From assembly GCF_024757985.1 (NCBI RefSeq), contig NZ_CP103289.1:4712001-4776000 (forward strand): 64,000 nt of DNA, given 5' to 3'. This DNA is from Cellulomonas sp. NS3. GTDB taxonomy: Bacteria > Actinomycetota > Actinomycetes > Actinomycetales > Cellulomonadaceae. Shown here in pieces: positions 1 to 64,000 of the stretch; positions within the stretch are counted from its first letter, which is position 1, and every line of letters starts with the position of its first letter. Both the position numbers and the translations under genes were made by a program. The notes beneath the pieces are model-generated. The model worked only from the letters and a program-made list of their open reading frames with translations. It made no database searches and had not been told where the DNA came from.

Positions 1-1292
1 TCGTCGTTCCGCTGGATGTCGGTGTCGATGTCGGCCGCGGCCTTGTCGAGGATCTGCTGGACGTCGCCACCGGAGAGGATGTCCGCCACGGCCTTCTGGA
101 ACGTCGAGGAGATGAACGGGTACGCCGGGGTCACGGGGCGCACGAGCGCGAAGTCCTTCGCCATGTCGCGGAAGACAGCCGCCTTGCCGCCCTCGGCGTA
201 GTCGGGCATCGCGGCCGCGGCCTCGTCGGTCGCGGGGATGACGCCCAGGGTGTCGGCGAACTCGACGACGTAGTCGCTCTGGTGCGCGAAGTCGAGGTAG
301 GCCTGCGCCGCTGCGGGGTCGTCGCAGCCCGAGGTCATGCCCCACTGCCAGGACCCGCCGCCGATCTTCGGACCCTCGCCCAGGTCCGGCGGCGGCAGCA
401 CGACGGCGTCGTCGCCGAACGCCTCGGTCACGGTCGGGTTGGCCCAGCTCCCGGAGTACAGGATCGCGCTCTGGCCGTTGACGAAGTCGGCGGTCGCGTC
501 GCTCCCCGACTTCGCCGACATGTAGCCCTCGTCGACGAGCCCCTGCATCCACTCGCCCCACGCGACGGCCTCGGGCCCGTTGAGGACGCCCTCGGCGCTC
601 GTGTACGTCTCCCGGTCGACGAGGTCCCCGCCGAAGCTCTGCAGGAACGGCGAGTACGCGTACGGCAGCCACTCCCCGGTCCCACCGGTCCCCAGGTCCA
701 GGGGGTACGGGAACTGCCCGGTGGCCTTGAGGTCCGCGAGGACGTCGGCGAGCTCCTGCTCGGTCCACGGCTCGTCCATCGTCGGGATCCGCGCCCCGAC
801 CGACTCCAGCACCGACTTCTTGCTGTACATCGCGAGCGCGACGTCGTAGTGGCCGTAGGTGTAGACCTGCCCGTCGACCGTGCCCACGGTGCTCTCGAGC
901 TGGCCGTCGAAGGTCCCCTCGGGCAGCTCGAGGGGCGCGAGGTAGCCGGCCCAGGCCCAGTTCGGGACGTTCGGCGCGTCGATGTCGACGATGCACGGGA
1001 GCTTCTTCGCCGACGCCGCGGCGACGACCGCGTCGTTGTACGACGCCTGCGGGAACGACTGCAGCTCGACGGTGTACTCGTCCTGGCCGGCGTTGAAGTC
1101 CGCGACGATCTTCTCGTCGATCGCGAGCTCGACGTCGTTGCCGCCGTTGTGCGTCCACAGGGTGATCGAGCCGCCGCCAGAGCCCCCCGACCCGCCGGAG
1201 CCGCCCGATCCCCCCGAGCACGCCGCCAGGGTCGCGGCGCCGGTCACTACTAGGCTGGCCGCCACGAGGCGACGGATGGTGTTGCGAGACAC
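1..1292 (-). CDS. Sugar ABC transporter substrate-binding lipoprotein (3' end cut by window)
   Basis: Extracellular solute-binding protein of the family-1 (maltose/oligosaccharide type) ABC importers. The start is a GTG at 1292 preceded by a clear GGAGGA ribosome site. The N-terminus is a lipoprotein signal (basic MSRNTIRR, hydrophobic stretch, lipobox LAAC) followed by a Gly/Ser linker (GGSGGSGGSGG) and then the mature domain opening ITLWTHNGGND, typical for the family. The reading frame stays open to base 1, so about 430 residues are seen and the C-terminus and any permease genes lie to the left, outside the window. It lies 93 bp downstream of a LacI-type gene on the same strand, which is the usual arrangement for a carbohydrate uptake locus with a local repressor. 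Substrate cannot be read from the sequence. Confidence 0.9.
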   Translation of the reverse strand, partial: MSRNTIRRLVAASLVVTGAATLAACSGGSGGSGGSGGSGGGSITLWTHNGGNDVELAIDEKIVADFNAGQDEYTVELQSFPQASYNDAVVAAASAKKLPCIVDIDAPNVPNWAWAGYLAPLELPEGTFDGQLESTVGTVDGQVYTYGHYDVALAMYSKKSVLESVGARIPTMDEPWTEQELADVLADLKATGQFPYPLDLGTGGTGEWLPYAYSPFLQSFGGDLVDRETYTSAEGVLNGPEAVAWGEWMQGLVDEGYMSAKSGSDATADFVNGQSAILYSGSWANPTVTEAFGDDAVVLPPPDLGEGPKIGGGSWQWGMTSGCDDPAAAQAYLDFAHQSDYVVEFADTLGVIPATDEAAAAMPDYAEGGKAAVFRDMAKDFALVRPVTPAYPFISSTFQKAVADILSGGDVQQILDKAAADIDTDIQRND

Positions 1293-1332
1293 GAGTTCCT
1301 CCAGATCACTGCTGTGGATCGACGGTGGTCCT

Positions 1333-1358
1333 CGAGGGCGCGCTGCAACGCACCCTCG
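1333..1358. promoter_or_regulatory. Inverted repeat upstream of the sugar-binding protein gene (possible operator)
   Basis: Arms CGAGGGCGCG (1333-1342) and CGCACCCTCG (1349-1358) are complementary except for one G-T pair, around the centre CTGCAA. It lies about 40 bp before the GTG start, where a repressor of this transporter gene would be expected to bind. Binding by the neighbouring LacI-type protein is an inference; the repeat differs from the palindromes before the regulator gene itself. Confidence 0.35.
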
Positions 1359-1370
1359 TGGTGATCGGTG

Positions 1371-1400
1371 TCGCCTCCCCGGGTGCTACCGGGGAGGCGA
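1371..1400 (-). terminator. Hairpin terminator overlapping the end of the LacI-type gene
   Basis: A perfect 12-bp stem, TCGCCTCCCCGG (1371-1382) and CCGGGGAGGCGA (1389-1400), with the loop GTGCTA. The stop codon of the LacI-type gene (1386-1388 on the minus strand) lies in the loop, so the stem is half coding. No T-run follows, as is common in high-GC actinobacteria. It would separate the regulator transcript from the binding-protein transcript. Confidence 0.6.
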
Positions 1401-2417
1401 CGTCACCGACGCCCGGTGCACCACCGGGCCTCGGAGGTGGGCGGTGCGCCGCGGCGGCGTCTGGCCGTCGGGTGCGTCGACGAGCACGTACAGCTGCTCG
1501 GCAGCCCAGGCACCCATCTCGTGGTGGGGCAGGGCGATGGTGGTCAGGCCGGGCGCGACGGACTCCGCGAGCAGCTCGACGTTGTCGAACCCGACGATCG
1601 ACAGGTCCTCGGGCACGCGCAGGCCCAGGTCGGCGGCCGCGAGGTAGACCCCGAGCGCGACCTGGTCGTTGAAGCCGAACACCGCGGTCGGCCGGTCGGG
1701 CCGGTCGAGCAGCTCGCGAGCGACGGGACGTGCCGCGACCGCCCGAGGCTCGGAGCGCACGACGGGGACCGCGCTCGCGGGGATCCCGGCCTCGGCGCAC
1801 CGGGCGAGGAAGCCGGCGGGGCGCTCCGCGCTGGCGGGGATCTCGTCGGCGTCGTTGACCATCGCGAGGCGGCGGTGGCCCGCCGCGAGCAGGACCTCGG
1901 CGGCGTCCCACCCGCCGGCGAACTCGTCGGGAGCGACCCAGGAGACGTCCTCGTCCGGGCACTCGGCGTTCAGGACGACCACCGGGACGCCCGCGAGCTC
2001 GGGCGGGAGCTCGACGACCCGGTGGTACATCGCGGCGTAGAGGATGCCGTCCACGCGCCGGTCGAGCAGCGCCCGGACCTCGCGGCGCTCGAGCTCCCGG
2101 TCGTATCCCGAGTTGGTGAGCAGGACGATGTTGTCGCGTGCGCGGGCGACGTCCTGCGCCCCCTGGATGAGCTGCCCGGCGAACGGGGACGTGGCGATCT
2201 CGTCGGACACGAAGCCGATGGACTGCGACCGCTGCGTGCGCAGGGTCCGCGCCGCGGCGTTCGCCGCGTACCCGAGCTGCTCGGCGGCCTCGCGGACACG
2301 GTGCCGCGTGTGCTCGGGGATCCGGCGGCCGGGCACCTTGTTCAGGACGAGGGAGACGGTCGTCGTCGAGACGCCTGCCGCTTCCGCGACGTCCTTGATC
2401 GTGATGCGCCGTTGCAT
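1386..2417 (-). CDS. LacI-family transcriptional regulator
   Basis: A 343-residue LacI/GalR-type repressor. The N-terminal helix-turn-helix is textbook: ITIKDVAEAAGVSTTTVSLVLN, followed by the hinge region with RVREAAEQLGYAANAAARTL. The rest is a periplasmic-binding-protein-like effector domain (for example GFNDQVALGVYLAAADLG and the closing SIVGFDN). The ATG at 2417 was chosen because it begins directly before the HTH and has a GGGGAT ribosome site; longer frames upstream run through a simple repeat and the operator region. It is next to a sugar ABC binding-protein gene on the same strand, so it probably controls that uptake system in response to a sugar; the inducer is unknown. Palindromes at 2427-2460 just before the start suggest self-regulation. 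Confidence 0.92.
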   Translation of the reverse strand: MQRRITIKDVAEAAGVSTTTVSLVLNKVPGRRIPEHTRHRVREAAEQLGYAANAAARTLRTQRSQSIGFVSDEIATSPFAGQLIQGAQDVARARDNIVLLTNSGYDRELERREVRALLDRRVDGILYAAMYHRVVELPPELAGVPVVVLNAECPDEDVSWVAPDEFAGGWDAAEVLLAAGHRRLAMVNDADEIPASAERPAGFLARCAEAGIPASAVPVVRSEPRAVAARPVARELLDRPDRPTAVFGFNDQVALGVYLAAADLGLRVPEDLSIVGFDNVELLAESVAPGLTTIALPHHEMGAWAAEQLYVLVDAPDGQTPPRRTAHLRGPVVHRASVTSPPR

Positions 2418-2426
2418 GAGATCCCC

Positions 2427-2460
2427 ATTGATCAATCGTTTGACCGCTGTGATCAAACGA
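2427..2460. promoter_or_regulatory. Two palindromes before the LacI-type gene (likely autoregulatory operators)
   Basis: ATTGATCAAT is a perfect 10-bp palindrome at 2427-2436. Immediately beside it, TCGTTTGA (2436-2443) and TCAAACGA (2453-2460) form a perfect 8-bp inverted repeat with a 9-bp spacer. The A+T content is far above the surroundings. They begin 10 bp upstream of the regulator start codon, so binding would block its own transcription or translation start (inference). Confidence 0.55.
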
Positions 2461-2551
2461 TGTACCGGATGTCCGGAGATGTCAACAGTCCCGAGCGCCC
2501 GGTACCGCCGCTGCCGTGGGCGTCGGCGCCCGCGCCGCGGGTTCCGGTCGC

Positions 2552-2620
2552 GTGCCGCGTGCCGCGTGCGGCGTGCGGCGTGCGGCGTGCGGCGTGCGGC
2601 GTGCGGCGTGCGGCGTGCAG
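2552..2620. repeat. Tandem 7-bp repeat (GTGCGGC, about 9.8 copies)
   Basis: Nine full heptamers run from 2552 to 2614 (two GTGCCGC then seven GTGCGGC), followed by a partial copy. The tract is between the divergent LacI-type gene and the MFS gene. Seven is not a multiple of three, and the tract is in the presumed leader of the MFS gene, so copy-number changes would shift spacing rather than protein sequence. The stretch 2461-2820 otherwise holds an AGGGGTGTACCCCT near-palindrome at about 2619-2632 and no gene. Confidence 0.85.
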
Positions 2621-2820
2621 GGGTGTACCCCTGGTGCACCCCTCCCCAGGGACTCCTCCCCCCGCCTCGGCATGCCTAGCGTCGTGAGCACGGACGCGGT
2701 CGGCCCGGCCGGCGTCCCCACCCGGCCGGTCCGCACCGCAGGTCGCGGAGCCGCCCCGCCCCCGGCCCCCGCCCGTCGGAGTGACGACGCCGGACCGACG
2801 AGCCCCAGGAGACACCCGCC

Positions 2821-4023
2821 GTGAGCCTCACGTACGCCGCCCCCGCTCCCCCGGTCGCGAGACCACCCGCCGACCGGCTGCCGTGGCGTGCCCTGTCGGT
2901 GCTCGCGCTGCTCGGGTTCCTGCTCGTCTCCACCGAGACGATGCCCGCCGGCCTGCTGCCGCTGATCAGCGCCGGGATGGGCACCTCCGAGGGGATCGCC
3001 GGTCAGTAGGTCAGCGCCTACGCGCTCGGCACGATCGTGGTGACCGTCCCGGCGATCGCCCTGACCCGCGGGTTCCGGCGCAAGCCGCTGCTGCTGCTGG
3101 GGGTCGTCGGGTTCGTGCTGGCCAACGTCCTGACCGCCGTCGCCCCGGACGTCGTGCTCGCACTCGTCGCCCGCTTCGTGGCGGGCGGCTTCTCGGGGAT
3201 GCTCTGGGGGCTGCTCGCCGGCTACGCCGTCCGGATCACACCCCCGGCGCTCACCGGCCGAGCGCTGTCCCTCGTCGCCGCCGGCGCCCCGGTCGGCATC
3301 GCCTTCGGGACGCCGCTGGGCACCTGGCTCGGCACGACGTTCGACTGGCGGTGGTCGTTCGGTGGCCTGGCCGTCCTCACCGTCGTCGTGCTCGCGCTGG
3401 CGGCGATCCTCGTGCCGGACGCGGCCGGGCAGCCCGCGGCCACCGGGCTGCCGCTCGCCCGCGTCGTGCGCATCCCGGGCGTCGCGGCGGTGCTCGCCGT
3501 GATCTTCGCCTGGATGCTCGGCAACAGCACCGCCTACACCTACGTCGCGCCCTACCTGCGCGACGCCGGGTCCGGGGTGTCCGTCGAGCTGCTCCTGCTC
3601 GTCTTCGGGATCGCCTCGATCGGCGGGCTCGCCCTGACCGCGGCGCTCGTCGACCGTCACCCGCAGGCCCTCGTGCTGGCGTGCACCGCCGTCTTCGCCG
3701 CCGCCGGCGTGGTCCTGGCCCTCGGCCATCGCTCGCCCGTCGCGGTCTACGTCGCGGTGGTGCTCTGGGGCGTCACCTTCGGTGGTGCGTCACCTCAGCT
3801 GCAGCGACCGCTCAGCGCCGTGAGCGGGGACGATGCCGACGTGGCGAACGCGTTCCTTCCCGTCGCGTTCAACCTCGCGATCTTCGCCGCGGGCGTCCTG
3901 GGGGCCGTCCTGCTGGGCGCGGCCGGCGGGCTCGTCCTGCCGCTGGCGATGACCGTCTTCGGCGTCGTCGCCCTGCTCGTCGTGGTCGCGTCCCGCCGCT
4001 CGGTCTACCCGGGCGCACGATGA
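2821..4023 (+). pseudogene. MFS transporter (AraJ/drug-efflux type) interrupted by an in-frame TAG
   Basis: Two open stretches in the same frame, 2821-3009 and 3010-4023, together encode a 400-codon 12-helix major facilitator protein. The GTG start at 2821 has an AGGAGA ribosome site. The first part ends ...EGIAGQ and a TAG at 3007-3009 (codon 63) is followed at once by VSAYALGTIVVTVPA, which is how intact family members continue (GQxVSAYALGT). The product would be a proton-coupled exporter in the inner membrane. Only one base substitution (for example from CAG, TCG or TTG) would create the stop, and the rest of the frame is undamaged, so this is a very recent mutation, a sequencing error, or a read-through site. 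The downstream lipoprotein gene overlaps its stop by 4 bp. Confidence 0.8.
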
Positions 4024-4565
4024 GCGCGACCGCGCGCCACGGCGGTCTCGCCGTCGCCCTCGTGCTCTCCCTCACCGCGTGCACCGCCACGCCCGAGCCG
4101 ACAGGACCCGCGATGACCCGTCCACCCGCCGAGCCGGCCCCGACGGCGACTCCCGCACCCGACGGCACGCCGGGGCCGGCCGAGCCCACCGCGCCGACCC
4201 GGGAGACGGCCCTCCTCCTCACGATCGGTGACACCACCGTGCCGGGGCGGCTGTGGGACAACCCGGCCGCGCACGACCTGGCCGCCCGGCTGCCGCTGAC
4301 GCTGACGTTCGGCGACCACGGCGCGGTCGAGAAGACGGCGCGGCTGGACCCGGCGCTCACGATGGACGGCATGCCGGCCGGCGACGACCCCGGACCCGGC
4401 GAGATCGGCTGGTACGCCCCGTCCACGGACCTGGTCCTCTACTACGGCGACGTCGGGTACTGGGACGGGATCGCCCGCCTGGGCACCGTGGACCCCCGCG
4501 GCGTCGCGCTGCTCGCCGAGGGCCCGGAGGTCGTCACGGTGACGATCGCGCGCGCCGACGACTGA
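4020..4565 (+). CDS. Cyclophilin-like fold lipoprotein
   Basis: A 181-residue exported lipoprotein. The signal peptide ends in the lipobox LTAC, followed by a Pro/Thr/Ala-rich linker of about 45 residues. The folded part (about residues 65-180) resembles the cyclophilin-like domain family (LLTIGDTTVPGRLWDN, AARLPLTLTFGDHG, GEIGWYAPSTDLVLYYGDVGY, ARLGTV), whose members are small barrel proteins of unknown function often found beside transporters or oxidoreductases. The ATG at 4020 overlaps the stop of the broken MFS gene (ATGA), so the two were one transcript; the nonsense codon upstream may reduce its expression by polarity. Function is unknown. Confidence 0.75.
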   Translation: MSATARHGGLAVALVLSLTACTATPEPTGPAMTRPPAEPAPTATPAPDGTPGPAEPTAPTRETALLLTIGDTTVPGRLWDNPAAHDLAARLPLTLTFGDHGAVEKTARLDPALTMDGMPAGDDPGPGEIGWYAPSTDLVLYYGDVGYWDGIARLGTVDPRGVALLAEGPEVVTVTIARADD

Positions 4566-4711
4566 CCCCGATCGCGTCGCCCGCGGCCGACCGGTGCTCG
4601 CGCGGCCGTCCGCCCCGGCCGGCGACCGCGCCGGAGCGACCGCGGGGGCGACCGCGGGGGCGACACGCTTGCCCGATCGCGTGGTCCGCACGCGGACGGT
4701 CCGACGGACCC

Positions 4712-4740
4712 TTGGCAGCCTCGCCGGCCGTCGCCACAGT
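4712..4740 (+). promoter_or_regulatory. Promoter of the FAD oxidase gene (leaderless type)
   Basis: TTGGCA (4712-4717) and CACAGT (4735-4740) are separated by 17 bp. The -10 hexamer ends exactly six bases before the ATG at 4747 and no ribosome site precedes that ATG, so transcription would begin at or next to the start codon. Just upstream, a GCGACCGCGGGG direct repeat lies at about 4624-4662. Confidence 0.55.
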
Positions 4741-4746
4741 GGTGCC

Positions 4747-6069
4747 ATGACCACGGCCGACACACTCCCCGCCACCTTCGAGGGCGAGGTCCTCGTCCCC
4801 GGCTCGTCCGCGTACGACGCCGCGCGCACCGTCTGGAACGGCGCCGTCGACCGCCGCCCGGCATACGTGGTCCGGTGCGCCGGCAGCGACGACGTGCGTG
4901 CTGCCGTGCGCGTCGCGCGCGAGCTCGGCCTGCCGCTCGGCGTCCGCGGCGGTGGGCACAGCGCCGCGGGGTGGGCCGTGCCGGAGGGCGGGCTCATGAT
5001 CGACCTGTCCCGGATGCACGGCGCGGCGGTCGACCCCGCCGCCCGGACGGCGCAGGTGCAGGGCGGGGCGCTGCTCGGGTCGCTCGACGCCGCGGCTCAG
5101 GCGCACGGGCTCGCGACGACCGCGGGGATCGTGTCGCACACCGGCATCGGTGGGCTGGCGCTCGGGGGAGGCGTCGGCTGGCTCGCGCGGCAGGTCGGGC
5201 TGACCTGCGACAACGCCCTCGGGTACGAGGTCGTGACCGCCGAGGGCGAGCTGGTCCGCGCGACGGCCGACGAGCATCCCGAGCTGTTCTGGGCCCTGCG
5301 CGGCGGCGGCGGCAACTTCGGCGTCGTAACGCGCTTCGACCTCAGGCTGCACGACACCGGGACGCAGGCGCTCACCGCCGAGGTCGACCTCGACGCCGGG
5401 CGCGGGCTCGACGCGCTGCGGACCTGGCTGACGCGAGCCCACGAGGCCCCTCGGCGCGCGACGCTCTACGCGGAGGTCCGTGCCGGCGGGCCGCTCACGC
5501 TCGGCCTCGTCTGGGTCGGCGCACCCGACGACGCGGCGCCGCTCGTCGCCGGGCTCGACGGCCTCGGCACCCCCCTGGCCCGCCGGGTCACGGCCCTCCC
5601 CTACCTCGACCTGCAGCGGCGGTCGGACGTCGGGGCGGCGCACGGCTACCGGCGCTACGCGAAGAGCCACTACGTCCGGGAGCTGCCGGACGCGGCGCTC
5701 GAGGCGTTCCTCGCCCACACCGAGGCCGACGTCGGTGCGGCGAGCCTCGTCGCGTACGGCGGCGCCATCGCGGACGTCGAGCCGGGCGCGACGGCGTTCG
5801 CGCACCGCGACGCGCGGTTCGAGTACGGCGTCGGTGCGCGGTGGGAGGACCCCGCCGACGACGAGCGCCACGCCGCGACGTGCCGCCGGCTCGCCGCGAC
5901 GATCGAGCCCTGGAGCGTGGGGGTGTACGTCAACGCGCTCGGCGCCGAGGGAGCCGCCGGGGTGCACCGGGCGTACGGGGCCGCGACCTACGGCCGCCTC
6001 GCGCAGGTGAAGTCGGCGTGGGACCCGGAGAACGTCTTCCGCCTGAACCAGAACATCCCGCCCGCCTGA
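4747..6069 (+). CDS. FAD-linked oxidase, berberine-bridge-enzyme type
   Basis: A 440-residue flavoprotein of the FAD_binding_4/BBE family. The N-terminal FAD domain (about 35-210) shows VRGGGHSAAGWAVPEGGLMIDLS, with the His that usually anchors FAD covalently, and the GGVGWLARQVGLTCDNALGYEVVTA stretch typical of the family. RGGGGNFGVVTRFDL is the second FAD-contacting motif. The C-terminal BBE segment ends NYVNAL-like (YVNAL) and NVFRLNQNIPP, the standard family tail. There is no signal peptide, so it is cytoplasmic. Such enzymes oxidise sugars or secondary metabolites using O2; the substrate cannot be predicted. The second (6-S-cysteinyl) FAD anchor is not seen: the region reads GIVSHTGIGGLALGGG with no Cys, so attachment may be by His only. 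It stands alone, with its own promoter. Confidence 0.88.
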   Translation: MTTADTLPATFEGEVLVPGSSAYDAARTVWNGAVDRRPAYVVRCAGSDDVRAAVRVARELGLPLGVRGGGHSAAGWAVPEGGLMIDLSRMHGAAVDPAARTAQVQGGALLGSLDAAAQAHGLATTAGIVSHTGIGGLALGGGVGWLARQVGLTCDNALGYEVVTAEGELVRATADEHPELFWALRGGGGNFGVVTRFDLRLHDTGTQALTAEVDLDAGRGLDALRTWLTRAHEAPRRATLYAEVRAGGPLTLGLVWVGAPDDAAPLVAGLDGLGTPLARRVTALPYLDLQRRSDVGAAHGYRRYAKSHYVRELPDAALEAFLAHTEADVGAASLVAYGGAIADVEPGATAFAHRDARFEYGVGARWEDPADDERHAATCRRLAATIEPWSVGVYVNALGAEGAAGVHRAYGAATYGRLAQVKSAWDPENVFRLNQNIPPA

Positions 6070-6231
6070 CGGCCGCGCTCACCGTCGACCCGAGCACCCT
6101 GCCCCGAGTCGTCGCGTGCCGTCGTCCCGCGCCCCCTGCGCGTGAGCAGCCCGCTCGCGACGAGGGCTGCGGTCCGGCCGGTGCCACCCGACCGGCTCGC
6201 CCCCGACCTGACGTCCGACGCCGCGGCTGTC

Positions 6232-6600
6232 TCAGCAGCGGGTCGCGGGCGAGCGGAGCGGCGGGGTGCCGTAGAAGTTGGGGTTGTAGACCCACATCTT
6301 GCCCTCGTACGTGTTGACCGCCCACCAGATGTTGCCGTGGGCGTTCGTCATCCAGCAGTTCAGCGCCACGTACTGCGAGACGGTGATCCCGGCCCGCTCG
6401 ACGACACCGCAGCTGGCGTAGGGGCCGGACCGCAGCGGTGCGTCGATCTCGACCTCGGCGGACCCGCCGGACCTGTCGGGCGTCAGGTGACCGCACGAGT
6501 CGGCCTGTGCCGGTGCGGCGCCGACCGCGCACAGCGTCGCGGCGAGCGTCGCCGTGATGAGTGCGCCGGCCAGTGACTTCGTCCGAGACTTGATCGCCAT
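6232..6600 (-). CDS. Small secreted protein, SH3-like
   Basis: A 122-residue exported protein. A standard Sec signal peptide (MAIKSRTKSLAGALIT... ending AQA-DS) is followed by about 85 residues with four cysteines. The mature part (PLRSGPYASCGVVERAGITV, NCWMTNAHGNIWWAVNT, GKMWVYNPNFYG) reads like the bacterial SH3-type domain found in many actinobacterial secreted proteins, where it binds peptidoglycan or simply pairs disulfides. The ATG at 6600 has an AGGGGAG ribosome site. No partner is adjacent; the neighbour on the other strand is a surface protein transcribed divergently from 6764, leaving a 163-bp shared upstream region. Specific role unknown. Confidence 0.75.
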   Translation of the reverse strand: MAIKSRTKSLAGALITATLAATLCAVGAAPAQADSCGHLTPDRSGGSAEVEIDAPLRSGPYASCGVVERAGITVSQYVALNCWMTNAHGNIWWAVNTYEGKMWVYNPNFYGTPPLRSPATRC

Positions 6601-6763
6601 GATGTGATCCCGCTCCCCTGATGCGTGGTCGTGACGTACGTCCGTGCACCGCATGATGTCCTGCGCGGGCGGTTCGCGCGCGCGATGCGGCTCGGGTCGA
6701 CCCGGGCCGGCGCCGCGCGGGGTGGGTCTTGCCCCACCGCGGCGCGGCTGCTTGCATCGTCGG

Positions 6764-8332
6764 ATGTGGCGACACCGAGGTCGGGGGGCCGGGACGCTCG
6801 CGGTGGGCGTCCTCGCGATGGTGGCGCTCGCCGCACCCGCGCGTGCCGACGTCCCGCCGGTCAACCCGGTGACGCTGGGGACCACGCCCGCGGCCAACGG
6901 CGGTTTCACGGTGTTCGTCGAGGGCGACACGCTGCTCGCCGCCGACGAGTCGGAGGGCTCGATCGCCACCGGCGGGAACCTGGCGTTCACGTCGACGTAC
7001 AACGTCGCGTTCCAGACGGACATCACGGCGACGGGCGGCATCGGTCTGCTCGTCGGCGGTGACGTCGAGTGGCCGGCCGACCAGGACGTCCTGCGGGTCG
7101 AGCAGGGCGAGATCCGCGTCTTCGGTGACCCGGTGACGTTCGACCTGCGCGACACCGACCAGAACGGCGTCCCCGACCTGGCCTGGCGCCTCGTGCCCGA
7201 GGGCGCGGCCTACGAGTCGGCGCCGCGGGTCGAGGGCCGGATCGTGCAGGATCCCGCCACCGTCGACGACCCCGTGCCCGGCCTGGACTTCACCGCCGCG
7301 TTCACGCGATACCGCGCCCTGTCGACGGCGCTCGCCGCCTGCCCGGTCAACACGCGGCTGCTCGACGCCAACGGCAACCCCGTGACCCTGCCCGCGCCGC
7401 CGGGCACCAACGCGGTCGTCGAGATGACGCCGGGGGTCACGAACGTCCTGACGATCAGCGGGCCCGACCTCGCGAGCCTCTCGACGCTGTCCTTCTCGCT
7501 GCCGCCGACGGCGGGCACCCCGCTCGTGGTGAACATCCTGGGCGACCAGCTCGACGGCCGCGCCCCGCAGCTCGCCGGCGTCGGCGGGGCGCAGGCGCCG
7601 TACATGCTGTGGAACCTGCCCGAGGCGACGTCGGCGCGGTACACCGGCGCCGGTGCCGTCGAGGGAACCGTGTACGCCCCGTTCGCGGACCTGTCCTGGG
7701 ACACGACGATCAACCTCCAGGGCAACGTCATCTCCCGGAGCTTCGAGCACGCCACGGGCGCGGCCGGCGCCGCCCCCCGCGAGCTGCACGACTTCGCCTT
7801 CGCCACCACGGTGTCGTGCGCGTCCGCGACCGGATCGCTCACGCTCGTCAAGCAGACCGCCGGCGGCGGACCGGCCGCTCCCGAGGACTGGACGCTGAGC
7901 GCCGACGGTCCCACGCCGGTGTCGGGGGCGACCGGAGACCCGGCCGTCGTCGGCGTCCCCGTCACCCCCGGGGACTACGTGCTGTCCGAGTCCGGCGGTC
8001 CGGACGGGTACGCCCCCGGGACGTGGACCTGCGACGACGGGACCCTCTCGGGCGAGACCCTCACGGTGGCGGCCGGCGAGGTGATCGTCTGCACCGTGGT
8101 CAACACCTGGCTCGGCGGACCGACGCCCACACCGACCCCGCCCGCTCCGACGCCGCCGGCTCCGACCCCGTCGCTGCCCCCGGTCGTCGACCCCGGCACA
8201 CCCGGCGCGGGCTCCCAGCTCGCCGCGCTGCCGGCGACGGGAGGCCCGTCGGGCCCGACGCTCGCCCTCGCGCTCGGTGTCACCGCCCTGGGCGCGGCCG
8301 TCCTGGTCCTTCGGCGCCGCGCCGGGAGCTGA
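6764..8332 (+). CDS. Choice-of-anchor A surface protein with LPATG sorting signal
   Basis: A 522-residue cell-wall protein. Signal peptide (MWRHRGRGAGTLAVGVLAMVALAAPARA), then a choice-of-anchor A domain (about residues 30-350: NPVTLGTTPAANGGFTVFVEG, EGSIATGGNLAF, and ATSARYTGAGAVEGTVYAP), a SpaA/prealbumin-like Ig domain (about 365-455, GSLTLVKQTAGG ... IVCTVVNTW), a Pro/Thr repeat linker and a C-terminal LPATG motif with a hydrophobic helix and RRR tail. Sortase would cut LPAT-G and link it to peptidoglycan. The start at 6764 has no ribosome site, but TTGCAT ends six bases before it, so the message may be leaderless; an upstream ATG at 6644 is possible but lies in a GC-rich hairpin region. 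No sortase gene is adjacent. Likely an adhesive or structural surface protein. Confidence 0.8.
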   Translation: MWRHRGRGAGTLAVGVLAMVALAAPARADVPPVNPVTLGTTPAANGGFTVFVEGDTLLAADESEGSIATGGNLAFTSTYNVAFQTDITATGGIGLLVGGDVEWPADQDVLRVEQGEIRVFGDPVTFDLRDTDQNGVPDLAWRLVPEGAAYESAPRVEGRIVQDPATVDDPVPGLDFTAAFTRYRALSTALAACPVNTRLLDANGNPVTLPAPPGTNAVVEMTPGVTNVLTISGPDLASLSTLSFSLPPTAGTPLVVNILGDQLDGRAPQLAGVGGAQAPYMLWNLPEATSARYTGAGAVEGTVYAPFADLSWDTTINLQGNVISRSFEHATGAAGAAPRELHDFAFATTVSCASATGSLTLVKQTAGGGPAAPEDWTLSADGPTPVSGATGDPAVVGVPVTPGDYVLSESGGPDGYAPGTWTCDDGTLSGETLTVAAGEVIVCTVVNTWLGGPTPTPTPPAPTPPAPTPSLPPVVDPGTPGAGSQLAALPATGGPSGPTLALALGVTALGAAVLVLRRRAGS

Positions 8333-8368
8333 TCCCGCGCGCCTCCCCGGCGACGAGGACCGCTCGCG

Positions 8369-9118
8369 TCAGGTGCGCGGCTGATCGGGCTCCGGCTCGT
8401 CCTCGACGGTGGAGGCACGCAGGTCGTGCACGAGCGCGAGCACGTCGTGCACCGCCGGGCGCAGCGGCCGCAGGCGCGAGAGCCGGACCAGCCGGTCGAC
8501 CAGCGGGGCGGTCCGGCGCACCAGGTGACGGGTCCTGCGCTGCCTGCGGCTGGTGTCGTGCACCCAGAAGAGGGTCACGCCCATGTGCGCGAGCCAGAGC
8601 AGCTCGGGCAGCTCGGCGAGCAGACGCTCGTCGGCCTTGAGGTCGCTGCCCTCGACGACGGCCCGGTAGATCGCGGTCGAGGCCTCCCGGGGCCGGCTGC
8701 TCTCCGCGCTGAACGGGTTGAGCGGGCTCGTCGGCTGCGCCGCCACGGCGAAGAACCGTCCGGCGAACTGGTGGTACGCGGCCGCCGCCTCGAGGAACGA
8801 CTCCTCCGCGATCCGCAGCCGCGAGGGGAAGTCGCGGACGCCGACCAGGCGCTCGAGGGCCAGGTCCCGGTGCTCCTGCTGGATCCGGTCGTAGAAGCCC
8901 TGGACCAGGTGCTCCTTGGAGGCGAAGTAGTAGTACGCGTTGCCGAGGCTGACGCCCGCCTCCGTCGCGACGGCACGCATCGTGGTCTTCTCGTAGCCGC
9001 GCTCCTGGAACAGCGCCAGCGCCGCCTTCTCGATGCGGGCCCGGGTCTCCTCGCCGCGTCGGGACGGGGTGGCGTCGGCCGGGGCGGCGCTCGGGGGGTC
9101 GGTCGGTGCGGCGGTCAT
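8369..9118 (-). CDS. TetR-family transcriptional regulator
   Basis: A 249-residue regulator with an N-terminal TetR HTH (about residues 20-75): ETRARIEKAALALFQERGYEKTTMRAVATEAGVSLGNAYYYFASKEHL, a close match to the family core. The remainder is an all-helical ligand domain with no recognisable ligand signature; the GNAYYYF variant is typical of a subfamily near lipid/solvent-responsive members. The ATG at 9118 was preferred over an upstream in-frame start at 9148 since the extra residues are arginine-rich and not conserved in character. It lies 215 bp from the end of a membrane-protein gene whose promoter carries two TTGAACRTGTTCAA palindromes, so it is a candidate for their binding protein, but this is inference. 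Confidence 0.88.
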   Translation of the reverse strand: MTAAPTDPPSAAPADATPSRRGEETRARIEKAALALFQERGYEKTTMRAVATEAGVSLGNAYYYFASKEHLVQGFYDRIQQEHRDLALERLVGVRDFPSRLRIAEESFLEAAAAYHQFAGRFFAVAAQPTSPLNPFSAESSRPREASTAIYRAVVEGSDLKADERLLAELPELLWLAHMGVTLFWVHDTSRRQRRTRHLVRRTAPLVDRLVRLSRLRPLRPAVHDVLALVHDLRASTVEDEPEPDQPRT

Positions 9119-9333
9119 GCGCTCAGCACGACCCCTCGGGCCCGACACGCTCCGTGGGCGTCACTGTGCTGCCTCCGCTCCCGGACGGGTCCTCGTCACC
9201 CTGCGCGTCACCCTATCTCCGCGTGGCGGTGACGCCCGTGGCGCCGGCGGCAGCCACCTCGCCCGGTCCGGTGCCGCGGGACGCGGAGCCGGTGCGGACG
9301 AGGGGCGCCACGAGGGACCGACGATCGCGGGGG

Positions 9334-9774
9334 TCACGCGCGCGGGACGAACGGGTTCCCGTAGGCAGGAGGCGCCGTCGGCCCACCGTGCTGCCGCGAC
9401 GGGTCGTAGGCGCCGTGCGGCTGGTCGGGGACGAAGCGGTGGCGGCGCACCCGGCTCAGGACGAGGACGTTGGCGAGGTGCAGCGCGCCGAGCAGGAGCG
9501 TCACCGCCCCGAGCTTGGAGGCCAGGGCCTCGATGGCGTGCTGGGCCGAGGTGACCGGCTCGCCCACCCGGAGCATGAGCGAGACGAACCCGAGGTTCAC
9601 GAGGTAGAAGCCGACGACCAGGAGCCGGTTGGTCGCGGCGGCCACCTTCTCCTCGCCGTGGAAGACGTCGACGAGGAAGACCTCCCCGTTCCGCGTCAGG
9701 GTCCTGGCGACCCAGACCGTCAGCGCGACGCTGACCGCGATGTAGCCGAGGTACGTGAGGACGGTGGGATTCAT
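9334..9774 (-). CDS. Four-helix integral membrane protein, function unknown
   Basis: A 146-residue protein with four predicted membrane helices (LTYLGYIAVSVALTVWVA; NRLLVVGFYLVNLGFVSLML; an Ala/Leu-rich segment GAVTLLLGALHLANVLVL) and a proline-rich cytoplasmic tail ending NPFVPRA. The ATG at 9774 has an AGGAG ribosome site 7 bases away. I do not recognise the family. It is divergent from a PNPOx-like gene and its promoter is bracketed by two identical-type palindromes, meaning it is probably under tight repression. Confidence 0.7.
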   Translation of the reverse strand: MNPTVLTYLGYIAVSVALTVWVARTLTRNGEVFLVDVFHGEEKVAAATNRLLVVGFYLVNLGFVSLMLRVGEPVTSAQHAIEALASKLGAVTLLLGALHLANVLVLSRVRRHRFVPDQPHGAYDPSRQHGGPTAPPAYGNPFVPRA

Positions 9775-9819
9775 CGGGTCGCTCCTGGGCAGGGCGTCAG
9801 CCGAGTGGTCGTCGGCCAG

Positions 9820-9904
9820 TTGAACGTGTTCAACACGTCCGACGCTAGTCGCGGTCTTGAACATGTTCAAGTGACGCTGGTCACGGCGGACGCACGCGTA
9901 CCGT
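9820..9904. promoter_or_regulatory. Divergent promoter region with paired TTGAACRTGTTCAA operators
   Basis: TTGAACGTGTTCAA (9820-9833) and TTGAACATGTTCAA (9857-9870) are 14-bp palindromes 37 bp apart. Reading leftward, TTGAAC (9870-9865) serves as a -35 with a 17-bp spacer to TAGCGT (9847-9842), so one operator covers the -35 and the other covers the start of transcription of the 9774 gene. On the plus strand TACCGT (9899-9904) is a possible -10 for the PNPOx-like gene. Repression by a dimeric TetR- or MarR-type protein is inferred. Confidence 0.7.
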
Positions 9905-9907
9905 GCT

Positions 9908-10615
9908 GTGCAGGCGATCGACGCGATGGCGCCGTCGATCGCGCCCCACCCGGAGGTCGAGGAGGCGCAGATCGTGGGTACGCAGTCGCACACCGCTCAG
10001 ACCCTGTCCGGCGACCAGAGCCTCGTCCTGCCGGAGTTCGACCAGCCACCGACCGACCCGCTCGAGCTGCTGGGGCGGTGGATCAGGTCTGCCGAGGATC
10101 GAGGGGTGCGCGAGCCTCGGGCTGCCACGCTCGCGACGACGGACGGTCGCACGGTGTCGAGCCGAACCATCCTGGTGAAGGACGTCGCCGACGGACGGAT
10201 CCTGTTCGGGACCCAGCTCGGCAGCCGCAAGGGCCACGACCTGGGCCGCGTCCCCCACGCCAGCCTGACGTTCTACTGGCGCGAGACGCTCCAGCAGCTC
10301 AACGTCAGCGGGCCGGTGTCCAGGCTCTCCGACGAGGAGTCCGATGTCCTGTTCGCCGGTCGCACACGCGAGGCTCAGGCTGCGGCATCCGTGTCGGAGC
10401 AGACCCAGCCTCTCGCGGACGAGACCGTGTTGCGGCGCGGCGTCGAGGCCGTGCTCGAGACACCGCACGACATCGCACGACCGGCCGGGTGGGCGGGTTT
10501 CGCGCTCGTGCCCGAGCACCTCGAGTTCTGGCACGGGCGCGCCGACCGGATGCACCGTCGGCTCGCCTACGCCAGGTCGAGCGCGGGTTGGCGCGCGGAG
10601 CGGCTCCAACCCTGA
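9908..10615 (+). CDS. Pyridoxine/pyridoxamine 5'-phosphate oxidase family flavoprotein (PhzG/PdxH-like)
   Basis: A 235-residue FMN-binding split-barrel protein. It has the PNPOx layout: RAATLATTDGRTVSSRTILVKDV (FMN contacts), GSRKGHDL, the barrel strand HASLTFYWRETLQQLNVSGPVSRLS, and the C-terminal dimerisation domain WAGFALVPEHLEFWHGRADRMHRRLAY. The RxxW/EFW(x)GR motif of PdxH is kept as EFWHGR. The region equivalent to the PLP-contacting segment is divergent (EAQAAASVSEQTQPL), closer to PhzG-like relatives, so the substrate may not be pyridoxine phosphate. Start is uncertain: GTG 9908 lies only 3 bases after a likely -10 (TACCGT), so the ATG at 9926 may be the true start. Divergent from a membrane protein gene with shared operators. 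Confidence 0.82.
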   Translation: MQAIDAMAPSIAPHPEVEEAQIVGTQSHTAQTLSGDQSLVLPEFDQPPTDPLELLGRWIRSAEDRGVREPRAATLATTDGRTVSSRTILVKDVADGRILFGTQLGSRKGHDLGRVPHASLTFYWRETLQQLNVSGPVSRLSDEESDVLFAGRTREAQAAASVSEQTQPLADETVLRRGVEAVLETPHDIARPAGWAGFALVPEHLEFWHGRADRMHRRLAYARSSAGWRAERLQP

Positions 10616-10791
10616 CCACCCCCGGTCCTGAGTCCGGGCGGACCGAGCCCCTACGGGCGGCCCGGCTGGCGGTCACCCCACGTTCACGGGGAACGCCGCT
10701 CCGGTAGCGGTAGGCCGCGGGCCCTCCCGCTCGGGCGCGCCGACGCTGCACCACCGGGCAGGCGAGGACGCGGGCGCCCGCGAGGGCGGCG

Positions 10792-11652
10792 TCACGGGCG
10801 TGCGCACTGGCCGCTGCGCGTCCCGGCGACGGCGAGCCGGTCCCGCAGCACGACGCCGCGCGGCCCGGTGTTCCCGGTGCAGACGAGGTCACCCGCGACG
10901 GCGAGGTCACCCAGCACGACGGTGTGCGGGTTGTCGACGACCCGTACCGACCCCGCGACGGACGAGTGGCACCGCAGCCGCCGCTCCTCGCCGACCCGCG
11001 ACCAGCCCTGGACGCCCGCGACGGTCAGGTCGCCCCCGACGACCCCGCGGCACACCAGCACGTCGGTCGCGCCGGTCGAGGTGAGGTTCCCGGTGACGGT
11101 GGTGCGGTGCGCGATCAGCCGTCCGCCGGTCGCGTCGAGCGAGCCGCCGACGAGCACGTCCCAGAGCCGGAGGGTGCGGGTCGTGTCGACGTCGACGTCC
11201 CCGGTGACCGTGACGGCCCCGAGCGTGAGCTCGTCGGCGGTGCCGCGCACGCTTCCGCCGACCCACGAGTAGGCGATCGCCGGCGCGACCGTCCCGGACG
11301 TGGCCACCGAGACGTCGCCATGCACCTCGGACTCGCGCACGTACGCGGGACCCGCCACGGCCAGCTCGCCGTGGACGCCGCTCCGATGCATGTCGAGGTC
11401 GCCGTCGGGGAGCACCGTGAGATCGCCGACGACGTTCGAGTACAGCACGCTGCACCCCGCGTCGGCGATCACGTGGCCACGGACCATGACGTCCCACACG
11501 GTCCCCTCGGGGTTCTCCCGCATGAGGTCGCTGCACAGGTACGTGGGCAGGTCGGGCGCGGCGGCGACCGGCAGGGCGGGTGCGGCGACGAGCGCTGCCG
11601 CGAGCGCACCGACCGCCAGCGCGCGACGGGACGGGGAGGTGACGGGGTGCAC
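10792..11652 (-). CDS. Secreted repeat protein, bactofilin/beta-helix-like (paralogue 2)
   Basis: A 286-residue exported protein with a Sec signal (SRRALAVGALAAALVAAPALPVAA). After an opening LPTYLCSDLM segment it is made of about ten imperfect strands of the form V-x-GD-hydrophobic-x-V (VVGDLTVLPDGDLDM, VHGDVSVATSG, VTGDVDVDTT, VGGSLDATGG, VGGDLTVAGVQGW, VAGDLVCTGNTG), a pattern typical of polymer-forming or right-handed beta-helix proteins. Four cysteines suggest disulfides outside the cell. The GTG at 11652 has a GGAGGA ribosome site. It lies 86 bp downstream of a paralogue that shares GVGGDLTV, WSRVGEERxxxC, VLGDLxVxGDLxCxxNTG and VAGTRS. The pair looks like a tandem duplication. Function unknown. 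Confidence 0.75.
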   Translation of the reverse strand: MHPVTSPSRRALAVGALAAALVAAPALPVAAAPDLPTYLCSDLMRENPEGTVWDVMVRGHVIADAGCSVLYSNVVGDLTVLPDGDLDMHRSGVHGELAVAGPAYVRESEVHGDVSVATSGTVAPAIAYSWVGGSVRGTADELTLGAVTVTGDVDVDTTRTLRLWDVLVGGSLDATGGRLIAHRTTVTGNLTSTGATDVLVCRGVVGGDLTVAGVQGWSRVGEERRLRCHSSVAGSVRVVDNPHTVVLGDLAVAGDLVCTGNTGPRGVVLRDRLAVAGTRSGQCARP

Positions 11653-11738
11653 GGGTCCTCCGGTGGGCTGGTCGGGTCGCGTGGTGGCGGGCAGGTCGTG
11701 GGCGCTCCGCCGCCGGGGCGACGGTGCGGCGGCGTCGC

Positions 11739-12683
11739 TCAGTCGCACGCCGGAGAGCGGGTGCCGGCGACGACGAGGGTCTCGTGCTGCACGACACCGA
11801 GGCGGCCGGTGTTCCTCGCGCACGTGAGGTCGCCGGTCACGTGCAGGTCGCCGAGGATCACGCTCGACGGGTTGTCGAGGACGTGCACCGACCCGCCGAC
11901 GGTGGTGCGGCAGTACTCGGTGCGCTCCTCACCGACGCGGGACCACAGCCGCACGCCGCGCACGGTCAGGTCACCGCCGACGCCCGTCCGGCACACGAGC
12001 ACGTCCTGCGTCGCGGCGGCCGTCACCGAGCCGTGGAGCGAGGAGTCGTGGACGACGAGCCGGCCGCCGCGCGCCGTGAGGTCGGTGTGCACGAGGCTGT
12101 CCCGGACGCGGGTGACGACGGTGGAGGTGACGTCGACCGACCCGAGCACCGCGGAGCTGACGAGGGTGAGGTCGCCGGTCGCGCCGCGCACGTCGCCGCG
12201 GACCCGCATCCGCTCGAGGGTGACGGTCCACTCGGCGCCCTCGAACCCGCCGGGCTCGTCGCCGGTGGCGACGAGGACGTCACCGTGGACGGTCGACGTG
12301 TCGAGCCACGCCCCCTCGCCGAGCTCGACGTCGCCGTAGACGGTCGTGCCCGACATCGAGACGGTCGGCCAGGTCGCGGGCCCGTCGGCCGAGCGGACGT
12401 CACCCAGCACCGTCGACCCGTGGAGGTGCACCGCCAGGGCGTCGGGCAGGACCACGACATCGCCCGTGATGTAGACGCCGGCCGTCGTGCAGGACGCGTC
12501 CACCACGAGGTCCCCGTCGACGGTCCGGTCGTGGACGAGGTCCCACTGCTGGTCGAAGGTGAGGGAGCTGCACAGCACCGCAGGTCGCGCGCTCGTCGAG
12601 GCGCCGGCGGCGGGTGACCCGGCCAGGGCGAGGGCCAGGGTCACGGCTGCGACCGCGACGGTACGACGTGTCGACCTGCTCAT
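11739..12683 (-). CDS. Secreted repeat protein, bactofilin/beta-helix-like (paralogue 1)
   Basis: A 314-residue exported protein; signal peptide MSRSTRRTVAVAAVTLALALAGSPAAGA. The mature chain repeats the V-x-GD-x-x-V strand motif at roughly 18-25 residue spacing (VDGDLVVDASC, ITGDVVVLPDAL, VLGDVRSADG, VYGDVELGEG, VHGDVLVATG, VRGDVRGATGDLTLV, VGGDLTVRGVRLW). Four Cys positions match the downstream paralogue, so the two probably fold alike, likely as a rod or solenoid at the cell surface. It is the first gene of an apparent two-gene operon reading leftward. No enzymatic motif is visible. Its start region (ATG 12683, Gly-rich GGGGGGGACC before it) contains a usable GGGGG ribosome site. Confidence 0.75.
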   Translation of the reverse strand: MSRSTRRTVAVAAVTLALALAGSPAAGASTSARPAVLCSSLTFDQQWDLVHDRTVDGDLVVDASCTTAGVYITGDVVVLPDALAVHLHGSTVLGDVRSADGPATWPTVSMSGTTVYGDVELGEGAWLDTSTVHGDVLVATGDEPGGFEGAEWTVTLERMRVRGDVRGATGDLTLVSSAVLGSVDVTSTVVTRVRDSLVHTDLTARGGRLVVHDSSLHGSVTAAATQDVLVCRTGVGGDLTVRGVRLWSRVGEERTEYCRTTVGGSVHVLDNPSSVILGDLHVTGDLTCARNTGRLGVVQHETLVVAGTRSPACD

Positions 12684-12775
12684 GGTCCCCCCCAGGCGCT
12701 GGCGGCGTCGACGACACCCCAGTATGCGCCGCGGGGAGGTCCGACCATCCCACCGCTCCGGCCTAGGCTGACCGG

Positions 12776-13531
12776 ATGCCCGAGCAACCAGCACGACGTC
12801 CGCGCGTGGAGGAGCTCGCCTGGGAGCCGACGAGGATGGGCGACCTCAGCCTGCGTCGGCGCGTGGACCCGGTGACCAGGGCCGACGTGCTCGAGATCAA
12901 GCTGGGCGACGAGTTCCTCATGTCGAGCCTGTTCACGGTGGCCGAGGAGGAGCTCGCGCGGCTCGGGCTGGCCATGACCGGGGTGCCCGCCGAGGGTGGT
13001 GCGGCTCCGCTCGACGTCGTCGTCGGCGGTCTCGGGCTCGGGTACACCGCGCTCACCGTGCTCGAGGACGCGCGCGTCGGCTCGCTGGTGGTCGTCGACG
13101 CGCTGGCGGAGGTGATCGGCTGGCACCGCGCCGGCCTGATCCCGGCCGGCGCCGTCCTCACCGCCGACCCGCGCTGCCGGCTGGTGCACGCCGACTTCTT
13201 CGCCGCCCTCGCGTCCGACGACGGTCTGGACCCCGGCACGCCCGGCCGCCGGTGGGACGCCGTCCTGGTCGACATCGACCACTCGCCCCGCCACGTGCTC
13301 AACCCCCGCCACGCGAGCTTCTACACGCCGGCCGGCCTGCAGCGGCTGGGCGAGCACCTGAAGCCGGGCGGCGTGTTCGCGCTGTGGTCCAACGACCCGC
13401 CGGACGACGCGTACCTGGAGCTCCTCCGCACCCTGCTGGTCGACGTCCGGGCGGACGTGGTCGCCTTCCCGAACCCCTTGCAGGGCCGGGACGCCACCAA
13501 CACCGTCTACCTCGGGCGCGCGCCGGGCTGA
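12776..13531 (+). CDS. Spermidine-synthase-like (PABS fold) protein
   Basis: A 251-residue class I methyltransferase-fold protein of the spermine/spermidine synthase superfamily. Motif I is present as VVVGGLGLGYTALTVLED and motif II as VDALAEVIGWHRAGL; the catalytic-loop position reads LVDIDHSP, where true spermidine synthases have an Asp followed by a different strand, so polyamine synthesis is doubtful. The C-terminal part (LGEHLKPGGVFALWSNDPPDDAYLELL, NTVYLGRA) is normal for SpeE-like proteins. TAGGCT ends six bases before the ATG, so the gene appears leaderless. It is convergent with the 13554-14186 lipoprotein with only 22 bp between. Cytoplasmic; substrate unknown. Confidence 0.8.
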   Translation: MPEQPARRPRVEELAWEPTRMGDLSLRRRVDPVTRADVLEIKLGDEFLMSSLFTVAEEELARLGLAMTGVPAEGGAAPLDVVVGGLGLGYTALTVLEDARVGSLVVVDALAEVIGWHRAGLIPAGAVLTADPRCRLVHADFFAALASDDGLDPGTPGRRWDAVLVDIDHSPRHVLNPRHASFYTPAGLQRLGEHLKPGGVFALWSNDPPDDAYLELLRTLLVDVRADVVAFPNPLQGRDATNTVYLGRAPG

Positions 13532-13553
13532 TCCCCGGGTCGTCAGAGCCGGC

Positions 13554-14186
13554 TCACTCCCGGTCGACGGGAAGGTCCTCGATCAGCGGGAACCCGGCGA
13601 GCTCGAGGTCGACCGAGCGGGTCGCCGGGTCGAGCGCCGGGAACGTCGCGGTGAAGAGGAACGGGGTGGCGGCGTCGACCTGCTCGGACAGGTCCGAGCA
13701 CAGGCACTCGACGGTCTCCTCGGGGGCGGTGCTCAGCGCCGCGAGGGTGGGCTGGTACCGGATGCTCTCCGCGGGGACCTGCAGGGCCAGGCCCCGCACG
13801 TCGTGCGCGAGGCGGACGTCCGGGCTCAGGTACGTGCTCGACACCTGCAGGTCCCCGTCGCCGAGGTACGTCAGGCGCAGCACGAGCGTCGTCGCCTGGT
13901 CGTCCGCGGAGATGTCGACGACCTCGAAGCGCGCCGGCGTCGGGACGTCCTGGTAGGCGAGCTCACCCTCGACCGAGCGCAGCACCTCGTCGTCCTCCTG
14001 CGCGGAGACCGCCTCGATGAGCTCGGTGGCGGTCCAGTCCGGCTCGCCCGACGGCGTGTCGACAGGCGAGGGGGCGTCGTCCCCGGTGCAGCCGGCGACC
14101 AGGAGGACGGACGCGAGGACGACCACCGCGTGCCACGGCGCGCGGCGTGCAGCACGCACCCGACGTGCCTGCCGGATGCCGGTCAC
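13554..14186 (-). CDS. Lipoprotein co-transcribed with an OmpA-domain protein
   Basis: A 210-residue lipoprotein: twin-Arg-like basic start, hydrophobic stretch and lipobox LVAGC at about residue 32. The mature part has a 90-140 residue region (ARFEVVDISADDQATTLVLRLTYLGDGDL...) that reads like a secreted immunoglobulin-like or NTF2-free beta domain, with a CLC pair near residue 160. I do not recognise the family. The GTG start at 14186 overlaps the upstream OmpA-domain gene stop (GTGA), so the two are translationally coupled and probably act together at the cell envelope. Confidence 0.72.
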   Translation of the reverse strand: MTGIRQARRVRAARRAPWHAVVVLASVLLVAGCTGDDAPSPVDTPSGEPDWTATELIEAVSAQEDDEVLRSVEGELAYQDVPTPARFEVVDISADDQATTLVLRLTYLGDGDLQVSSTYLSPDVRLAHDVRGLALQVPAESIRYQPTLAALSTAPEETVECLCSDLSEQVDAATPFLFTATFPALDPATRSVDLELAGFPLIEDLPVDRE

Positions 14187-15274
14187 TGGCCACCACCCGT
14201 CACCTGGTACACCACGGTCACGCGTCGGTTGGCCTGCTTGCCGTCGTCGGTGTCGTTGCCGGCGATCGGCTCCGACTCGCCCTTGCCGACGCTCACGAAC
14301 GTCACACCACCGCCGGACGCGGGCTCGAGCGACTCCCGCACCGCGAGGGCGCGGTTCTCCGAGAGCGTCTGGTTGAACTCGTCGGTCCCGTCGGCGTCCG
14401 TGTGCCCGGTCACGAGCACCTCACCGGTCCCGCGTGCGGCGATGTCCGCCGCGAGACCGGCCAGCACGGTCTCGGCCTGCGAGCCCGGGTCCGTGGCACC
14501 CGACGCGAACAGCACGTTGGTGTCCAGGGTCACCGCGACCTCCTGCGGGCTCTCCTGCGCCTGGGCGATCGCCTGGAGGTCACCGGAGCGACGCAGCAGC
14601 GTCCACGTGACGGCGGCCGGGTCCGCGTCCGCCAGCTCCGCGCCCTGGGGCACCTTCGGCCAGCCTGCGCCGAGCAGGGGCGCCGGCTCGTCGCTCACAG
14701 GCTCCAGGGCGCCGTCCTCGACCGGGATGCCGGGCACCATCGTCCCCGACGGCATCCGCACCTGCACCGTCGTCGTGGTCGGGGGCAGCGCGGGGAACAC
14801 GGCCCAGCCGACGACGAGCGCGCCCCGGTCGGTCGACAGGTCCCGGTTCCCGGTCGCGAACGTCGAGTCGGCGTCCCGCAGCGGGGTGGACATCGTCGTG
14901 GACGCGACGTCGACGAGGCCGAGCTCCGTGGCGTACGCGGGGTCGTAGAGGCTCGCGGACGTCTCGAACACGCTCTCGGCGAGGAGGTCCTCGTCGGCGT
15001 CCGGCGCGACACCGAGGGAGTAGTAGAGGGCCGTGCCCCCCTCGACGCGGCGAACGCCGTGCACGAAGCCGACGACCTCGGGGCTCCGCGGGTCCCACCC
15101 CTTGCGGAACGTGAAGGAGCCCAGGACCGGCACGTCCTGCCCGTCGACCACGACGACACCCGAGGGCACGCCGTCACCGGGCTCGGACGCCGCGGTCGCC
15201 GGCAGGGCCGCCGGGAGGAGTGCGCCCGCGAGCGCGAGCACGCCCACCCGCCTCGCCACACCGTGAACCGTCAT
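14183..15274 (-). CDS. OmpA-family (peptidoglycan-binding) exported protein
   Basis: A 363-residue secreted protein. A signal peptide ending ATA-ASE is followed by a beta-rich N-terminal domain of unknown type, then an OmpA C-terminal domain (about residues 240-355): VAVTLDTNVLFASGATDP, EVLVTGHTDADGTDEFNQTLSENRALAVRESL, SVGKGESEPIAGNDTDDGKQANRRVTVVY. The HTDADG and NRRV residues that bind diaminopimelate in peptidoglycan are kept. In an actinobacterium with no classic outer membrane this domain would anchor the protein to the wall. It is the first gene of a two-gene operon with a lipoprotein. The ATG at 15274 has a GGGAG ribosome site. Confidence 0.85.
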   Translation of the reverse strand: MTVHGVARRVGVLALAGALLPAALPATAASEPGDGVPSGVVVVDGQDVPVLGSFTFRKGWDPRSPEVVGFVHGVRRVEGGTALYYSLGVAPDADEDLLAESVFETSASLYDPAYATELGLVDVASTTMSTPLRDADSTFATGNRDLSTDRGALVVGWAVFPALPPTTTTVQVRMPSGTMVPGIPVEDGALEPVSDEPAPLLGAGWPKVPQGAELADADPAAVTWTLLRRSGDLQAIAQAQESPQEVAVTLDTNVLFASGATDPGSQAETVLAGLAADIAARGTGEVLVTGHTDADGTDEFNQTLSENRALAVRESLEPASGGGVTFVSVGKGESEPIAGNDTDDGKQANRRVTVVYQVTGGGQ

Positions 15275-15464
15275 GAGCTCCCGCCTCTGGTTGTGCGCGC
15301 ACGCGGCGTCCGCGCGAGACCGCCCGCGACCTCGGCGGCAGGCCGCGCCGTCGTCCTCCGGTCGTCGAGGAGCTCGAGGCCCGATCCACTGTAGGCGCCC
15401 TCCGACCCACACCACCCTCCGATATATGTGGAGCTACGTGTAGATGTTGGCGCGCAGATGACGA

Positions 15465-15501
15465 CTTTTGCTTGACGCCCGACAAAAGGGATCCCTACGG
15501 T
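15465..15501 (+). promoter_or_regulatory. Promoter with overlapping inverted repeat upstream of the 1385-residue secreted protein
   Basis: TTGACG (15472-15477), an 18-bp spacer and TACGGT (15496-15501) make a good sigma-70-type promoter. CTTTTG (15465-15470) and CAAAAG (15483-15488) form an inverted repeat that spans the -35, a likely operator. The start codon is at 15756, leaving an untranslated leader of about 250 bases. The A+T-rich GATATATG at 15421 lies upstream. Confidence 0.55.
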
Positions 15502-15755
15502 CAGCTCATGGTCGACGGCGACTCACCGGAAGCTCCGGGTGCCCTGCTGCTGCAGGACGGTTCCTGCCGCAGCGGGGGGGCGTCACTGCTGACGCCGGAG
15601 CCGAGGCGGTCGACCTCGCGCGGTTCACCGTGACCGACCCGCGACCGGCCCTGCCCGCCACGTGGTCCACCCGGCGCTGCCGCTGCGCAGACGCCTCACG
15701 CGAGGGCCACCTCGCACCGCACGTCCCCAGGACGACCACCCTTCAAGGAGGAAGA

Positions 15756-18700
15756 GTGCGACCACGAACAGCTCGACGCCCCAAGGCCCTCGCGGCCCTG
15801 CTGGGCCTGTCCCTGCTCGGTTCGGCGGTGACGGCGACAGCCCTGCCGGCGGCCGCAGCCGACGACGACCTGCCACCCCAGCAGCCGGGCGTCACCCTGC
15901 GGACCTACGCCCTGGGGGTGGCGCAGCAGTCGATCTGCCAGATCCGGCCCGGCACGACCCCGAACGTCGACAAGCACATGGCGACGATCGACTGGACGAC
16001 GCCCGAGGAGTTCGGCGCAGCGGACAACTTCCGCTCCGACGTGATCGCCACCCTGCACACCGCCGTCGCCGGGGAGTACACCTTCCGCCTCACCAGCGAC
16101 GACGGGTCCAGGCTCGTCGTCGACGACCAGCTCGTGGTCGACCACGACGGCCTGCACGAGGCGATCCCCAAAGACGGCGTGATCACGCTGGCCGCCGGCC
16201 ACCACGACCTGCTGGTGGAGTACTTCGAGGCCGGCTTCGACCAGGGCCTGCGCCTGGAGTGGCGCACGCCGGACGCGGACGCGTTCGTCGTCGTGCCGTC
16301 GTCGGCCCTGAGCACGGACCGGGACGTCGTGCGCGTGACCGCGCCCGGGACCAAGTCCTGTGCGGGGGACAAGGACACCCCGGGGGACGGGCTGCGGCTG
16401 GATGCCGTCCACCCGAACTACACGCTCACCGACCTGCTGCCGGACGGCTTCGAGCCCATGGTGTCGGCGCTCGACTGGACCGAGGAGGGCGACCTCGTGG
16501 TCGTCACCGCAGGGTCCGTGAGCCCGAGCGGACCGGTGCCGGACCCGGAGCCGGGCGAGGTGTTCGTGCTCAGCGGCGTGACGGGTGAGACCGACGCCGA
16601 GCAGGTGACCGTGACGAAGGTGGCCACCGGGCTGCTCAACCCCATGGGCGTAGCCGCCGTCGACGGGTCCCTCTACGTCTCGGAGCGGGACCGGCTCACG
16701 GAGCTCACCCCGGACACGGACGGCGACGGCCTGCTCGAGCACCGCACGGTGGCCGAGTGGCCGTACGGCGGCAACTTCCACGAGTTCGCCTTCGGCCTCC
16801 TCCACGACGACGACTACTTCTACGTGACGCTGTCGGTCGCGATCGACAACGGCGGCGCGACGACGGACCCACAGCTGGCCGAGAACCGCGGGACGAGCAT
16901 CCGGGTCGACCGGGAGACGGGCGAGATCCACTACGTCGCCGGTGGTCTGCGGACCCCGAACGGGCTCGGCTGGGGTCCGAAGGGCGAGATGTTCGTCATG
17001 GACAACCAGGGCGCCTGGCTGCCGTCGTCGAAGCTGCTGCACATCGAGCAGGACCGGTTCTTCAACCACTACACGAACCCCGCGGGACCGTTCGACGCGA
17101 ACCCGGTGACCAAGCCGGTGCTGTGGCTGCCCCAGAACGAGATCTCGAACTCGCCGAGCAACCCCGTGCTGCTCGAGGAGGGGCCGTTCGCCGGTCAGAT
17201 GCTCTTCGGTGACGTCACCTACGGCGGGCTGCAGCGGGCGTTCCTCGAGGAGGTCGGGGGCGAGTACCAGGGAGCAGCGTTCCGCCACACCGCCGGCCTC
17301 CAGGCCGGCGTGAACCGGACCGTCGTCGGCCCCGACGGTGCCGTCTACGTCGGCGGGATCGGCGAGGCGGGCAACTGGAGCGAGTCGGGCAAGCTCGACT
17401 ACGGGCTGCAGAAGCTCACCCCGAACGGGACGAACGCCTTCGACATGACGTCGATGAGCGTCACGGAGGAGGGCTTCGACGTCCGCTACACCCAGCCGCT
17501 GTCGGAGGAGACCGCGCAGCGGATCACGCAGGACGCCGAGGCCGGCTACGACGTGCAGCAGTGGCGCTACGTGCCCACGCAGCAGTACGGCGGCCCGAAG
17601 ATCGACGAGGAGGTGCTGCTCGTCACCGGGGCGGAGGTGTCCGAGGACCGGCGGACCGTCCGCCTGACCGTCGACGGCCTCAAGCCGGACCGCGTCGTGC
17701 ACCTGCGTTCGCCGCGGCCGTTCACCGACGCCGACGGTGACGAGCTCTGGAGCACGGAGGCCTGGTACACGCTCAACACCATCCCCGGTTACGTGGCCCC
17801 GGACGACCTCGGCTACCACGAGGCCGAGGAGGCGCAGATGCTCGGCGGCGCCTCCATCGCGATGGACCACAGCGGCTACTCCGGCTCCGGGTTCACCGCC
17901 GGTCTCCAGGCCCCGGGCGCCTCCGTGACCTTCACGACCCAGGTCGACGAGGCCGGGACCGTCCCGGTCCACCTGCGGTACGCCAACGGGCCGAACCCCT
18001 TCCAGGGCACCAAGCGCATGTCGCTGCACGTCAACGGCGTCGAGGTCGACCCGGTGGAGTTCCCGAGCACCGGGGACTGGAAGACGTGGCAGACCCTGAC
18101 CCGCGAGCTGGACCTCCGTGCGGGATCCAACACCATCTCCTTGCGCTACGAGGAGGGCGACGACGGGAACGTCAACATCGACGTCCTGCGGGTCGGTGCG
18201 GACCCGGACATCTGCGCACCGGAGGCGCCCGAGGACGGCTACACCCCGCTCTTCGACGGCACGCTGGCGAGCCTCGACGGCTGGCGCATGGCCGGGCCCG
18301 GCGGCTTCGGCCGGCAGGCCGACTGCACGCTGCGCACCCAGGGCGGTCTGGGCCTGCTCTGGTACACGGCGCAGGAGTTCGGCGAGTACACGCTCAAGCT
18401 CGACTGGAAGCTCGTGAAGGACGACAACGGCGGCGTGTTCGTCGGCTTCCCGAACCCGGGGAACGACCCGTGGGTCGCCGTCGAGCAGGGGTACGAGATC
18501 CAGATCGACGCGAGCGACGAGGCCGACCGCACGACGGGCGCCATCTACACGTTCCAGGGGGCGGACGCCGCCGCGGTCGCCCGGGCGCTCGAGCCGGTGG
18601 GGCAGTGGAACGCCTACGAGATCGAGGTGGCGGGCGAGACGATCCGCGTGCACCTCAACGGTGTGCTCGTCAACGAGTTCACCAGCACCGACCCGGCGCG

Positions 18701-19913
18701 TGACCTGTCCTCGGGCTTCGTCGGCCTGCAGAACCACGGTGCCGGCGAGGCGGTCTCCTACCGCGACGTGCGGATCCGCAGCACCTCCTCGTCCGGGACG
18801 TACGAGCTCGAGGACGGTGAGCTCGACGGCGGGGCGGAGGTCGGCACGGAGCACGCCGGGTACTCCGGCTCCGGCTACGTGCAGGGCTTCCAGACCCTCG
18901 GGGCCGGTGTCGCCACGACGGTGGACGTCGACGCCGCGGGCACGTACCCGGTGACGCTCCGCTACGCGAACGGCCCGCACCCGTTCGACGGGCCGAAGAC
19001 CGTCTCGCTGCACGTCGACGGCACCGATCTCGGGCAGGTCACCCTGCCGAGCACCGGGGAGTGGTCGGTCTGGTCGAACGTGACGGTCGACGTCCCTCTG
19101 CAGGAGGGCGGGAACACCGTCACGCTGCGCCACGAGGACGGGGACGACGGGAACGTCAACCTCGACCGGCTGCGGGTCGGCGAGGGGGTCGCGGCCTCAC
19201 CGCCCGTCACGACGGCAACGGTGAGCCCCGAGCCGGTGGACGGGTGGCACACGGTCGAGCCGATGGTGACGCTCGCCGCAGAGGACGCCGACGGCGTCGC
19301 GTCGACGCAGTACCGGCTCGACGACGGCGACTGGCTCACCTACGAGGGGCCGTTCACGGTCCCCGGGGAGGGTGAGCGCACCGTCGCTTTCCGCTCGACG
19401 GACACGCGCGGTGCCGTCGAGGAGCCGTCGACCGTGGTCGTCGCGGTGGACACGGTCGCACCCCAGGTGGCCTTCTCCGGCAATGCCGGGAGCTACACGG
19501 TCGACCAGCGGGTCACCGTCGGCTGCGCGGCGACCGACCCGGAGCCCGGGTCGGGGGTCGCCTCGACCACGTGCGCAGACGTCCAGGTCCCGGCCTGGAC
19601 GTACGGCCTCGGCACCCACGCGCTCACCGCCACGGCGACCGACGTCGCGGGGAACGTGGGCGAGGGCGCCACCGAGGTGTCGGTCACGGTCACCTTCCGG
19701 TCGCTGCGGTCGCTCGTGAACACCTTCAGCGACCGCTGGGTCACCACAGCGGTCATCAACAGCACGCTGCTGCAGGCCGAGCACACGCGGAACCCCACCG
19801 CACGCAGGATGCTCCTGACGGGCGTCGAGCGGCACATCGCGCTGCAGGTCGGCAAGGCCTTCACGGCCGAGGAGGCGGAGGTGCTCACCCCCCTGGTGAG
19901 GGCGCTGCGCTGA
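15756..19913 (+). CDS. Large secreted multidomain protein: PA14, sugar-dehydrogenase-type propeller, two CBMs, DUF1080 (3-keto-glycoside hydrolase), FIMAH
   Basis: A 1385-residue exported enzyme; GTG at 15756 with an AAGGAGG site. Signal peptide to about residue 34; PA14-like carbohydrate domain about 55-185; a glucose/sorbosone-dehydrogenase-type beta propeller about 215-675 (FEPMVSALDWTEEGDLVVV, GLNPMGVAAVDGSLYVSERDRL, NGLGWGPKGEMFVMDNQG); CBM6/35-like domain about 687-817 (YHEAEEAQMLGGA); DUF1080/3-keto-disaccharide hydrolase domain about 828-1012 (YTPLFDGTLASLDGWRMAG, GGVFVGFPNPG); a second CBM about 1016-1145; Ig/OmpL47-like domains about 1149-1312; a FIMAH domain at the C-terminus (LRSLVNTFSDRWVTTAVINSTL...). 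The fusion couples a putative C-3 sugar oxidation module with a module that acts on 3-keto sugars. Catalysis is inferred from families; nothing nearby encodes a partner oxidoreductase. Confidence 0.88.
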   Translation: MRPRTARRPKALAALLGLSLLGSAVTATALPAAAADDDLPPQQPGVTLRTYALGVAQQSICQIRPGTTPNVDKHMATIDWTTPEEFGAADNFRSDVIATLHTAVAGEYTFRLTSDDGSRLVVDDQLVVDHDGLHEAIPKDGVITLAAGHHDLLVEYFEAGFDQGLRLEWRTPDADAFVVVPSSALSTDRDVVRVTAPGTKSCAGDKDTPGDGLRLDAVHPNYTLTDLLPDGFEPMVSALDWTEEGDLVVVTAGSVSPSGPVPDPEPGEVFVLSGVTGETDAEQVTVTKVATGLLNPMGVAAVDGSLYVSERDRLTELTPDTDGDGLLEHRTVAEWPYGGNFHEFAFGLLHDDDYFYVTLSVAIDNGGATTDPQLAENRGTSIRVDRETGEIHYVAGGLRTPNGLGWGPKGEMFVMDNQGAWLPSSKLLHIEQDRFFNHYTNPAGPFDANPVTKPVLWLPQNEISNSPSNPVLLEEGPFAGQMLFGDVTYGGLQRAFLEEVGGEYQGAAFRHTAGLQAGVNRTVVGPDGAVYVGGIGEAGNWSESGKLDYGLQKLTPNGTNAFDMTSMSVTEEGFDVRYTQPLSEETAQRITQDAEAGYDVQQWRYVPTQQYGGPKIDEEVLLVTGAEVSEDRRTVRLTVDGLKPDRVVHLRSPRPFTDADGDELWSTEAWYTLNTIPGYVAPDDLGYHEAEEAQMLGGASIAMDHSGYSGSGFTAGLQAPGASVTFTTQVDEAGTVPVHLRYANGPNPFQGTKRMSLHVNGVEVDPVEFPSTGDWKTWQTLTRELDLRAGSNTISLRYEEGDDGNVNIDVLRVGADPDICAPEAPEDGYTPLFDGTLASLDGWRMAGPGGFGRQADCTLRTQGGLGLLWYTAQEFGEYTLKLDWKLVKDDNGGVFVGFPNPGNDPWVAVEQGYEIQIDASDEADRTTGAIYTFQGADAAAVARALEPVGQWNAYEIEVAGETIRVHLNGVLVNEFTSTDPARDLSSGFVGLQNHGAGEAVSYRDVRIRSTSSSGTYELEDGELDGGAEVGTEHAGYSGSGYVQGFQTLGAGVATTVDVDAAGTYPVTLRYANGPHPFDGPKTVSLHVDGTDLGQVTLPSTGEWSVWSNVTVDVPLQEGGNTVTLRHEDGDDGNVNLDRLRVGEGVAASPPVTTATVSPEPVDGWHTVEPMVTLAAEDADGVASTQYRLDDGDWLTYEGPFTVPGEGERTVAFRSTDTRGAVEEPSTVVVAVDTVAPQVAFSGNAGSYTVDQRVTVGCAATDPEPGSGVASTTCADVQVPAWTYGLGTHALTATATDVAGNVGEGATEVSVTVTFRSLRSLVNTFSDRWVTTAVINSTLLQAEHTRNPTARRMLLTGVERHIALQVGKAFTAEEAEVLTPLVRALR

Positions 19914-19935
19914 GGAGGCGGCTGACGAGTCGGCG

Positions 19936-19967
19936 GGAGGAGCCCGGCACCGGACCCGGGCTCCTCC
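19936..19967. terminator. Hairpin terminator between the convergent secreted-protein and selO genes
   Basis: GGAGGAGCCCGG (19936-19947) pairs perfectly with CCGGGCTCCTCC (19956-19967) across an 8-base loop, 23 bp after the stop of the large secreted protein. It can act on both strands since selO converges from the right. The rest of 19914-20110 shows no gene. Confidence 0.7.
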
Positions 19968-20110
19968 CCCGACCGCGTCCTCGCCGGGCGGACGTTCCCA
20001 GCCGTCCGGCACGGGAGCGGCTGCCCATCGCGTCTCGGGCAGGCACGCGTGCCGCGCGCTCGTCGTCGTCCCCGTCCTCGAGGTCGACGTGCTCGTGGAC
20101 GGTAGCGCCG

Positions 20111-21574
20111 TCAGGTGCCGCAGAAGGTCCGGTAGGCGCCGAAGTCCTCGGGGGCGGGGGCGGCGTAGCGCTCGAGGCCGGCTCGCTCCTCGAAGGGAGC
20201 CGACACGGCGGCGAGCAACCCGTGGAGCGGATCGAGGTCGCCCGCGACCGCGGCGTCCAGCGCCTCCTCGACGAGGTGGTTGCGGGGGATGTAGACGGGG
20301 TTGACCCGGTCCATCGACGGCGCGTCGGGGGTCAGGGCGAGCCACCGCGCCAGCCACCCGTCGAGCGCCGCAGCGTCCGGGACCAGGCTGCGCACCGGGT
20401 CTGCGTCGCCGCGAGCGGCCGAGGCGAGCCGGCGGAAGAAGGACGTGTGATCGACGCGCTCCTCCTGCAGGAGCGTGAACAGGTCGTCCACCAGCGTCCC
20501 CGTCGCCGCATCGTCGGAGCCCTCCGGCAGGCCGAGCTTGGCACGCATGCCGGCGGACCACGCCGCGCTGTACCTCACCCGGAAGGTGCTCAGCGCCGCC
20601 GTGGCCAGCTCGACGGCCGCCTCGGCGTCCTCGTGCAGCAGCGGCAGGAGGGCCTCGGCCAGGCGAGCCAGGTTCCACTCGGCGATGACCGGCTGGTTGC
20701 CGTAGGCGTAGCGGCCCTCGGTGTCGATGGAGCTGTAGACGGCCGCGACGTCGAAGGCGTCCATGAAGGCGCACGGCCCGTAGTCGATGGTCTCGCCGGA
20801 GATCGTCATGTTGTCGGTGTTCATGACGCCGTGGACGAAGCCCACCAGCATCCACCGGGCGACGAGGGCCGCCTGCGCGGCGACGACCGCCTCGAGGAGG
20901 GCGAGAACCGGGTTCTCGGCCTCCGCAGCGGCCGGGTGGTGGCGGGCGACGGCGTGGTCGGCGAGGCGGCGCAGGAGGTCGACGTCCCCGGTGGCCCGGG
21001 CGTACTGGAAGCTCCCCACGCGCAGGTGGCTGCTCGCCACGCGGGCGAGCAGCGCGCCGGGCAGCATGGTCTCGCGGCGCACCGGACGGCCGGTCGCCAC
21101 GACGGCGAGGGAGCGCGTCGTCGGGATGCCGAGCGCGTGCATCGCCTCGCCGAGGACGTGCTCACGCACCATGGGCCCCACGGCGGCGAAACCGTCGCCG
21201 CCTCGGGCGAAGGGCGTCGGGCCGGACCCCTTGAGGTGCAGGTCGCGCACGTCACCGCCGACGTCGACGAGCTCACCGAGCAGCAGCGCGCGCCCGTCAC
21301 CCAGGCGCGGGGAGAAGCCGCCGAACTGGTGCCCGGAGTAGGCCTGCGCGACGGGCCGTGCGCCGTCCGGCACCCGGGCGCCCACGAGGAAGGCCACGCC
21401 GTCCTCGCTCCGCAGCCACGCCGGGTCCAGGCCCAGCTCGGCGGCCAGCGACTCACCGAGCACGAGCAGCTGCGGGGCGGGCGCCGTCTCCGCCTGCCAG
21501 GGCACGGCCATCTCGGGGAGCTCCCGCGCGAAGCGGTCACCCAGCGTGATGGTCGATGCCGGTGCGACGCTCAT
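20111..21574 (-). CDS. selO: Protein adenylyltransferase SelO (YdiU/UPF0061)
   Basis: A 487-residue pseudokinase-fold enzyme that transfers AMP from ATP to protein Ser/Thr/Tyr, linked to redox stress. The family signatures are all present: [18 protein letters not shown] near the N-terminus, [68 protein letters not shown] (the Asn and Asp metal ligands), RYAYGNQP and the C-terminal YRTFCGT with the conserved Cys. Length matches the family. The ATG at 21574 was chosen because TACTGT ends six bases upstream (leaderless pattern); a longer frame to 21640 lacks support. It converges with the large secreted protein across a terminator. Confidence 0.93.
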
Positions 21575-21709
21575 CGATCCACAGTACGTCGCCCACCGTG
21601 AGCGGCGACCCGGGGAGCCGTTCGGTGCGCGCCGGCCCATCGCCCACGGACCTGGTGACCGGGACCTGTGCGCCGACCCGACCGCGGAGTACCCCTGCGG
21701 GATGGTCGG

Positions 21710-21719
21710 AGAGCGCTCT
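21710..21719. promoter_or_regulatory. Distal CebR/CelR-like half-strength operator
   Basis: AGAGCGCTCT is a perfect 10-bp palindrome, sharing its core with the stronger site centred 87 bp downstream. Two sites at that distance (about eight helical turns) could allow looping by a LacI-type repressor. Weak on its own. Confidence 0.4.
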
Positions 21720-21791
21720 GACGGCGGTGAACGGTCCGGACGAGAAGCGTGCGAACGGCCGCACGACTCTGCGGCTACTGCCGCCCGGCCA

Positions 21792-21820
21792 TTGAGAGAG
21801 CGCTCTCTGGCGCGTACGGT
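21792..21820 (+). promoter_or_regulatory. Promoter with LacI-type operator for the CBM6-DUF1996 gene
   Basis: TTGAGA (21792-21797), 17 bp, TACGGT (21815-21820) is a good promoter 35 bp before the ATG. AGAGAGCGCTCTCT (21795-21808), a perfect 14-bp palindrome, overlaps the -35 and spacer. It resembles the TGGGAGCGCTCCCA operators bound by CelR/CebR repressors that respond to cellobiose in actinobacteria (established for that family), so this gene is probably induced during polysaccharide growth (inference). Confidence 0.7.
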
Positions 21821-21855
21821 TCGCTACGTCCGTGTGGTCCGATCTTGGAGGAATC

Positions 21856-23292
21856 ATGAAGAGCAGACACACGCGGACGGCAGCGTCGCCGACCGCAGCA
21901 GGACGCGGCCCGACGTCACGTGGACGCCGTGCGGTCGCCGCCCTGATCCTCGCCGCTGCCGGCGCGCTCGCCGTGACCGTCGGACCGAGCAGCGCAGCAT
22001 CCGCAGCGGAGACCGTCACGGTCCAGGCGGAGTCGTACAGCGCCCAGTCGGGCGCCGGGACCGAGAACACGGCCGACACGGGCGGCGGCCGGAACGTCGG
22101 CTGGCTCGCCGACGGTGACTGGCTGCGGTACGACGACGTCAACCTCGGGCTGACCGGCGCCCACAAGGCCACCCTGCGTCTGGCCTCGGCGAGCAGCGCC
22201 GGCGGCACCGTGGAGCTGCGTGCGGACTCACGCACCGGCCCTCTGCTGGGAACGTTCGCCGTGTCGTCCACGGGCGGATGGCAGACGTGGACCACGAAGA
22301 CCGCGAGCTCGATGACGATGGCCACCGGCAGGCACACCGTCTACCTCGTCCTGCGCAGCCCTCAGGCCGGCGACTTCGTCAACCTCAACTGGTTCACGAT
22401 CACCGCGGACGAGTCGCACACCATGCCCCCGATGCCGACGGCGGGCTGGATCCCCGTCGACGCTGCCCAGCAGGCCGCGGACACCGCGGCGTTCTTCGCC
22501 CTCACGCCCGAGCCGATCACCGACAACCCGGTCCGGGTCCCCGAGTTCCACGCCCTGTGCCAGGTGAGCCACCACCTCAACGACGACCCGATCGTCGCCC
22601 CGAACCAGCCCGGCGCCTCGCACAACCACACCTTCATCGGGGCGACGACCACGAATGCGGCCTCGACGTTCGACTCCCTCAAGGCCGGCGGCACGAACTG
22701 CAACCCGGTCGAGGACAAGTCGGCCTACTGGGTCCCGACCCTCTACTCGAACGGCAAGGCCGTGGACCCCGTCGGCGGGGTCATCGTCTACTACGGATCG
22801 AGCCTGCAGGACCCGAGCCGGGTTCAGCCCTTCCCTGAGGGCTTCCGGATGATCGCCGGCAACGCCAAGCAGCAGACGGACACCCCGGACAAGCAGGGCA
22901 ACCACTTCTGGTGCGCGGGCATCGGCGGGGCCACCGGCAGGACCGCGGACGGCGTCATGCCGATCTGCGCGCCCACCGCCCAGCTCACCTACCAGCTGGT
23001 GTTCCCTCAGTGCTGGGACGGCAAGCACCTCGACAGCCCGGACCACAAGGCCCACGTCGCGAACCCGGTCTCGGGGAGCTGCCCGACGACCCACCCGGTC
23101 GCGATCCCGCACCTGTCGTTCGTCTTCTCCTACCCGCACGGGATGGACACGACGAACGTCACGCTCGCCTCGGGGTCGACGTTCTCGATGCACGGTGACT
23201 TCTTCAACGCCTGGGAGCCGGCAGCCCAGGCGCAGCGAGTGCGGACCTGCATCAACCAGTCCGCGAAGTGCAACGCGGCGGGCGGCTTCTGA
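21856..23292 (+). CDS. Secreted CBM6 + DUF1996 protein
   Basis: A 478-residue exported protein; GGAGG ribosome site before the ATG at 21856. After a signal peptide (to about residue 50) comes a CBM6-type carbohydrate-binding module, about 55-190 (VTVQAESYSAQSGAGTENT, GRNVGWLADGDWLRYDDVNL, FVNLNWFTI). The rest, about 200-478, is a DUF1996 domain: VPEFHALCQVSHHLNDDPIV, SHNHTFIGATTTN, YWVPTLYSNGK, QCWDGKHLDSPDHKAHVA, PHLSFVFSYPHGMD. The HNHxF histidines and CWDG are strongly conserved in that domain, found in fungi and actinobacteria on secreted proteins, activity unknown. The CelR-like operator and the CBM point to plant or fungal polysaccharide use. Confidence 0.88.
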   Translation: MKSRHTRTAASPTAAGRGPTSRGRRAVAALILAAAGALAVTVGPSSAASAAETVTVQAESYSAQSGAGTENTADTGGGRNVGWLADGDWLRYDDVNLGLTGAHKATLRLASASSAGGTVELRADSRTGPLLGTFAVSSTGGWQTWTTKTASSMTMATGRHTVYLVLRSPQAGDFVNLNWFTITADESHTMPPMPTAGWIPVDAAQQAADTAAFFALTPEPITDNPVRVPEFHALCQVSHHLNDDPIVAPNQPGASHNHTFIGATTTNAASTFDSLKAGGTNCNPVEDKSAYWVPTLYSNGKAVDPVGGVIVYYGSSLQDPSRVQPFPEGFRMIAGNAKQQTDTPDKQGNHFWCAGIGGATGRTADGVMPICAPTAQLTYQLVFPQCWDGKHLDSPDHKAHVANPVSGSCPTTHPVAIPHLSFVFSYPHGMDTTNVTLASGSTFSMHGDFFNAWEPAAQAQRVRTCINQSAKCNAAGGF

Positions 23293-23309
23293 CCCGTCGT
23301 GACCCGGGG

Positions 23310-23342
23310 AGACCCGGTCCGGCCACGGGCCGGGCCGGGTCT
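23310..23342 (+). terminator. Strong hairpin terminator after the CBM6-DUF1996 gene
   Basis: A 15-bp stem, AGACCCGGTCCGGCC (23310-23324) and GGCCGGGCCGGGTCT (23328-23342), with one G-T pair and a 3-base loop, starting 18 bp after the stop codon. The remaining bases to 23487 contain no gene. Confidence 0.75.
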
Positions 23343-23487
23343 TCCGGCGCGCTCGGCGACGAGGACGGCCCGGCCGTCCGACGGCCGGCTCTCGGCCGAC
23401 GCGTGATCGGCGAAGCAGCCGCAACGAACGACCCGGTCGGCGGGTGACGCGGCGCCCCGTGTCGGAGGGCCGTGGTGGCATGGCGAC

Positions 23488-24258
23488 GTGCGGGACGACC
23501 ACGACGACGAGGACGACCTCGGTCCGGTCCGGTGCGCCCGCCGGGCGACCTCCGACCGGACGAGCTTCGTGGTCACCAGCGTGACGCCGGAGCTCCTCGA
23601 CGCCGTGCGAGCCGCCGGCTTCCAGGAGGGCGCGGACGGGTGGGCGAAGTCGTTCCCGTCCGACACGCCGCACCTCGACGAGGCGTGGGCGAGCTTTCGG
23701 CGCCTGCTGGTCCCGTGGCTTCGGCAGGCGGCGAGGCTCGATCCCGTCCCGTGGGCCGAGGCGCTCGCCGAGACGGCCGACCGGCTCGACGCGGCGGGGA
23801 TCGACTGGTGGCTCACCGGTAGCACGGCACTCGCCGTGCGGGGCGTGGACGTCGCGCCCGGCGACGTCGACCTCGTCGTGGCCGACCAGGACGCGCACAC
23901 CGTCGGTGACCTGCTGCTGGACGGCCTGGTCGAGCCCGTGGCCCCGGCGGCCTGGTTCTGCCGCTGGTGGGGCCGCGCCTTCCTCGGCGCCCGCGTCGAG
24001 TGGGTCGGTGGGGTCGGGCCGGCGGCCGACGAGCCGCTGCCGCGTCGTACTCCGACCGGCCACCGGTCTCGACCGGTCACCAGTCCATGTGTGCAGTCTG
24101 CTCAGTGGGTGCCCGGCTCGGCGATGGTCGCGCGGGTGTGCGGGCTGCGTCCTCGTGGGACTGGCCCGGCGGAACACGCTCCGGGCAGCTGCCGTCGAGC
24201 GACCCCGCCTGAGTCCCTCGAGCCCTCGGAGCCCTGCCCCGACTCGCGATGGTCGTGA
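23488..24258 (+). CDS. Nucleotidyltransferase-like protein, C-terminus probably decayed
   Basis: The first ~185 residues read as a real protein: a helical lead-in, then ADRLDAAGIDWWLTGSTALAVRGVDVAPGDVDLVVADQD, which is the nucleotidyltransferase-fold signature (GS...D-x-D) of the MNT/AbiEii/aminoglycoside group, and an ARVEWVGGV strand. After about base 24045 the translation turns into Arg/Pro/Ser-rich sequence with stray Cys and no family character, and codon bias fades. Intact relatives continue with a helical C-terminal half. A frameshift or a recombination junction near 24045 is likely. Start GTG 23488. It stands at the left edge of a scarred region with IS-end repeats. Role unknown; could be an antitoxin/transferase relic. 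Confidence 0.55.
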   Translation: MRDDHDDEDDLGPVRCARRATSDRTSFVVTSVTPELLDAVRAAGFQEGADGWAKSFPSDTPHLDEAWASFRRLLVPWLRQAARLDPVPWAEALAETADRLDAAGIDWWLTGSTALAVRGVDVAPGDVDLVVADQDAHTVGDLLLDGLVEPVAPAAWFCRWWGRAFLGARVEWVGGVGPAADEPLPRRTPTGHRSRPVTSPCVQSAQWVPGSAMVARVCGLRPRGTGPAEHAPGSCRRATPPESLEPSEPCPDSRWS

Positions 24259-24345
24259 CCGTGGGCCATGATCCGGGGGCTTTCGAATCATCGGAAGCAC
24301 CAGACCCTCCGGCAGGCTCGCCGGGCCCCTTCCCTTGGAGTGCTC

Positions 24346-24558
24346 ATGCTCGCGATCGTCGCTGCCGCGATCTTCGCCCTCGCCCTGCTCCTCGACCTCG
24401 TCGAGGCGAACGTCGGGGACGCTCTGACCCCACAGACGCTGATGTTTGCCGGTCTGTTCTTCCTCGCGCTGCACCTGGGAGGCGTCGGCGGCGCGTCGCC
24501 GGTGAACGGCGGCTGGCGGGGGCGTGGGCGGCGTGGGGGAAGTTCCCGCCGGCGGTAG
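24346..24558 (+). CDS. Small two-helix membrane protein
   Basis: A 70-residue protein with two hydrophobic segments (MLAIVAAAIFALALLLDLV and TLMFAGLFFLALHLGGV) and a basic Gly/Arg tail (RGRGRRGGSSRRR). The ATG at 24346 has a GGAG ribosome site. Similar very small two-helix proteins are common in actinobacterial genomes without a known role. Codon bias is good through the helices. No operon partner. Confidence 0.5.
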   Translation: MLAIVAAAIFALALLLDLVEANVGDALTPQTLMFAGLFFLALHLGGVGGASPVNGGWRGRGRRGGSSRRR

Positions 24559-24770
24559 GGGCTCGTACCACCCGCTCCGTCATCACGCCGGAATGCACCA
24601 AGGGAGGAGCCGCACGGGCAGCTTCCACCGCCGCTGGGCCCGGCGGCGGGAACATCCCTGCGACCAGCATCCGCTGCCAACCCTTCGGTACAGGCACCGG
24701 GACCCTCGACGTCCGGCAGCGCGGTGGTCTCGGGCCTGGCACGGCGGCCGACGTCCGCGACCGCAGACGG

Positions 24771-25079
24771 TCAGCCTCGGCGGCGGTGCCGGTCGACGAA
24801 CGAGGAAAGGCCGAGCGCCGCGAACGTGGCTGGCCAGCACGCCCAGACCCACCACGGCGAGTAGTCGGTCGCCTTGGGAGAGATTCCGACGGCGAAGAAC
24901 CCGACCGCGGCGAACGTCCAGGCCTTCGAGGCACGGGAGCTCTCGGTCCACTCTCGGCGCCGCTCGGCGTCCCGCTCTCGTGTCTCGGGCGACCTGTGCC
25001 GGTGGTGGTACACCGCCGCCAGGACGACGAGCACGATGAAGAGCGCGAGCCCGATCAGGATCGTGGTGTCGGACGGCAC
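24771..25079 (-). CDS. Small membrane protein, hypothetical
   Basis: A 102-residue protein: an N-terminal membrane helix (TTILIGLALFIVLVVLAAVYHH), a charged stretch (RSPETRERDAERRREW) and two further hydrophobic segments (KAWTFAAVGFFAVGI; WWVWACWPATFAALGL). Start GTG 25079 fits the first helix; a longer start at 25115 is possible. No family recognised. It lies between a 24559-24770 stretch in which I see no feature and the IS-end-like repeats at 25149. Confidence 0.5.
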   Translation of the reverse strand: MPSDTTILIGLALFIVLVVLAAVYHHRHRSPETRERDAERRREWTESSRASKAWTFAAVGFFAVGISPKATDYSPWWVWACWPATFAALGLSSFVDRHRRRG

Positions 25080-25148
25080 GGCGCCGACCGTACCGGGGCT
25101 GACCGGCCTCCGCACCGCGCAGGCTCTCGGTCAGCGGGCGCCCTGGGC

Positions 25149-25219
25149 TAGTCAGACTATCGACGCCGGTTGGTCACACTGTCTTGCATCTCGACGACTC
25201 GACACAAATGTCGAGATGC
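25149..25219. repeat. IS-end-like repeat, copy A, plus an inverted 11-bp end
   Basis: Copy A (25149-25195) begins TAGTCAGACT and ends CTTGCATCTCGAC. It is 39/47 identical to copy B at 26309-26355. Fourteen bases further right, TGTCGAGATGC (25209-25219) is the reverse complement of the copy's GCATCTCGAC end, so two transposon-like ends face each other here. No transposase is present. Probably left by insertion and loss of an IS (inference). Confidence 0.6.
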
Positions 25220-25353
25220 CGTAATGATTGACCGGCGCCGCGTCGTACTTCGACGGGAACCGGGTCTGCCAGGTTCGCGGTCGATCTTCACCGGCTCGCA
25301 AGGAGATCTCGGGTCCTCGCAGTTGTGACTTCGCCGCCGTCTACGGTGGAGGT

Positions 25354-25953
25354 ATGCGGCACCACTCAGCCCCCATGGTCATCTCCGTACTCGCGCTGGC
25401 TCTGGCCGGGTGCGCAACTCCCGAGGCGGTACCCGGCGGCGCCGTCGGACCGGCTGAAACCCCTTCGCCTGGTCAGACCTCCGAGACGAGCGAGTCGACT
25501 GCCGCGGCTGTTGCGACTGGGAGCGCGCACGCCGAGGCGCAGGCGCGCGCTTGGCTTGATGCTGCGACCCTCCCGCCCGGAGCCGTTCCCGCCGACGCGA
25601 GCGTGGCGGCGTTCGGTTCTCACCAGGGCTGGCCCTGCGGTCCCTATGCGGAGCTTGAGGCGTTCTGGTCGATTCCTGGTTCGACCGTGAGCGAGACCGC
25701 GAACTGGCTGCGAGAGAACCCGACCGGTGCCCTCATTTCCACCGCGGTCGGCCCGGTGCCGGACGATCCGGCCTTTCAGTCGGCAGTTGTTGGGTATATC
25801 CCCGCTGACGGGGCGCAGGAGGGCATCGTCTACACCGTCAAGAAGACCCCCGACGGTGTGGCTGTGCGCGCTGAGGCCGCAGCGCACACCGCGGCCGCCG
25901 CCTGCCCCGACCTTCCGGACGGCGGGGTGCTTGGCGCGCCAGGTCAGGGGTGA
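25354..25953 (+). CDS. Lipoprotein, hypothetical, inside the IS-end-flanked segment
   Basis: A 199-residue exported lipoprotein: MRHHSAPMVISVLALALAGC is a clear lipobox signal, followed by a Thr/Ser/Glu linker and a folded domain of about 130 residues (WLDAATLPPGAVPADASVAAFGSHQGWPCGPYAELEAFWSIPG...). Ribosome site GGTGGAGG ends one base before the ATG's usual window. I do not recognise a family, though small lipoproteins with this ARAWLDAATLPPGAV opening occur in several Micrococcales. G+C is a little lower than in core genes. It sits between IS-end-like copies A and B, 1.1 kb apart, so it may have been carried in. Confidence 0.68.
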   Translation: MRHHSAPMVISVLALALAGCATPEAVPGGAVGPAETPSPGQTSETSESTAAAVATGSAHAEAQARAWLDAATLPPGAVPADASVAAFGSHQGWPCGPYAELEAFWSIPGSTVSETANWLRENPTGALISTAVGPVPDDPAFQSAVVGYIPADGAQEGIVYTVKKTPDGVAVRAEAAAHTAAAACPDLPDGGVLGAPGQG

Positions 25954-26189
25954 AGTCAGGCCATGAGCTGCACCGAGTGCTCGGAGGTCTTCGTGTCGCA
26001 GGTCGCGCCTGGGTGAGTCGTCGCGGCGCGCTGCTGATTGATGACCGACGCGGACCGGGCGCCGTCGATAGCCGGGCTGGGAACTGCACGAAGGTCTAGG
26101 CCGACCGTCGGGGACGGTGCCAGCTGACGAGCCGGTCGGACTCGTGTGGCTTGCTGGCCGCACCTGGCGCCAGCCGGGCCTGCACCCAC

Positions 26190-26214
26190 GAGCCCGCAGG
26201 GGACTTGAACCCCC
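26190..26214 (-). other. tRNA 3'-end fragment (T-arm and acceptor strand), possible att remnant
   Basis: On the minus strand GGGGG-TTCAAGT-CCCCT forms a proper 5-bp T-stem with the invariant TTCAA loop, followed by GCGGGCT and a discriminator base, the layout of a tRNA 3' end. No matching 5' acceptor strand, D-arm or anticodon arm is found within 80 bases. Such fragments are left where integrative elements use a tRNA gene as attachment site. The identity of the parent tRNA is not certain. Confidence 0.45.
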
Positions 26215-26259
26215 CGCAGCCCGGCCTGCTCTCGACGCAGGGCCCGCGTCCTCGAGGGG

Positions 26260-26355
26260 TAGTCAGACTGGCACTGAGCCGAGCCATCGTGCATCTCGGC
26301 AGACGGGGTAGTCAGACTATCGACGCGGACTAGTCGAGCTATCTTGCATCTCGAC
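26260..26355. repeat. IS-end-like repeats, copies C and B
   Basis: Copy C (26260-26300) and copy B (26309-26355) both start TAGTCAGACT and end GCATCTCG(A/G)C. Copy B is full length (47 bp like copy A); C is 41 bp and more divergent in the middle. B ends 14 bp from the dnaB stop codon. The stretch 25954-26369 holds these, the tRNA fragment and no gene. Confidence 0.6.
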
Positions 26356-26369
26356 AGCGGCGGCTCGGA

Positions 26370-27746
26370 CTACGCCTGCATGTCCACGAATCGCGAATAG
26401 TGGCCCTGGAACGCCACTGTGATCGTGTCGGTGGGTCCGTTTCTGTGCTTCGCGACGATCAGGTCCGCCTCGCCCGCGCGAGGTGATTCTTTCTCATAGG
26501 CATCCTCGCGATGCAAAAGTATTACCATGTCGGCATCTTGCTCGATAGAGCCAGATTCGCGAAGGTCGCTCATCGCCGGCCGCTTGTCGGTCCGCTGCTC
26601 CGGGCCACGATTCAGCTGCGAGATCGCGATGACCGGAACCTCGAGCTCCTTGGCGAGCAGCTTGAGCGCACGCGAGAACTCCGAGACCTCCTGCTGGCGG
26701 GACTCGACGCGCTTGCCCGACGACATGAGCTGGAGGTAGTCGATCACGACGAGCTTGAGGTCGTGACGCTGCTTGAGCCGCCGGCACTTGGCGCGGATCT
26801 CCATGAGCGACATGTTCGGCGAGTCGTCGATAAAGAGCGGCGCCTCGGAGATCTTGCCCATCGTGGCGGCGAGCTTCTGCCAGTCGTCCTCGCCCATCTG
26901 GCCCGTGCGCATCTTCTGCAGGTGGATGCGCGCCTCGGCGGACAGCAGACGCATGGTGATCTCGTTACGGCTCATCTCGAGCGAGAACACGACCGCGGCC
27001 TGGTTGTGCTTGATCGCCGCGGACCTGACGATATCGATTCCCAACGTTGATTTTCCGATTGCCGGCCGCGCAGCGATGACAATCATCTGCCCCGGGTGCA
27101 GCCCGTTGGTCAGCCGGTCGAGGTCCGCGAACCCGGTGGGCACGCCGATCATGCCCTCGCCGCGGTGTCCGGCGGCCTCGATCTCGTCGACCGTGCCCCC
27201 GATGACCTCGCCGAGGCGGTGGTAGTCCTCGGTGGTCCGGCGCTCGGTGACGGCGTAGACCTCGGCCTGGGCGTTGTTGACGATCTCGTCGACGTCGCCG
27301 CCGTCGGTCGCGTACCCGAGCTGGACGATGCGCGTCCCGGCCTCGACGAGCCGGCGCAGGACGGCCCGCTCGCGCACGATGCGCGCGTAGTACCCGGCGT
27401 TCGCGGCGGTGGGGACGGCCGAGATGAGCGTGTGCAGGTACGGCGCCCCGCCGATGCGGGTCATGTCGCCGCGCTTGGTCAGCTCGTCGGCGACGGTCAC
27501 GGCGTCGGCCGGCTCGCCGCGGCCGTACAGGTCGAGGATCGCGTCGTAGATCGCCTCGTGCGCCGGGCGGTAGAAGTCGGTGCCGCGCAGCTGCTCGACG
27601 ACGTCGGCGATCGCGTCCTTCGAGAGCATCATGCCGCCGAGGACGCTCTGCTCCGCGGCCACGTCCTGCGGAGGGGTCCGGTCGTAGCCGCCTCCGGCGC
27701 GTACGCCATCGGACGGCGCGCCGTACTCGAGCTCCTCGATCGTCAC
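26370..27746 (-). CDS. dnaB: Replicative DNA helicase DnaB
   Basis: The 458-residue hexameric helicase that unwinds DNA at the fork and binds primase. The N-terminal domain begins RTPPQDVAAEQSVLGGMMLSKDAI, the linker follows, and the RecA-like C-terminal half has Walker A ARPAIGKST, the H2 strand VVFSLEMS, Walker B LVVIDYLQLM, the H3 glutamine in VIAISQLNRGPEQR and the arginine finger region KHRNGPTDT. No intein is inserted, although one is common at this Walker A. GTG 27746 was chosen because a GGGGGA site precedes it; GTG 27764 gives six more residues but no site. It is at its normal place left of rplI in actinobacteria, but here its 3' end touches IS-end repeats. Confidence 0.96.
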   Translation of the reverse strand: MTIEELEYGAPSDGVRAGGGYDRTPPQDVAAEQSVLGGMMLSKDAIADVVEQLRGTDFYRPAHEAIYDAILDLYGRGEPADAVTVADELTKRGDMTRIGGAPYLHTLISAVPTAANAGYYARIVRERAVLRRLVEAGTRIVQLGYATDGGDVDEIVNNAQAEVYAVTERRTTEDYHRLGEVIGGTVDEIEAAGHRGEGMIGVPTGFADLDRLTNGLHPGQMIVIAARPAIGKSTLGIDIVRSAAIKHNQAAVVFSLEMSRNEITMRLLSAEARIHLQKMRTGQMGEDDWQKLAATMGKISEAPLFIDDSPNMSLMEIRAKCRRLKQRHDLKLVVIDYLQLMSSGKRVESRQQEVSEFSRALKLLAKELEVPVIAISQLNRGPEQRTDKRPAMSDLRESGSIEQDADMVILLHREDAYEKESPRAGEADLIVAKHRNGPTDTITVAFQGHYSRFVDMQA

Positions 27747-27775
27747 AGACTTCCCCCGACTCACCGTGCACGTTG

Positions 27776-27791
27776 TCGAACATGTGTTCTA
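27776..27791. promoter_or_regulatory. Candidate LexA (SOS) box upstream of dnaB
   Basis: TCGAACATGTGTTCTA matches the actinobacterial SOS box TCGAAC-N4-GTTCGA in 11 of 12 fixed positions. It lies 30 bp before the dnaB start, over the presumed promoter (TAGAAC in the leftward direction). SOS control of dnaB is inferred. Confidence 0.5.
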
Positions 27792-27901
27792 TCAGGAGAT
27801 ACTGACAAGCTCCTGCGTCGTCCCCCTCGGACGCCCCCTGGAGCATCATCGCCCGCGCCGTACGCGAGGCTAAGGTGCTGCCTCCGGACACGCCAAGAAC
27901 G

Positions 27902-28052
27902 CCGTCCACAGGCCCTGGGGACAACCCGACGGTGCTTGTGGACCCCCCTCACGGCGCTGTGCACAGGTCGTGGACAGGCCTGTGGACAATGGTGGACGAG
28001 GGCCTGAAAGACGCCTCTCACCGGGGGAGACGCCGTGCACCGTTGTGGACGA
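27902..28052. promoter_or_regulatory. Cluster of DnaA-box-like 9-mers between dnaB and the MATE gene
   Basis: TGTGGACAA at 27981-27989 is a perfect DnaA box (reverse of TTGTCCACA). Around it lie TGTGGACGA (28044, 8/9), and 7/9 matches at 27902 (CCGTCCACA, opposite strand), 27937, 27958 (TGTGCACAG), 27969 (CGTGGACAG) and 27991. Seven near-boxes in 151 bp, six in one orientation. Possibly a DnaA titration or dnaB control region (inference). Confidence 0.55.
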
Positions 28053-28060
28053 GGAGAAAG

Positions 28061-29413
28061 TTGGTCAGGAGTTCACAGGGTGGACGTTCGGCGTCCAGCC
28101 TCGACCGGCAGGTCCTCGCGCTCGCCGTCCCCGCCCTCGGCGCGCTCGTCGCCGAGCCCCTGTTCGTGCTCGTGGACTCGGCCGTCGTCGGGCACCTCGG
28201 GACCCCCGAGCTCGCCGGGCTCGCGCTCGCCTCGACCGTCCTGGTGACCGTCGTCGGGCTCTGCGTCTTCCTCGCGTACGCGACGACCGCGGCCGTCGCA
28301 CGACACCTCGGCGCGGGCGACCGGGTCGCCGCGCTGCGGCTGGGGATCGACGGGATGTGGCTCGCCGCGGGGCTCGGCGCCGTCCTCGCGCTCGCCCTGG
28401 CGATCGCCGCGCCGTGGGCCGTCGAGGCGCTCGGGGCCGAGGGCGCCGTCGCCGGGCACGCCGTGACCTACCTGCGCTGGTCGGCGCCAGGGCTGCCCGG
28501 GATGCTCCTGGTCCTGGCCGCGACCGGCGCGCTGCGAGGGCTCCTCGACACCCGCACGCCGCTCGTCGTCGCCGCGTCGGGCGCGGTCGCCAACGCGGTC
28601 CTCAACGTCGCCCTCGTGTACGGCGCCGGGATGGGGATCGCCGGGTCGGGGCTCGGGACGGCCGTCGCGCAGCTCGGCATGGCGGCGGTGCTCGTCGTCG
28701 TCGTCGTGCGCGGGGCCCGGGCCGCCGGCGCTCCCCTCTCCCCCGCGGCGGCCGGCATCCTCGGGCAGGCCCGCGCCGGCGCGCCGCTGCTCGTGCGGAC
28801 CGTCTCGCTGCGGCTCGCGATCCTGCTGACGGTCTGGGTCGCGACCGGGCTCGGCCCTGCCGTGCTCGCCGGGCACCAGGTCGTCAACGCGGTCTGGGGT
28901 CTCACCGCCTTCGCGCTCGACGCGCTCGCGATCGCCGCGCAGGCCCTCGTGGGGCACGCGCTCGGCGCCCGCGACGTCGACCGGGTCCGCGCCGTCCTGC
29001 GGCGCACGGTCACGTGGGGCGTCGCCGCCGGCGCGGTCCTCGGCGTGCTCATCGCCGTGGCGTCGCCGCTGATCGCCCGGCCGTTCACGTCGGACCCCGC
29101 CGTGCGCGACGCCGTCGTCGCCGGGCTCGTCGTCGCCGCCGTCGCCCTCCCCCTCGCCGGCTGGGTGTTCGTGCTCGACGGCGTCCTGATCGGCGCGGGC
29201 GACGGGCGCTACCTCGCGTGGGCGGGCCTCGTGACGCTCGCCGCGTACGTGCCCTGCGCGCTCGCCGTCCGCGCCTGGGCCCCCGACGGCGCGGCCGGGC
29301 TCGCGTGGCTCTGGGCGGCGTTCGCGGGCGTGTTCATGCTCTCCCGGGCCGCGACGACGGCGCTCCGGGCGCGGGGCACGGCCTGGATGGTCGACGGCCC
29401 GACGGCGCGCTGA
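28061..29413 (+). CDS. MATE-family efflux transporter (DinF/NorM-like)
   Basis: A 450-residue, 12-helix cation-coupled exporter. It opens LDRQVLALAVPALGALVAEPLFVLVDSAVVGHLG, the family's first helix, and the two halves repeat the fold (DRVRAVLRRTVTWGVAAGAVLG begins a late helix). Long hydrophobic Ala/Val/Leu runs cover most of the chain. The TTG at 28061 follows a GAGGAGAAAG site and gives the usual family length; an ATG at 27989 is in frame but would make the DnaA-box cluster coding and add basic, non-conserved residues. It converges with rplI over a hairpin terminator. Substrate unknown. Position next to dnaB is common in Micrococcales. Confidence 0.85.
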   Translation: MVRSSQGGRSASSLDRQVLALAVPALGALVAEPLFVLVDSAVVGHLGTPELAGLALASTVLVTVVGLCVFLAYATTAAVARHLGAGDRVAALRLGIDGMWLAAGLGAVLALALAIAAPWAVEALGAEGAVAGHAVTYLRWSAPGLPGMLLVLAATGALRGLLDTRTPLVVAASGAVANAVLNVALVYGAGMGIAGSGLGTAVAQLGMAAVLVVVVVRGARAAGAPLSPAAAGILGQARAGAPLLVRTVSLRLAILLTVWVATGLGPAVLAGHQVVNAVWGLTAFALDALAIAAQALVGHALGARDVDRVRAVLRRTVTWGVAAGAVLGVLIAVASPLIARPFTSDPAVRDAVVAGLVVAAVALPLAGWVFVLDGVLIGAGDGRYLAWAGLVTLAAYVPCALAVRAWAPDGAAGLAWLWAAFAGVFMLSRAATTALRARGTAWMVDGPTAR

Positions 29414-29487
29414 CACCGGCCGGTCGCCCGCACGCGCCCGCACGCCCGTCAGCGGCGGGCGCGCCCGCCACCGTGCCGACGACGCAC

Positions 29488-29519
29488 GAGGCCGGCACCC
29501 TGTCAGGGCACCGGCCTCG
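29488..29519. terminator. Bidirectional terminator between MATE gene and rplI
   Basis: CGAGGCCGG (29488-29496) pairs with CCGGCCTCG (29511-29519); inside it CCCT/AGGG extends the stem. It serves the rightward MATE gene and the leftward ribosomal operon. Confidence 0.75.
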
Positions 29520-29538
29520 TGTCACGCGTCCGAGCAGG

Positions 29539-29988
29539 TCAGGCAGCGACGACCTTGACGGTCACCGTGGCCGAGACCTCGGCGTGCAGGCGGACCTGCA
29601 CCTTGTACTCGCCGGTCGCCTTGATGGGCTGACCGATCTCGATCTTGCGCTTGTCGACCGTCTGGGCGCCGTTCGCCTTGACCGCGTCCGCGATCTCCGC
29701 GGTCGTGATCGCACCGAACAGACGGCCCGACTCGCCGGCCTTCGCGGTGACGACGACGGGCTTCGACTGCAGCGAGTCGCGCACCGCCTGGGCACCCTCG
29801 AGGCTCTCGATCTCGCGGGCCTTGCGGGCCTTGCGGATCGCGGTGATCTCCTTCTCGGCGCCCTTGGTCCAGGGCGTCGCGAGGGAGCGGGGCACGAGGT
29901 AGTTACGGGCGTACCCGTCCTTCACCTCGACGACGTCACCCGGGGCACCGAGACCGGTGACCTCGTGGGTCAGGATGAGCTTGGCCAT
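29539..29988 (-). CDS. rplI: 50S ribosomal protein L9
   Basis: A 149-residue two-domain ribosomal protein. The N-terminal domain shows [37 protein letters not shown], nearly the family consensus; the long connecting helix ([22 protein letters not shown]) and the C-terminal domain ([45 protein letters not shown]) follow. ATG 29988 has a strong GAAGGAGG site. Last gene of the rpsF-ssb-rpsR-rplI operon, 16 bp after rpsR. Confidence 0.98.
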
Positions 29989-30004
29989 GAGTGTCGCCTC
30001 CTTC

Positions 30005-30241
30005 TCAGCGTGCCGACGACGAGTACGGCAGGAGAGCCATCTCGCGGGCGTTCTTGACGGCGCGTGCGATCGCACGCTGCTCCTGGACGGACACACCGGT
30101 CACTCGGCGCGCGCGGATCTTCCCGCGGTCCGAGATGAACTTGCGCAGCAGCGCAGTGTCCTTGTAGTCGACGACGTCGATCTTCGCCGCCTTGAGCGGG
30201 TTCATCTTCTTCTTGGGCTTGCGGACAACGGCCTTGGCCAT
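30005..30241 (-). CDS. rpsR: 30S ribosomal protein S18
   Basis: A 78-residue protein of the 30S platform, partner of S6. Sequence [62 protein letters not shown] is the family pattern. It lacks the N-terminal CxxC zinc motif (reads [11 protein letters not shown]), so it is the zinc-independent (C-minus) form, which in many actinobacteria is one of two S18 paralogues. ATG 30241, AAGGAG site. Between ssb and rplI. Confidence 0.97.
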
Positions 30242-30320
30242 CGTGGTGCTCCTTCTCAAGTACCGGAGCCCGGGGAGTTGCCATGCCCCGGGATGGGTGT
30301 GTCAGTGGTGCTGGGGCTGA

Positions 30321-30851
30321 TCAGAACGGGGGCTCGTCGGAGAACGACCCACCAGAGGCGCCGCCCGGGGCCGGCGTGGCCCACGGGTCGTCCTGCTGCT
30401 GGTTGCCGCCGCCGCCGTACCCGCCGCCGCCGCCGTTGAAGCCGCCACCGCCGCCCCCGCCGAAGCCACCGCCGCCGCCACCCGAGCGCTGGGCCCGGGT
30501 GACCTTCGCGGTCGCGTAGCGGAGGGACGGGCCGACCTCGTCGACCTGCATCTCGTACACCGTGCGCTTCTCGCCCTCGCGGGTCTCGTAGGAGCGCTGC
30601 ACGAGACGGCCCTGCACGATGACGCGGGTCCCCTTCGTCAGGGACTCCGCGACGCTCTCCGCCGCCTCACGCCACACCGAGCAGCGCAGGAACAGCGTGT
30701 CGCCGTCCTTCCACTCGTTGGACTGGCGGTCGAACGTGCGAGGGGTCGAGGCCACGGTGAAGTTCGCCACGGCCGCACCCGAGGGGGTGAAGCGCAGCTC
30801 GGGGTCCCCGGTCAGGTTCCCGATCACCGTGATGACGGTCTCACCAGCCAT
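30321..30851 (-). CDS. ssb: Single-stranded DNA-binding protein
   Basis: A 176-residue SSB. The OB fold (residues 1-115) starts [34 protein letters not shown] and includes [33 protein letters not shown]. It is followed by a glycine-rich linker ([15 protein letters not shown]...) and the acidic tip FSDEPPF used to dock replication and repair proteins, somewhat different from the usual DDDIPF. ATG 30851. Third-from-last gene of the rpsF operon; coupling with ribosomal genes is standard in bacteria. Confidence 0.97.
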
Positions 30852-30943
30852 GCCAGCTCCTTGTGACGTCAGTTCGTCGGGGAGCTCGTCGCGGAGCTCG
30901 CCGTGGGGTCAGTGGTGCGCACCGTACTCGCGCGGTCCGACGC

Positions 30944-31237
30944 TCAGGCGTCGGCGCGGAGCACCTTGGTGCGCAGGACGACCTCGTTGAGGCCCAGCTG
31001 GCGGTCGAGCTCCTTGGCGGTCGCGGGCGACGCCGTGAAGTCGACGACCGCGTAGATGCCCTCGGACTTCTTCTGGATGTCGTACGCCAGGCGGCGACGG
31101 CCCCAGATGTCGACCTTGTCCACGGTCCCACCGTCGTTCTTGATGACGGTCAGGTACTTGTCGAGCGAGGGAGCGACGGTGCGCTCCTCGATCTCGGGGT
31201 CGAGGATGATCATGATCTCGTACTGACGCAGGCTCAT
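30944..31237 (-). CDS. rpsF: 30S ribosomal protein S6
   Basis: A 97-residue ribosomal protein: [66 protein letters not shown] are characteristic. The ATG at 31237 with GAGGAGG site is preferred over the GTG six bases upstream. First gene of the rpsF-ssb-rpsR-rplI operon. Confidence 0.97.
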
Positions 31238-31374
31238 ACCCACCTCCTCTGGTCTCGGCGGCCACGGTCTGTCCGTGGCAGGAGGGTCCTCATGCGTCGC
31301 GGCACCTCGACGCGGGCCCGGAGGCCCGTGGGGTGGTGCCGCACACCGTGCCCGGGTCCCGCGTCGATCGGCGA

Positions 31375-31403
31375 CGGCAACCCAGTGGCACAGCAGCGGT
31401 CAA
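31375..31403 (-). promoter_or_regulatory. Likely promoter of the rpsF operon
   Basis: Reading leftward, TTGACC (31403-31398) and TTGCCG (31380-31375) are 17 bp apart, leaving a leader of about 130 bases before rpsF. Such a leader is long enough to carry the S6:S18 autoregulatory structure known in other bacteria, but no such fold was established here. Confidence 0.45.
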
Positions 31404-31470
31404 GCCTACCGGCTGGAGAGCCCGGACTGAAATCCCGGCTGCACCGGCAGCGGACGCCGAGCGGGCGGGC

Positions 31471-31578
31471 CGGACGCGAGCACGCCGGACGCGAGCCGGC
31501 CGGACGCGAGCGGAGCCGGACGCGAGCACGCCGGACGCGAGCCGGCCGGACGCGAGCGGAGCCGGACGCGAGCGGAGC
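31471..31578. repeat. Tandem 15/16-bp repeat (CGGACGCGAGC core), 7 copies
   Basis: Seven units, each starting CGGACGCGAGC with endings ACGC, CGGC or GGAGC; units 1-3 are repeated exactly as units 4-6 (46-bp higher-order repeat) and a seventh follows. Noncoding, between the PBP gene stop (31628) and the rpsF promoter. Confidence 0.9.
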
Positions 31579-31627
31579 CGGGGACGACGTGCGTCCCCGG
31601 CCCCGCTGTCCCGCGTGCGCGACGGGA

Positions 31628-34105
31628 CTACCCGCCACCGGCGTTGCCGCCGCCACCGTTCCCGCCGCCCGCACCCTCGGCGGGAGGCGGCGTCGGCGTC
31701 GGCGTCGGCTGCGGGGCCTGCGTCTGGGTCGGCGCCGGGGTCGGCGTCGGCTTTTTCGCGGGCCCCGACGACACGACGATCGTGACGGCCGAGCCCTTGT
31801 TCAGCATCGTGCCGCCGCCCGGGCTCGCGCTGATCACCCGGCCCGCCGCGACGCTGTCGGACGCCTGCTGGGACACCGCCGGCGCGAGGCCCGCGTTCAC
31901 CACCGCGGCCTCGGCGTCGGCCTGCGTCTTGCCCTCGAGGCCACCCGGCACCGCGACCTGCGTCTCGGCCGGGGGCTGAGTCTCGACGGGCGCCTCGGTC
32001 GCCGTCGCGGTCGCGGTCGGCGTGGGCTTCTTGCCGACGTTCGCGCGCTTCGGGAACTGCTGGACCTCGGCGTACGCAGGCTGCTGGAACACCTGCTCCA
32101 TGTACTTGGCCCACAGCGCGGAGGGCCACGACCCGCCCGTGATCTGCTTGATCGGCCGGCCGCGGCCGTCGACCCCGAACTCGGTGATGCGCACCGGGTC
32201 CTTCATGTTCTCGCCGACCTGGCTGAACGCGACGGCCGTCGCGACCTGCGGCGTGAAGCCCACGAACCAGGCCGACTTGTTGTCGGTCGAGGTGCCGGTC
32301 TTGCCGGCGATCGGGCGCCCGAGCGGCTTCACGTACGTCTCGCCCGAGCCCTTCTCGACCACCTGGGTCATCGCGAACGTCGTGTCCGCCATGACGTCAG
32401 GGGCGAACACCTGCTTGGGCTCGTCGGTGCCGCCGCGGTAGGCGACCGTGTCGGGGTCCGCGACGTAGCGGGCCTCCCGGACGATGAACGGCTTGTGGTA
32501 GACGCCACCGGAGGCGATCGTCGCGTACGCCGCGGCCATGTCGAGCGGGTGCACGGCATCGGGCCCGAGCACGTTCGACGGCTTGTCGACGAGCGGGGTC
32601 GTGATGCCGGCCCGCGTCGCGGCCTCGACGGTCTTCTGCGGCGTGACGAGGTCGTTGAGCTGCGCGTACACGGTGTTGACGGAGTCGGCGGTGGCGTCCG
32701 CGAGGTTCATCTCCGGGAGGGACGTCTCACCGAAGTTGATGATCTCCTCGTCCGGCCCCCACGAGTCCAGCTTGAGCGGGCTCGCGCCCGAGAACCGGGT
32801 CTCGAGGCTGATCCCCTGCTCGAGCGCCGCGATGAGCGTGAACGGCTTGAACGTCGACCCCGCCTGCGCGGTGTCGCGGGTCACGCGGTTGATCTGGTCG
32901 GTCAGGAAGTCCTGCCCGCCGTACATCGAGACGATCGCGCCGTCCCGGGTGTCGAGCGAGACGACGCCCATCTTGAAGTGGGCGAGGTCGGGGGTGCCCC
33001 CGGCCAGGCTGCCGTCCCAGACCGTGTTCGCCTGGGCGACCAGCGCCTCCTGGAGGGGCTGCTGGATCGTCGTGACGACCTGGAGGCCGCCGGTGTAGAG
33101 GATGTCCTCGGTGATCCCCTTGGTCTCGAGCTCGTCCTTGACGAGATCCAGGATGTACCCGTTGGTGCCCGCGAGGGTGTTCGAGCGGGTGTAGGGCACG
33201 AGGGAGTCGGTCGGGAAGACCGCGGCCTCGCGGTCCTCGGCGGTGATGTGCCCGTCCTCGACCATGATGTTGAGCACGCGCTCCCAACGCTGCTGCGCCT
33301 TGTCGGGGCTCTCGGCGGGGTCCCAGTTGTTCGGCGAGGGGATGATGCCGGCGAGCATCGCGGCCTCGGAGAGGCTGAGGTCGGCGGCGTTCTTGCCGAA
33401 GTAGGACTTCGCGGCGGTCTGGATCCCGTAGGAGTCGCGGCCGAAGTAGATGGTGTTGAGGTAGCGCTCGAGGATCTCGGGCTTCTCCTGCGACTGCGAG
33501 ATCTTGACGGCGAGCAGCGTCTCGCGCGCCTTCCCGAGGTAGTCCGACGTCGTCTTGCCCGTGTAGTACCGCTCGACGTACTGCTGCGTGAGCGTCGAGG
33601 CGCCCTGGGTGTCGCCGCCGCGCACGTTGTTCCAGAGGGCACGCACGATGCCGCGTGGCGAGATGCCGCTGTTTTCCCAGAACGTGCGGTCCTCGGACGC
33701 GATGACGGCGTCGCCGACGTAGTCCGGCAGCGTCGTGAGGTCGACGAGCTCGCGCTTCTGCTCGGCGAAGGTCGCGATCGGAGCACCGGGGGTGCCCTCC
33801 GGGGAGCCCTCGGGCGGGGCGAAGTACACGGTCGACGCCTGGAACTTGGCGTCCTCCGACGGGTCAGGGATCTTCGTGACGGCGTACGCCGCGACGAGCG
33901 CACCGAGGCCGAGGAACCCGACGGTCAGGAACGACCCGAGCACGAAGCGCCACGACGGCAGCCACCGGTGCAGGCCCTCGTAGCCCGAGCGGGGGTAGTC
34001 GAAGAACCGGCGCCGTCCGGCGGGCCGGCCCGCTGCGGGTACGGAGGCGACGCGCGACGCACGGCGCCGCGACGGCGCCGGGGCTCTCCGGTTGCTGCTC
34101 GCCAA
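31628..34105 (-). CDS. Class A penicillin-binding protein with C-terminal PASTA domain
   Basis: An 825-residue bifunctional peptidoglycan glycosyltransferase/transpeptidase, equivalent in position to mycobacterial PonA1. Order: cytoplasmic basic N-terminus, one membrane helix (about 50-75), GT51 domain with [19 protein letters not shown] (catalytic Glu), [13 protein letters not shown] and [11 protein letters not shown], then the transpeptidase with SxxK in [11 protein letters not shown] (SxN), and KTGTS. One PASTA domain follows ([24 protein letters not shown]...VISASPGGG) and a Thr/Pro then Gly-rich tail (GGGNGGGGNAGGG). Start TTG 34105 has an AGGAAGG site. PASTA binds muropeptides or lipid II. 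Leftward of it lie the tandem repeats and rpsF operon. Confidence 0.94.
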
Positions 34106-34338
34106 CGCACTGCCTTCCTGCCGGGGACTCGGGTCGCGGCCCGGGCACAGGGGGGTGCCGGGCGGACCGCCGGTTCAGTATGGACGACCGTCCTGGGCCC
34201 GGCGCCTGTTCGATGTCCGGTCTTCACATCATGGGCACCCGATCCGCGCGTCGTGCCTGCGTGTCGCACAGCGGCCGCGTGGTGCGGCTCACAGGACGCG
34301 GGCGGGCCGGCCGCCGACCGTGCCGCAGCTCCGTCCGG

Positions 34339-34392
34339 TTGCCGCGAGGCATCGGCGCGACGTACTGTGCGGATGTATCAAGTCGATACATC
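34339..34392 (+). promoter_or_regulatory. Promoter and operator of the padR-ino1 operon
   Basis: TTGCCG (34339-34344), an 18-bp spacer and TACTGT (34363-34368). GATGTATC (34372-34379) and GATACATC (34385-34392) form a perfect inverted repeat with a 5-bp spacer over the transcription start. PadR proteins bind ATGT...ACAT palindromes (established), so this is probably the autoregulatory site of the first gene. Confidence 0.7.
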
Positions 34393-34410
34393 GATTCCCG
34401 GCTCCTGCGC

Positions 34411-34450
34411 CGGTGCAGGCCGGTGCAGGCCGGTGCAGGCCGGTGCAGGA
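34411..34450. repeat. Four tandem copies of CGGTGCAGGC in the padR leader
   Basis: Three exact 10-bp copies and a fourth ending in A instead of C, lying between the operator and the ribosome site of the padR gene, so they are in the 5' untranslated region. A change in copy number would change leader length only. Confidence 0.9.
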
Positions 34451-34473
34451 CCGACGAGCCCAAGGAGGTGCAC

Positions 34474-35133
34474 GTGCGCGGACGTTCCGACGTCCTCGAG
34501 CCGGCCATCCTCGGCCTGCTCCACGAGGCACCCATGCACGGCTACGAGCTGCGCAAGCGCCTCAACCTCGTGCTCGGCTCGTTCCGCGCGCTGTCCTACG
34601 GCTCGCTCTACCCGTGCCTCAAGTCGCTCGTCGCGCGAGGCTGGATCGCCGGCACCGAGTCGGCCGACGCGCCGCCGCACGCCCTGTCGGGCAAGCGCGC
34701 GCGGATCGTCTACCAGCTCACGGCGGACGGCAAGGAGCACTTCCAGCAGATCCTCGCCTCGTCGGGCCCGTCGGCGTGGGAGGACGAGAACTTCGACGTC
34801 CGGTTCGCGTTCTTCGCGCAGACCGACGCCGAGACGCGGCTGCGGATCCTCGAGGGACGGCGCAGCCGGCTCACCGAGCGCCTCGAGACGATCCGCCAGT
34901 CGTTCGCCCGGACCCGGGCCCGCATGGACGAGTACACGCTCGAGCTCCAGCGGCACGGTCTCGAGCAGGTCGAGCGCGAGGTGCGCTGGCTCGACGACCT
35001 CATCGACAACGAGCGCGGCCTGCGTCGCGCCCGTCCCTCAGGTGCTGGCCACCCGGCCGTCACCGACATCCAGATAGCTGTCGACGGCGCCTCGGGCACC
35101 CCGGCACAGACAACCGAGAAGGAGCGAGGATGA
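34474..35133 (+). CDS. PadR-family transcriptional regulator
   Basis: A 219-residue winged-helix regulator. N-terminal PadR domain: [53 protein letters not shown] and [15 protein letters not shown]-terminal coiled-coil dimerisation region ([31 protein letters not shown]) as in the Vir-like subgroup. GTG 34474 lies 7 bases from an AGGAGG site. Its stop overlaps the start of ino1 (ATGA), matching the conserved PadR-inositol phosphate synthase pair in mycobacteria and other actinobacteria. It probably represses its own operon, thus inositol and mycothiol/phosphatidylinositol supply. The inducer is not known from sequence. Confidence 0.93.
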
Positions 35134-36224
35134 CCTCCATCCGCGTCGCCATCGTCGGCGTCGGCAACTGCGCCGCGTCGCTCGTCCAGGGCGTGCACTT
35201 CTACGCCGACGCCGACCCGAGCGCCCGCGTGCCGGGCCTCATGCACGTGCAGTTCGGTCCGTACCACGTGCGTGACATCGAGTTCGTCGCGGCGTTCGAC
35301 GTCGACGCGAAGAAGGTCGGGTTCGACCTGTCCGACGCGATCGGCGCCTCGGAGAACAACACGATCAAGATCGCCGACGTCCCGCCGCTCGGCGTGACCG
35401 TCCAGCGCGGCGTGACCAACGACGGCCTCGGCAAGTACTACCGCGAGACGATCGAGGAGTCGGACGCCGAGCCGGTCGACATCGTCGCCGCGCTGCGCGA
35501 GGCCCGTGCCGACGTGCTCGTCTGCTACCTCCCCGTCGGGTCCGAGGTCGCCGCCAAGTACTACGCCGAGTGCGCCATCGAGGCCGGCGTCGCGTTCGTC
35601 AACGCGCTGCCCGTCTTCATCGCGTCCGACCCGGAGTGGGCCGCGAAGTTCGAGGCCGCCGGCGTCCCGATCGTCGGCGACGACATCAAGTCGCAGGTCG
35701 GCGCCACGATCACGCACCGCGTGCTCGCGAAGCTCTTCGAGGACCGCGGCGTCGTGCTGGACCGCACGTACCAGCTCAACGTCGGCGGCAACATGGACTT
35801 CAAGAACATGCTCGAGCGCGACCGCCTCGAGTCGAAGAAGCTCTCCAAGACGCAGGCCGTCACCTCCAACATCGACGAGGGCCCCCTCGCCGGCAAGAAG
35901 GAGGACCGCAACGTCCACATCGGCCCGTCGGACTACGTCGCGTGGCTCGACGACCGCAAGTGGGCGTACGTGCGCCTCGAGGGCCGCGCGTTCGGCGAGG
36001 TGCCCCTGAACCTCGAGTACAAGCTCGAGGTCTGGGACTCCCCGAACTCGGCCGGCATCATCATCGACGCCGTGCGTGCCGCGAAGATCGCCAAGGACCG
36101 CGGCATCGGCGGCCCCATCCTGTCCGCGTCGACGTACTTCATGAAGTCGCCGCCGGTCCAGATGGAGGACACCGCGGGCCGCGCGCAGCTCGAGGCGTTC
36201 ATCCGCGGCGACGTCGAGCGCTGA
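35130..36224 (+). CDS. ino1: Inositol-3-phosphate synthase
   Basis: A 364-residue NAD-dependent enzyme converting glucose-6-phosphate to L-myo-inositol 3-phosphate, first step for phosphatidylinositol and mycothiol in actinobacteria. Rossmann start [19 protein letters not shown]-like ([19 protein letters not shown]), then [86 protein letters not shown] and [19 protein letters not shown], all diagnostic of the archaeal/actinobacterial short form. ATG 35130 overlaps the PadR stop. Followed by a strong terminator. Confidence 0.97.
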
Positions 36225-36267
36225 CCTCGCGTCACGCACGACCGCAGCACCCCAGCAGCACCCCGGA

Positions 36268-36300
36268 CGAGGCCCGGCGCTCCCGCAGCGTCGGGCCTCG
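36268..36300 (+). terminator. Terminator of the padR-ino1 operon
   Basis: CGAGGCCCG (36268-36276) and CGGGCCTCG (36292-36300) pair perfectly; CGCT/AGCG inside lengthens the stem. It starts 44 bp after the ino1 stop. Confidence 0.8.
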
Positions 36301-36323
36301 TCCCGGTCCCCGGTCCGGCCGGA

Positions 36324-36329
36324 TAGCCT
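36324..36329 (+). promoter_or_regulatory. -10 hexamer of the MFS gene, leaderless arrangement
   Basis: TAGCCT ends six bases before the GTG start at 36336, and no ribosome site is present, so translation probably starts at the 5' end of the message. Confidence 0.5.
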
Positions 36330-36335
36330 GACCCG

Positions 36336-37658
36336 GTGCGCGTGATCGGCGAGCTCCGCCAGCTCCTGCGGCTCCCGGGCTTCCGCCGACTCTTCGCCGT
36401 CCGGCTCACGAGCCAGACCTCCGACGGCATGTTCCAGGTCGGCCTCGCGACGCTGTTCTTCTTCTCCCCCGAGAACGCGAGCACCGCGACGGGGGTCGCC
36501 GCGGCGTTCGCCGTCCTCCTGCTGCCGTTCACGATCGTCGGGCCGTGGGCCGGGGTGCTGCTCGACCGGTGGCGCCGCCGTCAGGTGCTGCTCGTCGGGA
36601 ACCTCGTGCGCGTCGGGCTCACCCTGACGATCGCGGTCCTCATGGCGACGAGCGGCGTCGGCCCGGCGGTGTACGTGCTCGCGCTCGTGACGCTCTCGGT
36701 CAACCGGTTCCTGCTCTCGGCGCTGTCCGCGTCGCTCCCCCGCGTCGTCGACGGACCGCTGCTGCTCACCGCCAACTCGCTGACCCCGACGCTCGGGGCG
36801 GCCGCGGCGGGCGTGGGCGGCGCCGTGGGGCTCGTGCTCGGTCTCGTGCTGCCCGAGGGACGGGCGCAGGACGTCGGGGCGCTCGTGCTGGCCGCCTCGC
36901 TCATGGGCGCCGCGTCGGCCCTCGCGCTCCGGCTGGGCCGCGACCAGCTCGGGCCCGACGCGCGCGCCGCCGGCGAGGAGCTGCGCCGCGCGCTCGGGAT
37001 GCTCGCGCACGGGCTCGTCGCGGGGGCGCGGCACCTCGTCGCGCGGCGCACCCCGGCCCTCGCGCTCGGTGTCATGGCGGTGCACCGGTTCCTCTACGGC
37101 GCGACGTTCATCGCGAGCATCCTGATCTCCCGGAACCTGCTCTCCGACCCCGCCGACGCGGACGCCGGGCTCCGGACGTTCGGGACGGTGCTCGCGGCGT
37201 CGGCCGTCGGCTTCGCCCTCGCGGTGGTGCTCACCCCGGTGCTGAGCCCGCGCACCGGCCCGCACGCGTGGATCGTGCTGTGCCTCGGGGGGGCGGCGCT
37301 CAGCCAGCTCCTGCTGACCGTCACGGTCGAGCGGTGGGCGGTCCTCGTCGGTGCCGGGGCGCTCGGCCTCGCAGCGCAGGGCGCCAAGATCGCCGTCGAC
37401 ACGATCGTCCAGCGCGACACCGCGGACGCGTTCCGCGGGCGGGCGTTCGCGCTCTACGACGTGCTCTACAACGCCGCGTTCGTCGGCGCCGCGGCCCTCG
37501 CCGCCGCGACGCTCCCGGACACCGGCTGGTCGCGGGTCGTGTTCGCGCTGCTCGCGGTCGCGTACGCGCTCGCGGCGGTGCTGTACCGGGCGGCCTCCGC
37601 GCGCGGCCCGAGCGACGTCACCCTCGCCCCGGTGTTGCCGGGCAGAGGCGAACCCTAG
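36336..37658 (+). CDS. Major facilitator superfamily transporter
   Basis: A 440-residue MFS protein with 10-12 hydrophobic helices. It opens LPGFRRLFAVRLTSQTSDGMFQVGLATLFFF, typical of the Bacillus-type enterobactin-exporter/macrolide-efflux-like branch of actinobacterial MFS, and holds the loop motif GVLLDRWRRRQVLLVGNLVR between helices 2 and 3. DTIVQRDTADAFRGRAFALYDVLYN matches the second-half loop of the branch. Mycobacterium has an MFS gene at a similar position near ino1. Substrate unknown. Ten bases separate it from the LOV phosphatase gene, but that gene seems to have its own promoter. Confidence 0.87.
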   Translation: MRVIGELRQLLRLPGFRRLFAVRLTSQTSDGMFQVGLATLFFFSPENASTATGVAAAFAVLLLPFTIVGPWAGVLLDRWRRRQVLLVGNLVRVGLTLTIAVLMATSGVGPAVYVLALVTLSVNRFLLSALSASLPRVVDGPLLLTANSLTPTLGAAAAGVGGAVGLVLGLVLPEGRAQDVGALVLAASLMGAASALALRLGRDQLGPDARAAGEELRRALGMLAHGLVAGARHLVARRTPALALGVMAVHRFLYGATFIASILISRNLLSDPADADAGLRTFGTVLAASAVGFALAVVLTPVLSPRTGPHAWIVLCLGGAALSQLLLTVTVERWAVLVGAGALGLAAQGAKIAVDTIVQRDTADAFRGRAFALYDVLYNAAFVGAAALAAATLPDTGWSRVVFALLAVAYALAAVLYRAASARGPSDVTLAPVLPGRGEP

Positions 37659-37661
37659 AAT
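37656..37661 (+). promoter_or_regulatory. -10 hexamer of the LOV phosphatase gene, leaderless arrangement
   Basis: TAGAAT overlaps the stop codon of the preceding MFS gene (TAG, 37656-37658) and ends six bases before the GTG at 37668. TTGCCG at 37635-37640 gives a short 15-bp spacer. No ribosome site. Confidence 0.5.
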
Positions 37662-37667
37662 CTCCGG

Positions 37668-39803
37668 GTGCAGCCGGACGACCACGCCGTGAGCGCGAGC
37701 TCGCCGCGGACCGCAGACCCTCGCGCGACCGCGGTGCTCCCCCCCATCGTCCGGGACAGGCCAGCCGCCACGCTGCTCGTCGATGTCGAGCGCGGGACCG
37801 TCGTCTTCGCCAACCGCCTCGCGGTCGAGCTGGCGCCCGGGATGCACCTGCCGGTCTCGCTCGAGGCCTGGTCGCTCGAGGCCGGCCTCGTGACCCCGGA
37901 CGGGGCCGCGCTCGGCGCGGGCGAGTTCTCGCTCGCCGACCTGGCTGCCGGTCGCCCCGCGCGAGGAGTCGCGGTGACCGCGGCGCGGCGCTCCGACGCG
38001 TCGGCTGCGCGCGAGGCGATGTGGGTCGTCGGCGTCCCGCTCACGGACGCGCCGGCGCCGCTCACCCGCCAGTCGCTCGTGATCCTGCTCCCGGTGCGCG
38101 AGGAGGAGGCGCTGCGCGCGCTGCAGGACCGCGCGGGTGACCTGCACGCGCGCGCGGCGATGGCGAGCGAGCTGTCGTTCACGATCTCCGACCCCCACGA
38201 GATCGACGACCCGCTCGTCTGGGTGAACCCGGCGTTCGAGCGCGTCACCGGATACTCCGCCGAGGACTCCGTGGGTCGCAACTGCCGGTTCCTGCAGGGG
38301 CCCGACACCGACCGCGCGACGATCGACCGCTTGCGCGAGTCGCTGGAGCGCGGCGAGACGTTCGCCGAGACGATGCTCAACTACCGCAAGGACGGCACGC
38401 CGTTCTGGAACCAGGTCGTCATCAGCCCGGTGCTCGACGCGGACGGGGTCATCACCCACCACGTCGGCATCCAGGCGGACGTCACGGAGCGCGTCGAGCT
38501 CGAGCGCGCGCGCGACGAGGCGCTCGACGAGGCCCGTGTGACGAGCGAGCGCCTCCAGCTCCTCGCGGAGGTCGTCGACGCCCTCGCGCACCACCTGGAC
38601 TACGGGGCCGCGGTCGACGCGCTCGCCGACGTCGCCGTGCCCGCGCTCGCGACCTGGGGCTTCGTCACCGTCACGACCGACGCGGGGCAGATCGAGCGGA
38701 TCCACATCGCGACGACGCACCCCGAGTCCTCCACGGCCGCCCGGATCCTCGAGAGCGAGGACATCTCGTGGCTCACCCGGTCGCCGAGCGTCGCCGCGGC
38801 GCTCGCGAGCGAGTCCGGGTACGTCGCCGCACCGTTCCCCGTCGACCTCGCCAGCCTCCCCGCCCGCACGACGCCGCGGCAGCTCGACGCGCTGCGCGAG
38901 CTCGGGCTCGGCAGCGCGCTCGTCGTCCCGCTGCGCGCGCGTGACCGCGTCATCGGCGTGCTGTGCCTCGTGCACGAGTCCGTCGACGGCTTCCCGCGCG
39001 CGGTCGTCGACACGGCGGCGCACCTCGGCCAGCGTGCCGGCCTCGCGCTCGACAACGTGCGGCTCTACCTCCGCGAGCGCGAGGCGGCCCTCACGCTGCA
39101 GCACTCGCTGCTGCCCGAGATCCCCGACGTCGAGGGTCTCGACCTCGCCGCGTCCTACGTCCCCGCGGTGCACCGCGCGCAGGTGGGCGGCGACTGGTTC
39201 GACGTGCTGCCGCTCCCCGACGGCGCGCTCGGGCTCGCGGTCGGCGACGTCGTCGGGCACGACCTGCGCGCCGCGGCGTCGATGGGCCAGCTGCGCTCGG
39301 TGCTGCGCTCCTACGCGTGGAGCGGCGAGCGGGCCGGCCGGGTCGTCGCGCACCTCGACGAGCTCGTGCGCGGGCTCGGGATGGCCGACATCTCGACGTG
39401 CGTGTACCTGCGGCTCGAGGTGGCCGAGGGTGCCGCGGGCGGGAGCCGGCGGCTCACGTACAGCCGCGCCGGGCACCCGACGCCGCTGCTGCGCCTGCCC
39501 GGCGGCGAGGTCGTGGCGCTCTCCGGTGCGCTCGCGACACCCATCGGCGTGACGACTCTCGGGGAGCCGGCGCCCGAGGCCGAGCAGGACATGCCGCCCG
39601 GCTCGGTGCTCGTCGTCTACTCCGACGGGCTCGTCGAGCGGCGCGACCGCTCGCTGCGCGAGGGCATCGCCGAGCTGACCCGGACCCTCGGCAAGATCCC
39701 CGCGGGGGCGAGCGCGGCCGAGATCCGCGACGAGCTCGTCGAGCGGCTCGTGTCCGCGCGCCAGGAGGACGACGTGTGCCTCCTGGTGGTCCGCATCCCC
39801 TGA
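37668..39803 (+). CDS. LOV photoreceptor - GAF - SpoIIE/RsbU-type protein phosphatase
   Basis: A 711-residue cytoplasmic signalling protein. A first PAS-like segment (about 25-150) is followed by a PAS/LOV domain (about 160-285) containing GRNCRFLQGPDT; Cys206 is the residue that forms the flavin adduct under blue light, and NPAFERVTGYSAED and NYRKDGTPFWNQVVISPV complete the LOV signature. A GAF-like domain (about 310-470) and a PPM/SpoIIE phosphatase domain (about 480-711) come next, with metal ligands in GGDWFDV, VGDVVGHD, VYSDGLVERRD and the closing EDDVCLLVV. In related proteins the phosphatase dephosphorylates an anti-anti-sigma factor, turning on a general stress response. No sigma/anti-sigma partner is in the window, so the target is elsewhere. 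Confidence 0.94.
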   Translation: MQPDDHAVSASSPRTADPRATAVLPPIVRDRPAATLLVDVERGTVVFANRLAVELAPGMHLPVSLEAWSLEAGLVTPDGAALGAGEFSLADLAAGRPARGVAVTAARRSDASAAREAMWVVGVPLTDAPAPLTRQSLVILLPVREEEALRALQDRAGDLHARAAMASELSFTISDPHEIDDPLVWVNPAFERVTGYSAEDSVGRNCRFLQGPDTDRATIDRLRESLERGETFAETMLNYRKDGTPFWNQVVISPVLDADGVITHHVGIQADVTERVELERARDEALDEARVTSERLQLLAEVVDALAHHLDYGAAVDALADVAVPALATWGFVTVTTDAGQIERIHIATTHPESSTAARILESEDISWLTRSPSVAAALASESGYVAAPFPVDLASLPARTTPRQLDALRELGLGSALVVPLRARDRVIGVLCLVHESVDGFPRAVVDTAAHLGQRAGLALDNVRLYLREREAALTLQHSLLPEIPDVEGLDLAASYVPAVHRAQVGGDWFDVLPLPDGALGLAVGDVVGHDLRAAASMGQLRSVLRSYAWSGERAGRVVAHLDELVRGLGMADISTCVYLRLEVAEGAAGGSRRLTYSRAGHPTPLLRLPGGEVVALSGALATPIGVTTLGEPAPEAEQDMPPGSVLVVYSDGLVERRDRSLREGIAELTRTLGKIPAGASAAEIRDELVERLVSARQEDDVCLLVVRIP

Positions 39804-39891
39804 CGGACCGCCGGCCCGGGCCGGGGCAGCACCGACCGGACCGGGCCGAGGCACCCGCGAGCCGGACCGGGCCGGGGTGGTCCGCGGCGGG

Positions 39892-41376
39892 TCAGTCCTG
39901 CTGGGCCGACCACCACGCGAGCAGCTCCGCGCGCGCCGCGTCGTGGTCGAGCGGGCCGCGCTCCATGCGCAGCTCGAGCAGGTGCTTGTAGGCCTTGCCG
40001 ACCGTGGGCCCCGGCGGGATGCCGAGGATCTCCATGATCGCGGCGCCGTCGAGGTCGGGGCGGATCGAGGCGAGCTCCTCCTGCTCCCGCAGCCGCGCGA
40101 TGCGGACCTCGAGGTCGTCGTACGCCCGGGACAGGCGCTCGGCCTTGCGGCGGTTGCGGGTCGTGCAGTCCGAGCGCGTGAGCCGGTGCAGGCGCTCGAG
40201 CAGCGGGCCGGCGTCGGTCACGTAGCGCCGCACCGCCGAGTCCGTCCACGCGCCCTCGCCGTACCCGTGGAAGCGCAGGTGCAGCTCGGTGAGCCGCGCG
40301 ACCGCCTGCACAGTGGCCTTGTCGAAGCGCAGGGCCTTGAGCCGGCGGGCCACGAGCTTGGCACCGACGACCTCGTGGTGGTGGAAGCTCACGCCGCCGC
40401 CGTCCTCGAACCGGCGCGTCGCGGGCTTGCCGATGTCGTGCAGCAGCGCCGCGAGCCGCAGCACCAGGTCCGGGCCGGGCACCGGGCCGGTCGGGGCGTC
40501 GACCGTGCCGGTCTCCAGGTCGATCGCCTGCTCGAGCACGATGAGCGAGTGCTCGTACACGTCCTTGTGGCGGTGGTGCTCGTCGATCTCGAGGCGCAGC
40601 GCGGGCAGCTCGGGCAGCACGTGGTCGGCGAGCCCGGTCGCGACGAGCACCTCGAGCCCCTCGCGGGGGGACGGCGAGAGCAGCAGCTTGGTCAGCTCGT
40701 CGCGCACGCGCTCGGCCGAGACGATCGTGATGCGCTCGGCCATGTCGCCGATCGCCGCGAGCGCGTCGTCGTCCACCGTGAAGCCGAGCTGGGCGGCGAA
40801 CCGTGCGGCGCGCATCATGCGCAGCGGGTCGTCGTCGAACGACTGCCGCGCGGCCACCGGGGTGCGCAGCGTGCGGCGCGCCAGTTCGGCGAGACCGTCG
40901 AACGGGTCGACGAACGTGAGCTCGGGGACGCGCACCGCCATGGAGTTGACCGTGAAGTCGCGGCGCGAGAGGTCGCCCTCGAGCGTGTCCCCGAAGGCGA
41001 CCTCGGGCTTGCGCGACGCCGGGTCGTACGCGTCGGTGCGGTAGGTCGTGACCTCGACGACAACGTCGGCCCCGCCCCGGCGGCGCCCGTGCCGGCGTGC
41101 ACCGATCGTCCCGAACGCCTTGCCGATGTCCCAGTGCGCGTCGCCCCACGCGGCGAGCAGCGCGATCGTCTCGTCGGGGGTCGCGGACGTCGCGAAGTCG
41201 AGGTCGTTGCTGACCCGACCGAGGAACGCGTCCCGCACCGGCCCGCCCACGAGCGCGAGCTCGTGACCGGCGGCGCGGAAGACCTCCCCGAGCTCGAGCG
41301 CGTCCGGCGCGAGGTCCGCGAGGACGGTCAGTGCGCGGCGGCGGAGCTGGAGCAGGTCGGTGGGGTCGGTGGGCAC
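39892..41376 (-). CDS. pcnA: CCA tRNA nucleotidyltransferase / poly(A) polymerase family
   Basis: A 494-residue template-independent polymerase that adds or repairs the 3' CCA of tRNA. Head domain: LVGGPVRDAFLGR with NDLDFATSATPDE (catalytic D-x-D), RRDFTVNSMAVRV and DDDPLRMMRAARFAAQLGF. An HD domain follows (HKDVYEHSL...LAALLHDIGKPATR, HHHEVVGAKLVARRLKALRF). Start GTG 41376 is where family similarity begins; longer frames are Arg/Pro-rich. It is divergent from the Nudix gene, the same pair order as pcnA-mutT4 in mycobacteria. The short 39804-39891 gap to the LOV gene contains the palindrome CCGGCCCGGGCCGG at 39811, a possible terminator. Confidence 0.94.
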   Translation of the reverse strand: MPTDPTDLLQLRRRALTVLADLAPDALELGEVFRAAGHELALVGGPVRDAFLGRVSNDLDFATSATPDETIALLAAWGDAHWDIGKAFGTIGARRHGRRRGGADVVVEVTTYRTDAYDPASRKPEVAFGDTLEGDLSRRDFTVNSMAVRVPELTFVDPFDGLAELARRTLRTPVAARQSFDDDPLRMMRAARFAAQLGFTVDDDALAAIGDMAERITIVSAERVRDELTKLLLSPSPREGLEVLVATGLADHVLPELPALRLEIDEHHRHKDVYEHSLIVLEQAIDLETGTVDAPTGPVPGPDLVLRLAALLHDIGKPATRRFEDGGGVSFHHHEVVGAKLVARRLKALRFDKATVQAVARLTELHLRFHGYGEGAWTDSAVRRYVTDAGPLLERLHRLTRSDCTTRNRRKAERLSRAYDDLEVRIARLREQEELASIRPDLDGAAIMEILGIPPGPTVGKAYKHLLELRMERGPLDHDAARAELLAWWSAQQD

Positions 41377-41510
41377 GACGCCCAAGCCTGCCAGATCGGG
41401 CGCGCGGGCGTGGGTGAGGGCCGGTGCCGGGGACGACGCGCGCGCGGCGCCGGGCGGGGGGCGGGCGAACCGGCCACCCCGAGGGTGAGGGACCCGTCGG
41501 GGCGAATGGT

Positions 41511-41516
41511 TACAGT
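41511..41516 (+). promoter_or_regulatory. -10 hexamer of the Nudix gene, leaderless arrangement
   Basis: TACAGT ends six bases before ATG 41523 and no ribosome site is seen. It would drive the Nudix-DUF6049-murJ operon. Confidence 0.5.
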
Positions 41517-41522
41517 GTCGAC

Positions 41523-42068
41523 ATGCCGAGCCCTGCGCGTCCTGATGGCGTACCCACGCCACCGGGCGGGCACGCGCTCCGGATCGAGCTGCGGAGCGCG
41601 TCCGTCCGCCCTGTCCCCGCGGTCCTCCCCGTCGTCGAGGAGACCAGCGCGGGCGGCCTCGTCGTGAGCACGGTCCAGGGCGTGCACCACGCCGCGGTCA
41701 TCGCGCGCCGCAACCGCGCCGGGCGGCTCGAGTGGTGCCTGCCGAAGGGCCACCTGGAGGGTGTCGAGACCCCCGAGGAGGCGGCCGTCCGCGAGATCGC
41801 CGAGGAGACCGGGATCCTCGGGCAGGTGCTGCGCCGGCTCGGCGTCATCGACTACTGGTTCACCGGCGACGACCGGCGCGTGCACAAGGTCGTGCACCAC
41901 TTCCTGCTCGGGGCGGTCGGCGGCGAGCTGACCGTCGAGGGCGACCCGGACGGCGAGGCGGAGGACGTCGAGTGGGTCCCGGTGACGGAGCTGCCCGGAC
42001 GCCTCGCCTACCCGAACGAGCGTCGGCTCGCCGAGGCGGCCCACCTCGTGCTCACCAGCCAGGCATGA
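41523..42068 (+). CDS. Nudix hydrolase (MutT4-like)
   Basis: A 181-residue pyrophosphohydrolase. The Nudix box is complete: GHLEGVETPEEAAVREIAEETG fits Gx5Ex7REUxEExGU, preceded by EWCLPKG. An N-terminal extension of 35 residues and VVEETSAGGLVV match the mycobacterial MutT4 group. It may clean damaged nucleotides or act on diphosphate compounds. First gene of a run in which each stop overlaps the next ATG (ATGA at 42065 and 44395), so it is co-translated with the DUF6049 and MurJ genes; this order is conserved in actinobacteria (Rv3908-Rv3910). Confidence 0.9.
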   Translation: MPSPARPDGVPTPPGGHALRIELRSASVRPVPAVLPVVEETSAGGLVVSTVQGVHHAAVIARRNRAGRLEWCLPKGHLEGVETPEEAAVREIAEETGILGQVLRRLGVIDYWFTGDDRRVHKVVHHFLLGAVGGELTVEGDPDGEAEDVEWVPVTELPGRLAYPNERRLAEAAHLVLTSQA

Positions 42069-44398
42069 GCGCAACGCCCTCCCGCCGCGCGGCCGACCCG
42101 CGCCCCGCCGGCACGCGCCCCGCCCGCACGCGCCGCCCCGCGCGCACGGCGCTCCGTCGCACGCCGCGAACCCCGCGCGCCGGGCTGCTCGCACGCTCCG
42201 CCGGACTGCTCGCGGTGCTCGCCCCGCTCGTCGGCGTGACGCCCGCCCCTGCGGCCGCCGCACCGTCGACCGACGAGCTGCCCGTCACTGTGGACGTCAC
42301 GGCGGTCACCCCGCAGGTGCTCGCGCCCGAGCAGAACCTGAGCGTGACCGTGACGGTCCGCAACGACGGCGACACCGAGCTCGCGAGCCCGAGCGCCGTC
42401 CTTCGCCTGAGCCGGACCCGGCCGGGGACGAGCGCCGAGCTCGACGCCTGGGTCGACGCGGACGCACGGGCGAGCGCGGGCAGCGCCGTCGGGCGGCCCG
42501 TCGCACTCGGTGCACCGCTCGCCCCGGGTGCGTCGGCCGACGTCACCTTCGACGTGCCGGCCTCGTCCGTCGGCCTGCTCGACACCCCGGACGCGTGGGG
42601 GCCGCGTGGCCTCGCGATCGAGCTCCTCGACGGGCGTCGGCGCGTGGGGATCGAGCGCACGTTCCTGCTGTGGCTGCCCGACGCCGAGGACCTGCCCCAG
42701 ACCCGGCTCAGCGTGCTCGTGCCGCTCGTGGCGTCGGCGCCCGGTGCGGGCGTGGCGTCGGCCACGAGCGCGCAGGTGCCCGCCCCGACGGCGACCGAGG
42801 GGGCCCCCGCGGAGGGGACGGACCCGGGCACCGCGCCCGGGACGGACGGGACCGAGGAGGGCGACGGCACCGAGCAGCCCGCGCCCGAGCCGCCCGACGA
42901 GGACGTGCCCGACGAGCCGCAGGAGCCGGAGGACACCGCGCTCGAGGCCCAGACGGGTCCCACGGGCCGCCTGCGCGCGCTGCTGACCGCGAGCGCCGCG
43001 AGCACCGGGGTGTCCTGGGCGCTCGACCCGGCCCTGCTCACGCGCGCGGCCGACGCCGGGCCGCTGTCGGCCGCGTGGCTCGAGGAGCTCGGTACCGCCG
43101 CCGAGGGCCGTGACGTGCTGGCGCTGCCGTGGGCCGACCCCGACCTCGCGGCGCTCGCGCACGCCGACCGGCCCGACCTGCTCACGGCGGCGCTCGCGTC
43201 GTCGGCCGACGCCCGTCCGCTGGTCGGTGAGTCGGTCACGCCCGTGCAGTGGGCGGCCGACGACGTCCCCGACCTGCGCACCGCCGCGCTCGCCGCCGGC
43301 TCCGACGTCCCGTCCCTCGTCGTCGGCCCCGGCGCGCTCACGCCCGAGCGCACGACGTCGACGACGCCCGGTCCCGTGACGACCGTGACGACCGACGCGG
43401 GCGACGTGACGGCACTCGTGCCGGACCCCACGCTCAGCTCGCTGCTCACCGAGCCCGGCCGGCTCCAGCCCGGGGCGACCGCGGCGACGCTCGCGCAGCG
43501 GCTGCTCGCCGAGACCGCCGTCGTCGCGCACGAGGACCGCGACACGGTGCCGCACCTGCTCGCGACCGTCCCGCGGAACTGGTCCCCCGACGCCGCGCTC
43601 GTGACCGCCGCGCTCGACGCCCTCGACGCCGCGCCCTGGGTCCGCCTCGCTCCCGCGAGCGCGCTCCTCGACGCCGCACCCGACACGGCCGACCGCGAGC
43701 CGCTCCCCGACGTCGACCGCGCCGCGGTCGAGCTCTCGGCCGCGACGGTCAACGCGCTCGCCGACGCCCGGAACGCCGCCGTCGCGTTCGCCGCGGTGCT
43801 CGTGGACCCCGCGGAGCACCTCGCGGGGCTCGACCACGAGGTGCTGCGTCCGCTGTCGGTCGCGTGGCGCGCCGACGACGAGGGCCGCCGCAGCGTCGTC
43901 CAGACGGCGCTCGCCGACGCGACCGCGCGACGCTCGGGACTCAGCGTCGTGCTGAGCGAACGGTTCACGATCATCTCGAGCACGAGCCAGATCCGGCTCG
44001 CGCTGCGCAGCACGCTCGACCAGCCCGCGACGGTCCGGGTCGAGATGCGCCCGCGCAAGGCGTGCCTCGAGGTCGGCGACGCCCCCACGGCGACCGTCCA
44101 GCCCGGCGCCGAGCAGACCGTCGTGGTCGAGGTCAGCGCCAACGCCAACTGCGACGTGCTCGTCGACGTGTTCGCGCTCGCGCCCGACGGCACCTCGGTC
44201 GCGACGGCCGGGCGCTTCAACGCGCACGTGTCCCCCACCATCGAGAACGTCGGCACCGCCGTCGTGGGCGCGCTCCTCGCGCTCGCGCTGCTGCTCGGCA
44301 TCGTGAAGACCGTGCGCCGGGGCCAGACGGCCCGGCGCGGAGCCCGGCTCGCGGCGCAGGCCGTGCCCGGTGACGAGAGCGAGACGACCCCCGCATGA
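42065..44398 (+). CDS. DUF6049 family exported membrane protein
   Basis: A 777-residue protein of the type encoded beside MurJ in actinobacteria (Rv3909-like). Signal sequence (ARSAGLLAVLAPLVGVTPAPAAAA), an N-terminal Ig-like domain (PVTVDVTAVTPQVLAPEQNLSVTVTVRNDGDTEL), an acidic Pro/Glu linker (about 255-300), a large middle domain resembling a deacetylase-like barrel without obvious catalytic residues, and a C-terminal Ig-like domain ending in a membrane helix (NVGTAVVGALLALALLLGIV) with a basic tail. It thus faces outward, anchored at the C-terminus. Probably assists lipid II export or wall assembly at the MurJ site (inference from fixed neighbourhood). Confidence 0.85.
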   Translation: MSATPSRRAADPRPAGTRPARTRRPARTALRRTPRTPRAGLLARSAGLLAVLAPLVGVTPAPAAAAPSTDELPVTVDVTAVTPQVLAPEQNLSVTVTVRNDGDTELASPSAVLRLSRTRPGTSAELDAWVDADARASAGSAVGRPVALGAPLAPGASADVTFDVPASSVGLLDTPDAWGPRGLAIELLDGRRRVGIERTFLLWLPDAEDLPQTRLSVLVPLVASAPGAGVASATSAQVPAPTATEGAPAEGTDPGTAPGTDGTEEGDGTEQPAPEPPDEDVPDEPQEPEDTALEAQTGPTGRLRALLTASAASTGVSWALDPALLTRAADAGPLSAAWLEELGTAAEGRDVLALPWADPDLAALAHADRPDLLTAALASSADARPLVGESVTPVQWAADDVPDLRTAALAAGSDVPSLVVGPGALTPERTTSTTPGPVTTVTTDAGDVTALVPDPTLSSLLTEPGRLQPGATAATLAQRLLAETAVVAHEDRDTVPHLLATVPRNWSPDAALVTAALDALDAAPWVRLAPASALLDAAPDTADREPLPDVDRAAVELSAATVNALADARNAAVAFAAVLVDPAEHLAGLDHEVLRPLSVAWRADDEGRRSVVQTALADATARRSGLSVVLSERFTIISSTSQIRLALRSTLDQPATVRVEMRPRKACLEVGDAPTATVQPGAEQTVVVEVSANANCDVLVDVFALAPDGTSVATAGRFNAHVSPTIENVGTAVVGALLALALLLGIVKTVRRGQTARRGARLAAQAVPGDESETTPA

Positions 44399-46026
44399 CC
44401 GCCGCACCCACCAAGCCGTCCGGCCTGGGCCGCTCGACGGCGCTCATGGCGTCCGGCACCGCGGCGTCGCGCCTGCTGGGCCTCGTGCGCAACAGTGCGC
44501 TCGTCGCGACCATCGGCATGCTCGGCTCCGCGGCCAACGCGTTCGGCGCCGCCAACAAGCTGCCGAGCATCCTGTACCTGCTCATCGCGGGCGGCGCGCT
44601 CAACGCGGTGCTCGTCCCCGAGGTGGTGCGCGCGTACCGGCGGGCCGACGGGCAGGTGTACGTCGACAAGCTGCTGACGCTGGGCATCGTCGGCCTCGCG
44701 GGCCTGACGCTCGTGCTCACGGCCGCCGTCCCGCTGCTGACGTCCGTCTACGCGGACTTCCCGGATCCCGAGGTGCAGCGCCTCACCGTCGCGCTCGCGT
44801 ACTGGTGCGTGCCCCAGGTGTTCTTCTACGGGCTGTACGCGCTGCTCGGGCAGGTGCTCAACGCCCGCGGCAGCTTCGGGCCGTTCATGTGGGCGCCGGT
44901 CGTCAACAACGTCGTCGCCATCGCCGGGCTCGTGGTGTTCGTCGCGCTGTGGGGCTCGCGCGTGCCGCCCGAGGGGCAGGCCGGCGACGTGTCGTGGTGG
45001 GGTCCCGAGCAGATCGCGGTGCTCGCGGGCACGGCGACGCTCGGGGTGGCCGCGCAGGCGCTCGTGCTCGTCGTGCCGCTGTACCGCAGCGGGTTCCGCT
45101 ACCGGCCGCGCTGGGGGCTGCGCGGGTCCGGGCTGGGGGCGGCCGGGCGCGTCACGCTGTGGACGTTCCTCGGGCTCGTCGTCGGGCAGGTCGGCGTGCT
45201 CGTCGTCTCGCGCGTCACGACCGCCGCCGGGACCGGGGAGACCGCGGGCAACGTCGTCTACGACAACGCGTTCCTCATCTTCATGCTGCCGCACTCGCTC
45301 GTCACGGTGTCGCTCATGACGGCGCTGTTCACGCGCCTGTCGGCGAAGGCCGCGGCGGGCGACGTGGTCGCGGTGCGCGACGACCTGAGCCTCGGGCTGC
45401 GGACCGTCGGGCTGTTCACGGTCCTCGCGACCACCGGGATCGCGGTCCTCGCCTACCCGCTCGTCCGGATGATCTTCCCGGGGACCACCAACGGGGCGTC
45501 CGACCTCGCGACGGTCGTGGTCACCATGGTCGCCGGCCTCGTGGCGTTCGGCGCGTGGTCGATGTGCCAGCGGGTGTACTACGCGTACCAGGACGCCAGG
45601 TCGATGATCCCGATCCAGGTCGCGATGATGCTGGTCGTCGTCGCCGGGACGCTGCTCGGCAAGGCCGTGCTCGGGCGGGAGCTGTGGGTCGCCGCGGCGG
45701 GCGTGTCCATGACCGTGTCCTACGGGCTGGGCGCCGTGGTGGCGCTCGTCGTGATCCGCCGGCGGCTCGGCGGGCTCGACGGCCGGCGCGTGCTCGTCAC
45801 GCACGCCAAGGCGGTCGCGGCCGCGGTCCTCGCCGGCGGCGCCGGGACGCTCGTCGTCCGCCTGCTCGGGCCCGTCGGGTCCGCCCTCGACGCCCTCGTC
45901 ATGTGCGCCGTCGGCGGCGCCGTGATCGCCGGGCTCTACGTCGCGGTGCTCGTCGCGCTGCGGGCCCGCGAGCTCCAGACGCTCGCCGGTCCGCTGCTCC
46001 GGCGCATACGCCGCACCCGCGCCTGA
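44395..46026 (+). CDS. murJ: Lipid II flippase MurJ (MviN)
   Basis: A 543-residue, 14-helix MOP-family flippase that moves lipid II across the membrane for wall synthesis. Opening ASGTAASRLLGLVRNSALVATIGM, the region AANKLPSILYLLIAGGALNAVLVPEVVRA, and FLIFMLPHSLVTVSLMTALFTRLSAKAA with RDDLSLGLRTVGLF are diagnostic. Unlike the M. tuberculosis protein, which carries its pseudokinase and extracellular domains on the same chain, this one ends after the last helix with RRIRRTRA and the other domains are in the next gene. ATG 44395 overlaps the DUF6049 stop. Confidence 0.95.
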   Translation: MTAAPTKPSGLGRSTALMASGTAASRLLGLVRNSALVATIGMLGSAANAFGAANKLPSILYLLIAGGALNAVLVPEVVRAYRRADGQVYVDKLLTLGIVGLAGLTLVLTAAVPLLTSVYADFPDPEVQRLTVALAYWCVPQVFFYGLYALLGQVLNARGSFGPFMWAPVVNNVVAIAGLVVFVALWGSRVPPEGQAGDVSWWGPEQIAVLAGTATLGVAAQALVLVVPLYRSGFRYRPRWGLRGSGLGAAGRVTLWTFLGLVVGQVGVLVVSRVTTAAGTGETAGNVVYDNAFLIFMLPHSLVTVSLMTALFTRLSAKAAAGDVVAVRDDLSLGLRTVGLFTVLATTGIAVLAYPLVRMIFPGTTNGASDLATVVVTMVAGLVAFGAWSMCQRVYYAYQDARSMIPIQVAMMLVVVAGTLLGKAVLGRELWVAAAGVSMTVSYGLGAVVALVVIRRRLGGLDGRRVLVTHAKAVAAAVLAGGAGTLVVRLLGPVGSALDALVMCAVGGAVIAGLYVAVLVALRARELQTLAGPLLRRIRRTRA

Positions 46027-46086
46027 CGCCCCGACTAGCATGGGGGTCCGGCAGTCGCCGGATGAACCGTCGCCGGGAGGACTCGC

Positions 46087-48012
46087 GTGGAGGACGTCGT
46101 CGGACGTGGCACCGTGCTGGCCGGGCGCTACCGCGTCCTGCAGCTCGTGGGCTCGGACCTGCCGGGGGCGAGCTCGTGGCAGGCGACCGACCAGATCCTC
46201 GACCGCCCGGTGCGCGTGCGCGTGCTCGAGCAGGGCAACGTCGCGCAGGCGCTCGACGCCGCCCGGCGCGCCGCCCTCGTCTCGGACCCGCGCCTCGTGC
46301 GCGTGCTCGACGTCGGCACGCACCAGGGCTCGATCAGCTACGTGGTCACCGAGCAGGTCACGGGCCCGTCGCTGAGCGACCTGCTCGCGCGCGGCCCTCT
46401 GTCGGCGGACCAGGCCCGGGCCGTCGTCGGCGAGGCCGCCGCCGCGCTCGAGGTCGCCCGCCGGCGCGGCGTCCACCACCTCGCGCTGCGCCCGACCGTC
46501 CTGCACGTGACGCCCGAGGACCGCGTGCTGCTCACCGGCCTCGCGCTCGACGGTGCGCTGCTCGGCCAGGGCCTCGGCGACGCGCGCAGCACCACGCGCG
46601 CCGACACCGTCGGCCTCGTCCGGCTCCTGTACGCGGCCCTCACCGGCCGCTGGCCCACGCTCGACGGCGAGCTCGTGCCGTCCGAGACCCTGCCCGCCGC
46701 CCCCGTGCGCGACGGGCTCCTCGTCCCGCCCTCGGACCTGGTGCGCGGCATCCCCGCGGACCTCGACACGCTCTGCGCCGTGACGCTCGGCCCGCACGAG
46801 GACGGTCCGCACAGCCCCGCCGAGCTCGTCCGCGAGCTCGAGCCGTGGGGCGAGATCCGCACCACCGGGCTCAGCGAGGTCATGGCCGCCGCCGCGACCG
46901 CGCCGCTCGAGGAGCAGCTCACGCCCGCCGCGCCGCCCGAGACCCGGCCGGTGCAGGTTCAGCGCCAGTCCGTCCGCTCCGCGTTCGACGAGCAGGCGCC
47001 CGCCGGGACCGGCCGACCCGGGACCCCGCCGCCGGCGCACCCCCGCGGCGGACCGGCGTTCGCCCAGTCGGCCCCCGCTGCCACGCGCCCGATGCTTCCG
47101 ACCCCTCCCCCGCCCGCAGCGGCCGCACCCGCCGCCGTCGCCGAGACCGCCGTGGCCGCGGGTCCGCCGACGACCGTCGGTCCTCCGCCGCCCGTGCAGC
47201 GGCAGCCCGCTGCCCCGGCCCGCCAGCCCGGCCCCCCGCCGCGCGCGCAGCAGGGTCCCTACGACCAGTCGCCGCCGTCCTTCGCGGTCGGCCTCGGCGG
47301 GCACGACGACGAGCCCGACGTCTTCGACATCTCCGGCGACGAGGACGTCGACGTCGCCGAGCGCCGCTTCGACCCGACCAAGATCGTGCTGCTCGTCGTC
47401 GCGATCGTCGTGATCATCGGCGTCGTCATCGCGTTCAACGCGCTGCGCAGCCCCGTCGGCGGGACCGAGGCGGGCACCTCCCCGGGCGTCACCGAGACCG
47501 CCGCCGCGCCGCCGGCCGAGGGCGAGCAGCCCGCCGAGGAGCCCGCGGAGGAGGCGCCCGCCGACCCCGCACCGCCCGCCGGCGCGGCCCCGACGATCGC
47601 CGGTGCGACGACCGTCGACCCGTCCGACAGCGACGGCGAGCACGAGGAGGCCGTCTCCCTCGCGTTCGACGGCGACCCCACCTCGTTCTGGTACACCCAG
47701 ACCTACAACCGCCCCGAGTTCGGCGGGCTCAAGCCCGGCGTCGGCTACGTGATCACGCTGGCGGGGCCGTCGACGGTCTCGGGCGTCACGCTCAAGACGA
47801 ACCAGACCGGCGGCAACGTCGAGGTCCGGGCGACCGACGCGGCGAACCCGGGCGGCGGCACGGTCCTCGCCTCCGGCCCGCTCGCACCCGACACCGTGTT
47901 CACGTTCCCCGAGCCCGCCGAGACCGGCTCGATCGTGCTCTGGTTCACGTCGCTGCCGCAGGCCGCCGACGGCAAGTACCGCGTCGAGGTCACCGAGCTC
48001 GCACTGTCCTGA
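46087..48012 (+). CDS. Membrane pseudokinase partner of MurJ
   Basis: A 641-residue single-pass protein; GTG 46087 with GGGAGGA site. Residues 1-270 form a kinase fold (LAGRYRVLQLVGSDLPGASSWQATDQILDRPVRVRVLEQ) lacking catalysis: the ATP-binding Lys is replaced in RVRVL, the HRD loop reads HHLALRPTVLHVTPEDR, and DFG is missing (TGLAL). A Pro/Ala-rich linker leads to an acidic stretch, one membrane helix (KIVLLVVAIVVIIGVVIAFNAL), a Glu/Pro spacer and a C-terminal discoidin-like domain (TSFWYTQTYNRPEFGGLKPG, TVSGVTLKTNQTGGNVEVRA). This is the same set of parts fused to MurJ in M. tuberculosis, where the phosphorylated pseudokinase recruits FhaA to limit wall synthesis (established there). The 60-bp gap from murJ has no promoter signal. 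Confidence 0.88.
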   Translation: MEDVVGRGTVLAGRYRVLQLVGSDLPGASSWQATDQILDRPVRVRVLEQGNVAQALDAARRAALVSDPRLVRVLDVGTHQGSISYVVTEQVTGPSLSDLLARGPLSADQARAVVGEAAAALEVARRRGVHHLALRPTVLHVTPEDRVLLTGLALDGALLGQGLGDARSTTRADTVGLVRLLYAALTGRWPTLDGELVPSETLPAAPVRDGLLVPPSDLVRGIPADLDTLCAVTLGPHEDGPHSPAELVRELEPWGEIRTTGLSEVMAAAATAPLEEQLTPAAPPETRPVQVQRQSVRSAFDEQAPAGTGRPGTPPPAHPRGGPAFAQSAPAATRPMLPTPPPPAAAAPAAVAETAVAAGPPTTVGPPPPVQRQPAAPARQPGPPPRAQQGPYDQSPPSFAVGLGGHDDEPDVFDISGDEDVDVAERRFDPTKIVLLVVAIVVIIGVVIAFNALRSPVGGTEAGTSPGVTETAAAPPAEGEQPAEEPAEEAPADPAPPAGAAPTIAGATTVDPSDSDGEHEEAVSLAFDGDPTSFWYTQTYNRPEFGGLKPGVGYVITLAGPSTVSGVTLKTNQTGGNVEVRATDAANPGGGTVLASGPLAPDTVFTFPEPAETGSIVLWFTSLPQAADGKYRVEVTELALS

Positions 48013-48020
48013 CCCGCGCT

Positions 48021-48049
48021 CGGCCCGGCGTCCTGAGGACGCCGGGCCG
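48021..48049 (+). terminator. Terminator after the pseudokinase gene
   Basis: CGGCCCGGCGTCC (48021-48033) and GGACGCCGGGCCG (48037-48049) form a perfect 13-bp stem with loop TGA, 9 bp after the stop codon. It closes the Nudix-to-pseudokinase operon. Confidence 0.85.
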
Positions 48050-48130
48050 GAGCCGTGGCGTGGTGCCCGGCGCGGGGCCGAGCGACCCTGCCGTGAGCCC
48101 GTCCGCCATGCGGATGGGGGTCGGCGGCCG

Positions 48131-48157
48131 GGGAACAGATCCGCCCTAGGATCGGTT
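48131..48157 (+). promoter_or_regulatory. SigR-type (thiol-oxidative stress) promoter of trxBA, overlapping a housekeeping -10
   Basis: GGGAAC (48131-48136), exactly 18 bp, then GTT (48155-48157) fits the GGAAT-N18-GTT promoter of the SigR/SigH ECF sigma factors, which are known to drive trxBA in Streptomyces and mycobacteria. TAGGAT (48147-48152) inside it could be a second, ordinary -10. Confidence 0.55.
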
Positions 48158-48191
48158 CACCGAGCACAATCCCCGACCCGAGGAATCTCAC

Positions 48192-49187
48192 GTGACCGAG
48201 CAGTCTGCCCCGCGCGACCTGATCATCGTCGGCTCCGGCCCCGCCGGATACACCGCCGCGATCTACGCGGCCCGCGCCGGCCTGGCCCCGCTCGTCATCG
48301 CCGGCTCCGTGACCGCCGGCGGGGCGCTCATGAACACCACCGAGGTCGAGAACTTCCCCGGCTTCCCCGACGGCATCCAGGGCCCCGAGCTCATGGAGAA
48401 CCTGCAGAAGCAGGCCGAGAAGTTCGGCGCCGAGGTCCTCTGGGACGACGTGACGTCGGTCGAGCTCCGCGGCACGACCAAGACCGTCGTCACCGGCGGC
48501 GGGGAGACGTTCACCGCGCGCGCCGTCGTGCTGGCGACCGGGTCCGCGTACCGCGAGCTCGGGCTGGACGACGAGAAGCGCCTGTCCGGCCGCGGGGTCT
48601 CCTGGTGCGCGACCTGCGACGGGTTCTTCTTCCGCGACCAGGAGATCATCGTCGTCGGCGGTGGGGACTCCGCCGTCGAGGAGGCCACCTTCCTCACGCG
48701 CTTCGGCAAGCGCGTCACGATGGTGCACCGGCGCGACAGGCTCCGCGCCTCCAAGATCATGGCCGACCGTGCCGCGAACGACCCGAAGATCGACTTCGCG
48801 TGGAATAGCGAGGTCGTCGCGATCCACGGCGCCGACAAGGTCAGCGGCGTGACGCTGCGCGACACCGTGACCGGCGAGACGCGCGAGCACCCCGCGACCG
48901 GCGTGTTCGTCGCGATCGGCCACGTCCCGCGCACCGAGCTGCTCCACGGGCAGGTCGAGCTCGACGAGAACGGCTACATCGTCGTGCAGGGCCGTTCGAC
49001 CCTCACGAACCTCGAGGGTGTCTTCGCGTGCGGCGACGCCGTCGACCACACCTACCGTCAGGCGATCACCGCCGCCGGCTCCGGTTGCGCGGCCGCGCTC
49101 GACGCCCAGCACTACCTGACCGGCCTCGGCGACGTCGGCACCGAGGGCCCCGTCTCCCCCGAGGCCGACGTCCTCCAGGAGGCGTGA
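48192..49187 (+). CDS. trxB: Thioredoxin reductase
   Basis: A 331-residue NADPH-dependent flavoenzyme that reduces thioredoxin. FAD motif [21 protein letters not shown], active-site WCATCDG (Cys139, Cys142), NADPH motif [15 protein letters not shown] with [10 protein letters not shown], and the final FAD segment [29 protein letters not shown] 48192 follows a GAGGAA site. It overlaps trxA by one base. Probably induced by thiol oxidation through a SigR-type promoter. In mycobacteria sigM lies between murJ and trxB; here it is absent. Confidence 0.97.
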
Positions 49188-49528
49188 TGACCGACATCCA
49201 CGTGACCGACGAGACCTTCCAGTCCGAGGTCCTCGAGTCCGAGATCCCCGTCCTCGTGGACTTCTGGGCGGCCTGGTGCGGCCCGTGCCGCATGGTCGCG
49301 CCCGTGCTCGCCGAGCTCGCGCAGGAGTACGACGGCAAGATCAAGATCGTCAAGGTCGACACCGAGGCGAACCCCGTCGTCGTCGGGCAGTACGGCGTGG
49401 TGTCGATCCCGCTGCTGAACTTCTACGCGGGCGGTGAGCTCGTGCGCTCGCTGTCCGGCGCTCGGCCGAAGCAGATCATCGCCCAGGAGATCGAGGGCGT
49501 GCTCGCGGAGGTCGGCGCGCAGGCGTAG
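49187..49528 (+). CDS. trxA: Thioredoxin
   Basis: A 113-residue disulfide reductase: [27 protein letters not shown] with Cys31-Gly-Pro-Cys34, [20 protein letters not shown] (cis-Pro) and [17 protein letters not shown]. The base after cis-Pro encodes Leu in place of the usual Thr (SIPLL). ATG 49187 shares a base with the trxB stop codon, so they are co-translated. Followed by a hairpin terminator. Confidence 0.97.
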
Positions 49529-49562
49529 CCGGCGTCCGGTCGCGCCCTGCCGGCGAGGACCT

Positions 49563-49610
49563 CGACTCAGCCCCCGGGCGCGCAGAGATGCGGGCACGGG
49601 GGCTGAGTCG
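49563..49610 (+). terminator. Terminator of trxBA
   Basis: CGACTCAGCCCCC (49563-49575) pairs perfectly with GGGGGCTGAGTCG (49598-49610) around a 22-base loop, 34 bp after the trxA stop. The rest of 49529-49831 shows no gene. Confidence 0.75.
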
Positions 49611-49831
49611 TGCTCGGACCGGTCCGGCCCGGCTCGGGTCGGACGTGCTGGTGCGTCGGTGCCGATCCCGTCGCGTGCGGCGCAGCCTCGCCGGGCGCCG
49701 TGCCGGCTCGTCGCTCGACCGCGTGCCACCCGTTCGTCCTGCTGCTGCCCGTCCCCCGCGGCCACGACACGGCCGGGTGAGGTGCGCGGACGCACCGGCT
49801 GACCTCCCGAGGTGCGTGCGACACTCGGAGG

Positions 49832-51172
49832 ATGAGCCAGCACACCCCCACCGGCGGCACGACGTCGGGCACCCCTCCGACGACCGCCGCAGGGACGCGG
49901 CTCGACCCCTGGCTCGGCGCGTACGCCGACCGGACCCACGGGATGCGCGCCTCGGAGATCCGCGCGCTGTTCGCCGTCGCCAACCGGCCGGAGGTCGTCT
50001 CGCTCGCCGGTGGGATGCCCAACCTCGACGGCCTCCCCCTCGACGTCCTCGCCGACGTCGCCCAGCGCGTCGTCGCGACGCGCGGCACGACGGCGCTGCA
50101 GTACGGCTCCGGGCAGGGCGACGAGACGCTGCGGGAGCAGATCCTCGAGGTCATGCGCCTCGAAGGCATCCACGCGCACCCGGACGACGTGGTCGTCACC
50201 ACCGGGTCGCAACAAGCCCTCGATCTTGTCACGCGGCTCTTCGTCAACCCCGGCGACGTCGTCGTCGCGGAGGCGCCGAGCTACGTCGGCGCTCTCGGGG
50301 TGTTCCGCGCCTACCAGGCCGACGTCGTCCACGTGCCGCTCGACGCCCACGGGCTCGTGCCCGCCGCGCTCGAGGAGGCTCTGACCCGGCTGGCCGTCGA
50401 GGGCCGCCGCGTCAAGCTGCTGTACACGGTCCCGAACTTCCACAACCCTGCGGGTGTGACGCTCTCCGCCGAGCGCCGCCCCCAGATCCTCGAGATCTGC
50501 CGGCGTCACGGCGTCCTCGTGCTCGAGGACAACCCATACGGCCTGCTCGGCTTCGACGGTGACCCGATCCCCGCCATGCGATCGCTCGACGAGGACGGGG
50601 TCATCTACCTCGGCTCGTTCTCCAAGACGTTCGCGCCCGGGTACCGCGTCGGGTGGGCCGTCGCGCCGCACGCCGTGCGCGAGAAGCTCGTGCTGGCGTC
50701 CGAGTCCGCCATCCTCTGCCCGTCCAACGCGTCGCAGCTCGCGATCAGCGCCTACCTCACGACGTGCGACTGGCGCGGCCAGATCAAGGCGTTCCGCGAG
50801 ATGTACCGCGAGCGGCGCGACGCGATGATGGGCGCGCTCGCCGAGCACCTGCCCGACGCGACGTGGACCGTCCCGGACGGCGGCTTCTACACATGGGTCC
50901 GCCTGCCCGACGGGCTCGACGCCAAGGCCATGCTCCCGCGCGCGGTCACCGCCCGGGTGGCGTACGTCCCCGGCACCGCGTTCTACGCCGACGGCCAGGG
51001 CAGCGACCACATGCGCCTGTCGTTCTGCTACCCGACGCCCGAGCGGATCCGCGAAGGTGTGCGGCGGCTGGCCGGGGTCGTCAGCGGGGAGTCGGAGCTC
51101 GTCTCGCTGTTCGGTGCCGGGCTCGGCGGGACCCGGGGTGACGTGCAGGCACCGGGCCCGGACGTGTCCTGA
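49832..51172 (+). CDS. PLP-dependent aminotransferase (fold type I, 2-aminoadipate/MocR-like)
   Basis: A 446-residue class I/II aminotransferase without a DNA-binding domain. Recognised by VVSLAGGMPNLDGLP, ALQYGSGQGDETLREQILEVM, VVVTTGSQQALDLVTRLFVNPGDVVVAEAPSYVGAL, LYTVPNFHNPAGVTLS (Asn-Pro), VLEDNPYGLLGFDGDP and SFSKTFAPGYRVGW, where Lys265 binds PLP. The C-terminal VAYVPGTAFYADGQGSDHMRLSFCYPTPE contains the carboxylate-binding Arg. GACACT ends six bases before the ATG. Likely uses 2-oxoglutarate with an amino acid such as 2-aminoadipate or an aromatic; not decided by sequence. An aminotransferase at this position is frequent near parAB in Micrococcales. Confidence 0.9.
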   Translation: MSQHTPTGGTTSGTPPTTAAGTRLDPWLGAYADRTHGMRASEIRALFAVANRPEVVSLAGGMPNLDGLPLDVLADVAQRVVATRGTTALQYGSGQGDETLREQILEVMRLEGIHAHPDDVVVTTGSQQALDLVTRLFVNPGDVVVAEAPSYVGALGVFRAYQADVVHVPLDAHGLVPAALEEALTRLAVEGRRVKLLYTVPNFHNPAGVTLSAERRPQILEICRRHGVLVLEDNPYGLLGFDGDPIPAMRSLDEDGVIYLGSFSKTFAPGYRVGWAVAPHAVREKLVLASESAILCPSNASQLAISAYLTTCDWRGQIKAFREMYRERRDAMMGALAEHLPDATWTVPDGGFYTWVRLPDGLDAKAMLPRAVTARVAYVPGTAFYADGQGSDHMRLSFCYPTPERIREGVRRLAGVVSGESELVSLFGAGLGGTRGDVQAPGPDVS

Positions 51173-51244
51173 GAGCTCCGGCGCACGCCGCGGACCTTCC
51201 CTCCTCCTGATCGCACTCCTCCCGACCCCGGAGCCTCGACGCAC

Positions 51245-52231
51245 GTGAGCGACACGCCCATCCCCAGCACCCCGCGCATCGTCATCCTCGCCGGGGGCCT
51301 GTCCCACGAGCGCGACGTCTCCCTGCGCTCAGGCCGCCGCGTCGCCGAGGCGCTGCGGTCCACGGGCGTCGACGTCACCGTCCACGACGTCGACTCCGAC
51401 CTCGTGCCGGCCCTGCTCGACGCGCAGCCCGACCTCGTCTGGCCGCTCCTGCACGGCGCGAGCGGCGAGGACGGCTCAGTCCGTGACGTGCTCGCGCTCC
51501 TCGGTCTGTCCACGGTCGGTACGGGCCCGCGCGAGAGCCGTGTCGCCTGGAGCAAGCCCATCGCGAAGACCGTCGTCGCGCGCGCCGGGATCAGCACGCC
51601 CGACTTCGTGACGCTGCCGCAGAGCCTCTTCCGCGAGCTCGGTGCGTCCCGCGTGCTCGACGCGGTCACCGCACGCCTCGGCCTCCCCCTGGTCGTGAAG
51701 CCCTCCCGCGGTGGGTCCGCGCTCGGTGTGAGCCTCGTGACCGACGCCGCGGACCTCCCCCGGGCGATGGTCCAGTGCTTCGCGTACGGCGACACCGCGC
51801 TCATCGAGCAGGCGGTCGTCGGGACCGAGCTCGCCGTCAGCGTCGTCGACCTGGGCGACGGCGTCCGGGCGCTTCCCGCGGTCGAGATCGTCACCGACGG
51901 CCCGTACGACTACGACGCTCGCTACAACCCCGGTCGCACCGAGTACTTCGCTCCCGCTCGGCTGACCCGCGACCTCGCCGAACGGGCCGGCGCGGTCGCC
52001 GTCGCCGCGCACGAGGCGCTCGGGCTCCGCCACCTCTCGCGCACCGACCTGATCGTCGCTCCCGACGGCTCCGTGGCGTTCCTGGAGGTCAACGTCGCGC
52101 CCGGGATGACCGAGACGTCGCTCCTCCCCCAGTCGGCGGAGGCCGCGGGCCACGAGCTCGGGGCCTTGTATCGGTCGCTGGTCGAGACGGCGCTGCGGGA
52201 TGCGCTGGCCGAGCGGGACGATCACGCCTAG
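51245..52231 (+). CDS. D-alanine--D-alanine ligase-like ATP-grasp protein
   Basis: A 328-residue ATP-grasp enzyme of the Ddl family: RIVILAGGLSHERDVSLRSGRRVAEAL (the first binding loop), PLLHGASGEDGSVRDVL, LGLPLVVKPSRGGSALGVSLV, IEQAVVGTELAVSVVD, PAVEIVTDGPYDYDARYNPGRTEYFAPA and AFLEVNVAPGMTETSLLPQSA (metal-binding Glu/Asn). The HERDVS motif and the short length match the second Ddl-like group found near parAB in actinobacteria, rather than the main Ddl with murC. It may make D-Ala-D-Ala or another dipeptide. GTG 51245. Its last 25 bases are echoed in the repeats that follow. Confidence 0.87.
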   Translation: MSDTPIPSTPRIVILAGGLSHERDVSLRSGRRVAEALRSTGVDVTVHDVDSDLVPALLDAQPDLVWPLLHGASGEDGSVRDVLALLGLSTVGTGPRESRVAWSKPIAKTVVARAGISTPDFVTLPQSLFRELGASRVLDAVTARLGLPLVVKPSRGGSALGVSLVTDAADLPRAMVQCFAYGDTALIEQAVVGTELAVSVVDLGDGVRALPAVEIVTDGPYDYDARYNPGRTEYFAPARLTRDLAERAGAVAVAAHEALGLRHLSRTDLIVAPDGSVAFLEVNVAPGMTETSLLPQSAEAAGHELGALYRSLVETALRDALAERDDHA

Positions 52232-52237
52232 CCGCAG

Positions 52238-52410
52238 GCCTGCCGAGCGGGACTATCGCGCCTAGCCGAGCGAGCCGACCGAGCGGTACGAGCGCGCCAA
52301 GCCCGGGCGAGCCTGCCGAGCGGGACTATCGCGCCTGGCCGGGCGAGCCGACCGAGCGATACGACCGCGCCAAGCCCGGGCGAGCCGGCCGAGCGGGACG
52401 ACCGCACCCG
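52238..52410. repeat. 73-bp tandem repeat, two full copies and a partial third, resembling the ddl-like 3' end
   Basis: Copies at 52238-52310 and 52311-52383 are 69/73 identical; a partial, degenerate copy follows from 52384, and related GCCGAGCGG(A/G)ACGA bits run to about 52560. The first 27 bases of each unit match the end of the preceding gene, including its TAG stop (GCCGAGCGGGACGATCACGC region at 52209), with 2 mismatches. Noncoding. Confidence 0.88.
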
Positions 52411-52640
52411 ATCCGCCGAGCCGGACGACAGCGCCTACCCCGTCGAGCACGCCGAGCGGCCGCGACCTCGCCTACCCTTGAGCCGGCCTGGCCGGGACGA
52501 CCGCCCTTCGCCGTCGAGCCGGTCGAGTGAGGACGACCGCGCGCAACTCGTCGAGCCAGATACCCAGGCCCAACCCACCGAGCCGGACGCCCACGCCTAA
52601 CTCGCCCAACCAGCCGAACGCCAACGTGTGCAGAGCGGGG

Positions 52641-52976
52641 TTGACGGGGGCGGTACGAAAAGTCATCACATGACTCGCTCGGGCGACGCGCCTGCAAGCC
52701 TCCTGAGCGAGCCGAGCGTGGGTCGACGGGAAGCGCATCGCAACACTGACGCGGCACACGCGTGGCACATGGGCGGCGGCTCGGGACTCGAGCGCGTCAT
52801 GTGCACCTTCGAAGCCGCAAGCTCGTCGCCGGTGCGGGTCGGCGGCTGCGGGTGCGTGAAGGTCCGGGTACCAACACCTGGAACGCCACCGACACCTGCC
52901 AGCCGGATCGTGTGCGCGTCGTACGGGACGCGTCGGTGTCCGGGCATCCTCGAGGCGGAAACGTCGCGCCGCGATT
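52641..52976. other. Start of gene-free stretch left of parB (52232-54029)
   Basis: Between the ddl-like stop at 52231 and the parB stop at 54030 (1.8 kb) no frame on either strand has the codon bias or family character of a gene. It holds the 73-bp repeats at the left, then ordinary high-GC sequence with two parS sites (52977 and 54009). No RNA gene was recognised in it. Confidence 0.6.
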
Positions 52977-52992
52977 CGTTTCACGTGAAACG
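52977..52992. promoter_or_regulatory. parS: parS site 1
   Basis: CGTTTCACGTGAAACG, 14 of 16 bases of the parS consensus TGTTTCACGTGAAACA and itself a perfect palindrome. Loading site for ParB, in the gene-free stretch left of parB. Confidence 0.95.
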
Positions 52993-54008
52993 CACCGCCG
53001 TGCTGACTTGTCGCTCGTCCCTACCAGCCGACCCGACGCGCCCGGCCAGATCTCGCGCCCGGCCGCTTCGCGCATCGACGCCAGCCTCGCTAGGGCGGGC
53101 ACCGTGGCCTTGAAGGGCGGGTCGCACGCGCCTCAACGGCGCGGGCTCCGGAGCTCTCGCCGCAGATGCGTCGACGCCGCACACCGTCGGTGGGCACCAG
53201 TGTCGCGAGAAAACCTTGTGCCTCAGCCGTGCTCGTCGTCACGCAGTCACGAGGCGGTCGCGGATGCATGCTGTGCCGTGCCGGACGGTCCACGCTCTGC
53301 ACGGTGCGCGGTCTTGTCGCGGGCCGCTGGGCATCGCCGAGCACCGTAGGCACGATTCGCTACCGCCAGGACCGTCGGAGGTGGATCGTGCCCCGCGGGT
53401 CGGGGTGTCGCAAGCGCGCGTCCACCGCGCGGATGACGGGCTGCGGGCACACGCTCGCACGTCTCGTCTGCACGACCTCGTTCTTGGGTGCGCTCCCCAC
53501 AACCGGCCGGCGATCGCCGGCCGCCGTCAGCGGTTCGCCCTTGCCATCGACGGGGCCCCGCCGAGGTCGTCGCGAAGGATGCTCCATGTCCTGTCGCTGA
53601 GCCTGTCCCCGGAGCGGGCGCGAGGGACTCGTGGGCGCTCTGCACGAGCGGCACCGACATCGAACGGAGCCCCGTATGCGGATGTGGGCCCCGACCTGCG
53701 AGACATCGACGGCCCTGTCGGCGTCAGCAACGACCTCAGGGCGCAGTCGCGCGCCCGGGCCCCCGGACCGCCGCCGTCCGGTCTCGGCTCGTCGCCATTC
53801 GCGCGACCTACGGCTCCTGAGCCGCCCGGATCCGCCGAGCGCCGGGCTTTGGGACGCCCAGTGCTGGGCATCCGATCGCTGAGCCACGGGCGCCGAGCGC
53901 GGAACGACAGGCGCCGAGCCGACGATGACGGCGATTACGGGTGCCGCGCACGACGCTAGTGGACGCACGGCATGGACGTCGCTCACGTCATGGCGCGACA
54001 GAGCCGCC

Positions 54009-54024
54009 CGTTCCACGTGAAACA
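54009..54024. promoter_or_regulatory. parS: parS site 2
   Basis: CGTTCCACGTGAAACA, two differences from consensus, 6 bp beyond the parB stop codon. Confidence 0.88.
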
Positions 54025-54029
54025 ACGAC

Positions 54030-55283
54030 TCAGGGCTTGAGGAGGCCCGGATCCTCCGGTGCGAGGCTCTCCAGGATGCGGTTCAGGTCTTGGACGGAAG
54101 CGAACTCCACGGTGAGTCGGCCTCGGGCCTTGCCGAGGTTGATCTTCACGCGCGTCTCGAACCGGTCTGACAGTCTGGATGCGAGTTCGTCGAGCGCCTC
54201 GTTCCGCTCCCCCGCCTTCGGCCGACGCCGTGCGGCTGGACTCTCGGCGTCGCCCCCGAGCGACACGATCTCCTCGACGGCGCGTACCGACAGCCCTTCG
54301 GAGACGATGCGCTGCGCGAGCCGCTCGATCGCCGCTCCGTCGGCGAGTCCGAGCAGCGCGCGCGCGTGACCCGCGGAGATCACACCAGCGGCGACGCGGC
54401 GCTGCACGAGCGGCGGAAGCCGGAGCAGCCGAAGCGTGTTGGAGATCTGCGGGCGGGAGCGGTGAATGCGCGTGGCCAGCTCCTCGTGCGTGCAGCCGAA
54501 GTCGTCGAGCAGCTGCTGGTAGGCGGCCGCCTCCTCGAGCGGGTTGAGCTGCGATCGGTGCAAGTTCTCCAGGAGCGCGTCGCGGAGCAGATCGCTGTCC
54601 TCAGTGTCCCGGACGATCGCGGGGATCACGGACATGCCGGCGGCCTGGGTGGCCCGCCACCGGCGCTCACCCATGATGAGCTCGTACTGATCGTCACCGA
54701 CCGGCCGGACCACGACCGGCTGCAGGACGCCAACCTCGCGGATCGAGGCGACGAGCTCCTCGAGCGCCTCCTCCTCGAACACCGTCCGCGGCTGACGCGG
54801 GTTCGGCCGGATCGAATCGACGGGGAGCTCGGCGAACCGCGCGCCCGGCACGGGCACCAGGTCCTCTGCGAGACCGGTTGACCGTCGACTCGTCCTGTCG
54901 GCGGCGGGAGACGTGTCCCCCGCGTCGGGCGGCACCTCGTCACTCGGCGTCGCGGCCGGGCTCGAGACCGTCGCGGTGTCCACCGCTGCGTCGGTCACAG
55001 CTGTCCGCGTCTCGTCGACGGCAGGCTCGGCTTCCGAGACCGTGGCGGTCGCCTCGGACGTCGTTGTTGGTGCGACGGCCGTAGCCGTTGCCGGCGCTGT
55101 GGTTCCACGTGAAACAGGCCGCGTCACCGGATCGGGAGGAAGGTCCACGTCCGGAGCACCGGTCCTGTTGTCCGGGAAGAAGACGTCCACCGGACGCTGA
55201 GCGTCCGACGTCCGCTGGCCGTCCAGGCCGTTGGGGATGAGGGCGCCGAGCCCTCGGCCCAGCCCCCGACGCTTCTCGCTCAC
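54030..55283 (-). CDS. parB: Chromosome-partitioning protein ParB
   Basis: A 417-residue CTP-dependent DNA clamp that loads at parS and spreads. N-terminus [13 protein letters not shown] is the ParA-stimulating segment. A long Thr/Ala/Val linker (about 40-140) precedes the CTPase domain: [43 protein letters not shown] and [12 protein letters not shown] (the CTP-contacting Arg box). The HTH domain (TIRDTED... [26 protein letters not shown]) binds parS, and the C-terminal dimerisation domain ends [12 protein letters not shown]. Start GTG 55283 overlaps the parA stop (GTGA). A parS-like site at 55101 is within the linker coding sequence. Confidence 0.97.
55101..55116. promoter_or_regulatory. parS: parS site 3, inside parB
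   Basis: GGTTCCACGTGAAACA, two mismatches. On the coding strand it specifies VSRGTT in the non-conserved linker of ParB, so the protein tolerates it. Confidence 0.8.
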
Positions 55284-57454
55284 TTGTCCTCCTGCTGGTG
55301 GGTCACGTCGCCGTGCGTGCCGGTTCGGGCCTCGGCGAACGCGCCGTCGCGCTCTGCCGAGAGTTCGTCCGGGCCGTTCGCAGGGCCGTCCGACGCGGGG
55401 CGATCGTTGGGGGTGATGTCGCCGCCCGGGGCGGCGACGATGGCTCGCTCGGCAAGTTCCCGTGCCGCTTCCAGGTACGCGAGTGCGCCGGTGGAGCCGG
55501 GGTCGTACGTCATCACCGTCTGGCCGTAGCTCGGGGCTTCGGAGATACGGACCGACCGAGGGACCGAGGTGCGCAGCGTGGTCTCCGGGAAGTGCTCGCG
55601 CACCTCTTGTGCCACCTGCTGGGCGAGGTTCGTACGCGCGTCGTACATCGTCAGCAGGATCGTCGAGACGTGCAGGTCCGGGTTCAGGTGTGCCTGGATG
55701 AGCTGGATCGTCTTCAGCAGCTGGCTCAGCCCCTCAAGCGCGTAGTACTCGCACTGGATCGGGATCAGCACCTCCCGACCGACGACGAACGCGTTCACCG
55801 TGAGCAGCCCGAGGCTCGGGGGGCAGTCGACGAAGACGTAGTCGATCGGCTCGAGCCCAGCCTCGATGCGACCGCGCAGGTACGCATCGAGTGCTGACCG
55901 GAGGCGAGTCTCCCGCGCCACCATCGACACGAGCTCGATCTCCGCGCCCGACAGGTCGATGGTCGCCGGCAAGCACCAGAGGCGCGGCACGTCCGGGCTC
56001 TCCTGCACGGCCTCCGCCATGCTCGCCCCCTCGACCAGGACCTCGTAGATCGAGGGAGTCCCGGCACGGTGCTCGATGCCGAGGGCGGTCGAGGCGTTGC
56101 CCTGGGGGTCGTTGTCCAGCACGAGCACGTTGAGTCCGGCCTGCGCGAGAGCCGCCGCCATGTTCACGGTCGTCGTGGTCTTGCCGACGCCACCCTTCTG
56201 GTTCGCCACCGTGATGACCCGCGTCGACGCGGGGCGGGGGAACCTTCTCCCCCGCAGCTGTATGCGCCGGCGAGCGTCCTCCTGGATCTGCGCCATCAAA
56301 GGTGTGTCCTCACCGACGTCCGGAAGACTCTGCACGAGCGCATCCCGGTGGAGGTCGTCGGCGTCCACTCCGGCGGCATCGAGCGTGAGCGTGTCGTCGA
56401 GATCCTGGCCCGCCGACCCAGGTGCTGGTGCGCGGTCCGCGTCAACGACCTGCTCCTGGTCATCGACCCGGGCTGCGGTCATACCGTCGTTCATCTGCTC
56501 GCTTGCTTCTGCACCGTCAGGCGCGTCGTGGAGAGTGCCGTGCACATGGTCGGGCATCGGAGGCCCGGAGATGTCCGCTGGCGGAGGCGGCGTGTCAAAA
56601 CGCACGGGTGCCGGCACGGGGTCGGTGGAGTCGTCCTGCGCGGCGAACGCCTGCGCGGCACTTGCTCCGGTATCCCCGTCATTGCCGGACGCGTGCACGG
56701 TGTCGTCGGCCGCCGCGGCCGGTACGTCATTCGATGCCGCGGGTGCAGAGCCGTGAGCCGCGGTGCCGTCCATCACCGCGTTCGATGGTTCCGCAGTCCT
56801 CGACGCGCCGCTGGGTGCGACGTTCGAAGCCTGAGCCGAACTGCCCGCGCCGACGGCTCCACCCGAGAACCCCGTTGTTTCACGTGAAACCGATCGCTCT
56901 GCGTCGATCGCTGCGGCGGCCTCGAACTCCGAGCTCGTCGCACCGTCTGACCGGCTGTCCGCGGTCGGGGCCGGCCTGTCGAGCGCTGCGGCCGCGGTCT
57001 GAGCGGCGAGCTCGTGGGAACCGTCCGCGGGCGTGAGGTCCGCGTTCGCCGTCTCGGCGTATGCGTCAGCCATGACAGACGCACCCTTCGAGACCGGGGC
57101 GTCCGACTGAGGGTCGAGGGCGCGCGCAGAGGATTCGGTGTGCACGGGACCGCTCCCCGGCGCGAGCGACGGCCACACAGTCGTCGACACCGATCCCGCC
57201 ACGTCTGAGGCCTCGCCTGCGGGTGCCGCCTCGCTCCCGAGGCGCTGGCTATCCGCGTCCTCGGTGGTCGAAGGGGGCGACGCCTGCGGCGTCGGCTCCG
57301 AAGCGGGCTCGGCGTAGGCCGGTCTGACCGGAGGAGCGGGTACCCAGGAGTCGATGTCGGGACTGGCTGGCACAGCGATGGGATCTTGGCGCCGCTTCTT
57401 CCTACCGAACACCGCGAACAGCCTCCCGAACGACGCGAACCACTGTGGTCTCAT
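55280..57454 (-). CDS. parA: Chromosome-partitioning ATPase ParA with long N-terminal extension
   Basis: The C-terminal ~300 residues are a standard ParA/Soj ATPase: [28 protein letters not shown] (deviant Walker A; Lys425 with this start), [35 protein letters not shown] (Walker B), [19 protein letters not shown] and [18 protein letters not shown]. The first ~415 residues are Ala/Pro/Asp/Ser-rich and without a fold, far longer than in most ParA proteins. GC-rich third positions show it is coding. Start is uncertain: ATG 57454 overlaps rsmG by 53 bp; 57481, 57075 or the ATG before [10 protein letters not shown] (about 56298) are other options, the last giving a normal-length protein. Works with ParB on origin segregation. 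Confidence 0.92.
56876..56891. promoter_or_regulatory. parS: parS site 4, inside parA
   Basis: TGTTTCACGTGAAACC, 15/16 of consensus. Coding strand reads VSRETT in the N-terminal extension of ParA. Confidence 0.93.
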
Positions 57455-58082
57455 CGACACCGTCAATTGTGTGAGCCGCATGAATGGACGCTTGCCCGGC
57501 TCCCAGACGCTTGCCGGCCTTGCTTGCCGTCTGCACCTCGTCCGCTGCCCGTCCGCCCTTGAGCGCCACGAGAACTCCCCCGCTGGTCAGGAGCGGGAGC
57601 GCCCACCGGTAGAGCCGGTCGAGGGGGGCGACTGCGCGGGCGGTGATGGCGTCAGCCAGGAGACTCCCGTGTACGTCTTCGGCTCGTGCGCGGGTGACGG
57701 TCGCATTCGCCAGGCCGAGCTCCGCGACAACTTCACCGAGCCAGACGCATCGACGCTCCATCGGCTCGAGCAGCACGACCTCCGCTTCCGGGAGCATCGC
57801 CGCAACGACAACGCCCGGCAGGCCGGCTCCAGAGCCGAGGTCCACGATGCGGCCGGTCTGCGGCAGGAACGGCACGACGGCGGCCGAGTTCAGCAGGTGC
57901 CGCTCCCACAGGCGTCCGACCTCACGCGGCCCGACAAGGCCGCGAAGGACGCCCTCGTCCGCCAGCATGCGATGGAAGTGCTGGACGGAGCTCCAGGAAG
58001 ATCCGAAGTACGCCGGCAGCCGAGAATCTCCTTCGAGCGGGTCCGGAAGCATGGTCGCCTCGTCCGTCTCGGCTCCGTTCAT
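57402..58082 (-). CDS. rsmG: 16S rRNA (guanine527-N7)-methyltransferase RsmG
   Basis: A 226-residue SAM-dependent enzyme (GidB) that methylates G527 of 16S rRNA; loss gives low-level streptomycin resistance. Motifs: LAYFGSSWSS-like entry (RLPAYFGSSWSSVQHFHRML), GPREVGRLWERHLLNSAAV, RIVDLGSGAGLPGVVVAAMLPEAEVVLLEPMERRCVWLGEV (SAM site), DAITARAVAPLDRLYRWALPLL, and GGVLVALKGGRAADEV. ATG 58082. Its end overlaps the parA start region. To its right lies a 2.9-kb gap where jag would normally be immediately adjacent. Confidence 0.96.
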   Translation of the reverse strand: MNGAETDEATMLPDPLEGDSRLPAYFGSSWSSVQHFHRMLADEGVLRGLVGPREVGRLWERHLLNSAAVVPFLPQTGRIVDLGSGAGLPGVVVAAMLPEAEVVLLEPMERRCVWLGEVVAELGLANATVTRARAEDVHGSLLADAITARAVAPLDRLYRWALPLLTSGGVLVALKGGRAADEVQTASKAGKRLGAGQASIHAAHTIDGVDETTVVRVVREAVRGVR

Positions 58083-58300
58083 GCACCTCGCCCCGTTCCT
58101 GAAGGGGCCGAAGCCCCGCTCGATCGAGGCCGCCGGACCTCGTCACCACACTGGTGCGCGGCCCACCGTACCGTCTGCTCGATCGCATCCATGTGTGCCA
58201 CCCCGCTGCTTGTGTACATCGACACGCGCGTCACTGTCCGGGGGCGGACGAGGTGTCCCCGATTCGCCGTCGGCCTCTCCTCACCCGCTGCGAGAGTCGG
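58083..58300. other. Start of gene-free stretch between rsmG and jag (58083-61010)
   Basis: Across 2.9 kb no frame has coding bias or recognised family; long open frames on both strands are accidental products of high G+C. It contains parS sites at 58524, 59075 and 60835, a degenerate one at 58301, and tandem repeats at 59686, 59940 and 60444-60672. In most actinobacteria rsmG and jag are adjacent, so this is inserted or expanded sequence. No RNA gene was recognised. Confidence 0.6.
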
Positions 58301-58316
58301 TGTTTCACGTAGAACG
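58301..58316. promoter_or_regulatory. Degenerate parS-like site
   Basis: TGTTTCACGTAGAACG keeps the left half exactly but has GA to AG in the right half (13/16). Symmetry is broken, so ParB binding is doubtful; perhaps a decayed site. Confidence 0.4.
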
Positions 58317-58523
58317 TGCCCTGCCGGTTGACGTCTCGGGCGTGAAGTCGACGCTCTCGCGCGTGCACCACTGGTGTACGCCCGGGATCCGCGGCATCAA
58401 CTCTTGGGCTGCACTCGTCGTGACGGGGATCTCACGGGACTGCCGCAGCGGGGCGGAGCCAAGCTTCTCTCCAGCGAGCGCCCGCCCAGCAACAGCCGTG
58501 GCGGCATCTGCGGCCGACGCTCC

Positions 58524-58539
58524 CGTTTCACGTGAAACA
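58524..58539. promoter_or_regulatory. parS: parS site 5
   Basis: CGTTTCACGTGAAACA, 15/16 of consensus, in the gene-free stretch between rsmG and jag. Confidence 0.95.
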
Positions 58540-59074
58540 TGCCCGACGTGTGACGTGCGCGCTCGACCCCGACCGCGCCGCGGCTGAAACGAGAACCACG
58601 ACGCGGTCAGCTACGTAGGCAGCGACTCCGGTGCACTGCCTCGACGGGACCCCGTTGCGCCTGACCCATGAGAAGGGCTGCGTAGCTGACGGAACCAAGT
58701 GCCCCGGCGACAGCGAAACCACTACCCCTCGACGCACGAGCACGGCGGCGGCGAATGGACGACCCGACGGCGATCGTGGGTCGGCGCTGAGCCGCATAGT
58801 CATCCTGCGCACAGGACGGCATGCGCCCTCCGAATGCGGCGTCGCGCCAGTGGCGCTCCCAGCTTTCATGTTCCAGCGAGTCCAGGGCACAAGGGTGTCA
58901 GCCGCTCCAGCGCCCAGTGGGCGCAAGCGGCGTGCGCCGTGGGCGGAGGGCGGTGGACGATGGACGGCCTCCACTGCCTCCGTGGATTGGGTCATGTGTC
59001 CGCTGGATCCGCACCGCGTCAGTACGGGGCGCGCGGCAACGCACGCCTGACCGGCGTGATCCGCGCGGCAGGAG

Positions 59075-59090
59075 CGTTTCACGTGAAACG
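59075..59090. promoter_or_regulatory. parS: parS site 6
   Basis: CGTTTCACGTGAAACG, identical to site 1 and perfectly palindromic. Confidence 0.95.
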
Positions 59091-59685
59091 AGCGACACCC
59101 TTGTCTCGGGTGCGGTTCGGAACGGGCACGCCACGTCACCGACTGCCGGCGAACCTGCAGGGTGTCATGCGGGTCTTGCGGAACGGTGCACAGAGCATGG
59201 GAGTCCTCTCGGGTCGAACCTCGACGCCGCAGGCGTCGGCTCAGCAGGGCGCTCCCTCGCGTCGCGCCGGCGAGCGGGCGGCGGTCATTCGACGAGATCT
59301 CTCCGAAACAGCTGAAGCAAACAGCCCGCCACGCTGCAGCCACGGGCACGGGTCGCAGCTGGTGGCGTCGCCGGTTGCTAAGCGACCGGTCGTGGCGCGC
59401 GTCCGCGCCGCGCCGCTGGCGCGCGGGGGCAGGGGCGGGGGCGCGGGGGCGCGGCGATCAAACCGGAAGGCGATGAGCCGGACGCCATGAGACCAATGCA
59501 CCCACCAGCACGCCACGTTCCCTCGCGCAGAGGAGGGGCGTTGATCGAACCCCCATGAATCCACGATCGGATCACTGTCATGACCCCGACTGTCATGTGC
59601 GCCGCGAGCGCAGACGGCGATCCGTGAACTGCCAAAGGCCATCGGCCGCCGCTGTCGTCCTGTCAGGTGCCCGGCGAGCAGACCG

Positions 59686-59745
59686 TCTGGTGTGCCGGGC
59701 TTGCTCGAACACCCCTCTGGTGTGCCGAGCCGACTCGAACACCGA
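59686..59745. repeat. Direct repeat, 30 bp x 2
   Basis: Two adjacent units beginning TCTGGTGTGCCG and containing CTCGAACACC, differing in a few central bases and at the end. Noncoding. Confidence 0.8.
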
Positions 59746-59939
59746 GCGACGCAAGAAGCCGGTCCCGGGGGTTCGGAGACGCGGATCGGCAGCGGACTGG
59801 TCGACCGTGCGCCGATACGGCGCGCTCGGCCCGGCGGGCCCCTCCTGCGCACGTAGCGGGGCTGTGGCGGTCCTGCCAGCTCCGTCGGACCACGTTGCGC
59901 GCTACGCGGCGTCGCGAGTCGTGCGGCCGATCCCGCTTG

Positions 59940-59980
59940 TCGACTCGGACGGCTACTGGTCCTCGACTCGGACGGCTACT
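59940..59980. repeat. Direct repeat TCGACTCGGACGGCTACT x 2
   Basis: Exact 18-bp copies at 59940-59957 and 59963-59980, 23 bp apart, in noncoding sequence. Confidence 0.8.
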
Positions 59981-60443
59981 TCACCGGCGGTGCCGTCGAC
60001 CGGCGCTTCGACGCCAAACGACGCCGGAGGCAGACGACCTGGAGGGCAGGGCCGCATCCTCTACGCCATGGCGCGGGCCCCTCCGGTTGGCCGTCGACGC
60101 GGCGATCCGCGCGTCGGGCGGACGAAGACCCACCGTCATCGTCTGCTGTCGCCGCGCCTCGGGTGCCCCGCATCCAGACGTGGACGACAGGTCGAGGCGC
60201 ATCCCCTCGCAGCCGAGATCGACACAAACGTGACCTTACGTCCACCCGCCGATGGCGGCGGATGCGCACGGTCGCGACAGCAGGACCGGCTGCCTACTTG
60301 TCACTGGTAGCGCAACAGCGCGCCTGGAGGCTCGTGTCTCGTTTCTCGTCGCGCGCAGCTCCAGCAACGTCCCACTCGGCTCGTACCCTCGAGCACCGGT
60401 CTCGTCGCTCGAGGCTTCCCGCTGACGGCTCGTAGTGCACGGC

Positions 60444-60672
60444 TACCCCCCGAGGTTCGCGGCTCGCTGTTCACGGCTCACGGGTTCGCGGTTCCCGGCT
60501 CCGAGTTCCCGGCCCCAGACTCCGGTTCATGGGTCCCGGATCGCGGCTCCCGGTTCGCGGCGCCCGGACGCGGCTCCCGGGATGCCGGGGGCGGACACCG
60601 GGACACCGCAGACGCCGGGACACCGCAGACGCCGGGACGCCGGGACCTCGGGACGTCGGGACGTCGGGACGT
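60444..60672. repeat. Low-complexity tract with 17-bp and 8-bp tandem repeats
   Basis: From 60444 an irregular series of CGGTTC/CGGCTC/CCCGG blocks; then CGGGACACCGCAGACGC twice (60599-60615, 60616-60632) and five octamers of the CGGGACGT type (60633-60672). Noncoding; looks like replication-slippage growth. Confidence 0.85.
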
Positions 60673-60834
60673 CCTCCCCCGCCCGTCACCGCATGACAAC
60701 CTCGCGCGACGGCCCCACACATCACCACATGGTCCCCAGCATCATCGATCGACGACGCGACCCCGCGCGTAGGCGGACGAGACAGTCAGCGCACGCACGT
60801 TCCTCCTCCGCCGCACGCCTATCGGCGAACCCGC

Positions 60835-60850
60835 CGTTCCACGTGAAACA
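60835..60850. promoter_or_regulatory. parS: parS site 7
   Basis: CGTTCCACGTGAAACA, same variant as site 2; the site nearest to the origin within the window. Confidence 0.88.
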
Positions 60851-61010
60851 CCGTCCCGGTTCAGGGCCGCTAGCCCCCGACTCGTCCCCCGGGTGCCCGA
60901 GCGCGCGCAACCAGTACGTCTCATCCCTCACAGCCCACACCCGGCTCACCGTCCTCATGCACCCCACGGACGACCCGAGCACCCGCCGCGCCACCACACC
61001 CCAGACACGC

Positions 61011-61043
61011 CGAGGGCGGCCGATCCACGATCGGCCGCCCTCG
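61011..61043 (-). terminator. Terminator after jag
   Basis: CGAGGGCGGCCGAT (61011-61024) pairs perfectly over 14 bp with ATCGGCCGCCCTCG (61030-61043), loop CCACG, 24 bp beyond the jag stop. It ends the rpmH-rnpA-yidD-yidC-jag transcript. Confidence 0.85.
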
Positions 61044-61067
61044 AGGCACTGCGGGTCGTCGTCGAGC

Positions 61068-61592
61068 TCAGGACGCCCTGATCACCACATGGCGCGCCGG
61101 CTCCACACCGTCCGAGTCGCTCACGAGCCCGGCAGCGGCGACAGCGTCGTGCACGACCTTCCGCTCGAACGGGTTCATCGGCTCGAGGGCCACGTCAGCG
61201 CCGCTCTCCTTGACCCGCGCGATCGCCTCGTCGGCGACCTTGATGAGCTCGGTCCGGCGTGCGGCGCGGTACCCCGCCACGTCGAGCATGAGCCGGCTCC
61301 GCTCCCCCGTCTTGGCCTGCACAGCGAGCCGGGTCAGCTCCTGGAGCGCGTCGAGGACCTCACCGTCCTCGCCGGCGAGACGCTGGAGCCCGCGCTCGGA
61401 GCCGCCCTCGGCGATGATCTCGACCGCCGCACGACCGTGGTCGACGTCGATGTCGATGTCCCCGTCGAGGTCGGCGATGTCGAGGAGCTCCTCGAGGTAG
61501 TCGGCGGCGATCTCACCCTCCTCCTCGAGGCGCGAGGACGGGACCTCGTCGGGGGTGGGCGGCGTGCTGGGCTGCTCGGTTGCAGGCGTCAT
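61068..61592 (-). CDS. jag: Jag/KhpB-like RNA-binding protein (KH-R3H)
   Basis: A 174-residue single-stranded nucleic-acid-binding protein. An acidic N-terminal segment (EEEGEIAADYLEELLDIADLDGDIDIDV) leads into a KH-like domain (DGEVLDALQELTRLAVQAKTGERSRLMLDVAGYRAARRTEL) and a C-terminal R3H domain (LEPMNPFERKVVHDAVAAAGLVSDSDGVEPARHVVIR, with R-x3-H as FERKVVHD). The N-terminal Jag-N domain is absent, as usual in actinobacteria. Follows yidC in the conserved cluster by 42 bp. Confidence 0.95.
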   Translation of the reverse strand: MTPATEQPSTPPTPDEVPSSRLEEEGEIAADYLEELLDIADLDGDIDIDVDHGRAAVEIIAEGGSERGLQRLAGEDGEVLDALQELTRLAVQAKTGERSRLMLDVAGYRAARRTELIKVADEAIARVKESGADVALEPMNPFERKVVHDAVAAAGLVSDSDGVEPARHVVIRAS

Positions 61593-61634
61593 CGGTGCTG
61601 CTCCTCGGGAGTCGGCTCGGTGCCGGGGTGAGCG

Positions 61635-62771
61635 TTACTTCTTGGGCTTGGGCTTGGTCGTGCTGACGCGCTTCGCGGGAGGCTCGTCGGGACCGTCGGA
61701 CGGCACCGGGGCACTGGGCTCAGCGGCCGCAGCTGGTGCCGCCGCCGCCGTCGCGCCCGTCGCGCCCGTCGCGCCCGTCGCGCCAGCACCCGTCGGACGC
61801 GGCTTGGCGCGGTCCTTGCGCTTCGGCTGCGTGCGCTGCCCGGTGCGCGGCTTCTCGTCGAGGACCGTGCTGGGCGTCTCCTCGATCTCGAGCGTCTTCC
61901 CCTTGCTCGCGGCCTTGCGGGCCTTGCGCTCCTTGAGGGCGATCTCGGCCTGCGACCCGGGGGCCGGCATGCGACGGATCGTGTAGAACTGCTGACCCAT
62001 CGACCACAGGTTCGTGGTGGTCCAGTAGATGAGGACACCGATCGGGAAGTTGACGCCGGACACCGCGAAGATGATCGGCATCAAGTAGAGGAGCATCTTC
62101 TGCTGCTGCGCCATGGGCCCCTGCAGGGCGGCGGGGGGCATGTTCTTCATCGTCAGCTGGCGCTGCGTGAGGAAGGTCGTCGCGGACATCGCGAGGATCA
62201 GCAGGACGGTGACGATCTTGACCTGGATGTCGTCGGACCCGAGGAACGTGCCGGACAGCGGCGCGCCGAAGATCGTGGCCGACTCGGCCTGGCCGGCGAG
62301 CTCTGCGGTGAGCGGGCCGATGGTCGCGCGGGGGTTCTCGGCATTCGGGTAGGTGCCGTCGGCGAGCGGTCCGAGCGAGTACAGGACCCGGAACAGCGCG
62401 AAGAAGATCGGCGACTGCGCGAGGATCGGCAGGCAGGACGCGAACGGGTTCGTGCCGTGCTTGCGGTACAGCTCCATCGTCTCGCGGCTCATCGCCTCAC
62501 GGGACGCGGGGTCCGTCTTGCCCTTGTACTTCTTCTGGATCGCCTGCATCTCGGGTGCCAGCAGCTGCATCCCGCGGGAGGCCTTGATCTGCTTGAAGAA
62601 GAGCGGGATGAGCAGGATCCGCATGACGATGACGAGGCCGACGATCGACAGCGCCCACGCAGCACCGGACTCCGGGTCGAGCCCGAGATTGGTCAGCAGC
62701 GAGTGGAACTGGACCATGATCCAGGCCACCGCGACCATGATCGGGTAGAGCAGGCCGTCGAACCACGACAT
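61635..62771 (-). CDS. yidC: Membrane protein insertase YidC (Oxa1 family)
   Basis: A 378-residue insertase for membrane proteins. MSWFDGLLYPIMVAVAWIMVQFHSLLTNLG is the first helix; SIVGLVIVMRILLIPLFFKQIKASRGMQLLAPEMQAIQKKYKGKTD has the conserved Arg of the hydrophilic groove and the cytoplasmic hairpin; NPFASCLPILAQSPIFFALFRVLY and PIIFAVSGVNFPIGVLIYWTTTNLWSMGQQ follow. The C-terminal tail is long, basic and contains a GATGATGATGAT repeat (coded by GCGCCCGTC units near 61750-61785). ATG 62771. Between yidD and jag. Confidence 0.96.
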   Translation of the reverse strand: MSWFDGLLYPIMVAVAWIMVQFHSLLTNLGLDPESGAAWALSIVGLVIVMRILLIPLFFKQIKASRGMQLLAPEMQAIQKKYKGKTDPASREAMSRETMELYRKHGTNPFASCLPILAQSPIFFALFRVLYSLGPLADGTYPNAENPRATIGPLTAELAGQAESATIFGAPLSGTFLGSDDIQVKIVTVLLILAMSATTFLTQRQLTMKNMPPAALQGPMAQQQKMLLYLMPIIFAVSGVNFPIGVLIYWTTTNLWSMGQQFYTIRRMPAPGSQAEIALKERKARKAASKGKTLEIEETPSTVLDEKPRTGQRTQPKRKDRAKPRPTGAGATGATGATGATAAAAPAAAAEPSAPVPSDGPDEPPAKRVSTTKPKPKK

Positions 62772-62793
62772 GTGGCAGAGCTCCTTGCTGGGG

Positions 62794-63099
62794 TCAGTGC
62801 GCGGCGTGGGCCGTGCGAGGAGAGCGAGGCCGGTGCTCCGCTGCTGGCGGAACGTCGTCGACGCCCCCGGGGTTCCAGGGGTGGCACCGCAGCACGCGTC
62901 GGACGGCGAGCCAGGTGCCCCGGACGGCGCCGTGGCGGGTGAGTGCGAGCACGGCGTACTGCGAGCACGACGGGTAGAACCGGCACGTCGGGGGCGTGAG
63001 CGGCGAGATGACGGTCTGGTACACCCGCACGAGCGCGACGAGCACGAGCACCGGCAGCCGCACGAGCAGCCGGAGGGCCTGCGCAGGACGTGAGGTCAT
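62794..63099 (-). CDS. yidD: Membrane protein insertion efficiency factor YidD
   Basis: A 101-residue protein (HAF/YidD): [63 protein letters not shown] is the family signature with three cysteines ([15 protein letters not shown]). An ATG at 63099 is chosen; a TTG at 63111 overlapping the rnpA stop would add four residues. Located between rnpA and yidC as in nearly all bacteria. Confidence 0.95.
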
Positions 63100-63107
63100 G
63101 GGATGTC

Positions 63108-63470
63108 TCAAGCGCCGGCGCGCTGTCGGGCACGCTTGGCGGCGACCTTGAGCGCGATGTCGAGGTCCTCGCCGAGCGCCGCGTAGTCGCGCACCGCCGC
63201 GGGAGGCAGCGCACGCACGACGACGCCTGCGTCCGCCGGCATCGTCGCGAGCCGCTCGCGCACGAGCGCGCGCAGACGCCGCTTGACCCGGTTCCGCGTC
63301 ACGGCGTTGCCGACGCCCTTGGACACGACGAGACCGACCACCGGACCAGGTCCGGGGTCGGTCTCAGTCACGAGGTGCACGACGAGCGACTCACGTCCGC
63401 CACGCGCACCGCGGCGCACCGCCCGCTCGAACTCGGCGGGACGGCGCATCCGGTGCGCGGCAGGCAGCAC
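63108..63470 (-). CDS. rnpA: Ribonuclease P protein component
   Basis: A 120-residue RNase P protein that helps the catalytic RNA bind pre-t[26 protein letters not shown] is the usual start; [29 protein letters not shown] is the RNR motif. GTG 63470 lies ten bases after the rpmH stop; no good ribosome site is visible, suggesting translational coupling. Confidence 0.95.
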
Positions 63471-63480
63471 CGGAGAGGCG

Positions 63481-63618
63481 TCAGGCCGAGAGCTCCGTGC
63501 GACCCTTGCGCCGACGAGCGGCGAGGATCGCACGGCCGGCGCGCGTGCGCATGCGCAGACGGAAGCCGTGCGTCTTGGCGCGGCGCCGGTTGTTCGGCTG
63601 GAAGGTCCGCTTGCTCAC
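63481..63618 (-). CDS. rpmH: 50S ribosomal protein L34
   Basis: A 45-residue ribosomal protein: [24 protein letters not shown] and [21 protein letters not shown] 63618 with a GGAG site seven bases away. First gene of the cluster running left from the origin. Confidence 0.98.
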
Positions 63619-63765
63619 GAGGGTCTCCAAGTACTTCGGGGCAATGATCACGCGCAGCGCGCACGACCAGGTCAGGGTGCCGAGCTCGACTGCTCCGGGG
63701 TCGACACGCGCGAGCGTGTCCGGCGTCATGGCGCGCCAGCAGGAGCCATCAGGAAGGGCTGCACA

Positions 63766-63795
63766 ACGTTACGCCGCGCCGGCCTCGAGGGTCAA
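63766..63795 (-). promoter_or_regulatory. Promoter of rpmH
   Basis: Reading leftward, TTGACC (63795-63790), an 18-bp spacer, TAACGT (63771-63766): a near-consensus promoter 148 bp before rpmH. Confidence 0.65.
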
Positions 63796-64000
63796 ATGGC
63801 GGGCAGCACGAAACGCCGCTCCACGACACACAGCTCCACGACCCGGCACCGGGGCCACGCACGACGACCCCCGCTACGGCTGCGCGACCGCCGCCACACG
63901 AGGTCGCTCTCACCCGTCATGGCCGCGTCCCGCCCCGATGCCCCGACCTGCGACCGGAGGCCCGGCACTATGCCATCCCCCGGAGCCCTCGACGCGGCAC
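63796..64000. other. Noncoding start of the rpmH-dnaA intergenic region
   Basis: No gene and no convincing DnaA box are seen in these 205 bases. By actinobacterial synteny dnaA should begin beyond the right edge, on the plus strand. Confidence 0.5.

Follow-up and report, generated by a model that had tools for sequence, protein, structure and literature searches.

The locus between dnaB and a divergent transporter gene in Cellulomonas sp. NS3 raises the question of what a dense cluster of DnaA boxes does outside the origin of replication. Three readings were offered in an initial annotation of this DNA: the boxes could titrate DnaA like datA, control dnaB, or form a displaced or extra origin element. 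The window analyzed here was a stretch of 64,000 nucleotides (contig NZ_CP103289.1, positions 4,712,001 to 4,776,000), and the coordinates given below are those of the window unless the chromosome is named. A single contig of 4,776,279 bp, which opens with dnaA, makes up the chromosome, and when this was taken as circular the cluster lay about 36 kb from dnaA, in agreement with the distance from the origin given at first.

The replicative DNA helicase gene dnaB occupied 26370..27764 on the minus strand (TIGR00665, 556 bits), and GGGGGAAG ahead of the GTG at 27746 suggested that dnaB starts there and not at 27764. Divergent from it, a MATE-family efflux transporter gene was located at 28061..29413 on the plus strand (TIGR00797), the start of which was suggested by GGAGAAAG ahead of the TTG at 28061. 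Beyond MATE, rplI and ssb followed, both on the minus strand. On the usual reading of both genes, with dnaB starting at 27746 or 27764 (minus) and MATE at about 28061 (plus), the gap that holds the boxes was non-coding, as had been claimed. The dnaB of the window was without an intein-like split. The DnaB matches of G002, G003, G004 and other relatives were split near residues 217-250 and lay in long frames (about 630-1550 aa); these splits are probably inteins, variable even within the genus.

The cluster spans 27902..28052 on the minus strand and consists of seven sites with starts 10-21 bp apart plus one distal site. Nine matches with at most two mismatches to TTGTCCACA, the DnaA box given for Streptomyces and M. 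tuberculosis in the part of PMC4285127 considered, were found on eight sites, including one exact match, two with one mismatch and six with two mismatches; two of the last six stem from a single palindromic site that matches on either strand (27957/27958). From the dnaB side, the sites were the promoter-proximal box CCGTCCACA (27902..27910, plus, two mismatches), the box TTGTCCCCA (27916..27924, minus, one mismatch), the DnaA-like box GGGTCCACA (27937..27945, minus, two mismatches), the palindromic DnaA-like box CTGTGCACA(G) (27957..27966, no strand assigned), for which TGTGCACA was recurrent in the family alignment, the DnaA-like box CTGTCCACG (27969..27977, minus, two mismatches), the perfect box TTGTCCACA (27981..27989, minus), the DnaA-like box TCGTCCACC (27991..27999, minus, two mismatches) and the distal box TCGTCCACA (28044..28052, minus, one mismatch), which lies 63 bp from the perfect box and at the MATE ribosome-binding site. 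The initial annotation had counted one perfect box and six near-boxes in about 150 bp, which was borne out with one more near site, and its six boxes in the same orientation corresponded to a strand bias of seven of the nine matches on the minus strand.

The density of boxes was then determined by counting sites wholly inside 150 bp with at most two mismatches to TTGTCCACA. By this strict count there were 8 sites in the dnaB cluster, 9 at oriC and 7 at a chromosomal locus near 417 kb, against a maximum of 2 in the rest of the window, 4 in chromosome samples (twenty of 20 kb, 400 kb of 4.78 Mb) and 4 in 100 dinucleotide shuffles of the window. The perfect box was present in 13 copies in the genome, so that the cluster is unusual while a single box is not. 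The cluster upstream of dnaB is thus real and far from chance, and it is not the sole cluster outside oriC. The concern that a similar density might occur elsewhere by chance did not hold for the stretches counted, among which only oriC and the 417-kb locus came near it. The E. coli consensus TTWTNCACA was also tried as a search motif and discarded as the wrong consensus for this phylum; with at most one mismatch it matched twice in the window, once at the perfect box, where 3.2 matches were expected, which was no excess over chance.

Several other box arrangements were observed on the chromosome. The second cluster outside oriC (chromosome 417172-417263) contained, within 150 bp, 7 matches with at most two mismatches; a perfect box lies at 418383, and the neighbors of the cluster were a reading frame without a Pfam match and a transglutaminase-like gene. 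At chromosome 5555-5574, a few kb from dnaA, two perfect TTGTCCACA boxes were found with starts 11 bp apart. The perfect boxes at 624721 and 808810 were accompanied by the same near-boxes at nearly equal distances, possibly as a repeated element.

Conservation in related genomes had been proposed as a check, and the region upstream of dnaB was examined in two sets. The first comprised 116 regions: 56 genomes with a dnaB match (59 were searched, NS3 included, and 3 had no match at the cut-off) and 60 class-wide regions. For the latter, 148 genomes were searched and 146 matched; 60 were taken among the matches listed, chosen for unsplit matches close to the N terminus and so as to represent different families, with intein-split genes left out. 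Boxes were scored as TTRTCCACA with at most one mismatch within 500 bp upstream of dnaB, and the reversed motif served as control. At least two boxes were present in 100 of the 116 genomes (control 9) and at least three in 88 (control 0), with a mean of 3.51 boxes per region against 0.39 for the reversed motif; 16 of the 116 regions had fewer than two boxes, five of them zero. The orientation of the boxes was that of dnaB in 315 of 407, and half of the boxes lay 154-277 bp upstream of the aligned dnaB start. The second set was drawn from the best 80 of 582 relatives, from which 4 duplicates were dropped to leave 76 named loci, mostly of Arthrobacter and its kin and of Streptomyces (29/76), with Cellulomonas, Oerskovia, Nonomuraea and Kocuria also included; the two sets may share genera. 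At least two boxes were found in 72 of these 76 loci from the best 80 of 582, against 4 for the reversed control. The boxes are therefore kept in most of the related genomes of both sets.

In the 116 regions, boxes of the same orientation also recurred 63-68 bp apart, which was the commonest long spacing (exactly 65 bp in 19 regions and 66 bp in 15).

When 26 family members were aligned on the dnaB strand, the pattern TTG...TA...T proved to be conserved on the downstream side of the last box. On the basis of this pattern and its conservation, a putative dnaB promoter P1 was assigned on the minus strand, with a -35 TTGGCG at 27891..27896 and a -10 TAGCCT at 27867..27872 separated by an 18-bp spacer. 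The core of the proximal box, read on the dnaB strand as 27910..27904, ends 7 bp before the P1 -35. The pattern was written as TTG-N19..22-TAnnnT, and the distance was taken to the nearest upstream box core. Since it was framed on the 26 aligned members, the own family (36 regions) was no independent test of it; independent tests came from the remaining 80 regions and from the 76 named loci (best 80 of 582). In the own family, 23 of 36 regions had a P1-like match no more than 60 bp past the last box, compared with 1% of shuffles. Over all 116 regions, 62 had a P1-like match within 60 bp of a box, against a mean of 4.5 (max 7) in 30 box-keeping shuffles, and 38 had one at 6-7 bp from a box, against a mean of 0.1 (max 1). 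Matches pointing towards dnaB numbered 28 in the 36 family regions and 42 in the 80 others, while those in antisense numbered 0 and 5.

The box-promoter gaps were quantised. All 62 gaps in the 116 regions were 6-7, 18-20, 29-30, 40-41 or 52-53 bp, with a best period of 11.4 bp (R of 0.95 vs 0.43 at 99.9% of random gaps, under a null that ignores relatedness), and the gaps of 6-7 bp were spread over eight families. In the second set (best 80 of 582), 58 of 76 loci had a P1-like match, with gaps of 6-8 bp (40), 18-20 bp (14) and 39-41 bp (4) and no others; the shuffle control covers the 116-region set. A P1-like match within 60 bp of a box was absent from 54 of the 116 regions and from 18 of the 76 named loci (best 80 of 582). 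Two traits looked for in a DnaA-regulated promoter were observed here, namely several boxes above chance and their consistent placement relative to the -35 and -10.

The phased arrangement was further searched in 59 whole genomes as a box 7 bp from the promoter pattern, with matches assigned to dnaB by comparison with the dnaB positions from the search of the relatives' genomes. A total of 27 matches were obtained, 19 of them at dnaB: 8 of 10 in the inverted-box form and 11 of 17 in the direct-box form, whereas the reversed patterns gave 5 and 5. In the NS3 genome the inverted-box form matched once, at dnaB, and the direct-box form gave zero matches. The search of the dnaA promoter yielded no P1-type match.

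Nearer dnaB than P1, the same alignment of 26 family members contained a conserved TGTCGG...TAGAAC, and in the window a putative second promoter P2, of RecA-NDp/PafBC-like type, was assigned as TTGTCAGTA-N8-TAGAAC at 27786..27808 on the minus strand. P2-like matches (at most two mismatches, TGTC and TA fixed) were detected in sense in 44 of the 116 regions, in antisense in 3 and in 0.8% of shuffles; in the second set (best 80 of 582) they were detected in 44 of the 76 loci, the antisense and shuffle controls covering the 116-region set. The own genome's recA carries TGTCGG-N10-TAGCGT together with a LexA-like box. At the dnaB locus, a LexA-box-like TCGAACATGTGTTCTA at 27776..27791 (no strand assigned) overlaps the P2 -10. 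This box had one mismatch in 4 and two mismatches in 2 of the 6 own-genus regions. Six more members of the family had it with two mismatches at a similar position, and among the remainder of the 56 it was weaker or missing; LexA-like matches with at most two mismatches numbered 8 in the 64-kb window. It was accordingly left out of any class-wide reading. As to P2, the motif resembles that of mycobacterial RecA-NDp/PafBC promoters (PMC8151990, PMC8223512), which is given in the part of PMC8151990 considered as TGTCGG or TGTCAG-N10-TAnnnT. It differs in the last base of the -10, which is C here (TAGAAC; TGTCAG-N10-TAGAAC in the window), and, unlike the mycobacterial promoters, it would be a second promoter of a DnaA-linked region. 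Induction of dnaB by mitomycin C in M. tuberculosis is described in that part of PMC8151990 as partially PafBC-dependent.

Given the high box density, close to that of oriC, the locus might be a datA-like or D78-like titration site, which delays re-initiation by soaking up or inactivating DnaA and at which the adjacency of dnaB is incidental. H24, H69 and D78 are reportedly the names of such clusters in Streptomyces coelicolor. The position on the chromosome is in favor of this explanation. The distance between dnaA and dnaB was measured in 26 complete genomes out of a set of 41; it was 22-131 kb in 25, all with at least two boxes, and 268 kb in G046, which had no boxes. In addition, DnaA boxes in E. 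coli show an enrichment close to the origin (PMC12371093, in the part considered), and clusters near the origin are said to keep initiation from occurring at the wrong time in S. coelicolor and B. subtilis (PMC5742627, PMC4585315, as far as their accounts were considered); in S. coelicolor, a box cluster outside oriC restrains initiation (Smulczyk-Krawczyszyn 2006, as told in these two papers). Like the NS3 locus, that cluster consists of origin-proximal DnaA boxes in an actinomycete; unlike it, it is told as a datA-like restraint on initiation. E. coli datA is likewise a DnaA-box cluster outside oriC, and in the account considered it works through IHF and DnaA-ATP hydrolysis. The NS3 cluster resembles datA in being dense, outside oriC and early replicated. 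Its placement, by contrast with that of a site independent of any one gene's promoter, is tied to dnaB: the boxes are phased to P1, and 19 of the 27 phased matches are at dnaB. Titration has no need of a fixed phase to the dnaB promoter, but such a phase was seen again in many families, and in G052, with about 21-25 kb between dnaB and the MATE-rplI pair, 3 boxes were found at dnaB and none before MATE. The titration proposed at the outset may stand as a side effect of a locus near dnaA, while titration as the sole role, which would call for no fixed promoter spacing, is in our view unlikely.

Because the gap is divergent and the ribosome-binding site of MATE coincides with the distal box, the boxes might control MATE instead of dnaB. 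With MATE and rplI scored as a tblastn match inside the fetched stretch, at least two boxes were present in 68 of 74 regions with MATE, in 22 of 29 with rplI and no MATE, and in 10 of 13 with neither, which means 32 of the 42 regions whose fetched stretch lacked MATE. Among seven MATE matches that are not in divergent arrangement with dnaB, some of which may be paralogues, six had 0 boxes and one had 1 box in 560 bp, and where rplI was apart from dnaB (G046, G042, G057, G052) at most one one-mismatch box was found in about 3.5 kb around rplI. Since the boxes persist without MATE or rplI and number at most one at displaced MATE and rplI, they belong with dnaB. The P1-like pattern also points to dnaB in the counts given above, and control of MATE is very improbable. 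These observations led us to reject as well a titration site held near the origin irrespective of dnaB, as the boxes do not stay at the MATE and rplI genes apart from dnaB. In G046 and G042 no boxes were found at dnaB; seven other box-bearing stretches of G046, G042 and G057 were searched by tblastn for dnaB, MATE, rplI and ssb, without a match, and no relocation was found.

A displaced or extra origin element, the third of the readings first offered, gained no positive support. The number of boxes is close to that of oriC, and an AT-richer stretch of the gap, with 37% G+C over 30 bp, is lower than any in the dnaA-dnaN gap; however, the box-rich dnaA-dnaN gap exists as usual, and the AT-rich stretch coincides with P2. 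Neither GC skew, near zero across the window with repeated sign changes, nor DnaA-trio repeats, found in neither the dnaB-MATE gap nor the dnaA-dnaN gap of oriC, discriminated for or against an origin. An origin function is even less probable than control of MATE. Boxes with at most two mismatches are common (85 in the window), but an artefact of chance or base composition in this GTGGAC-rich genome has a negligible probability in view of the maximum of 4 per 150 bp in the rest of the window, the 400 kb sampled and the 100 shuffles, and of the conservation upstream of dnaB in 100 of 116 genomes and 72 of 76 named loci (best 80 of 582 relatives).

Control of dnaB was the best fit among the three readings, and it drew on the conservation of the boxes, their linkage to dnaB, the quantised spacing to P1 and the published DnaA binding in two mycobacteria. 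In the sections of PMC7738170 considered, the dnaB-upstream region is among five highly enriched with M. tuberculosis DnaA in vitro, the homologs of the same five regions are recovered by ChIP-seq of tagged DnaA in M. smegmatis, and an M. tuberculosis mutant with weaker DnaA binding upstream of dnaB under-expresses dnaB. The mycobacterial site thus has the same position as the NS3 cluster and is bound by DnaA both in vitro and by ChIP-seq, while no box-promoter phasing and no class-wide comparison are reported in those sections. The DnaA regulon of Caulobacter crescentus also includes dnaB, with predicted DnaA boxes upstream (Hottes 2005 as told in PMC8203912); in that account dnaB expression is dependent on DnaA, boxes upstream of dnaB are common to both organisms, and Caulobacter is an alphaproteobacterium. 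By these sources, DnaA was known before as a likely regulator of dnaB in Caulobacter and mycobacteria. What appears new here, at the level of sequence patterns, is the quantised spacing between DnaA box and dnaB promoter over several actinomycete families, and such a phased layout was not found in print among the open-licence PMC literature.

Taken together, the cluster is probably the control region upstream of dnaB, arranged for DnaA to act there as a transcription factor, and DnaA probably sets how much helicase the cell makes. In the mechanism we propose, DnaA would bind the box array upstream of dnaB, as it does in mycobacteria, and would occupy the proximal box and be extended upstream by more DnaA at steps of about 11-12 bp. 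The array, by the geometry of the gaps, could then abut RNA polymerase at P1 on one helix face and contact it. The effect on dnaB is more likely activation, because the boxes flank P1 without overlapping it and because the M. tuberculosis mutant with less binding under-expresses dnaB; this sign is the least certain step, as it is drawn from one mutant in one relative. The supply of helicase would in this way depend on how much initiator there is or on its ATP state. P2, judged by its motif, would let dnaB rise on DNA damage too. Near dnaA as it is, the locus may also bind some DnaA soon after initiation, which would make titration a by-product or secondary role. Several observations speak against control of dnaB: the NS3 cluster has a single perfect box, the box adjoining P1 is weak, in 54 of the 116 regions no box has a P1-like match within 60 bp, 16 regions have fewer than two boxes, and G046, with dnaB 268 kb from dnaA and no boxes, also fits a position-dependent, titration-like role.

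A wider proposal can be put forward tentatively, and we hold it to be possible rather than probable: across actinomycetes, the -35 of the dnaB promoter may be helically phased to a DnaA array, with DnaA as a polymerase-contacting activator coupling the helicase to initiator level and origin copying, the array serving in addition as a DnaA sink near the origin, and a downstream promoter of PafBC type adding damage induction. As a caution for the annotation of such loci, an extra cluster of DnaA boxes need not be a titration site. The quantised spacing turns a binding peak into a testable circuit, in terms of the contact between DnaA and polymerase and of whether helicase supply limits or follows initiation. 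If the proposal is true, it would describe a class-wide feed-forward circuit from initiator to helicase.
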